DNA from: Bacteroidota bacterium
GTDB taxonomy: Bacteria; Bacteroidota; Ignavibacteria; Ignavibacteriales; Melioribacteraceae
DNA: 33,051 bases
Direction of reading: 5' to 3'
Assembly (NCBI GenBank): GCA_018829545.1
Contig: JAHJTX010000165.1
Coordinates: 1-33,051, forward strand
Under the pieces are notes generated by a model, which saw only the letters and a list, made by a program, of their open reading frames with translations, ran no database searches and was not told where the DNA came from. Positions 1-33,051 of the stretch are shown here, one piece after another. Numbering within the stretch: the stretch's first letter is position 1; each line of letters begins with the position of its first letter. A program made the translations under genes and the position numbers.

Positions 1-207
1 AAGCTCTTCGAGTATCTGCTTTACATGACCGGCTTTGTACCAGTTTCCTTCGGACTCCCAAAAATTTGGTATTGGTATAAATCTATCATTTGCAGCATCG
101 TGTCCGCCGTGTCCCGGATCGATGCAAACTTTTATTCCGATAAGGGATTGAGAGAATGAAATGCCCGCCAAAACAACAATAAATATAATCGAAAATATCT
201 TTTCCAT
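1..207 (-). CDS. N-acetylmuramoyl-L-alanine amidase, N-terminal part (cut by window edge)
   Basis: The gene starts with ATG at 207 and runs off the left edge, so only about 69 residues are visible. They begin MEKIFSIIFIVVLAGISFSQ, a signal peptide with likely cleavage after FSQ. Next comes KVCIDPGHGGHDA, the first strand and zinc-binding histidine motif (DPGHGG) of the Amidase_3 fold, which cleaves the amide bond between N-acetylmuramic acid and the peptide stem in the periplasm. The start lies only 8 nt after the stop of the propeller gene upstream, so the two are probably cotranscribed. The rest of the zinc site (second His, Glu) is outside the window, so activity cannot be judged. DPGHGGHD is distinctive enough to make the family call with fair confidence. 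Confidence 0.82.
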   Translation of the reverse strand, partial: MEKIFSIIFIVVLAGISFSQSLIGIKVCIDPGHGGHDAANDRFIPIPNFWESEGNWYKAGHVKQILEEL

Positions 208-215
208 GTTTTCCC

Positions 216-1112
216 CTATTCAATATCTAAATTCAATAAATAAATCTCACCCGCATCCGTATTGAAAACAATTATATTTCCACTCGAGGAACACTTGGGA
301 TACATCTCATAAATTTCATCGGTGTTGGTCAGCTTAGTCACCTTAAAATCGCTTAATTTGAACATATAAATATCTGAAGCAGTAACCGCTTGCCCGTCGT
401 CTTCATCAATCATATAAACTACATATTCGCCATTACCAGACCAACATGGCGCATTGGCTTTTCCCAACTCGTAAAAAACATTTCCATCTAGGTCGGAAAT
501 GAATGTTCCTTTTCCCGCAAGCGTGAACAACAGCAATTTGCCATCCGGTGAAATTGACGGCCAAATATAGTTTCCCTCGCCCCATGGTTCGAATATTGTC
601 TTACCGCCATTCTCAATAAGAGCAATTTTGCTCTTCTCTATGAACACGACGGGTATAGGCTCCGCCGTTTTCATTAGGCTGTATGAAAATTCTTTGATTT
701 GATTTTCTTGAACAAATGCAACGGCGCTATTCGATATTACTAATGGCAGCGATAATTCTCGAACATTATCTACAATTGATTTGTGAGTTTTGTTTTGAAG
801 ATTGTATTCTTTTAAGGAAGAATATTTGATTCTTTCTTTATAATCATTCGTTCTGTAAATGATACTATTCCCATCGTTTGAAAATACAGGTTCATAACCC
901 GCTCCAAAATCATCCGAGATTTGCTGAAGTGAAGATAATTCTAAATCGTACAGCCAAAGACCTTTATAATTTTCACTTGTGACGAGAATTTTATTTCCAT
1001 CCGGAGAAAAACTTGGATAATAAAAATCACTTAAAGAAAGTTTATTAATCTGCTGAGCATGCATAAAACTAAGTGACAACAATAGAGATACGAATAGAAC
1101 GTTCTTTTTCAT
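216..1112 (-). CDS. Secreted TolB-like beta-propeller (PD40 repeat) protein
   Basis: This 298-residue protein starts with a cleavable signal peptide (about residues 1-19, ending FMHAQ). Several WD40-like/PD40 blades follow, recognisable by the recurring pattern F-S-P-D-G-N-K-I-L near residue 35, F-S-N-D-G-N-S-I-I near residue 77 and I-S-P-D-G-K-L-L-L near residue 188. This is the TolB C-terminal propeller type, normally a periplasmic protein-binding scaffold and not an enzyme. It is shorter than TolB and lacks the TolB N-terminal domain, so it is not TolB. It is followed after 8 nt by an amidase gene and preceded by another propeller-like lipoprotein, suggesting an envelope-associated operon. 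The binding partner is unknown. Confidence 0.75.
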   Translation of the reverse strand: MKKNVLFVSLLLSLSFMHAQQINKLSLSDFYYPSFSPDGNKILVTSENYKGLWLYDLELSSLQQISDDFGAGYEPVFSNDGNSIIYRTNDYKERIKYSSLKEYNLQNKTHKSIVDNVRELSLPLVISNSAVAFVQENQIKEFSYSLMKTAEPIPVVFIEKSKIALIENGGKTIFEPWGEGNYIWPSISPDGKLLLFTLAGKGTFISDLDGNVFYELGKANAPCWSGNGEYVVYMIDEDDGQAVTASDIYMFKLSDFKVTKLTNTDEIYEMYPKCSSSGNIIVFNTDAGEIYLLNLDIE

Positions 1113-1196
1113 TAATTCCCCGAAGGTATCTATTAAAATGTGCAGCCGAAATTTATTAAAATATACTGTCGTAATCTATTCTACAGGTGATCTAAA

Positions 1197-2180
1197 TCAA
1201 TAAAAGTATGTGAAATTATAAATAATTATTTCTCCATCTGATGAATTACAAATAAGTTTTTCACCGTTGTACGACCACGAAAAATTTTCCAAGGCTCTCT
1301 CACTTTTAATGCTGTACAAAACTGTTTGGATAGAATTCAAACTTTTAATCTCAATTTCGGTGTTTTGAGTTTTTAATCCATCATCGGTATGCCGCAAACC
1401 GGCAATTAAATTGCAGTTTTCACTAATCGCGAACGCGGAGTAATCACCGATTTTGAAAAGCGAGTCAGAATTTGCATAATAAAAAAATGTTCCTGTCTTT
1501 GCACCAGTTACAACGAATCTATTTTCATCCAAATGCTGGATTTGTGTAACGTAATCATCTTCAAATATTTTAAGCCTTGATTCGGAGTTTATTGTTCTCG
1601 CGACTATTGTATTTCGATCGATAGTATATTTTATAATTTTTTGTTTTGATTTTTCCGAGAAAGGAATGATTACCAAACTATCCCGATGAACAATAGAAAT
1701 TACATGCTCTGCTTTGTGAAAATCGAAATCAGTAATTCTATCCGTACTTCTGAATAGAGTTTTTTCCTCTAACGATTCTAAATCCAACTTGATAATTTTA
1801 TAGCTCTCAACTCTCTTGCTTTCATCACGATTGATTGAGTAGAAAACCAAATTTTGCTCGTCAACGATAAAAAATTTCCCCGCTGAAACTTCGGAATTTG
1901 ACAGTTCTGTCAGTTTCTCCGTGTTAACCGAATATCTGTATGGTTTTCGGTTCATCTGCGAAGCAAAAAAAATTGAAGAATCATTCAATGAGAACTTTGG
2001 ATGAGTGAAAAAGAAATTGCTCCATTTCAAGCTGTCCGTTTTCCCAAATATAATTTTACTGATTTCATTTATTTTAGTGCTATCAGATTCATTTACATCT
2101 TCATGGTTATTCTTAGAGCATCCGAAAAATAGTATCAAAATCAGTGTTGCGATGAACAGTAAAAAATATTTTAATTTCAT
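1197..2180 (-). CDS. Putative propeller-like lipoprotein
   Basis: I place the start at ATG 2180, not the upstream alternative at 2204. From 2180 the protein begins MKLKYFLLFIATLILILFFG followed by Cys21, a signal peptide with a lipobox-like end (L-F-F-G-C). An AAAGG Shine-Dalgarno-like sequence also sits about 7 nt upstream of that ATG. The mature part (about 307 residues) has repeated beta-rich segments with polar turns, such as HPKFSLNDSSIFFAS and FSWSYNGEKLICNS near the C-terminus. These resemble degenerate WD40/PD40 blades and fit the neighbouring TolB-like propeller. No catalytic motif was recognised. It is inferred to be a membrane-anchored lipoprotein of unknown function, cotranscribed with the GH18 gene just upstream. 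Confidence 0.65.
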   Translation of the reverse strand: MKLKYFLLFIATLILILFFGCSKNNHEDVNESDSTKINEISKIIFGKTDSLKWSNFFFTHPKFSLNDSSIFFASQMNRKPYRYSVNTEKLTELSNSEVSAGKFFIVDEQNLVFYSINRDESKRVESYKIIKLDLESLEEKTLFRSTDRITDFDFHKAEHVISIVHRDSLVIIPFSEKSKQKIIKYTIDRNTIVARTINSESRLKIFEDDYVTQIQHLDENRFVVTGAKTGTFFYYANSDSLFKIGDYSAFAISENCNLIAGLRHTDDGLKTQNTEIEIKSLNSIQTVLYSIKSERALENFSWSYNGEKLICNSSDGEIIIYNFTYFY

Positions 2181-2221
2181 GATGTTTACCTTTTTGTAGG
2201 GCACGACAAATCTGTCTTCGT

Positions 2222-3694
2222 CTATTTTAGTAAAAGAAATTTTATTGTTTGTTCTTTGCGTCTATCTTGCTCAGAAATGTAAGTTACTTTACAGAAATAA
2301 GTGCCGCTTGCAGGAATTCTTCCAGCCAATCCTCTGCCATTCCAATAATACCAGTTCAACTGACGGGAGTAGTATTCTTCGTGTGCAAAGATTAATTGCC
2401 CCGCTAAATCAAAAATTTGAATCTTAGCAGCTCCCGGTTCAGGTATGTTGAAGATTATATTTGTGCCTTCACTAAATGGATTCGGGAAATTTGGATAGAG
2501 TTTAAAATCGTCTGTAATTAGGTGTAGAGGCAGAACTCCAGAACCGAATTTTTCGTCGATTAAATTCCACAACTCATTCCTATTGCCATCGTACCCAAGC
2601 GCCCACATTCCCACGCCTTTAAGATTTTTGCTAATCGCTACGTCGTATTTCAAGCCGATGCTCACTTCGTTGTCAAACCAAGTTTGGTTCCAAACCGAGT
2701 CTTGACTTCTAAACCAGGGCGTTTGCGATAAATTGTCCCAAAGTATTCCGTGAAGGTTGGCAGAAGGCTGTGTGTCCTTGAATCGCGGAGAATCAATAAA
2801 TTCAATTACTTCCGACCTCGCTTCCGAGCTCTTGGTAATCCAATGCGAACCGTAATAAGGAATTCCTAAAATCAATTTGCTTGGAAAAGCTTTGATCACA
2901 TCTGCGTAATCGACATTTAATGCAGAAGTTAAATTGAATAATCCTCCCGTCAGTGGAGCACTTGGTCCGGATGCTGCACTCCACGAACCATTAAAGTCGT
3001 AAGCCATTACAAAAACATAGTCACAGTTTTTTACGAGATCATAAAAATTCCAATCATTATTCCAATTTATAGGAGGCGCTGCAAATGATACTTCCTTTCC
3101 GGGAAGTTCCGCGTGAATGAATTCAGCCAGACCGCTCATGAAACTATTTATCGGCTTTCCCTCATCATTGTCATACAGATTTTCAAAATCAATATTAATT
3201 CCATCCAATTCAAATTCTTCTATTTTACTTTTTGCTTGCTCGAAAAAATTACTCCTTGAATCTAAATTTGATATTATTGTTCTAATTGAATCCGGATTAA
3301 AATTCGTAGCGCATAAAATTACTTTAACTCCGAATGAGTGGGCTTTATTAATTACATCCGTCCAAGGCCAATAATTCGGGTTGTTAATCCTACCGTCAGA
3401 ATTGACGTGAAAATCAAAACAAGCGATATGCGTTATCAAATCGTATTTAATGAACTGATGCATATCTTCGCCGTATTCCCAATCGGGAAGATATCCAAAA
3501 ACTGATTTTATTAGTTTAATGGAATCGACTGTTTGAAGCGGAAGGATGAAATCGGAGCCTATATTTTTGCTATGCTGCAAATGAACTTCTTTTTGAAAGT
3601 TCATTTTTTGGTAGTTATGGGTTGAGAGTTTCTGCCCAATTATTGAGATTGAACAAAACATCAAAACAGTTATTATAATTAATTTTCTTTGCAT
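2222..3694 (-). CDS. Secreted GH18 family glycoside hydrolase with T9SS type A sorting domain
   Basis: This 490-residue protein has a signal peptide (MQRKLIIITVLMFCSISIIGQ). Its glycoside hydrolase 18 TIM barrel spans roughly residues 60-385. The signature is D164-G-I-N-I-D-F-E171, where E171 is the expected catalytic acid. The Asn in place of the usual first inner Asp (DGxDxDxE) is typical of the SleL/YaaH spore-cortex-like branch, not of classical chitinases. Other barrel landmarks are VFGYLPDW near the start, YVFVMAYDFNGSW after the active site and GVGMWALGYDG near the barrel end. The last ~85 residues (LYPNFPNPFSEGTNIIF ... SGTYFCKV) form a T9SS type A C-terminal sorting domain. The protein is therefore expected to cross the outer membrane through the SprA-type translocon encoded later in this window. 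The substrate could be chitin-like or peptidoglycan-like; the sequence does not decide. Confidence 0.87.
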   Translation of the reverse strand: MQRKLIIITVLMFCSISIIGQKLSTHNYQKMNFQKEVHLQHSKNIGSDFILPLQTVDSIKLIKSVFGYLPDWEYGEDMHQFIKYDLITHIACFDFHVNSDGRINNPNYWPWTDVINKAHSFGVKVILCATNFNPDSIRTIISNLDSRSNFFEQAKSKIEEFELDGINIDFENLYDNDEGKPINSFMSGLAEFIHAELPGKEVSFAAPPINWNNDWNFYDLVKNCDYVFVMAYDFNGSWSAASGPSAPLTGGLFNLTSALNVDYADVIKAFPSKLILGIPYYGSHWITKSSEARSEVIEFIDSPRFKDTQPSANLHGILWDNLSQTPWFRSQDSVWNQTWFDNEVSIGLKYDVAISKNLKGVGMWALGYDGNRNELWNLIDEKFGSGVLPLHLITDDFKLYPNFPNPFSEGTNIIFNIPEPGAAKIQIFDLAGQLIFAHEEYYSRQLNWYYWNGRGLAGRIPASGTYFCKVTYISEQDRRKEQTIKFLLLK

Positions 3695-3735
3695 CTATTT
3701 CCGGTTATAATTAACGGTAAATTTAGTTATTGAAT

Positions 3736-3902
3736 GAGTCTACTGCAAAAAGGTTTTTAATTCAATTTTGAGAAAGAATTGAAAACCGTTGAAACGGTTC
3801 GCCGATTCTCTAAGTTGTTATTAACCCACGACTTAAGTCGTGGGTTAATTTTGACTCAGTGGTGATCCTTTTAACGGTTTATTTGCTTTTGGGAGTAGAC
3901 TC
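3736..3902. mobile_element. MITE-like element with terminal inverted repeats and flanking direct repeats
   Basis: The 167-nt segment begins GAGTCTACT (3736-3744) and ends with its exact reverse complement AGTAGACTC (3894-3902). It is bounded on both sides by the same 7-mer ATTGAAT (3729-3735 and 3903-3909), as expected of a target-site duplication. Inside are a 7-bp hairpin (AACCGTT at 3784-3790, AACGGTT at 3793-3799), a 30-nt perfect palindrome (3820-3849) and another AACGGTT copy near 3873. No coding potential is visible. It fills the interval between the divergent GH18 and ferritin genes. The structure fits a non-autonomous element mobilised in trans or a REP/REPIN-type element. Only one copy is in the window, so mobility is inference. 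Confidence 0.6.
3820..3849. repeat. 30-nt perfect palindrome
   Basis: The left half, ATTAACCCACGACTT, is followed directly by its exact reverse complement, AAGTCGTGGGTTAAT, with the centre between 3834 and 3835. In single-stranded form it would fold into a stem of about 13 bp with a small TTAA loop, followed on the plus strand by TTTT. It could in principle terminate transcription, but its position between two divergently transcribed genes makes that an unlikely purpose. It is better read as the core of the surrounding MITE/REP-like element. Confidence 0.85.
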
Positions 3903-3965
3903 ATTGAATGAAAGGTAAACAAAGATATCATTTCATTTATCCTAATTAAATTGTTATAGAGGTCA

Positions 3966-3985
3966 TTTTTGAATATTTTTGAATA
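3966..3985 (+). repeat. Tandem 10-bp repeat in ferritin promoter region
   Basis: TTTTTGAATA occurs twice back to back (3966-3975 and 3976-3985), 34 nt before the ferritin start codon. The period is close to one DNA helical turn, and the second copy runs into GAATATAAATTC, which is a near-palindrome (10 of 12 positions). It could be part of the promoter or a regulator-binding site for the iron-storage gene. It does not convincingly match the canonical Fur or PerR box, and AT-rich intergenic DNA can give such repeats by chance. Confidence 0.35.
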
Positions 3986-4019
3986 TAAATTCCATACAAA
4001 TTAAATAAGGAGAACGAAA

Positions 4020-4532
4020 ATGATTTCTGCAAAAATGACGGATGCGTTAAATAAACAATTAAACAAGGAGCTTTATTCAGCCTATCTTTACCTTGCAATG
4101 TCGGCATATTTTGAAGATAAAAATCTAAAGGGCATGGCTAGATGGATGAGAGTTCAAGCAGACGAAGAACATATTCATGGTATGAAGTTTTTTGATTTTA
4201 TTCAAAAAGTTGGAAGCAGAGTTAAACTAGAACAAATCCAACAGCCCGGTTTTGAATGGAGCGGACCTGTTGAAGTTTTTCAGGAAGCATTTGAGCACGA
4301 GCAATTTATTACAAAATCAATAAATGAACTCGTTGATTTAGCCATGCAGGAAAGAGACCACGCAACTTCAACATTCCTTCACTGGTTCGTAGATGAACAA
4401 GTTGAAGAAGAAGCAATTGCTTCCGATATAGTTCAAAAGTTCAATTTAATCGGGGACAGCAAAGGCGGTTTATTCATGCTTGATCGTGAATTGGGTTCAA
4501 GAATAATGGGCGCAGCTCCGAATAACGTGTAA
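4020..4532 (+). CDS. ftnA: Bacterial non-heme ferritin
   Basis: This 170-residue protein is the usual length for bacterial ferritin and matches the FtnA family throughout. The ferroxidase ligands are all present at canonical numbering: Glu17 (KELYSAYLYL), Glu50 and His53 (ADEEHIHG), Glu94 (EHEQF), and Gln127 and Glu130 (DEQVEEE). It should assemble into a 24-subunit cytoplasmic shell that oxidises Fe(II) and stores it as a ferric mineral, protecting against iron-driven oxidative damage. The heme-binding Met of bacterioferritin is not apparent, so ferritin is preferred over Bfr. A clear Shine-Dalgarno AAGGAG (4007-4012) lies 7 nt before the ATG. It probably has its own promoter downstream of the MITE-like element. 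The following gene is rpmB on the same strand, 95 nt away. Confidence 0.95.
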   Translation: MISAKMTDALNKQLNKELYSAYLYLAMSAYFEDKNLKGMARWMRVQADEEHIHGMKFFDFIQKVGSRVKLEQIQQPGFEWSGPVEVFQEAFEHEQFITKSINELVDLAMQERDHATSTFLHWFVDEQVEEEAIASDIVQKFNLIGDSKGGLFMLDRELGSRIMGAAPNNV

Positions 4533-4553
4533 TTGAAATATTTTAGAAACTTT

Positions 4554-4587
4554 CTGAAAAGATTTTTTTACTTTGAATTCTTTTCAG
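4554..4587 (+). terminator. Hairpin between ferritin and rpmB, possible weak terminator
   Basis: CTGAAAAGA (4554-4562) pairs exactly with TCTTTTCAG (4579-4587) around a 16-nt loop, 21 nt after the ferritin stop codon. The hairpin is AT-rich and is not followed by a good T run (TATATTTGG follows). It may be a weak terminator, an mRNA-stabilising 3' end or a leader structure for rpmB; the sequence does not decide. Confidence 0.35.
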
Positions 4588-4627
4588 TATATTTGGCATC
4601 AAATTTTAATGAAAGTTGGAGTTTCAG

Positions 4628-4867
4628 ATGGCTAGGAAATGCGAAGTTACGGGTGTTAGTCCTATTACAGGTCATAATATTTCACACGCTCATAATAAAA
4701 CCAAAAGAAGATTTTTACCTAATCTTCAGAAAAAGAAAATTTGGGTACAGGAATTAAATAGATTTGTGACGGTTAAATTAACAACCGGCGCAATAAGAAC
4801 AGTTAATAAAAATGGAACTGCTATAATCGCAAAATTGGTTCGCGAAGGCAGAATAAAAGCCAGATAA
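4628..4867 (+). CDS. rpmB: 50S ribosomal protein L28
   Basis: The 79-residue product starts MARKCEVTGVSPITGHNISH and continues HNKTKRRFLPNLQ, matching bL28 across its length. It is basic and binds 23S rRNA in the large subunit. The true start is the ATG at 4628. A TTG 12 nt upstream is in frame, but it belongs to the TTGGAG Shine-Dalgarno sequence (4616-4621) and is an artefact as a start. There is a single Cys at residue 5 and no CxxC zinc-ribbon pairs, so this is the zinc-independent form. A strong terminator follows directly. rpmG, which often accompanies rpmB, is absent here. Confidence 0.97.
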   Translation: MARKCEVTGVSPITGHNISHAHNKTKRRFLPNLQKKKIWVQELNRFVTVKLTTGAIRTVNKNGTAIIAKLVREGRIKAR

Positions 4868-4881
4868 GAAATTGTTTTACC

Positions 4882-4912
4882 AAAAAGCTCATGCACTCCA
4901 TGAGTTTTTTTT
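4882..4912 (+). terminator. Rho-independent terminator after rpmB
   Basis: CTCATG (4888-4893), a 5-nt loop, then CATGAG (4899-4904) followed by eight T residues (4905-4912). The upstream A run (4882-4886) can pair with the T run, so the structure could act in both directions. It lies 14 nt after the rpmB stop codon and separates rpmB from the M28 peptidase gene. Confidence 0.85.
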
Positions 4913-4981
4913 GTTTTAAAGAACTCCCCCATTTTATATCTTCCTTATCAAAAATCGTAAACAAATCATTTGGTTATTCTC

Positions 4982-6361
4982 ATGCGGAAATTATTTTTTG
5001 CTGTTCTATTATCGGCATTAATTATTGCTGAGTTTATTTTTTCACAAGACAAATCCTACTATTACCATGAAACGGCGAAGAAGGTTGTAACTGAAGCTCT
5101 CAATAAATCAAAAGGCTACGAATACTTAAAAGAATTGTGTGAGATTGGACCAAGACTTGCCGGTTCTAAAAATTCTCTAAAAGCAATTGATTGGGCTGTG
5201 AATAAATTTAAAGAGATTGGGGTTGACACGGTTTGGCTGCAGCCTGTAATGGTGAATAGCTGGGAGCGCGGAGATATTGAAACAGCGGCAATAATCGGTT
5301 CGAATAATAATCCCATTTATGAATTAAGCGTCGCATCTTTAGGAAATAGTGTCGGGACTGACAACGATGGAATTTCTGCTGAGGTTTTGGAAGTTCACAA
5401 TTTCGAAGAACTTAAATTGTTATTTGAAGAGGCAAAAAGTAAAATAATATTTTTCAATAGACCGTTTGATAATACTCTTATCAATACTTTTGAAGCATAC
5501 GGGAAAGCAGTGGATCAGCGCATATTCGGTGCGGCGGAAGCCGCTAAAGTTGGAGGTATCGGAGTTCTAGTCCGCTCTGTAACTTCACTATATGATAATG
5601 TCCCTCATGTTGGAACAATGATTTATGCAGATTCCGTTAAACAAATTCCGGCAGCGGCTCTTGGAACAATTGATGCTGATTATCTCAGCGGGCAGCTAAA
5701 GAAAAATCCAAATTTGAAAATCAAAATGACGCTGAGTTGCAGATCAATCCCCGATCAAAAATCGTACAATGTGATCGCGGAAATAAGAGGAATTGAAAAG
5801 CCCGAAGAAGTAATTGTAGTCGGTGGACATTTTGATAGTTGGGATAAGGGCGACGGCGCTCATGATGATGGCGCGCCAACTCTACAAACTCTCGAAATTC
5901 TTGATTTAATAAAAAGATTAAATTTGCAGCCTAAGCGAACCATCAGATGCATCTTTTTCATGAATGAGGAAAACGGTTCGGAAGGAGCAGTTGAATATGC
6001 GAAATTTGCCGAAAGCGAAAATTCAACACACATCGCTGCGATTGAATCCGATCGGGGAGCATTTACGCCTAGAGGATTTTATGTAACAACTGATTCCACT
6101 AGATTATCAAAGCTGCAATCGTGGCTGCCATTTTTGGATCACGCACTAATTGAATGGATTAAACCCGGCGGGAGCGGAGCAGATATTTCTAAGATTAAAA
6201 TCGGCGGCGCGCTTATGGGGTATGTGCCGGATGTGCAAAGGTATTTTGATGTTCACCATTCCGATAACGATGTGTTTGAAACTGTGAATTCAAGAGAAAT
6301 GGAATTTGGGTCTGCGGCGATGACAATACTTGCTTTTCTTTTAAGCGAGGAAGGAATTTAA
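4982..6361 (+). CDS. Secreted M28 family zinc aminopeptidase/carboxypeptidase Q-like
   Basis: I choose the ATG at 4982, which gives a signal peptide MRKLFFAVLLSALIIAEFIF ending at SQ; a TTG 12 nt upstream is in frame but gains nothing. The protein has about 459 residues. A PA-like insert lies around residues 110-230 and the M28 catalytic domain follows. Metal ligands can be placed: His283 in GGHFDSWD, bridging Asp295 in GAHDD, the catalytic/metal pair Glu329-Glu330 in MNEENGSEGA, Asp357 in ESDRGAF and His425/426 in DVHHSDND. This matches the plasma glutamate carboxypeptidase (PGCP/CPQ) branch, which hydrolyses dipeptides or short peptides outside the cytoplasm. It has no T9SS tail, so it is probably periplasmic. 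It is transcribed alone after the rpmB terminator and ends facing the DUF6600 gene. Confidence 0.88.
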   Translation: MRKLFFAVLLSALIIAEFIFSQDKSYYYHETAKKVVTEALNKSKGYEYLKELCEIGPRLAGSKNSLKAIDWAVNKFKEIGVDTVWLQPVMVNSWERGDIETAAIIGSNNNPIYELSVASLGNSVGTDNDGISAEVLEVHNFEELKLLFEEAKSKIIFFNRPFDNTLINTFEAYGKAVDQRIFGAAEAAKVGGIGVLVRSVTSLYDNVPHVGTMIYADSVKQIPAAALGTIDADYLSGQLKKNPNLKIKMTLSCRSIPDQKSYNVIAEIRGIEKPEEVIVVGGHFDSWDKGDGAHDDGAPTLQTLEILDLIKRLNLQPKRTIRCIFFMNEENGSEGAVEYAKFAESENSTHIAAIESDRGAFTPRGFYVTTDSTRLSKLQSWLPFLDHALIEWIKPGGSGADISKIKIGGALMGYVPDVQRYFDVHHSDNDVFETVNSREMEFGSAAMTILAFLLSEEGI

Positions 6362-6399
6362 GGCTGGCTTAGAATTTTATTGAGAGTATTAAGCCAGCC
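6362..6399. terminator. Hairpin between convergent genes
   Basis: GGCTGGCTTA (6362-6371) is perfectly complementary to TAAGCCAGCC (6390-6399) across an 18-nt loop. It starts immediately after the M28 peptidase stop codon and ends 12 nt before the stop of the convergent DUF6600 gene. No clean T run follows on either strand, so it is not a textbook intrinsic terminator. Its symmetric position still suggests a role in 3' end formation or transcript stability for both genes. Confidence 0.55.
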
Positions 6400-6411
6400 C
6401 GTGGAGTAGAA

Positions 6412-7638
6412 CTACTTGTGATTTTTTGAGGATGTTGATTTTGCTCCGGAACTTTTTGAACTCATCGGTTTCACAACTTTTTTCTTGGCCAATTTATCTT
6501 TGACAGATCTATGTTTTGCGGTTGAATTGGTTTCAACTTTCTCTGCAGAATTAGTTCTTGTATCGGTTTTAATTTTGCTCTTTTGAGAAGCATTAAAAGT
6601 GACATCCGAATTCTTTGCTGAACTTGACTTGCTAACTTCAGTCTTTCTTACTTCTGTCTTCCTAGATTCATTTTTCGTTTGTTTTGTAGAACGCTCTGAA
6701 TTAACATTTCTATCTGTTGCAGATTTGGTTGGAGTACTTGGCAAAATCCTTGCGGATGATTTGCTTTTACTATTATCTCTAATTGTTGGACTTCCAGCGC
6801 TCTCATCTCTTTGAACAATTTTATCGGTTTTAAGAGATGTTCTTGTACTCGATTTTTTTACTTTGGACATATCAATATTATTTCCCGAGTTAAGTTCCAT
6901 TTCGCTTGGTCTATAAACTCTTAGCGCACCATTTACGTCTCTGCTTCTTCCGTTGGAATTATTACGATCATTAGTAATTTGAAGCTCTCTTTGAGCTATT
7001 CTCGATCCGCCTCTTCGTTCAACAAATTGCCTGTCTATTCCGCCATTAACAATTCTTCCGTTCCTTGAATAATAATTTGTCCTATATTTTGTTTTTTGAA
7101 AAACGGAATATCCGTCTCTGTCACTTATGTAATAATTATGAACATTTGCATTACAGAAATTATTGTAATTTACAAATCTCCAATGATGATAAGGCGAATT
7201 CCACTGAATTGAGAAATGTATTCCCGAATGCGATTTGAATCTTGCATAAGGAGGCAGTGGCGACCAACCTACATAATTATCGTTGTATCTCCATTCGACC
7301 CAAGATGGACCCCATTCATAATCAGGCAACCAAACCCAGCCGTAATAATCTTCATAAAACCATCTTCCATAATGATACGTTGCCCAGCCGAATGGTTCGT
7401 ATGAGTCCCAATACCAGCCGTGATTTGTCCAAGCCCATCTACCAACTGAATAAGGAATCCAATTATAATGAACACGATTCGGACGCCATACAACAACATC
7501 CCGATCTAACTCAATCCATTCCCCGTGAGCGCTTAGGGAGCCGAAGAAAAACTCGATTGAAGCGCTTCTGTGATTCCTTGCTTCGCTTATTTGAAAAAGC
7601 AATACGGCTAAAATTAGTGTTAAAAAAATCTTTTTCAT
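6412..7638 (-). CDS. Secreted DUF6600-type protein, Trp/Tyr-rich with a basic Ser/Thr/Lys tail
   Basis: This 408-residue protein begins with a signal peptide (MKKIFLTLILAVLLFQISEA). Residues ~30-150 are extremely rich in Trp and Tyr with recurring motifs such as GRWAWTNHGWYW, YGRWFYEDYYGWVW and WVEWRYNDNYVGW, the pattern of the DUF6600 family. The remainder (about residues 200-408) is a low-complexity, positively charged region rich in Ser, Lys, Arg and Thr, including a near-tandem KTEVRKTEVSKSS, and is probably disordered. It has no enzyme motif and no T9SS tail. A Shine-Dalgarno GGAGG sits just before the ATG. An aromatic-rich, surface- or periplasm-located structural or binding role is possible; the function is not known. 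Confidence 0.7.
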   Translation of the reverse strand: MKKIFLTLILAVLLFQISEARNHRSASIEFFFGSLSAHGEWIELDRDVVVWRPNRVHYNWIPYSVGRWAWTNHGWYWDSYEPFGWATYHYGRWFYEDYYGWVWLPDYEWGPSWVEWRYNDNYVGWSPLPPYARFKSHSGIHFSIQWNSPYHHWRFVNYNNFCNANVHNYYISDRDGYSVFQKTKYRTNYYSRNGRIVNGGIDRQFVERRGGSRIAQRELQITNDRNNSNGRSRDVNGALRVYRPSEMELNSGNNIDMSKVKKSSTRTSLKTDKIVQRDESAGSPTIRDNSKSKSSARILPSTPTKSATDRNVNSERSTKQTKNESRKTEVRKTEVSKSSSAKNSDVTFNASQKSKIKTDTRTNSAEKVETNSTAKHRSVKDKLAKKKVVKPMSSKSSGAKSTSSKNHK

Positions 7639-7657
7639 CTCACACCTCCGAATTAGT

Positions 7658-7686
7658 TCACAACTTGTGACTCAATTGATGTGCCA
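7658..7686 (-). promoter_or_regulatory. Sigma-54-like sequence overlapping a 13-nt palindrome upstream of the DUF6600 gene
   Basis: On the minus strand TGGCAC-ATCAA-TTGAG (7686 to 7672) matches the -24 element of sigma-54 promoters perfectly. It misses the conserved GC of the -12 element (TTGAG instead of TTGCA). Just downstream is the perfect inverted repeat TCACAA-C-TTGTGA (7658-7670), which would fall near the transcription start and resembles an operator. The palindrome is seen directly; promoter function is a weak inference because of the -12 mismatch. Confidence 0.35.
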
Positions 7687-7772
7687 TAATTTTTCTTCGA
7701 TTCTAGCTGCTTTTAAATGATAATTCAGAGTAGTGTATAATATTATATACAATAAGTCTCTTAAGGAAGGTC

Positions 7773-7847
7773 ATGTATCTGAATCTAAAACCATTATCAA
7801 ATGGAATGAATCGAACTGATGTGGAAAAAGTAGAGCGATCAGATTGA
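7773..7847 (+). CDS. Possible small ORF, 24 residues
   Basis: An ATG at 7773 is preceded by a strong Shine-Dalgarno run AAGGAAGG (7763-7770), with TATAAT at 7736-7741 upstream. It opens 24 codons, MYLNLKPLSNGMNRTDVEKV then ERSD, and ends at a TGA inside the hairpin at 7832-7854. The product shows no membrane segment or known motif. It lies in a 233-nt interval between two minus-strand genes. The combination of -10-like box, ribosome-binding site and downstream hairpin is suggestive, but there is no good -35 and the reading frame is short enough to be chance. Confidence 0.2.
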   Translation: MYLNLKPLSNGMNRTDVEKVERSD

Positions 7848-7854
7848 TCGCTCT
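7832..7854 (-). terminator. Rho-independent terminator of the hsp20-dnaK-hsp20 operon
   Basis: AGAGCGATC (7832-7840) and GATCGCTCT (7846-7854) form a perfect 9-bp stem with a 5-nt loop. Read on the minus strand the stem is followed by ACTTTTTCC, a usable U run. It lies 17 nt beyond the stop codon of the last operon gene (stop at 7872-7874). Confidence 0.8.
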
Positions 7855-7871
7855 TAAATAATTATTTTGAA

Positions 7872-8267
7872 TTACTTGATTTCTATATTTTTTGGTTTAA
7901 CGCGGTCGTGTTTTGGAAGGATTACGTTTAACTGTCCGGCATCTATTTTAGCTTCGATTTTGGAATCATCAACGCTATCCGAAATTTTGAATTTTCTGTA
8001 GAAATTGCCGGTTTCAGTTTCTTTCAAAATATATTTTTTATTTATTGAATCTTCGAAACTGATTCTGCCCATCAGCACTAAACTTTCATCTTCAATTTTG
8101 ATGCGGATGTCCTCCTTTTTTACGCCGGGCATATTTGCAACCAGCGAGTAGCTATCCTCCGTTTCATAAATGTCCACTAATGGAGCTATCCATGCCTCGG
8201 TTTCAAGGGAGTTTTCCCACGAGTCGTTTTCTTTTACTTCCATTACTTCTTTATTGTTGTCTATCAT
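7872..8267 (-). CDS. Small heat shock protein, Hsp20/alpha-crystallin family
   Basis: A 131-residue ATP-independent holdase chaperone. The alpha-crystallin domain runs from about residue 28 (APLVDIYETEDSYSLVANMPGVKKEDIRIK) to about 122 and has the family landmark MPGVKKEDI and the A-G-Q-L-N-V-I-L version of the GxLxV/I strand. It ends with NIEIK, an IxI-type tail that docks between subunits in oligomers. The short acidic N-terminal arm (~25 residues) suggests smaller oligomers than the IbpA type. It is the last gene of a three-gene operon, 23 nt after dnaK, and is clearly different from the first sHSP of the operon (10270-10704). It probably binds unfolding proteins and passes them to DnaK. 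Confidence 0.93.
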   Translation of the reverse strand: MIDNNKEVMEVKENDSWENSLETEAWIAPLVDIYETEDSYSLVANMPGVKKEDIRIKIEDESLVLMGRISFEDSINKKYILKETETGNFYRKFKISDSVDDSKIEAKIDAGQLNVILPKHDRVKPKNIEIK

Positions 8268-8290
8268 TTTATCCTCTTACTTTTACTTAA

Positions 8291-10219
8291 TTATTTTTCA
8301 TCATCAACAACTTCATAAGATGCATCTTGAACTTCTTGTTCATCTTTTTTGGATGTGCTCTTCTGTTGAGCATCTTTTGGACCAGAACCGGCTTCAGCGC
8401 CTTGCCCCGGTTGTGTATCCTGCTGTTGATAGATTTGCTGAGAAACTTCACTCCATAATTTGGTCAAGTTTTCAGTTGCAGATTTTATTGCATCAGAATC
8501 GTTTGTTTTTAATGCATCTTCAACTTTTTTGACTTCATCTTCAAGTTTAGCTTTAACGTCAGGAGTAATTTTATCTTTCAATTCTTCAATCTGTTTTCTT
8601 GTTTGAAACACTAAATTATCCGCGCTGTTTCTAATTTCAACAGCTTCTTTTTTCTTTTTATCCTCAGCCGCGTTCTCTTTTGCAGCGTTTTTCATTTTAG
8701 TTATTTCATCTTCATTTAATCCGCTTGACGATGTAATTCTGATACTCTGCTCCTTGTTCGTAGCCTTATCTTTAGCAGCAACGTGAAGAATTCCGTTTGC
8801 GTCAATATCAAAAGTAACTTCAATTTGAGGTAGGCCGCGTGGTGCCGGTGGAATTCCATCTAGGTGAAATCTCCCAAGAGTTCTATTATCGGAAGCCATT
8901 GGTCGTTCGCCCTGAAGAATGTGAATTTCTACCGAAGGCTGATTATCAGCTGCAGTTGAGAAAGTTTCACTTTTCTTTGTTGGAATAGTCGTATTAGCGT
9001 CGATCAATCTTGTCATAACGCTTCCAAGTGTTTCAATACCAAGAGAAAGAGGAGTAACGTCAAGCAATAAAACATCTTTTACATCGCCTGCTAACACTCC
9101 GCCCTGAATAGCTGCTCCAATTGCTACAACTTCGTCCGGGTTAACGCCTCTATGTGGTTCCTTTCCAAAAATTTCTTTAACCTTTTCCTGCACTTTAGGA
9201 ATTCTGGTCGATCCACCGACGAGTATAACTTCATCAATTTGAGAAGCCGAAACTCCGGCATCTTTAATTGCAGATAAGCACGGTGCAATTGTTCTTTCTA
9301 TTAAATCTTCCACTAGTTGTTCAAATTTTGCGCGTGATAGATTAATATTCAAATGCTTCGGTCCATCTTGAGTTGCAGTGATGAATGGTAAATTTACATC
9401 TGTGCTCATCGAAGACGAGAGTTCAATTTTAGCTTTTTCGCCAGCTTCTTTTAATCTCTGTAATGCCATCGGGTCTTTTCTTAAATCAATGCCTTCTGTT
9501 TTCTTGAATTCGTCTGCCAAAAAGTCGATTAGTCTTTGATCGAAATCGTCACCGCCAAGATGTGTATCGCCATTTGTAGATTTAACTTCGAAGACACCGT
9601 CGCCTAATTGCAGAATAGAGATGTCAAAAGTACCGCCGCCTAAATCATAAACCGCAACTAGTTCTTCTTTATTCTTCTTATCAAGCCCATAAGCTAAAGC
9701 AGCGGCAGTTGGTTCGTTAATAATTCTCTTAACAGTTAATCCGGCAATTTCGCCGGCGTCTTTTGTAGCCTGTCTCTGAGAGTCATTAAAATATGCGGGA
9801 ACAGTAACCACCGCTTCGGTTACTTCGTGTCCTAAATATTCTTCGGCTGTTTTTTTCATCTTTTGAAGAATCATTGCGCTGATTTCAGGAGGAGAATATA
9901 GTCTGTCGTTTATTTTAACTCTTGCAGAGTTACTGTCGCCTTTAACAACTGCATAAGGTACTTCGCCAATTTCAGACTCAACCTCATTTATGAATCTACC
10001 CATGAAGCGCTTTATTGAAAATACTGTGTTTTGAGGATTTGTGACCGCCTGTCTCTTTGCAGGCTGACCAACTAATCTTTCACCGCTTTTTGTAAATGCG
10101 ACTACAGAGGGAGTTGTTCTTCCTCCCTCTGAGTTCGGTATAACTACCGGCTCATTTCCTTCCATTACGGAAACGCATGAATTTGTAGTTCCTAAGTCAA
10201 TTCCTATAATTTTACCCAT
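8291..10219 (-). CDS. dnaK: Molecular chaperone DnaK (Hsp70)
   Basis: The 642-residue product matches DnaK over its whole length. The nucleotide-binding domain starts [20 protein letters not shown], with phosphate loops [10 protein letters not shown] (near 195) and [10 protein letters not shown] (near 340). The linker [16 protein letters not shown] follows near 390, then the substrate-binding domain and helical lid, then a Gln/Gly/Ser-rich tail ending YEVVDDEK. It is a cytoplasmic ATP-driven foldase/holdase that normally needs DnaJ and GrpE. Neither gene is here: dnaK is instead sandwiched between two hsp20 genes (50 nt from the first, 23 nt to the second) and seems to be expressed from the sigma-54-type promoter upstream of the first. 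A housekeeping dnaK may exist elsewhere, in which case this is a stress paralogue; the window cannot show that. Confidence 0.98.
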
Positions 10220-10269
10220 TTATTTCTCCAATTATTAGCCGGTAATTATAACCGCCTTGTTTTTAATTA

Positions 10270-10704
10270 TTAGTTTAATTTAATTACTTTTTCTATCGGC
10301 TTCTTTGCTTCAACTTTTTTTAGAATTACTTTCAACATGCCGTTATCATATTTTGCCTCAACTTTGTCTGAATCAACTTCATTTGGAAGAGTAAAGCTTC
10401 TTTTGAATGATCCGTAACATCTTTCTGATCTGAAATCGTTTTGATCTTTTTCTTCAACTTCCTTTTTCTTTTCGCCTTCTAAAGTTAAAATATTATCTTG
10501 CAAAGTAATTTTTAGGTCTTCTTTTTTTACACCTGGAATTTCAGCATCAATGTGGATGCTGTCTTCCTTTTCAGAAATGTCTATTTTCGGAAAAAAATTA
10601 AACCTTAGAGCTTGATTAAAACTTGGGAAATCTTCAAAATATCTTAAAAGATTGCTGTGAATATTTTCCATTTCTCTTAGAGGTTCAAATTTGATAAGTG
10701 TCAT
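10270..10704 (-). CDS. Small heat shock protein, Hsp20/alpha-crystallin family
   Basis: A 144-residue sHSP starting MTLIKFEPLREMENIHSNLL, the N-terminal pattern of class A bacterial Hsp20 proteins. Its alpha-crystallin domain (about 38-138) contains PKIDISEKEDSIHIDAEIPG, KKEDLKITL, CYGSFKRSFTLP and YDNGMLKVILKK, and it ends IEKVIKLN, an IxL-type tail. It is the first gene of the hsp20-dnaK-hsp20 operon. AAGGAG stands about 7 nt upstream of the ATG, and a strong -24/-12 promoter lies about 40 nt upstream. It should act as an ATP-independent holdase feeding DnaK. Its lysine/glutamate content and longer N-terminal arm distinguish it from the second sHSP, so the pair may form different or mixed oligomers. 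Confidence 0.95.
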   Translation of the reverse strand: MTLIKFEPLREMENIHSNLLRYFEDFPSFNQALRFNFFPKIDISEKEDSIHIDAEIPGVKKEDLKITLQDNILTLEGEKKKEVEEKDQNDFRSERCYGSFKRSFTLPNEVDSDKVEAKYDNGMLKVILKKVEAKKPIEKVIKLN

Positions 10705-10745
10705 TTTTGTATCTCCTTTTTTATTGTTAATTTTGCTTAGTTAAT

Positions 10746-10761
10746 TGCAAGCATCGTGCCA
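10746..10761 (-). promoter_or_regulatory. Sigma-54 (-24/-12) promoter of the hsp20-dnaK-hsp20 operon
   Basis: On the minus strand TGGCACGATGCTTGCA (10761 to 10746) is a perfect match to the RpoN consensus TGGCACG-N4-TTGCW, with GG and GC in the required 10-nt spacing. Transcription should start near 10735, leaving a leader of about 30 nt that contains AAGGAG before the ATG at 10704. RpoN promoters need an ATP-driven enhancer-binding protein. No CIRCE element (TTAGCACTC-N9-GAGTGCTAA) or sigma-32-like promoter is visible in this interval. Confidence 0.8.
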
Positions 10762-10825
10762 TTTTATGTTTTTTGTTAACTTATTGTAAATCAAGGACTT
10801 AGAAATATTTCAATTTTTAGTTCAT

Positions 10826-10882
10826 TGACATAGAAGCTGACATAATGGCTTGTTTGTGTATTTATGACATGATTTTTGTCAT
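10826..10882. promoter_or_regulatory. Cluster of TGACA half-sites, candidate enhancer-binding sites
   Basis: TGACATA occurs at 10826-10832 and again at 10838-10844 (12-bp period). An inverted pair ATGACA (10864-10869) and TGTCAT (10877-10882), separated by 7 nt, follows. The cluster is roughly 90-147 bp upstream of the predicted sigma-54 start, the normal distance for bacterial enhancer-binding protein sites. The 3' part also lies close to the birA start, so it could equally regulate birA. The repeats are seen directly; the regulator is unknown. Confidence 0.45.
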
Positions 10883-10911
10883 TTCTACTGTTAAAATTTG
10901 TGGAGGATATT

Positions 10912-11682
10912 TTGTTCAAAATTGAAGAATTTGATATTAAACTCGATACCGATGTCATCGGACGTAATTTTTATTACTTTGATGAAATCGATTCAACCAA
11001 CTCATATTTATTAGATGAGAGCAATATCAAAATTAATGGCAGCGTAGTTTTAGCAGAAAATCAGCTTAAAGGAAGAGGCAGACGCGACAGAAATTGGACG
11101 TCAGTTAAGGAACAATCTTTAACTTTTTCCATACTACTCAATAGAAATTTGAACGCAAAAAATATTAACATTCTGAACCTAGGCGCTAGTTTAGCTGTTG
11201 CACAAGCAATTGAAAATCTCTATCAACTAGACGTTGAATTGAAATGGCCAAACGATATACTCGTGGGTGGTAAAAAAGTTGCAGGAATTCTTTTAGATGC
11301 AGTTAGCAAGGGCGATAAAATCGAAAAGGTTGTTGTGGGGTTTGGAATCAACGTAAATCAACCAAATTTTACGGGTAAATTTTTAATACCAGCAACATCA
11401 ATAAAATTGGAATTTAAACGCGATTCAAACCGTGAGAGACTCTTGAGCGAAATCTTAAATTTTTTCGAAAGTATTTTGATTCAGATTGATAAAGACAAAT
11501 CAAAAATATTAAGCGATTGGCGAGCGAGATGCAAAATGATTGGCGAAAAAATTAAGATCACAGATTCAAACGGGGAAAAATTCGGCAAATTTGAAGACAT
11601 TGACGATGAAGGGTTTCTGCTTTTTGAATCAAGAGGCATACTAGAAAAAATACATTTCGGCGACGTGAGCATAAGAAGATAA
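10912..11682 (+). CDS. birA: Biotin--[acetyl-CoA-carboxylase] ligase, no HTH domain
   Basis: I place the start at TTG 10912, 5 nt after a strong GGAGG (10902-10906). A TTG at 10876 gives a longer product but adds residues not expected of the family and has no Shine-Dalgarno. The ~256-residue enzyme makes biotinyl-AMP and transfers biotin to the carrier lysine of AccB. Landmarks are DEIDSTNSYL, the adenylate-binding loop GRGRRDRNW (usually GRGRRGR; here Asp replaces the second-last Gly), LKWPNDILVGGKKVAGILLD and VVVGFGINVNQP, with a small C-terminal beta domain after ~210. It lacks the N-terminal winged helix of E. coli BirA, so it is a group I ligase without repressor function. The cysteine desulfurase gene follows 5 nt later; AccD of the same pathway lies just beyond, on the other strand. 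Confidence 0.9.
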   Translation: MFKIEEFDIKLDTDVIGRNFYYFDEIDSTNSYLLDESNIKINGSVVLAENQLKGRGRRDRNWTSVKEQSLTFSILLNRNLNAKNINILNLGASLAVAQAIENLYQLDVELKWPNDILVGGKKVAGILLDAVSKGDKIEKVVVGFGINVNQPNFTGKFLIPATSIKLEFKRDSNRERLLSEILNFFESILIQIDKDKSKILSDWRARCKMIGEKIKITDSNGEKFGKFEDIDDEGFLLFESRGILEKIHFGDVSIRR

Positions 11683-11687
11683 ACTAT

Positions 11688-12857
11688 ATGAGCATCGCAA
11701 AAGAACATATTTATTTGGATAATGCAGCAACAACAAAAATTCATCCAAAAGTTTTTGAGAAAATGCTGCCTTATTTAAATGAGTTTTTCGGCAATCCATC
11801 TTCGATTCACTCATTCGGCAGAAAAACGCGTGTTGCGCTTGAAGAATCGAGAGAAGTTGTTGCTGATTTTGTTAATGCCGAGCCGAGTGAAATTTATTTT
11901 TGCGGCACTGGCACCGAATCAATCAATTTTATTCTGCATGGAATTTCATTCGCAAGTCAAGCAGAAACAAGCAAGCGCACATTATTTTCTTCATCAATTG
12001 AGCACCACGCAGTATTAGAATCATTTAAATCAATTTGCGAAAATGGTTACACAACTCAATCGGTTTCTGTTAATGATTCATATCAAATTGATTTTGAGGA
12101 GTTGAAACAATTTGTCGATTCGGATGTGCTTCTCGGTTCGATTATGAACGTGAATAACGAAACCGGATCTATTCAACCGATAAATAAAATTGCTGAGTTG
12201 CTAAAAGAGAGCGAAATATTTTTTCATACGGATGCAGTTCAAAGTTTTGGTAAAATTGAAATCGATGTGAAGAAAATAGGTGTTACCGCCCTTTCTGCGT
12301 CGTCACACAAAATTTATGGACCCAAAGGCGTTGGATGTGCATACGTAAAAAGCGGTACGCCGTTATCGCCGCTAATCCACGGGGGCAGTCAAGAAAGGAA
12401 TAGAAGAGGCGGTACGGAAAACATTGCCGGTATTGTTGGTTTTGCCGAAGCGGTTAAAATTGCAAAATCGGAAATGAAACAGAATGAAGAATTCGTATTA
12501 AAATTAAAGCGAAATTTTATTGATGGACTTAATGCTATTGCCGGTAAAAATATTTTAATCAACTCAAAAGAAAATACTTCGCCTTATATTTTGAGTGTTA
12601 CTTTCGATCCGGATTTTTATAAAAACGATGCCGAGTCGATGCTTATGTTTCTTGATATTAACGGAATAGCCGCATCAAACGGAGCTGCGTGTAATTCCGG
12701 TACGATCAAAGCTTCGCACGTAATTCTTGCCGGCGGAAAGAGTGAAAGTTACGCCAACGGAACATTACGTTTTTCATTTGCGCCGTATAATACTGAAGAA
12801 GAAATAACTATTACTTTAGATGTTCTGCAAAAGATGGTAGATAAATTCAGAAAATGA
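11688..12857 (+). CDS. Cysteine desulfurase, NifS/IscS-like
   Basis: A 389-residue PLP-dependent class V aminotransferase-fold enzyme that takes sulfur from L-cysteine as an enzyme persulfide. It supplies Fe-S cluster assembly or tRNA thiolation. The start IYLDNAATTKIHPKV is diagnostic. Further landmarks are the histidine pair IEHHAVLES that stacks on PLP, the aspartate motif HTDAVQSFGK, the PLP lysine K208 in SSHKIYGPKG, RRGGTENIAG, and the catalytic loop with Cys335 in GAACNSG. No IscU, IscA or tRNA thiolase gene is adjacent, so the downstream sulfur acceptor cannot be assigned. It starts 5 nt after birA. Its TGA abuts the stop of the convergent accD with no spacing at all. Confidence 0.93.
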   Translation: MSIAKEHIYLDNAATTKIHPKVFEKMLPYLNEFFGNPSSIHSFGRKTRVALEESREVVADFVNAEPSEIYFCGTGTESINFILHGISFASQAETSKRTLFSSSIEHHAVLESFKSICENGYTTQSVSVNDSYQIDFEELKQFVDSDVLLGSIMNVNNETGSIQPINKIAELLKESEIFFHTDAVQSFGKIEIDVKKIGVTALSASSHKIYGPKGVGCAYVKSGTPLSPLIHGGSQERNRRGGTENIAGIVGFAEAVKIAKSEMKQNEEFVLKLKRNFIDGLNAIAGKNILINSKENTSPYILSVTFDPDFYKNDAESMLMFLDINGIAASNGAACNSGTIKASHVILAGGKSESYANGTLRFSFAPYNTEEEITITLDVLQKMVDKFRK

Positions 12858-13697
12858 TCAAGTTAAATAATCAATCATCGTGCTGATTTTTTCTTTAAGA
12901 TCTTTACGCTCTACGATAAAATCAACAAAACCATGATCTTCTAAAAACTCCGATTTCTGGAAACCTTCCGGTAAATCTTTTCCAATAGTCTCACGAATAA
13001 CACGCGGTCCTGCGAAGCCGATTAGAGCTTTCGGCTCAGCTATATTTACGTCTCCGAGCATGGCGTAGCTCGCGGTTGTTCCGCCGGTAGTTGGGTCTGT
13101 GAGAACTGAAATGTAAGGAATCTTGGCATCAGCTAATCTCGCCAAACGAGAACTGGTTTTAGCCATTTGCATCAAAGAAAAAGCAGCTTCCATCATTCGC
13201 GCGCCGCCGCTTTGGGAAATTATTATCATCGGGATTTTGTCTTCGTAGGCTTTGTCTATTGCGCGGGATAATTTTTCACCGACAACCGAACCCATACTTC
13301 CGCCGATGAATTTAAAATCCATACAGCCAAAAGAAACTCTTTTACCGTCAATTTTTCCCGTTCCGGTTTTCACCGCATCATAAAGTCCGGTTTTCTTAAT
13401 CGTTGAATTGATTCGTTCTTTATAATTTTTTGTGTCAACAAAATTTAAAGGGTCGCCCGATTTCATTTTTCTATCAAGCTCTTTGAATGAGTTTCTATCA
13501 AGCAAAAGCGAAATGTATTCATCACTCCCAATTCTAAAATGATGTTTGCATTTATGGCAAACCCAATGATTCATTTCGAGCTGCTTGTTGTGGATTATTT
13601 CATCACATTGAGAACATTTTACCCATTGCCCGTCTGGCATTTCCCGTTTTTGGCTATCGGGAGATATATTTTGTTTTGATCTTTTAAACCAACCCAT
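12858..13697 (-). CDS. accD: Acetyl-CoA carboxylase carboxyltransferase subunit beta
   Basis: The 279-residue protein has the AccD layout. An N-terminal C4 zinc ribbon has Cys28, Cys31, Cys47 and Cys50 (KCSQCDE ... HWVCHKCKHHFRIG), and a crotonase-like carboxyltransferase domain follows. That domain includes FMDFKFIGGSMGSVVGEK, IIISQSGGARMMEA, LTDPTTGGTTASYAMLGD and IAEPKALIGFAGPRVI. With AccA it transfers carboxyl from carboxybiotin to acetyl-CoA, the committed step of fatty acid synthesis. It is the last gene of the long minus-strand run, 7 nt after the DUF1573 gene. The sequence just before the zinc ribbon (SPDSQKREMPDGQW) fits the usual short leader. BirA, which biotinylates the partner AccB, is encoded about 1.2 kb away on the opposite strand. 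Confidence 0.97.
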   Translation of the reverse strand: MGWFKRSKQNISPDSQKREMPDGQWVKCSQCDEIIHNKQLEMNHWVCHKCKHHFRIGSDEYISLLLDRNSFKELDRKMKSGDPLNFVDTKNYKERINSTIKKTGLYDAVKTGTGKIDGKRVSFGCMDFKFIGGSMGSVVGEKLSRAIDKAYEDKIPMIIISQSGGARMMEAAFSLMQMAKTSSRLARLADAKIPYISVLTDPTTGGTTASYAMLGDVNIAEPKALIGFAGPRVIRETIGKDLPEGFQKSEFLEDHGFVDFIVERKDLKEKISTMIDYLT

Positions 13698-13704
13698 TGA
13701 TTAC

Positions 13705-14427
13705 CTACTTTTCAATATTTACAAAAAGCGTTACTGTTTGAAGTGAGGAAGAAGGATCGTCCGAATCAATTGATACTGTTCTCGTCATCTGACCGACACG
13801 GCCTGAAGTGTCAAGCTTAATTTCCAAATTTGCCGCTTCGTTAGGTTTTATTGTATTAGCGCTAAGCATAGTCGCCGTGCATCCGCATGATGTTTTCACG
13901 TCCTTAATATTCAGATCCGCGTCACCGTTATTTCTAACAGCTATGTGAAGTTCAAGAACCTCACCTTCTTTAACGGTTCCAAAATTATGCTGTGTTTTAG
14001 AAAGCGACATTACCGGCGCAGTTTTTTTAACAGATTGCATAGTACTCTTCGGAAGAACATTTACAATAAAAGCAAATCTTAATTGTGAATTTTCCGGATC
14101 ATTCGAAAAAACATAAACATATTTTTTCTGAATTCCTTCCCTGCCGAATGAATTGAATTCAACTTTTATCTTAGTTGATTCTCCTGGATTGAGTTTATCT
14201 TTTTCCGGCTTAACGGCGGTACACCCGCACGACGCTTTCACTCTGGATATCTCAAGAACGGCGTTGCCCTTATTAAAAATTGTAATATCTTTTGAAAGAA
14301 TTTCGCCTTCGTTCATTTGTCCGAAATCGTAAATCTCTTTTTCCACAAAAATCTTTGGCGCTTTATTTTGAGCTAGAATAAGAACCGTGAATAGAAATAC
14401 GATACCGATTATTAATTTTATTTTCAT
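13705..14427 (-). CDS. Secreted protein with two DUF1573 repeats
   Basis: This 240-residue protein has a signal peptide (MKIKLIIGIVFLFTVLILAQ). Two DUF1573 immunoglobulin-like repeats follow, each with the pattern (Y/N)-F-G, 'G' and S-C-G-C-T-A. The first is IYDFGQMNEGE ... ASCGCTAVKPEKDKLNPGES and the second HNFGTVKEGE ... SCGCTATM. The fold is related to the ASH/PapD-like domains. The conserved CGC motif is a family hallmark whose role (metal, redox or disulfide) is not established. Similar proteins are abundant in Bacteroidota and are taken to be periplasmic or surface proteins. The ATG overlaps the tsaB stop by 4 nt (ATGA), so translation is probably coupled, and accD follows after 7 nt. 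No T9SS tail was seen. Confidence 0.85.
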   Translation of the reverse strand: MKIKLIIGIVFLFTVLILAQNKAPKIFVEKEIYDFGQMNEGEILSKDITIFNKGNAVLEISRVKASCGCTAVKPEKDKLNPGESTKIKVEFNSFGREGIQKKYVYVFSNDPENSQLRFAFIVNVLPKSTMQSVKKTAPVMSLSKTQHNFGTVKEGEVLELHIAVRNNGDADLNIKDVKTSCGCTATMLSANTIKPNEAANLEIKLDTSGRVGQMTRTVSIDSDDPSSSLQTVTLFVNIEK

Positions 14428-15107
14428 TTTTTCACCTTTGCTACAAAATTTTTAAGATAATTTGGCTCTAGATAATCGTAGTCATAAGTTAATAAATCTT
14501 CACCAAAAATATAAGCCCACTTTCCTACGAAGTAAGCGTTGGGCGAAGCAATTGAATTTTCAATATTAACCAAGCTCGAATTACCGAAAATAGTATTTAC
14601 TCCCAAATTGCTTCCAATAATTGAAGATACATTAATTAGTTTAATAGTCGGATTTTTGAGAGAATCACGCTTCGTAATTTTTGAAAAATAAACCTCTTCC
14701 CTATTAACTTTATTTGCGATGATAAAACTTTCTTCCAACCCATTGAATGACCTGATTTGAAACGACATTGCGCCGTAAGTTGAAACGGGAATGAGAGGTA
14801 GACCTTGACCAAGAGCAATACCTTTTGCTGCAGTTAAGCCTATTCTTAATCCGGTAAAAGAACCGGGACCCATAGAAACAGCGATGGATTTTAAATCACT
14901 TACCGCTAAATCAGATTCTTTTAATACGCTATCAATAATAGAAAATATTTTTTCAGAGTGAATGTGTTTCTTTTGGACATTCATCTCGGAGAAAGTATTT
15001 ATGTCGATTAAGACTGCGACACTGCAGAGTTCACCGCTAGTTTCAATCGCTAATATTGGAAATATATTACTTACGCTCTTCAATATTGATTTTTCTTTTG
15101 TAATCAT
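14424..15107 (-). CDS. tsaB: tRNA threonylcarbamoyladenosine biosynthesis protein TsaB
   Basis: The 227-residue protein is the ASKHA-fold partner of TsaD in the complex that adds threonylcarbamoyl to A37 of ANN-decoding tRNAs. Landmarks are PILAIETSGELCSVAVL (ATPase-like N-terminal strand), the HSEKIFSIID segment, and SMGPGSFTGLRIGLTAAKGI, the best conserved TsaB signature. The N-terminus has about 17 residues before the usual start of the family. Either translation begins at ATG 15107 inside tsaE, or at the in-frame TTG 15083; neither has a good Shine-Dalgarno, and overlap with tsaE (15067-15107) suggests coupled translation. It is followed by the DUF1573 gene with a 4-nt overlap. TsaD and TsaC are not in the window. 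Confidence 0.93.
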   Translation of the reverse strand: MITKEKSILKSVSNIFPILAIETSGELCSVAVLIDINTFSEMNVQKKHIHSEKIFSIIDSVLKESDLAVSDLKSIAVSMGPGSFTGLRIGLTAAKGIALGQGLPLIPVSTYGAMSFQIRSFNGLEESFIIANKVNREEVYFSKITKRDSLKNPTIKLINVSSIIGSNLGVNTIFGNSSLVNIENSIASPNAYFVGKWAYIFGEDLLTYDYDYLEPNYLKNFVAKVKK

Positions 15108-15495
15108 TGATGAAATCTATGTTAATCTGAAATCTCTTCTTTGGAATAATTTCTTCGAAGAGTTCTGCCCATTCTATAAAGACTACTGCTTCTTCATCAG
15201 AAATGTACTCTTCAAAACCGATATCGTAAAGTTCGTTAACAGATATAATCCTGTAAAAATCAAAATGGTGAACTATTTCTTTACCGGAATAAGTGTTCAC
15301 AATGGCAAAACTCGGGCTGCTAACATTCAGGATATTATATTTTTTACAAAGCGCTTTTACAAAATAAGTTTTTCCTGCGCCCAGATTACCGGTCAAAGTA
15401 ATTACTGAACCTTTCTTAATTACATTTGCAAATTCGCTTGCCGCTTCGGCAGTTTCAGCCAAAGTCTGAACAATAATTTCTTTTTTAAACATCAA
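15067..15495 (-). CDS. tsaE: tRNA threonylcarbamoyladenosine biosynthesis protein TsaE (ATPase)
   Basis: The 142-residue protein has the TsaE (YjeE) P-loop fold, with Walker A G36-N-L-G-A-G-K-T43. The switch-like segment SSPSFAIVNTYSG follows, then HHFDFYRI (family motif H-x-D-x-Y-R), ELYDIGFEEYI and VVFIEWAE (Walker B region). It is the ATPase that resets the TsaB-TsaD complex during t6A synthesis. Its stop codon lies 41 nt inside the tsaB coding region, and its start follows directly on the porX stop (adjacent bases 15495/15496), so porX, tsaE and tsaB are very likely one transcript. As I recall, porX is often next to tsaE in Bacteroidota, which would make this a conserved neighbourhood; that is from memory and unverified. 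Confidence 0.95.
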   Translation of the reverse strand: MMFKKEIIVQTLAETAEAASEFANVIKKGSVITLTGNLGAGKTYFVKALCKKYNILNVSSPSFAIVNTYSGKEIVHHFDFYRIISVNELYDIGFEEYISDEEAVVFIEWAELFEEIIPKKRFQINIDFINDYKRKINIEERK

Positions 15496-17076
15496 TTAAA
15501 CTTTGCTCTCCAAAACTGCAACGGGAAGAATCATTTCCTCCATCGAAATACCTCCGTGTTGAAACGAATCTTTATAGTAACTAAGATATTTGTGATAGTC
15601 GGTCGGATAGACAAAATAGTAATCCTCTTTAGCTATGATGTAACTTATAACCACTCCCCTTTTAGGCAGCTTAAAATCAAGCGGGTTTTTAACGTACACC
15701 GCATTTTTTTCATCGGCTTTTAAATTTCTACCATACTTAAACCGGAGATTAGCGGAAGTTTCCCTATCGCCTAAAACTTTAGCGCCGCGCAATGTTCTTA
15801 TGCTTCCGTGATCGGTAGTGAGAACAATCTTTGCGTTTTTCATTTGAGATATTGCTTTAAAAGTACCGAACAATGAGGAATGCATAAACCAACTTTTCGT
15901 GAGAGATCTGTAAGCAGGTTCATCGGGAGCTATTTCTTTTAGAATATCTGAGTCTGATCTTCCGTGAGCTATCATGTCTAAAAAATTAACTACTACTGCC
16001 ATCAAGTTTGTTTTTTTATGGGAAACAATATTTTGTTCAAAAGACCGACCGACATCCGGATCGATAATCTTCATGTACTTCAATTCGTTTTGCAGCTTAA
16101 TTTTTCTTCTTTCGAGGAGCAGTTCAAGCAATTCCTTCTCGAATTTATTCATACTTCTTTCATCATCTTCATTTCCGCTTTTCCAAAGTTCCGGATAGTG
16201 CTTTTCAATCTCTGAAGGGAAAAGTCCGCTGAACAATGAATTACGGGCATAAGGCGTTGCTGTAGGAAGAATGGAATAATAATAATCCTTTTTAATGTTG
16301 AAATAAGGAAGAAGAAGTTGCTCCATTTCAAGCCATTGATCCAGCCGCAGACAGTCCAGAACGAAAAAGAATACTGGGCCGTCGGAATTTTTTAATTCTG
16401 GAATTAAATATTCATCAACAATCTGATTTGACATAATTGGAGATTTTTCATCATCTTGATTATGTATCCAATGCTTATAATTTCTTTCAACGAATTTACT
16501 GAACTCTTGATTGCACTCGCGCTTCTGCTCAACTAATGACTGTCTCAAATCAATTTCGGAATGTAAGTCAAGATCCAATTCCCAATTAATCAATTTGAGA
16601 TAAATGTCCGTCCACTCCTTGTAATCCAAATCCTCTTTTATCAAGTTGGATATTTTATTAAAGTTCTGCAAATAATCTTTCTGGACGTACTCTCCGGATA
16701 TTTTTTTACTTTCGAGAATCTTTTTGCACACCATTAAAACTTGAGATGGAACTACGGGCTTAATTAAGTAATCGCTAATCTTACTTCCAATAGCTTCGTG
16801 CATCAAACTTTCCTCTTCACTTTTCGTAACCATCACAACAGGAATGTTTGAATCGATTTCTTTTATTCTAGCAAGCGTTTCCAATCCGCCAAGCCCTGCC
16901 ATCATTTCATCGAGGAAAATAAGATCGAAACTATTTTCTTCAACTTCCGAAATTGCATCTTCGCCATTAGTAACGGTAGTTACATCGAAACCTTTTTCCG
17001 TTAAGAATATTATATGCGAACGGAGCATTTCAATTTCGTCGTCTACCCAAAGGATTTTTCTTTTACTCATATTCAT
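15496..17076 (-). CDS. porX: PorX-type response regulator with PglZ domain (T9SS regulator)
   Basis: This 526-residue protein joins a CheY-like receiver (residues 3-120) to a long linker and a PglZ/alkaline-phosphatase-superfamily domain (about 230-520). Receiver residues are intact: acidic pair Asp12/Asp13, phosphoacceptor Asp56 (LIFLDEMMAG), Thr84 and Lys106 (LIKP). The effector domain shows FFFVLDCLRLDQW, NFLDMIAHGRSD and LTTDHGSIRT, the metal-binding motifs of PglZ. This is the architecture of PorX, which with the kinase PorY controls T9SS genes and function in Porphyromonas; a phosphodiesterase activity on oligonucleotides has been reported for PorX. No PorY-like histidine kinase is in the window. 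It lies 54 nt downstream of the sprA stop codon on the same strand, so channel and regulator may be cotranscribed. Confidence 0.92.
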   Translation of the reverse strand: MNMSKRKILWVDDEIEMLRSHIIFLTEKGFDVTTVTNGEDAISEVEENSFDLIFLDEMMAGLGGLETLARIKEIDSNIPVVMVTKSEEESLMHEAIGSKISDYLIKPVVPSQVLMVCKKILESKKISGEYVQKDYLQNFNKISNLIKEDLDYKEWTDIYLKLINWELDLDLHSEIDLRQSLVEQKRECNQEFSKFVERNYKHWIHNQDDEKSPIMSNQIVDEYLIPELKNSDGPVFFFVLDCLRLDQWLEMEQLLLPYFNIKKDYYYSILPTATPYARNSLFSGLFPSEIEKHYPELWKSGNEDDERSMNKFEKELLELLLERRKIKLQNELKYMKIIDPDVGRSFEQNIVSHKKTNLMAVVVNFLDMIAHGRSDSDILKEIAPDEPAYRSLTKSWFMHSSLFGTFKAISQMKNAKIVLTTDHGSIRTLRGAKVLGDRETSANLRFKYGRNLKADEKNAVYVKNPLDFKLPKRGVVISYIIAKEDYYFVYPTDYHKYLSYYKDSFQHGGISMEEMILPVAVLESKV

Positions 17077-17130
17077 TTTTTCTTTCTTCGAATTCGTTAT
17101 CGCACTTTTTTAAAAAACATACAACATAGG

Positions 17131-20100
17131 TTATTGAATTGTAATCTGAACGTCAAGTCCGGCTTCGTTTGTGGTGGTTTCCGGAATACGCGAAGCGCCT
17201 TCCGGTTTTACGGAAGTTCTTCTGTAAAATAGTGACAGCGTAACTCTTGAACTCATAACATATCTTACTCTCGGCTCTAAAGTAGTTCTAGTTGTTCCGT
17301 CTTGAGGTTTACCTTCTTCTTTAAATCCCTCGCCCATTAAAAAAACGACAACAGAATTCTGCCCGCTCGTAAACGAAAATGAAACTTCGAGATCGTTCTT
17401 TAAAGAAAGCCCAAACAATGGAATATCGAATCCTGATTTAGAGAAACTCGCGGATACATTTATATCCCGCGAGAAGGATTCGGTTATATTTCTTGTGGAG
17501 AGCCCCAAATCATAATTTGTTTTTGTAGAATATTTAATTGAACCGGAAAGATTGCCGCCCCATAATTCTTCGAAAGTTACGTTAACTCCCAACAATGGCG
17601 CAAATCCATAACTAATTTTTTGCGTTTGAATTTCCTGCTCGCCGTCCGTATCAACTTTCCATCCCTCCGAAATATTGGAATTGTAAGCGTGCGTTAAAGA
17701 AACTCTTTTAGCAATGCCCTCAAACAGAGACATTTTTTCTAAGCCCGACCAGTTAATTCTCCAGTTGGGACGGGGAACGTATTTACCAAGCTTATTCAAA
17801 AAAGGAACTTTTGAAAGAAGAGGAAGAGTTTCAAGACCCTCAGCAAATGCGTTTGATAGACTCGTTTGCGGATCATCAGCCAAATGATTGTAGAGTGAGT
17901 TTACATTTTTTAAATCGCTGTTTGCCATCGGTATCGGCAAGCTAAAGAAAGTCCTATCCAAACTACCTGTGGAAGTTCTATTCGTGATTGTTATTTCACC
18001 AGTTGTTGAATCGGTTTTAATTGTTCGGGATTCGTTATATCCCCAGCCGACCTGCCAATTGATGTCTATTGTTGCGCCTTCCCACAACGGACGGGATGTT
18101 TTAAAATCGATGCTGTTCTTCTGAGAGAATTTATCCTGTAACGTTCCGTTCAGCGCACGCGGTCCAATATCAGAACTCAAACCGAGCATATATAATCGTG
18201 ATGGTCCGTTGTCGGTATTCTGCCTAATCCCCCAGAAATTTGAAAAGCCTGTTCCTTCTCCGCGCAAGCCGGAACTGGAGTGAGAATTGCTCTGACTAAA
18301 ATTGAAACTTATTTGTTCATAATCGAAAAGTGCGAATTTTGTTCCGCTCAATAATAAATTGAAAACTTTGCTTAACTGCGATGGACCTTCAAGACTATCG
18401 GATACGGCTCCGGTGCTATCGGTTTTAATACCTTGCTGAGTTGGGTCATTCCCCGGATCTTGATTTGGACTTCTATCAGGTTCTCGTGAACCGCGCCTTC
18501 CTTTATTTGTGGTAGTACTTACCGGAGCGGGCTTATCTTCTCCGAAAAGTGGTGAAAAGAGTGATTTCAATTTTAAATTCATTCCGGCTTTAATTGAGTT
18601 TCCCCAACCTGCGCTTCTTCCAAGTGATTCCTGTTCAAAACTATTCTGCCAATTGTATGAAACGTTGTATCCGGCATTTACGGTAAAATAGCGGTTAATA
18701 TCAAAAATTGTTGGAAGCTTTGGCTGAGTTTTTAGATCAAATGACTGTTTATAATTGTTATCTCTGCCGAAGAAATTTCCGGTTATTATAGCATCCCAAA
18801 TTTCTGATTCAGTCCGCTCAATATCTCCATTCATAAAAAGATGAGCCAATGATGAATTAATATTAATATTATAATTCGTTGACAGATTCAGAAATCCGCC
18901 GTCGGTAATTTTCCAGTTAAAGGAAGCAGTTCTACTAGTTGTAAAACCTCTTTGAACCTGCGGCAGAGCAGTCTTAGTCCTGGATTGAATAAAAGAATAA
19001 TTCCTTTTGGCTGTTATACCGCTGTTAAATGTTTGAGGCGTAAAAAATACCTTTACATTCCTGTAATCTTTTAACAGTTCCAGTAAATCTCCAATAAGCG
19101 GAATATCAACGGGATAAAAGAAATTATCCTGCCCAAGATTAAGAGTGTAATTAATATTTGAGTTCCAAACCCAACTGCTTGAAACAAGAGTAGTGGGATT
19201 TCGTGAAAACGACTTATTGTAATTAAAACCGAATGATAAACTGTTGATAATGTCTCTAATATACCACTCGTTCGAAGGAATTTTGATTTTGATATTAGAA
19301 ACATTCCAAGTGTCGGAAACATTTAGAGTATTCGATTCGCGTATCAAACTATCGGGATTACTGGAAGCCTGCGCTGCCTTGCTTACAAGAACGTCAGTCT
19401 GTGGTTTGTACAACGGCTCACTAATTCCTTCGGAGTGAGAGTAACTTACATTCAAATTGCTGCCCGATAAATTAGCCGGAATTAATTTCAACACATCAAG
19501 ATTTGAAGAAATGCCCCAACTGGTTTGGTTAACCCGCGAACCGAACCGATCTGAAAGTTTATGGAAATACGGATCAGTTTGCTTTAAGTTCACGCTCACG
19601 GTCATCAAATCCGCTAATTTTAATGAAGCGGCAGTTGCATACGCCCAGCCTTCCGTATCTTCCGCGCCAAGCACGCGTAATTCATTTATCCATATTTCGC
19701 CTGAAACCGCTTGACCAAAATCCCCTTTATCAGCCGGATTCACAATACCAATTGTAAAATACGAGACTCTCGTAAGTGTCGGATTTCCCTTGATACCATA
19801 ATAATGATCTAGTTTGCCAGGCACCTTGTCAAAATATAAAGTTGAGATTGTGTCAACATCGCGTCTTTCTTTAATTGCCGTAAGAGCATCGAAAATAATT
19901 TTAATCTCGTTCCAACCGTCTCGGTTGCCTATTGAGTCGTACACAATCGGCTGGCGGTATTCGTAAAAGTTGTTTGTATCCGAACCAAACCTGAAATAGA
20001 TCTCGGCGCCATAATTATTTGGATCTTTGTAATATGAAACCGAACTTGACAGCGGATAATTCTCATCTCCACGGACGAACAGTTTTAATTCGCCATAATT

Positions 20101-23100
20101 GAATAAATCGAGAGGCTTAAATAAATACTTAACAGCTTCACGTTTTTCGCCGTCTTTCAAATCATTAATTTTTACTTGCAGAGACTGCTCATTTTTGAAA
20201 ACTTCTTGATCAGGCTTGCTCCGGTCTCTTTCTCTATTAACTCCCGGCGGACTTACATATTCCGGATTATCTTCAATGTTAATTGTAGAAAGCGTCATCA
20301 CAGAATCTTGATTATCCGCAGTTAACTTCTGCCATTGATTGCCAACAAGATTCAAATCTGCCAACCTTAAATGAACAGTGTCCTCAACTCCCGAAATCCA
20401 AATTCTCATAAATTCAATAACCGCAAAACTGGGATTACCAATTGTAGATGTGAACTCTTTCAAAGGAATTCTGAATTGATACCATTTTTCTGAAGTGCTT
20501 CCACCCCCGGAAATAAAGGGGTTCATATTTCTGCTGGTGTCCATCGAAATTTCATAACGGAAGTAACTGTCGAGTCTATCAAGCGTAAAGTTTCTGTTTA
20601 AGTCCTCTGAATCGGGGAAGCGCCCGATATCCGTCAAAGCGGCATTGCCCTCTGTTCCATTTATATTCAAATAATCATTTCGGTTATCCGAAGCGCTTGT
20701 AAATTTAAAATTATCCCCGTTTGGATCCGGATTCGAAGCCGAGTTGTAATCTGGCTCATTAATATCTTTTAAACCGTCAATACCGGTGTCCTCTCCTTCA
20801 TCCACGTTATCGTTGCCGTTATTATCTTCCTTGTCAAGACGACCATTCGGAATAACATCCTCATTAATTTGACCGATATCGATATTGATTTTAGCGCCGT
20901 CCGGAGCTTCAACAATTTTCATCCAAAATTCTATGAATTCAATATTTTCTTCAATTAAATTGTTTGCCGTGGAAGATAGAACGCGCATCATTCCGCCCCA
21001 GTTTTGTGCGGGGAATGAAAGCAGAGCGGGATTATTATTGTACATCCCTCTCATCGTGGGATAGTAAACAAAATCAAGAACAGTTACCTGCTGATCCTCG
21101 CGGGCAACTAGTTTATTAGGCCAGATATGAGAGACATTCACGTCGGAAGGTAAGAAGTTGTACCAAAAGGCTTTTCCTTTGTATCTCATTTGAGTTACGG
21201 GATCGAACCCGCCGATAAAGGGAAGATTATTAGGCACGGAAAGATCCCGCCAGCCAGCATAGGAAACACCGATTGGAATAATTCTTTTTGACCCTTCAAA
21301 ATCATCGATGTAAGCTATACTCTGATTTCCATCGCTCTTGATTGTACTTTTCTTCGTGTTGGGATCAGGATTGATATATGCGAATTCTCCTTTCAGATTG
21401 AAGGATGAAGCCGCTCTTGTAGAGATAAGATAATCCAAACCGGTGGTTATAAAGGGCATCTCAACCGTAGTCTCAAAATCCAAACCATATATTGAGTTGC
21501 TAATCGGCTCTTCGCCGATTCTAACTTTATCGCTGAGCGTTTTCTGATTCAAATTTAAAAACGAGAACCCCAGTTTAGTGGTTTTATTGAACTCATAAAC
21601 ACCGCGCAGCCCCAGCAATGTTTTTGATGCTAATTGAAATAAATCATTTTGTTCGTAAGAAATTTTTAAATTTGCGCCTGGAACTAGAGCGGCATCGTTC
21701 TTTATTGTTACCCGACCGATATTGTAATCTACGTTATAATCAATTCCCTCTTTCAATTCTCTTCCGTCAAGAGTAACTCTAACCGAATTTTCAACGACAT
21801 TAAAACCTATAGGATAATCCGCACGAACTTCCGCTGAATATTCACCGACAATTAGAAATTTATCCAGTTCCTTTTTTTGCCGCGCAAAAGTTTTAGTGGT
21901 ATCGTATACATCCGGGAATTTTAGATCGTCCGGCAGCGGGAATGGGAGATCGCTTCCGAACGGTTCAAGCGTTGGGAAAATGATTTCACCATTAGTCGGA
22001 ATTATTGTTCTGCCCGGATTAAAGTCAAAAACGCCATCCGGAAATTCCCCCCCGCTTGCATCTGTTCTATCTAATTTGAAAAGTTCAAGTAATTGTCTGC
22101 CTTCAAAATCGTTTAGAGGATCAGAACCTTCATTTCTATATAGAATGTCAAGCGTGAATCCATCCTGTTTAACTTCTCTTCCGCCGATAGGATAAATATT
22201 TTTTAACTGCAGTTTCCATGCAATTTTATATTCAGGCTTAAGGTAAGGGGGCTTAATAAGTTTTAAAATTAATATTTTATTTTCATCTGTAATATCTTTA
22301 TCAAATTCACCAATGTACAAATCGTCTTCGGGACTAGGAGAATCACCATCAATTCTATATGATACCGCTATTGCGTCCTGCTCCTGAATTGGAGAAGTAA
22401 AACTTATAAAACCGGTATACTCCTGATAAATGTAATCCAAACCTCCAGTTAGTTTAAGGAACCTTCCTTTAATAATCGATTCTCCGTTGACCGGATTTTT
22501 TGTACTGTCCCGCAAGGATTCGTCATACTTTAGAGATTTAGGAAGACCTTGCAGATTGATATAAGCATTTCCTTTTCTCTCATTAGGATTTACAATCGCT
22601 GATGTAGTCTTCCAAACTTCAACCTCTCTAACGAAATATCTTTCTGATTCCGTAGTTGGCTGAAATACAAAATTGCCGTAGAATCTATTAAACAAGTCTA
22701 ATTTTTTACTTGCATAAATTGTATCAAGAAAATAGTTATTGATTGAATAATCGTAAGCGTGAATTTCGAATGTAGATTTTTTTGAACCTCCGCTTATGCT
22801 TACCTCCTGAATTTCGCCTTTCTTTTGAGAAGCTAGTGCGGTTAATGTTAAAGGTCCCATTTTGAATTGAGACTTGATGCCGAATAAAGCTTCGCTGCCG
22901 CCAACTAGCGGTGATGTTTGAAGCGACACGTTTCCCGCTTCAACGCTTTGTACAATTTCGTCCTCGTAACCCTTATAATTTATTTTGAGCTCATTTTCAT
23001 ATTCGAAAGTCCGCTCTGTGTTCCAGTCGGCATTAATTGTAAGTTTATCGCCAATTGTTCCGTTAACGCTAATTTGAACCTGCTGGCTAAAATCCGGTTC

Positions 23101-23946
23101 ATTCCGCGTATTTCCTAAAGCAGAAGCTGTAAGTCCTTCGGTAGTTTCGTTTCTCCAGGCTCCGTGAATATCAACCGCTCCGTTAATTCTTAGCTTAATT
23201 ACGTTTGGTCCAAAAATACTTAGAAACGAAGTGCTAGGCAAAGGAATTTCTATGTTCGTAATATCTTTTAGTAAAGAACTTAGGTCATCTTTAGATGCAG
23301 CTATTTCGTATTTATATCCTTGCTCTTCCCATAGCTGCCTGTTGTTTGCTTTTATTTTTAGATCAATATATTCTTCAAGACGCATTTTGAGAAATATTTT
23401 TTCGGCGCCGTCTCCAAGAGATTCTTTAATAATTACAAATTGACCCGTTGAATCTAACTCGACTGTTTTTTTGTAGTGCTGTTTGCCTGGAGCAGCGAAA
23501 AATCCGGAAGTTTTTTTATCCCCCACATTAGTTACCGGCGAATCGCTTCGTTGATATCTAAATTGACTAATCCTTCCCGTGGAATCAATCGCCATCGAAT
23601 CTACTTTTGTAGTATCAACTAAAATTGAATCCGCCAATGGATTGTTCACAGAAAGCGAGTCCAGGCTATCTGCGAATAGATTATTCTCCGAGAGTGAATT
23701 GAGGCTATCAGCGAAAGTTGAATCTGAAAAGCTGCGATACGATTCATTAAACTCTTGCTTAAGCCATGAAAGTTCTTCAATGCTTTCAATATTAGTATTT
23801 TGTGAATGATTATTCTGCTGCCCGGAAAGAATATTGGTTTGTTTTTCAATTAAGGTAAAACCTAATGAAGCAACAATCAGAATGAAGGCTAACGTAAAAA
23901 TAAATTTTTTGTTCGTTTTCAGCCCTTTTCGACTAGTTTTACGCAG
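17131..23946 (-). CDS. sprA: SprA/Sov-type T9SS outer-membrane translocon (gliding motility SprA family)
   Basis: Read from a GTG at 23649 the protein has 2172 residues and no signal peptide. The same frame stays open to a TAA at 23983-23985. The upstream part encodes MRKTSRKGLKTNKKFIFTLA then FILIVASLGF, a typical export signal, and a repeat (FADSLNSLSENN, FADSLDSLSVNN, LADSIL) that runs across the GTG. No ATG, GTG or TTG is in frame upstream. A CTG at 23946 lies 4 nt after GAGGA (23951-23955), so I call a 2271-residue protein from that CTG. SprA forms a giant 36-strand outer-membrane barrel through which T9SS cargo leaves the periplasm. Matching features are repeated beta-strand segments with aromatic ends, the N-terminal GPNVIKLRINGAVDIHGAWR block, DPNTKKSTIKSDGNQSIAYIDDFEGSKR mid-protein region and a C-terminal barrel strand ending VQITIQ. 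The porX gene follows. Confidence 0.93.
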   Translation of the reverse strand: MRKTSRKGLKTNKKFIFTLAFILIVASLGFTLIEKQTNILSGQQNNHSQNTNIESIEELSWLKQEFNESYRSFSDSTFADSLNSLSENNLFADSLDSLSVNNPLADSILVDTTKVDSMAIDSTGRISQFRYQRSDSPVTNVGDKKTSGFFAAPGKQHYKKTVELDSTGQFVIIKESLGDGAEKIFLKMRLEEYIDLKIKANNRQLWEEQGYKYEIAASKDDLSSLLKDITNIEIPLPSTSFLSIFGPNVIKLRINGAVDIHGAWRNETTEGLTASALGNTRNEPDFSQQVQISVNGTIGDKLTINADWNTERTFEYENELKINYKGYEDEIVQSVEAGNVSLQTSPLVGGSEALFGIKSQFKMGPLTLTALASQKKGEIQEVSISGGSKKSTFEIHAYDYSINNYFLDTIYASKKLDLFNRFYGNFVFQPTTESERYFVREVEVWKTTSAIVNPNERKGNAYINLQGLPKSLKYDESLRDSTKNPVNGESIIKGRFLKLTGGLDYIYQEYTGFISFTSPIQEQDAIAVSYRIDGDSPSPEDDLYIGEFDKDITDENKILILKLIKPPYLKPEYKIAWKLQLKNIYPIGGREVKQDGFTLDILYRNEGSDPLNDFEGRQLLELFKLDRTDASGGEFPDGVFDFNPGRTIIPTNGEIIFPTLEPFGSDLPFPLPDDLKFPDVYDTTKTFARQKKELDKFLIVGEYSAEVRADYPIGFNVVENSVRVTLDGRELKEGIDYNVDYNIGRVTIKNDAALVPGANLKISYEQNDLFQLASKTLLGLRGVYEFNKTTKLGFSFLNLNQKTLSDKVRIGEEPISNSIYGLDFETTVEMPFITTGLDYLISTRAASSFNLKGEFAYINPDPNTKKSTIKSDGNQSIAYIDDFEGSKRIIPIGVSYAGWRDLSVPNNLPFIGGFDPVTQMRYKGKAFWYNFLPSDVNVSHIWPNKLVAREDQQVTVLDFVYYPTMRGMYNNNPALLSFPAQNWGGMMRVLSSTANNLIEENIEFIEFWMKIVEAPDGAKINIDIGQINEDVIPNGRLDKEDNNGNDNVDEGEDTGIDGLKDINEPDYNSASNPDPNGDNFKFTSASDNRNDYLNINGTEGNAALTDIGRFPDSEDLNRNFTLDRLDSYFRYEISMDTSRNMNPFISGGGSTSEKWYQFRIPLKEFTSTIGNPSFAVIEFMRIWISGVEDTVHLRLADLNLVGNQWQKLTADNQDSVMTLSTINIEDNPEYVSPPGVNRERDRSKPDQEVFKNEQSLQVKINDLKDGEKREAVKYLFKPLDLFNYGELKLFVRGDENYPLSSSVSYYKDPNNYGAEIYFRFGSDTNNFYEYRQPIVYDSIGNRDGWNEIKIIFDALTAIKERRDVDTISTLYFDKVPGKLDHYYGIKGNPTLTRVSYFTIGIVNPADKGDFGQAVSGEIWINELRVLGAEDTEGWAYATAASLKLADLMTVSVNLKQTDPYFHKLSDRFGSRVNQTSWGISSNLDVLKLIPANLSGSNLNVSYSHSEGISEPLYKPQTDVLVSKAAQASSNPDSLIRESNTLNVSDTWNVSNIKIKIPSNEWYIRDIINSLSFGFNYNKSFSRNPTTLVSSSWVWNSNINYTLNLGQDNFFYPVDIPLIGDLLELLKDYRNVKVFFTPQTFNSGITAKRNYSFIQSRTKTALPQVQRGFTTSRTASFNWKITDGGFLNLSTNYNININSSLAHLFMNGDIERTESEIWDAIITGNFFGRDNNYKQSFDLKTQPKLPTIFDINRYFTVNAGYNVSYNWQNSFEQESLGRSAGWGNSIKAGMNLKLKSLFSPLFGEDKPAPVSTTTNKGRRGSREPDRSPNQDPGNDPTQQGIKTDSTGAVSDSLEGPSQLSKVFNLLLSGTKFALFDYEQISFNFSQSNSHSSSGLRGEGTGFSNFWGIRQNTDNGPSRLYMLGLSSDIGPRALNGTLQDKFSQKNSIDFKTSRPLWEGATIDINWQVGWGYNESRTIKTDSTTGEITITNRTSTGSLDRTFFSLPIPMANSDLKNVNSLYNHLADDPQTSLSNAFAEGLETLPLLSKVPFLNKLGKYVPRPNWRINWSGLEKMSLFEGIAKRVSLTHAYNSNISEGWKVDTDGEQEIQTQKISYGFAPLLGVNVTFEELWGGNLSGSIKYSTKTNYDLGLSTRNITESFSRDINVSASFSKSGFDIPLFGLSLKNDLEVSFSFTSGQNSVVVFLMGEGFKEEGKPQDGTTRTTLEPRVRYVMSSRVTLSLFYRRTSVKPEGASRIPETTTNEAGLDVQITIQ

Positions 23947-23950
23947 AATT

Positions 23951-23955
23951 TCCTC
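23951..23955 (-). promoter_or_regulatory. Ribosome-binding site supporting a CTG start of sprA
   Basis: On the minus strand GAGGA (23955 to 23951) precedes CTG (23946-23944) by 4 nt, and the CTG opens the signal peptide of SprA. A second purine-rich GGAGG lies near 23994-23998 but has no usable start in this frame after it, since a TAA intervenes. The site decides the start proposed for sprA. Confidence 0.5.
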
Positions 23956-24085
23956 GAAATTAAAGTGTAATTGTAGTAGAAATTATTCGATAAACCTCCG
24001 TGTTCTTCTTTATGTATGAGCAAAAATTATTTAATTAAATCTATAAATTCAATACAAATTTCAATGGTGACGAATAATTACATGA

Positions 24086-24775
24086 TTAGATAATATCGTT
24101 CAAATTGGTTTTTGCTTCCAGTACGTCCGTTATTTGATTTTCATGAATAATAACCGCACTTAGCTTATTACCGACGCATGCGCCGGTATCAATATAAACC
24201 GCATTAGCCTTTTCATCCAAAATGATTTCCTGCTGTTTAGTGTGTCCAACAACCTGCAGTTTACCGATATCCAATAAATCACCGCGCGCCCATAGAACTC
24301 CAAAATCATTCTTAAAATCACGGATAATTGCTTCCGTAACTAATTTGTGATTGCTCTTAAAATCACCTGGAAGAAATTTTTCATACTGCTTCGATATGCC
24401 TGCGTGCGTGATTAAACAATCACTTGTATCGAAAAATAACGGCGCATTTTTAATTACTTCTATGTGTTTGAATACATCATCCTCGTGACTTTCGTAAGAT
24501 TCAAGCGTAGTTTCGCTGCCGTTAAAAACCCATGAGCGCGCGAAAATACTAGTTGGATCTTTAAAAAAATAAAGAAACATATAATCGTGATTACCCGGAG
24601 TGAACTTTATTCCTTCGCTAATCACAAATTTCATTACTTCGAAACTGTGATTACCTCTATCAACCATATCTCCGACACAATATAGCGGAATATTTTGATA
24701 TTTAACTTTTATCTTATTGAACAACTCAATAAGAGTATAGTAGCACCCGTGAATATCACCAATTACAGCTATCAT
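24086..24775 (-). CDS. PPP-family serine/threonine phosphatase-like metallophosphoesterase
   Basis: The 229-residue protein carries the complete PPP signature. GDIHG (residues 6-10) and GDMVDRG (35-41) are followed by GNHD (61-64), a histidine in LITHAG (~120) and GHT (~175). It should bind two metals and hydrolyse phosphomonoesters, either phospho-Ser/Thr proteins or diadenosine tetraphosphate; the ApaH-like and PrpA-like branches cannot be told apart here. Its length is close to bacterial PrpA/lambda phosphatase. Its ATG directly abuts the stop of the CoA-transferase gene, so the two are translationally linked, although no shared pathway is obvious. A gap of about 140 nt without a clear terminator separates it from the sprA start. 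Confidence 0.88.
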   Translation of the reverse strand: MIAVIGDIHGCYYTLIELFNKIKVKYQNIPLYCVGDMVDRGNHSFEVMKFVISEGIKFTPGNHDYMFLYFFKDPTSIFARSWVFNGSETTLESYESHEDDVFKHIEVIKNAPLFFDTSDCLITHAGISKQYEKFLPGDFKSNHKLVTEAIIRDFKNDFGVLWARGDLLDIGKLQVVGHTKQQEIILDEKANAVYIDTGACVGNKLSAVIIHENQITDVLEAKTNLNDII

Positions 24776-26107
24776 TTAGATGTGATAAGTTTCTTTAGCA
24801 AATTGAGTTAGTTCATCCCTAAAATTCGGATGGGCAATTCTAATTAATTCTCTCGCTCTTTCTTGAATAGTTTTTCCGTGAAGCATAGCAATGCCGTATT
24901 CAGTTACAACATAATGAACATCACCTCGTGAAGTTACAACGCCCGCTCCAGGTTTTAACATAGGAACAATTTTAGTGATGGTTCCGCCTTTTGCAGAAGA
25001 TGTAAGCGCAATAATAGGCTTGCCTCCTTCTGAGTGTGAAGCGCCTCTTATAAAATCAACCTGCCCGCCGATGCCGCTATAAAGCCTTGTGCCGAGAGAA
25101 TCTGAACACACTTGACCTGTTAAATCGATTTCGAGAGCAGAGTTTATAGCAACCATTTTATTGTTCTTTGCAACAATGAACGGATCGTTGATATACTCTT
25201 GTGGATGAAATTCAAATATAGGGTTATTATCTAAAAAGTCGTAGCTTCTCTTCGTACCGAGAACAAATCCTGCAACAATTTTACCGGGATGAAGAGTTTT
25301 CTTTTCGCCATTAATTACGCCTTCTTCAACCAGATCGATCATTCCATCAGAAAACATTTCCGTATGAACGCCAAGATCATTCTTATCGTGCAAATATTTG
25401 AGAACGGAATCAGGAATAGCTCCAATTCCCATCTGCAGAGTAGAACCGTCTTCAATTAAACTCGCAACATTTTGACCGATCTTATCATAAACTTCCAAAA
25501 CTTCTTTGCCGGCATTTGGATCAACCTGCGGAAGCTCCATCAAAGGTTCGCTGTATTCAACTAAATAATGGATCTTATTTACATGAATAAAACTATTTCC
25601 CAGTCCGCGCGGCATTTCCGGATTTACCTGAGCAATAACTATTTTAGATTTTTCAGCGGGAGTTTTAATATTACCGACATCAATGCCGTAGCTGCAAAAA
25701 CCGTGTTCATCCGGCGGAGATACATTTATCAAAGCGACATCGGAAGTTAAAATTCCCTTTTTAAAAAGGAGCGTTACCTCGGAAAGAAAGATCGGAATAA
25801 ATTCTGCTCTGCCTTCGTTCACCGCATTACGTGTATTCCCGCCAATAAAAAAAGCCTTGTGCTTGAAATGTTTTTCCATTCCAGGTTTGGTGTAAGGCAG
25901 ATCTCCTACGATAAGAATATGATAAATAGACACATTTTCTAATTCATCCTTTCTTCTAACCATTGCTCTTATCAATTCCAAAGGCGCTGCGCAGCCGGGC
26001 TGAACAACAATGTTGTCTCCGGATTTAATACACTTTACCGCTTCATCCGAAGTAACCAATTTCGAATTATACTTTTCCAGCCATACTGCATTTTTTGGTT
26101 TTGCCAT
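24776..26107 (-). CDS. Acetyl-CoA hydrolase/transferase family CoA-transferase (4-hydroxybutyrate CoA-transferase-like)
   Basis: I prefer the ATG at 26107, which has GGAAGAG 6 nt upstream. An in-frame ATG at 26134 gives 9 more residues but lacks a Shine-Dalgarno. The ~443-residue enzyme transfers CoA between acyl-CoA and a carboxylate. The catalytic glutamate is in HTEMFSDGMIDLVEEG (C-terminal half), which forms a glutamyl-CoA thioester. Other landmarks are the oxyanion glycine region GDNIVVQPGCAAP, NVSPPDEHGFCSYG, LQMGIGAIPDSVL and VVTEYGIAMLHGKTIQERA. Family members act on acetate, succinate, propionate or 4-hydroxybutyrate; the pattern is most like the 4-hydroxybutyrate CoA-transferases, but the substrate is an inference. 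It lies between alanine dehydrogenase and a phosphatase and could belong to fermentation or amino acid catabolism. Confidence 0.88.
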   Translation of the reverse strand: MAKPKNAVWLEKYNSKLVTSDEAVKCIKSGDNIVVQPGCAAPLELIRAMVRRKDELENVSIYHILIVGDLPYTKPGMEKHFKHKAFFIGGNTRNAVNEGRAEFIPIFLSEVTLLFKKGILTSDVALINVSPPDEHGFCSYGIDVGNIKTPAEKSKIVIAQVNPEMPRGLGNSFIHVNKIHYLVEYSEPLMELPQVDPNAGKEVLEVYDKIGQNVASLIEDGSTLQMGIGAIPDSVLKYLHDKNDLGVHTEMFSDGMIDLVEEGVINGEKKTLHPGKIVAGFVLGTKRSYDFLDNNPIFEFHPQEYINDPFIVAKNNKMVAINSALEIDLTGQVCSDSLGTRLYSGIGGQVDFIRGASHSEGGKPIIALTSSAKGGTITKIVPMLKPGAGVVTSRGDVHYVVTEYGIAMLHGKTIQERARELIRIAHPNFRDELTQFAKETYHI

Positions 26108-26143
26108 TTTAATCTCTTCCGTGGTCATCGTCATTTCAATTCA

Positions 26144-27277
26144 TTAATTCGTTGAAAAAATATGCAGTCTTCTAAATTCAATTCCAAAAGTTTCTGCAAT
26201 AGTTTTGTTTGTACACGAACCTTGATACGTACAAATTCCTTTTGCTAATCCGTCGTCGCCCATAACCGCATTCGAAAGCCCGTTATCGGCAATTTTCATA
26301 ATGTATTCAATTGAAGCATTTGTTAGTCCGTATGAAGCAGTTCTTGCAACCATAGCGGGAATATTCGGAACGCAAAAATGAATTACTCCGTGCTCGATGA
26401 AAACCGGTTCGGAAATTGTTGAGGGTCTCGAAGTTTCAATGCAGCCGCCTTGATCAATAGAGATGTCCACAATCACGGAACCCTTCTTCATAGTTTTAAC
26501 CATTTCTTCCGTAACTAAATGCGGCGATTTTTCTCCTTTAATTTGAATGGCGCCAATTAAAATATCAGCGTATTTAACTCCGCGCGCAATTGTGTAAGGA
26601 TTGGCAACCACAGTTGTAATATTTTTTCCGATTAAATTTTCAATTCTTCGTAATCTTCTTAAATCTTTATCGAGAACAATTACCTGACATCCGCGTCCTA
26701 CCGCAGCTCTTGCAGCATTCAAACCAACGACACCAGCGCCAATAATTACAACAGCGGCGGGCGCAACTCCTGTAATTCCTCCAACAAGAATTCCTCTTCC
26801 GTTCGGGAAGTCGCTTCCCAAATATCTCTCTCCAATCTGAACGCACAACTGACCTGCAATTTCACTCATCGATTGAAGAATAGGAAGTTCATCATTTTTT
26901 TCAATCAATTCGTAACTGATGCCCGTAATTTTTTTCTGAAGTAGTTTTTCGATTATATTCTTCTTGCTAACAGCGAGGTGCAAAAAGGAAAATACAATTT
27001 GATTTTCCTGAAGAAGATCAACTTCAGTTTCCGTAAGGGGGGCAATTTTTGCTACTATTTCCGAACGCTGATAGACTTCCTCTTGACTGTAAACAATCGT
27101 AGCTCCGGTATCTCTGTATTGATCGTCAGTAAAATGGCTGTCAATTCCGGCATCATTTTGGATGAACACGGTATGACCGGCTTTAACTAATGTATCTACA
27201 CCTGCAGGAGCCAATGCAACTCTTTTTTCTTGAAGCATCGCCTCTTTTGGTATTCCAATTCTCATATTTTGACTCAT
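26144..27277 (-). CDS. ald: Alanine dehydrogenase (Ald/PNT family)
   Basis: The 377-residue protein fits Ald, which converts L-alanine and NAD+ to pyruvate, ammonia and NADH. Landmarks are the start MRIGIPKEAMLQEKRVALAP, the substrate-domain motif VFSFLHLAVSKK with the catalytic histidine, and the Rossmann motif VVIIGAGVVGLNAARAAVGR. VIVDISIDQGGCIETSRPST and TASYGLTNASIEY follow. It lacks transmembrane segments, so it is Ald and not the transhydrogenase alpha subunit that shares the fold. Either Met1 or Met5 could be the start. The C-terminal part (GICTYQGSCTNKTIAETF) is typical of the variant found in Bacteroidota-type Ald. It is separated from the upstream hydroxyacid dehydrogenase gene by 55 nt and followed closely by the CoA-transferase gene. 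Confidence 0.93.
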   Translation of the reverse strand: MSQNMRIGIPKEAMLQEKRVALAPAGVDTLVKAGHTVFIQNDAGIDSHFTDDQYRDTGATIVYSQEEVYQRSEIVAKIAPLTETEVDLLQENQIVFSFLHLAVSKKNIIEKLLQKKITGISYELIEKNDELPILQSMSEIAGQLCVQIGERYLGSDFPNGRGILVGGITGVAPAAVVIIGAGVVGLNAARAAVGRGCQVIVLDKDLRRLRRIENLIGKNITTVVANPYTIARGVKYADILIGAIQIKGEKSPHLVTEEMVKTMKKGSVIVDISIDQGGCIETSRPSTISEPVFIEHGVIHFCVPNIPAMVARTASYGLTNASIEYIMKIADNGLSNAVMGDDGLAKGICTYQGSCTNKTIAETFGIEFRRLHIFSTN

Positions 27278-27332
27278 TATATATCGTTTTGATAAAAATA
27301 ATTATAAATAGGTTTACTTACAATTTCCACAG

Positions 27333-28283
27333 CTAAACGGGCGTTATCGGTTTTTTACCGTTTAGAACATTTATCACATTTTGGGCGGCGATTTCTGCCA
27401 TCTGATTGCGGGCTTCTATTGTAGCGCTTCCAATATGCGGCAGTAAATATACATTCTCTAATTTTAGCAGTTCGTGATTTATCTCAGGTTCATTTTGATA
27501 AACGTCGAACCCGGCTCCGAAAATTTTCTTTTTCTTAAGGAGTTTTATTAAGTGAATCTCATTTAACACTTCACCCCTTGCAGTATTAATTAGCACGGAA
27601 GATGATTTCATCAAATCCAGCATTTTGGAATTGACAATATTTTTTGTTCGTTCATTCAGCGGAAGGTGAAGTGAAATTACGTCCGCAGCGTTCATCAATT
27701 TTGGCAGTGAAACTTTTTTTGCGTTTAATTTTTCATCGAAATCTTCGTTTCGACTTCTGCTGAAATAAATAATCTTCATTCCGAATGCTTTAGCTCTCAA
27801 AGCAGTTGCATAACCAATTCGTCCGGCTCCGATTATTCCCAACGTTTTGTTTTGAAGGCTTGATCCCAAAAGTAATTTTGGCTGCCATCCCACAAATTTT
27901 TTATCTCTAACCAGTTTCTCTGATTCATAAAACCTTCGAGTAACAGCTAATATCAGCCCCATCGCTATATCAGCGGTTGCATCGGTTAAAACATCGGGTG
28001 TGTTTGTAACAATAATATTTTTTTTACGCGCATATTCAAGATCAATATTATTGTAGCCGACTGCATAATTTGCAATCACCCTGCATTTGGATAAGCAATC
28101 AATTACTTCCATATCGATTTTATTGGATAGAAGTGAGATCACCGCATCAGCATTTTTCGCTCCGCTGATCAGTTCAGCTTTTGTTAGCTGTTTTTGGTTC
28201 CTATTTATTTTTACGGTGAAACCGGCTTTCTTTAATTGCTTTTCGGCAACTATCGGCAGATCACCTGTAATGAACACTTTCAA
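27333..28283 (-). CDS. D-2-hydroxyacid dehydrogenase (glyoxylate/hydroxypyruvate reductase-like)
   Basis: This 316-residue NAD(P)-dependent oxidoreductase reduces 2-keto acids such as glyoxylate or hydroxypyruvate. The Rossmann motif is GIIGAGRIGYATALRAKAFG, and the active-site triad is Arg in NTARGEV, Glu in QNEPEI and His in LLPHIGSAT. NADPH versus NADH preference is suggested by SRSRNEDF just after the Rossmann motif: the Ser-Arg at the end of the second strand favours NADP, as in GRHPR-type enzymes. The exact substrate cannot be fixed from sequence. Its ATG directly abuts the stop of the SpmAB gene upstream (28284), so the two are likely cotranscribed. Confidence 0.9.
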   Translation of the reverse strand: MKVFITGDLPIVAEKQLKKAGFTVKINRNQKQLTKAELISGAKNADAVISLLSNKIDMEVIDCLSKCRVIANYAVGYNNIDLEYARKKNIIVTNTPDVLTDATADIAMGLILAVTRRFYESEKLVRDKKFVGWQPKLLLGSSLQNKTLGIIGAGRIGYATALRAKAFGMKIIYFSRSRNEDFDEKLNAKKVSLPKLMNAADVISLHLPLNERTKNIVNSKMLDLMKSSSVLINTARGEVLNEIHLIKLLKKKKIFGAGFDVYQNEPEINHELLKLENVYLLPHIGSATIEARNQMAEIAAQNVINVLNGKKPITPV

Positions 28284-29918
28284 TTATGCACCAAACAATA
28301 GTCCGACAATAAAGACAGCGCCTAAAATTCCAGCGATATCCGCTAACAAACCGGCAGCAAGAGCATGTCTCGTATTCCTAATATTTACCGCTCCAAAATA
28401 AACAGCTAAAACATAAAACGTTGTTTCCGTACTCCCGAAAAACGTTGAGACTAAAATTCCGATGAATGAATCCGCGCCGTGAATAGCAATAATTTCCGCC
28501 ATAATTCCGAGCGATCCGCTGCCGGAAAGGGGTCTCATAATTGCCATTGGAAGCGCTTCGGCGGGCATTCCTACTAGTTCGGTAAAGGGATTTAGAATTG
28601 TGATGAGGATATCCATTCCACCGCCTGCTCTGAAAATCCCAATAGCAACGAGCATTGCCACCAAATAAGGAATAATTCTAATCGCTACATCAAACCCTTC
28701 TTTAGCGCCTTCCACAAAGGATTCGTAAATTTTTACTTTCTTAATCGCTCCGTAACCAATGAACAAAAATATCAGCATTGGAATCGCAAGAATCGAAACG
28801 ATTGTAATTACGCTTTTGAAAAATTCCGGATTGATAAAATCTAATGCGCCGAAAATTTTTCCCATCAATCCCGCTGAAAATAGAATTGCTAAGGATAATA
28901 TAATAGCCGCAAAGGTCATCAATCCGCGTTTATAAGATTTTAGCCAAGAGCCGAATCCACCGGTTTTAATAGGGAATTTTTCTAAAATTTTTGTTGCGGT
29001 TATTCCAACCGTGGTTGCACAAACCGCTCCAAAAATTGATGTGCCGATAATTATTGCCGGATTACTGCTTCCGGCGGCGGCTCTAATTGCAATTGCCGTA
29101 ACGGGAATCAACGTTAAACCCGCAGTATTCACCGCTAAAAATGTGCACATCGCATTTGTCGCGGTTCCTTTATTTGGATTCAGTTTATCCAATTCTTCCA
29201 TTGCCTTCAATCCAAAAGGAGTTGCGGCGTTTCCGAGACCAAGCATGTTAGCTGAAATATTCATTATCATTGAACCCATCGCCGGATGATCGTGCGGAAT
29301 ATCTGGAAATAAAAATTTTGTGATAGGTCTAACTGCTCTGGCGATTATCGTTATTAGACCCGCTTGCTCAGCGACCTTCATTACTCCAAGCCAAAGCGCC
29401 ATTATTCCAATTAATCCCAGAGCGATTTCAACGGCAATACCGGCCATGTCCAATGCAGAGTTAGTAACGTCTTTCATTTTTGCAAACGAAACTTCCTCAA
29501 AAACCAAACCTGCTTTTGCTTGAGTCGGATTAGTGAAATTCAATTTTGATATCTGCCCAACTAAATCATCGTCTTTGCCGGAAAGTTTTGCCATTTCTTT
29601 CCAGATCGCCGGTGAATCATCACTGATTTTAAGAAAGAATATTTTCGTTCCATTCTCGGCATTAACTGAAATTTTTGCCGAGTGAATGATATCGGATTGG
29701 TTTTTTATATCATAAAATTTTGAGAATGATGCAGCGGAAATAAAAATTTCCGCATCATAAGATTTTGATTCTGTTTCCGAGAATGTTTCCGAGAATTGAA
29801 TTTCAACGGAGATTTGATCTCCATTTCTAAACTTATTATTTGCTTGATCAAAAATATCGGTCGTAAGTGCGGCGCCGATGCCAAGCATTAGTAAACCCAG
29901 CCACACATAATTTAGCAT
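28284..29918 (-). CDS. SpmA-SpmB fusion membrane protein with an extra soluble insert
   Basis: The 544-residue protein joins SpmA-like and SpmB-like halves, both Gate/nucleoside-recognition domains. The SpmA half is recognised by GIMALWLGVMKVAEQAGLI, the motif GNAATPFGLKAMEELDKLNP and FLAVNTAGLTLIP. The SpmB half has RIIPYLVAMLVAIGIFRAGG, MPAEALPMAIMRPLSGSG and FFGSTETTFYVLAVYFG. These are typical transporter-like membrane segments. Between TM1 (residues 1-20) and the first SpmA helix at about 135 there is an extra ~110-residue soluble stretch, rich in beta-like and charged sequence, that the spore maturation family normally lacks. Spore maturation proteins were named in Bacillus but occur widely in non-sporulating bacteria. 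The transported substrate is unknown. A GGAGC Shine-Dalgarno is 7 nt before the ATG. Confidence 0.88.
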   Translation of the reverse strand: MLNYVWLGLLMLGIGAALTTDIFDQANNKFRNGDQISVEIQFSETFSETESKSYDAEIFISAASFSKFYDIKNQSDIIHSAKISVNAENGTKIFFLKISDDSPAIWKEMAKLSGKDDDLVGQISKLNFTNPTQAKAGLVFEEVSFAKMKDVTNSALDMAGIAVEIALGLIGIMALWLGVMKVAEQAGLITIIARAVRPITKFLFPDIPHDHPAMGSMIMNISANMLGLGNAATPFGLKAMEELDKLNPNKGTATNAMCTFLAVNTAGLTLIPVTAIAIRAAAGSSNPAIIIGTSIFGAVCATTVGITATKILEKFPIKTGGFGSWLKSYKRGLMTFAAIILSLAILFSAGLMGKIFGALDFINPEFFKSVITIVSILAIPMLIFLFIGYGAIKKVKIYESFVEGAKEGFDVAIRIIPYLVAMLVAIGIFRAGGGMDILITILNPFTELVGMPAEALPMAIMRPLSGSGSLGIMAEIIAIHGADSFIGILVSTFFGSTETTFYVLAVYFGAVNIRNTRHALAAGLLADIAGILGAVFIVGLLFGA

Positions 29919-30045
29919 TCAAGCTCCGGATGCGTTGAGAAATCAGATTATTTTTTTGTTATTTTGATTGGGAAAAATAAAGTTTTCCTCTACTAAATGA
30001 AAACCTTTTCGGTCTATTCGGAAACTTCAGATAGGAATTAACATT

Positions 30046-30807
30046 ATGAAGATATCAATAATTCAGTACGCCCCCATTTGGGAAAATCCCGCAGATAATA
30101 TTCTGAAGATAGAGGAACTGCTTTCCGAATTTCGCGAGGATACCGATTTGATGATTTTCCCGGAGATGACGCTTACCGGTTTCACAATGAACTCGACTGA
30201 TTTTGCGGAGGAAATTGACGGCATCTCAACAATGTATTTTTTGGAATTATCGAAGCGCTTAAAGACAAATATTTTTGCCGGCATTATTGAAAAAGACAAC
30301 GAGAAAAAATATAATTCGCTCGTACATTTCAATTCATTTGGATTGATAAACGCCAGATACCGTAAGGTTCATCCTTTCTCTCTAGCGGATGAAGATGCTA
30401 ACTACGATGCAGGGAAAGAGCTAGTTATCACAAAAATTGATAATTCTAAATTTGGATTATCCGTTTGCTACGATCTGCGCTTTCCCGAACTTTATAGAAA
30501 ATATGCTAAAGAAAATGTTTCGGTGATGATAAATATTGCGAATTGGCCTGTGAAAAGAATTGACCATTGGCGGACGTTGGCAAAAGCACGTGCAATCGAA
30601 AATCAATGCTTCTTTATTGGAGTAAATAGAATCGGAAGCGATCCTTTTAATGAATACAACGGGTGCAGTTGCATTTTCGATCCTCTGGGGAACGAACTTC
30701 TCCTAAAAGAAAATGATGAGGGAATTTTCAATTGCGAAATTGATTTGAGCGAAGTGAAAGAGATTAGAGAAAAACTTCCGTTTTTAAAGGACATGAAATT
30801 GATTTAG
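30046..30807 (+). CDS. Nitrilase-superfamily amidohydrolase (carbon-nitrogen hydrolase, omega-amidase-like)
   Basis: The 253-residue product has the nitrilase catalytic triad Glu40 (FPEMTLTGF), Lys107 (YRKVHPF) and Cys141 (SVCYDLRFPELYRKYA). The YDLRFPELYR motif around the cysteine is that of Nit2/YafV omega-amidases and related C-N hydrolases. It likely hydrolyses small amides such as alpha-ketoglutaramate or succinamate in the cytoplasm. The start is supported by AGGA about 10 nt upstream. It is transcribed away from the SpmAB fusion and precedes the toxin-antitoxin pair by 106 nt with no clear terminator. The substrate is an inference from the family. Confidence 0.9.
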   Translation: MKISIIQYAPIWENPADNILKIEELLSEFREDTDLMIFPEMTLTGFTMNSTDFAEEIDGISTMYFLELSKRLKTNIFAGIIEKDNEKKYNSLVHFNSFGLINARYRKVHPFSLADEDANYDAGKELVITKIDNSKFGLSVCYDLRFPELYRKYAKENVSVMINIANWPVKRIDHWRTLAKARAIENQCFFIGVNRIGSDPFNEYNGCSCIFDPLGNELLLKENDEGIFNCEIDLSEVKEIREKLPFLKDMKLI

Positions 30808-30861
30808 ATAATTTTGAAAATATTTTATTATTTGAATGAGTGATGTTTCCGTATTATAAAA

Positions 30862-30896
30862 TTGTAATTAATTGCATTACGTACTATATTGCGTAC
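30862..30896 (+). promoter_or_regulatory. Promoter and operator of the toxin-antitoxin pair
   Basis: TTGTAA (30862-30867) and TATATT (30885-30890) are spaced by exactly 17 nt, a good sigma-70-type promoter; transcription would start near 30897. Two GTAC cores, in ACGTAC (30879-30884) and GCGTAC (30891-30896), flank the -10 box and are 12 bp apart centre to centre. The E. coli YefM-YoeB operator has paired palindromic cores with the same 12-bp spacing. Autorepression by the antitoxin or the complex is a reasonable inference. Confidence 0.6.
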
Positions 30897-30913
30897 ATCT
30901 TTTAAGGTGAGAA

Positions 30914-31168
30914 ATGAACACAATAACAGCATCCGAGGCAAGAACAAATCTTTTTCAATTAATAAAGAAAACTGTAAAAGGACATGTACACACACGAATA
31001 ACTTCAAAAGAAGGTTCGGCTGTTATGCTTTCCGAAGAAGAATATGAAAGTTTACTGGAAACTTCAGAACTTCTTTCTGTGCCAAATTTTAAGCAGACAA
31101 TAAAAAAAGCCGATAAAGAAATTAAAGAAGGAAAAACACTTTCTTTTGATGATGTATTCGGAGCGTAA
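30914..31168 (+). CDS. Antitoxin, Phd/YefM family
   Basis: An 84-residue protein with the YefM/Phd N-terminal DNA-binding fold: MNTITASEARTNLFQLIKKT is the usual opening and ITSKEGSAVMLSEEEYESLLET its dimer/strand segment. The acidic-basic C-terminal tail (FKQTIKKADKEIKEGKTLSF) is the expected unstructured toxin-neutralising region. It has AAGGTGAG before the ATG and is followed by the toxin gene after 2 nt, the classical order in which antitoxin comes first. It should repress its own promoter through the GTAC-core operator upstream. The partner (31171-31425) is a RelE/YoeB-type nuclease. Confidence 0.92.
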   Translation: MNTITASEARTNLFQLIKKTVKGHVHTRITSKEGSAVMLSEEEYESLLETSELLSVPNFKQTIKKADKEIKEGKTLSFDDVFGA

Positions 31169-31170
31169 TT

Positions 31171-31425
31171 TTGAATTACGAAATTAGGTTTTCTAAACTG
31201 GCTGCAAAGGACATAAAAACGCTCTCCCCAAAATTAAAGGAAAAGGTAAAAAATATTCTGATCGAAGTGATTTCAGAAAATCCTCATGCTGGGAAAAAAT
31301 TACTTGGAGAACTTTCGCAAAATTTTTCTTACAGAATTAATCTAAAAGACAGACTCGTTTATTCTATCGAAGAAGAAAACAAAATTGTTTATATAAAAAG
31401 AGCCAGAACCCACTACGGACAGTGA
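31171..31425 (+). CDS. Toxin, YoeB/RelE family mRNA interferase
   Basis: An 84-residue protein starting with a TTG two nt after the antitoxin stop, so translation is coupled. It shows the RelE superfamily strand order (MNYEIRFSKLAAKDIKTL, then a helix, then YRINLKDRLVYSIEEENKIV). The C-terminus RARTHYGQ carries the His81-Tyr82 pair matching the His-Tyr ending of YoeB, which cleaves ribosome-bound mRNA. The middle arginines (YRINLKDR) match the basic catalytic strand. The C-terminal Gly-Gln extension beyond His-Tyr is a little unusual. It is predicted to be an intact toxin. It is followed by a 75-nt spacer and a gene on the opposite strand. Confidence 0.92.
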   Translation: MNYEIRFSKLAAKDIKTLSPKLKEKVKNILIEVISENPHAGKKLLGELSQNFSYRINLKDRLVYSIEEENKIVYIKRARTHYGQ

Positions 31426-31500
31426 GCTAGTTCACTATCACTTTCACTCTTTGAGCAATTTCAATGAACTGCGGAACTGCGATTTATCATTAGACTGATT

Positions 31501-31725
31501 TCAGAAAAGCTTTCTTTCAAGTTTTTTTAAGTCAATATCCCCGTAGCCAAATAATTCGCTATCTATCATTAACGCAGGCACAATTCCAATGCCTCTTGGC
31601 GATGATGAATCTAATAATTTAATTTTGAGAGAAATCCAGCTTAAAGGTTTTAGAAAACCTTTTAATTTCTTTTGAACCTTTGCACAAAGGGGACAGTCAT
31701 TTGATATGTAAAGCGTTATCTCCAT
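31501..31725 (-). CDS. Glutaredoxin-like small redox protein
   Basis: A 74-residue thioredoxin-fold protein, shorter than typical glutaredoxins and more like DUF836/YruB-sized ones. The redox site is Cys11-Pro-Leu-Cys14 (NDCPLCAKVQKKL), and the cis-Pro is in IVPALMIDSELFGYG. It probably reduces disulfides or acts in thiol transfer in the cytoplasm. It follows the toxin gene, is opposite to it, and is 64 nt downstream of a Crp-family regulator on the same strand, so the two minus-strand genes could share a transcript. There is no proper Shine-Dalgarno at the start. Confidence 0.75.
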   Translation of the reverse strand: MEITLYISNDCPLCAKVQKKLKGFLKPLSWISLKIKLLDSSSPRGIGIVPALMIDSELFGYGDIDLKKLERKLF

Positions 31726-31789
31726 ATTTCATGCCCAATATAATATGGAGCCGGCTAAACTTTTGTCGTAAGAATGACACGAAGGAATT

Positions 31790-32479
31790 TTACATCATTT
31801 TGGTTAGCTCTTCTTGCCGGCTTATAATTAGTTTTTTTCTGTCAAATTTTATCAGTCCCTTCGTCCTTAAATCCGCAAGCACCGTGTTGACCGTTTGCCT
31901 CGAACACGCTGTTAATTCGCCTATATCCTGGTGAGTTAAAAAAGGTTTAACAAAAATTTCTTCGCCGATTGTTTTGCCCTGGGTTTCTGCAAGGTGCATA
32001 ATAAATGAAATAACACGTTGTGATGAATCTTTAAAAACCAAGCTTTCAATTCTTTCGCTGTATTTTTTTAATCTGAATCCTATCAGCTTAGTAAGTTTCA
32101 AATTAAGCGAAGGATTCTTTTCTGCAAACTCAATAAAATCCCTTTTGCTGATAGCGCAAATCAAACATTCGTCAAGCGCTATTGCATAATCTGTTCGTTC
32201 GCTTTCATCTTCGATTATAGATAATTCGCCGAATACTTCGCCGGGATTTATTAATGCAAGTATAATTTCTTTTCCTTCAGAGGAAGTCCTTGTAAGTTTT
32301 ACTCTTCCCTTTTTAAGAAAGAATATAGAATCCGAAGGATCATTCGCGAAGTAAATCGGCTGCGACTTAGGAATTTCCTTCATGGTTGTTATACTATTCA
32401 ATCTTTCCATGTTGGGCTGCTGCAATCCTTTGAAAAGATTGAAGTCTTCCAAATACCAAAGTTTTGATTTTTCTGCCAT
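31790..32479 (-). CDS. Crp/Fnr family transcriptional regulator
   Basis: A 229-residue regulator with an N-terminal cyclic-nucleotide-binding-like beta barrel (about 10-125, with GEVFGELSIIEDESERTDYAIA in the phosphate-binding-cassette position). A dimer helix (140-160) and a C-terminal winged helix follow; the recognition helix sequence is LTHQDIGELTACSRQTVNTVLADLRTKGLI. The N-terminal half has no Fnr-type cysteine cluster, so oxygen sensing by a [4Fe-4S] cluster is unlikely; the ligand is unknown. It resembles Crp-type regulators more than Fnr. AGAAG lies near the ATG. It has a plausible own promoter in the 157-nt interval 32480-32636, which contains the small inverted repeat AGTTG-GTT-CAACT around 32536-32548, a possible operator. 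Confidence 0.92.
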   Translation of the reverse strand: MAEKSKLWYLEDFNLFKGLQQPNMERLNSITTMKEIPKSQPIYFANDPSDSIFFLKKGRVKLTRTSSEGKEIILALINPGEVFGELSIIEDESERTDYAIALDECLICAISKRDFIEFAEKNPSLNLKLTKLIGFRLKKYSERIESLVFKDSSQRVISFIMHLAETQGKTIGEEIFVKPFLTHQDIGELTACSRQTVNTVLADLRTKGLIKFDRKKLIISRQEELTKMM

Positions 32480-32636
32480 AGAATTCTTCTTTTATTGAAT
32501 TAACTTTCTTTTTTACAATAACAATAGAATATAAGGAGTTGGTTCAACTTGGTAAAAAATTTAAGTGCGTGCGACTTTAGCTTTTTGTGCAAGTAATAGG
32601 CGCAAATTTAACATGTTCGACAATTATATTTAGCAT

Positions 32637-33051
32637 TTAAACATAGTTATCAAAAAGATTCTGTTCTTCCAGTTTAGGATGAAATGTTCCAATAATAATA
32701 AATGGATTTGGATACACATGATGATATTGTTGAGTTGTTCCTAAGAAAAAATGCAAATCCTTTTTAACAGCAAAATCGTCTAGATATTTTTCCTTTACCT
32801 TTTGACACGCAATTTTTTCATCATTATACTTTTTAATACAATTCCAAAATAAAGCACCGGTTTCCCAATCTTCAATCATCAAAATTCTAGCTTTACCTGT
32901 ATTGTCTTCAAATTTATAAGAAAATTTATAAGGTAATTTTCGAACAATTTTAAAATCTCCGTCTCTTTTTTCAAAAAGTTTCATTTGATTTAATGCTTCT
33001 AATTTTCCTCTATCCCATTCTCGTGGAACTTCTTCGTATAAAAAATCAAGT
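32637..33051 (-). CDS. Uncharacterised protein, N-terminus cut by window edge
   Basis: The frame is open from the window edge (33051) through to a stop at 32637, with no start before the edge. The ATG at 32984 is internal, because 22 in-frame codons (LDFLYEEVPREWDRGKLEAL then NQ) precede it. The visible ~137 residues are hydrophilic and mixed alpha/beta, with ILMIEDWETGALFWNCIKKY, FFLGTTQQYHHVYPNPFIII and GTFHPKLEEQ as the most conserved-looking segments. I recognise a recurring uncharacterised family with an F-L-G-T-T and P-N-P-F pattern but cannot name it or its function. There is no signal peptide or membrane segment in the visible part. Confidence 0.6.
   Translation of the reverse strand, partial: LDFLYEEVPREWDRGKLEALNQMKLFEKRDGDFKIVRKLPYKFSYKFEDNTGKARILMIEDWETGALFWNCIKKYNDEKIACQKVKEKYLDDFAVKKDLHFFLGTTQQYHHVYPNPFIIIGTFHPKLEEQNLFDNYV

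Follow-up and report, generated by a model that had tools for sequence, protein, structure and literature searches.

A predicted sigma-54 promoter with enhancer-like sites at the hsp20-dnaK-hsp20 operon of Melioribacteraceae

Introduction

Which control system switches on the hsp20-dnaK-hsp20 operon of a Melioribacteraceae bacterium, and by what kind of promoter? A preliminary description of this DNA had proposed a sigma-54 (RpoN) promoter and implied that such control of chaperone genes is exceptional. That implication does not stand, as sigma-54 control of chaperones has already been described in Bacteroidota. In Flavobacterium psychrophilum, one report gives mapped sigma-54-class (SM4) promoters at dnaK, groESL, grpE-dnaJ, htpG, lon and clpB (PMC9723704). 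Another describes computed sigma-54 regulons, with promoters enriched at the IbpA, GroESL, GrpE, DnaJ and DnaK genes in Bacteroidota and Planctomycetota (PMC12316311). A search of the literature on RpoN, heat shock and dnaK in Ignavibacteria returned no paper.

Results

The operon and its neighbourhood

The window, meaning the whole stretch of 33,051 nucleotides that was analyzed, is contig C126 of a 4.1 Mb genome that is 98.6% complete. The three operon genes were found in the order first described (Table 1), and neither grpE nor dnaJ is among them; an hrcA-grpE-dnaJ cluster was found on contig C97 instead. A search of the genome for a second dnaK returned none, the one other HSP70-family match being weak and partial. 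The two intact Hsp20 genes of the genome both lie in this operon. A weak Hsp20-family match at G000:C280:3414-3644 is broken by three stop codons; it may be the remains of a gene or have arisen by chance. The operon architecture had been called unusual, but hsp20-dnaK-hsp20 is the usual order within Melioribacteraceae. The divergent birA-type neighbour is also present in relatives, and its start codon was set by comparison with them. Elsewhere in the window, positions 17131-23649 encode a secreted-type protein of 2172 aa that gives the impression of resembling SprA-like gliding/T9SS proteins.

Table 1. Features of the operon and its upstream region, in window coordinates
Feature	Position	Strand	Basis or remark
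-24/-12 element TGGCACGATGCTTGCA, predicted sigma-54 promoter	10746..10761	-	12/12 match, once in genome; kept in 30/30 family loci
Predicted transcription start, CA step, 12 nt downstream of -12	10734..10735	-	C and A each kept in 23/30 family loci
Symmetric box TAAGTCCTTGATTTACAATAAGTTA (minus strand), centre ~-54, possible HU/IHF-type bending site	10777..10801	.	Family consensus
Promoter-proximal enhancer half TGTCAGCTTCTATGTCA (minus strand), centre -99, putative	10826..10842	.	TGNCA-N7-TGNCA
Promoter-distal enhancer site TGACAAAAATCATGTCA (minus strand), centre -138, putative	10865..10881	.	TGNCA-N7-TGNCA
hsp20, operon gene 1, 144 aa	10270..10704	-	Pfam PF00011, E 1.4e-25
dnaK, 642 aa, the genome's only full HSP70	8291..10219	-	NCBIfam NF001413/TIGR02350 above cut-off; genome search
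Second hsp20, differs from the first, 131 aa	7872..8267	-	Pfam PF00011, E 4.3e-19
birA-type biotin protein ligase, divergent; far edge of regulatory region	10913..11682	+	TIGR00121 above cut-off

A conserved -24/-12 element

The match to the RpoN consensus that had been claimed is exact: the element fits TGGCACG-N4-TTGCW (TGGCACGNNNNTTGCW) at all 12 specified positions. This pattern has exactly one match in the genome, compared to 0.4 expected from base composition (0.003 for the window). The form TGGCACN5TTGCW occurs twice in the genome and its reversed control not at all. The distance from the element to the hsp20 ATG (10704) measures 41 nt, not the 42 nt first given. The genome encodes rpoN once, and a search for activator domains gave 23 PF00158 matches, approximately 18 of them full-length and strong.

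Conservation of the element in relatives was assessed in orthologous loci that had been collected without use of the motif. An Hsp20 protein search alone over 57 family genomes led to 30 fetched loci, one per genome; some gene names in relatives were assigned by eye from sequence. Every one of these loci has TGGYRY-N5-TTR upstream of the start codon, at a distance of 32 to 65 nt. A locus of the cultured relative Stygiobacter electus (L069) has the -24/-12 element. Sigma-54 scores of at least 10/12 were reached in 20 of the 30 loci as compared to 9 of 9000 shuffles. The TGG of the -24 and the TT of the -12 are invariant and the G that follows is kept in 28/30, while the C of the -12 GC is replaced by T (GT) in most relatives. 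Among more distant hsp20 loci, 5 of 32 carry an element of at least 10/12, where 0.18 would be expected.

Tandem TGNCA sites upstream of the promoter

Two TGNCA-N7-TGNCA palindromes lie 39 bp apart upstream of the element. Sigma-54 activators usually bind 100-150 bp upstream (PMC7057263), and the position of the pair, at -99 and -138, agrees with this and was counted in favor of an enhancer role. The same words are strongly enriched across the family: the 45 hsp20 promoters compared hold 14 palindromes (0.15 expected from shuffles) and 129 TGNCA words (31 expected), and 40 of them have at least two such words (6.9 expected). Full palindromes are present in only 9/45, the rest having single words or variants. 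Nine dnaK promoters that have no hsp20 in front contain 25 TGNCA words compared to 6.3 expected. However, birA-like sequence upstream of these nine suggests common descent, and the enrichment there is therefore read as retention rather than as independent evidence.

Three distant hsp20 genes, from Ignavibacteriales and a Neomarinimicrobiota MAG (L134, L135 and L106), have sigma-54 elements of 10-11/12 with TGNCA words upstream, and the enhancer may therefore predate Melioribacteraceae. No full TGNCA-N7-TGNCA was present in 27 promoters of the Dps-like, SPW and secreted classes. The enhancer-region repeats seen by eye in those classes are ACGAAATATCGT at Dps, GTGAAATTT-N-ATTTCAC at SPW and TGCCAC/GTGGCA in one secreted class.

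A symmetric box at a fixed distance from the -24

Between the TGNCA sites and the promoter lies a symmetric box. From an alignment of upstream regions, its family consensus is a 25 bp inverted repeat, TAACTTATT-N7-AATAAGTTA. One arm is degenerate in the window, and the skeleton TAA-N4-TT-N7-AA-N4-TTA is intact. Of 74 promoters, 72 have 14-18 bp between box and -24 and two have 30-31 bp. Inverted repeats with at most 2 mismatches number 83 over the 57 genomes, compared to 11 for the reversed pattern. Read from the centre, each half is W-A/T-Y-AA-N4-TTA, in which AA and TTA hardly vary and the four inner bases are less conserved.

A distance of 9 bp separates the AA step of one half from that of the other. 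The two kinks in DNA bound by IHF, whose consensus is WATCARNNNNTTR, are also 9 bp apart (PMC8421141), a comparison that assumes a kink on the AA step of the box. IHF often assists looping at sigma-54 promoters (PMC7057263), and a homodimeric HU/IHF-family protein might favor a box of this form. In one relative (L214), an HU/IHF-family gene has a box 69 nt upstream.

The box also occurs apart from this operon. Ferritin/Dps-like genes in L144, L145 and L158 have box and sigma-54 element, and they adjoin an activator gene of their own class or are transcribed divergently from one; the ACGAAATATCGT-like repeats at these loci are a probable enhancer. Genes for SPW-repeat membrane proteins in L146, L151, L155 and L163 likewise have both and lie near receiver-type activators, with GTGAAATTT-N-ATTTCAC-like repeats. 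Upstream of malQ, of an HU gene and, in five genomes (L268, L287, L288, L289 and L290), of a gene read from its sequence as mnmE, the box is present with no sigma-54 element; in L268 it lies between mnmE and a divergent clpB/clpC-like gene and is common to both. Four basal relatives keep the sigma-54 element and have no box. The idea that the box belongs to every sigma-54 promoter of the family was rejected, as strict promoter-like TGGCACGNNNNTTGCW sites are mostly without it.

Distribution of the composite promoter

A composite model of box and -24/-12 element (R1) was built on 39 promoters and run over the 57 genomes. These searches are partly circular for the loci that built the model, and the E-values are too low for AT-rich genomes, with 46 matches at E <=1 in the bacterium's own genome. 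Within these limits, a composite promoter is present at most 300 bp upstream of hsp20 in 45/57 genomes, and in 48/57 when dnaK promoters are included; the remaining 9/57 have no composite match at hsp20 or dnaK. In six genomes where hsp20 and dnaK lie apart, the promoter was found at both. Four relatives (L101, L102, L104 and L105) have at least three hsp20-type genes and no dnaK behind the same promoter. Other family genes with an R1 promoter upstream include ferritin/Dps-like, SPW-repeat and several secreted-protein genes, the first two assignments having Pfam support from one example each.

A candidate activator

No activator gene lies beside the hsp20 operons of the family. The best candidate is encoded on contig C236, where a 368 aa protein with a sigma-54 interaction domain and a Fis-type HTH only is followed by lptE; a gene that looks like miaB lies a few genes upstream of it. 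It resembles PspF-type stand-alone activators in this domain content, with no sensor domain, and differs from them in having miaB and lptE as neighbours and no identified PspA-like partner. In the F. psychrophilum report, a regulator-LptE pair (THC0290_0733-0732) lies a few locus tags from groES-groEL (0729-0728) (PMC9723704); by analogy, this is a circumstantial pointer to the C236 protein. When the genome's activator genes and their 1.5 kb flanks were scanned for TGNCA-N7-TGNCA, the sole match was at L026, a weak PF00158 hit. This match is not at a full activator, so autoregulation did not reveal the activator. That this stand-alone AAA+-Fis protein, encoded in a miaB...lptE cluster, controls the operon is possible, and we put it forward tentatively.

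Discussion

Alternative readings of the upstream region

Control by HrcA/CIRCE or by a sigma-32-like factor, with the -24/-12 match an accident, is the alternative that classic heat-shock regulation would suggest. HrcA is indeed encoded here and in 27 of the 28 family genomes searched. However, the only CIRCE of the genome is a perfect one (TTAGCACTC-N9-GAGTGCTAA) 27 nt upstream of groES, at the groES-groEL locus G000:C111 (L324), and a CIRCE at groES is also present in most relatives inspected. The operon itself has none, as the preliminary description had stated, and neither do the hsp20 and dnaK sites inspected in relatives. With the single CIRCE at groESL, HrcA does not explain the operon, and CIRCE control of it was rejected on this ground. 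Conservation of the -24/-12 element in 30/30 loci speaks against an accidental match, and this alternative as a whole is highly improbable. At hrcA in this genome there is no CIRCE within 4 mismatches and no sigma-54 element nearby, and a sigma-54 element sought at hrcA-grpE-dnaJ was not found. A second alternative would keep sigma-54 for the stress-induced part of expression only and have an unrecognized sigmaA promoter supply basal DnaK. A cell with a single dnaK could be expected to require its basal expression, and the lack of a visible basal promoter is surprising and was counted against the sigma-54 reading. Single TAnnTTTG boxes occur in these upstream regions at about chance level, which leaves room for weak promoters. 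Against this, the sigmaA-type pattern TTG-N17-22-TAnnTTTG is present in none of 40 hsp20 upstream regions and in 1 of 34 dnaK upstream regions, compared to 0.14 expected. A basal sigmaA promoter is thus conceivable and deserves weight, though we lean away from it.

The box raises separate questions. Being palindromic, strongly conserved, at a fixed distance from the -24 and common to one gene set, it could itself be the activator's site, in place of the TGNCA pair; one activator, binding unusually close to the promoter, would then serve the hsp20, dnaK, Dps-like and SPW genes. However, the activators beside the box promoters at Dps, SPW and secreted genes belong to several classes whose helix-turn-helix domains differ, and further upstream the gene classes each have repeats of their own. 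The box also occurs without a sigma-54 element, for example at mnmE, and the basal relatives keep the element without the box. This reading is unlikely and was set aside as the main one. A box common to the promoters of several other activators with other enhancers is probably an accessory site, and the simplest reading of the sequences is that the TGNCA sites would be one activator's enhancer and the box a common accessory site. What would bind there is less clear-cut. A dedicated repressor or global transcription factor would fit the boxes at mnmE, malQ and the HU gene. By contrast, each half can be read as the IHF core W-A-Y-AA-N4-TTA, at the 9 bp spacing of the IHF values (PMC8421141), and the box sits between enhancer and promoter. 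A repressor or global factor is a serious contender, short of an even chance, and a bending site in the promoter is close to an even proposition.

The proposed promoter and its mechanism

The RpoN reading of the preliminary description is backed at the sequence level by rpoN and activator genes, a family-wide element, enhancer-like sites, and the lack of a CIRCE or sigmaA-like promoter. We consider it very likely that the promoter depends on sigma-54 and that the TGNCA sites serve as its enhancer; an ATP-driven activator, and not the classic heat-shock factors, probably switches the operon on. Weighing against this reading are the GT in place of the -12 GC in most relatives, the 9/57 genomes with no composite match, the full palindromes in only 9/45 promoters, and an activator gene that is not beside the operon. 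In the proposed mechanism, an enhancer-dependent sigma-54 promoter would drive the three-gene chaperone operon, and an activator of the NtrC/PspF kind would bind the tandem TGNCA sites. DNA bending, for which an HU/IHF-family protein at the symmetric box may be responsible, would bring the AAA+ ring near, and the ring would open the waiting RpoN polymerase. Protein-folding stress is the natural guess for the inducing signal, and the C236 protein may, on slender grounds, be the activator. HrcA/CIRCE would be kept for groESL only; the family would appear to divide its chaperones, with HrcA for groESL and RpoN for dnaK and hsp20.

Comparison with known systems

The F. psychrophilum report shares with the present case chaperone genes, dnaK included, behind -24/-12 elements in a Bacteroidota-group bacterium, and a sigma-54 regulator gene adjoining lptE (PMC9723704). 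Its sigma-54 set includes groESL and grpE-dnaJ, whereas groESL has a CIRCE here; here dnaK lies inside an hsp20-dnaK-hsp20 operon, and the available part of that report describes no tandem enhancer or symmetric box. The computed regulons likewise place predicted sigma-54 promoters at chaperone genes including DnaK, although the available part of that source does not name Ignavibacteria and describes no operon, enhancer or accessory site (PMC12316311). IHF-assisted sigma-54 promoters have an enhancer at approximately -100 to -140 and, as presumed here, a bending site between enhancer and promoter (PMC7057263); the IHF consensus is asymmetric, whereas the box combines two half-sites symmetrically and at fixed spacing.

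In Melioribacteraceae, what appears to be new, as read from the sequences, is a conserved promoter for an hsp20-dnaK-hsp20 operon that contains the sole dnaK, together with the apparent division of labour with HrcA, the putative tandem enhancer, and the symmetric box common to several activator circuits. A broader proposition is offered with reserve: that Melioribacteraceae may place an HU/IHF-type bending box, symmetric and at fixed distance, in a class of sigma-54 promoters serving at least four activator circuits (chaperones, Dps-like, SPW-repeat and secreted) with differing enhancers, and that their sole DnaK may be reachable only by an enhancer-dependent route.

If the proposed control is true, the main Hsp70 of a whole family would depend on an ATP-driven activator and not on a heat-shock sigma factor or the HrcA repressor. 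The response would be split over two systems, HrcA acting on groESL and RpoN on dnaK and hsp20. A modular promoter of variable enhancer, constant box and constant -24/-12 would show which activator controls which gene, a reading that would serve the mostly uncultured Ignavibacteriales, among them the likewise mostly uncultured Melioribacteraceae.
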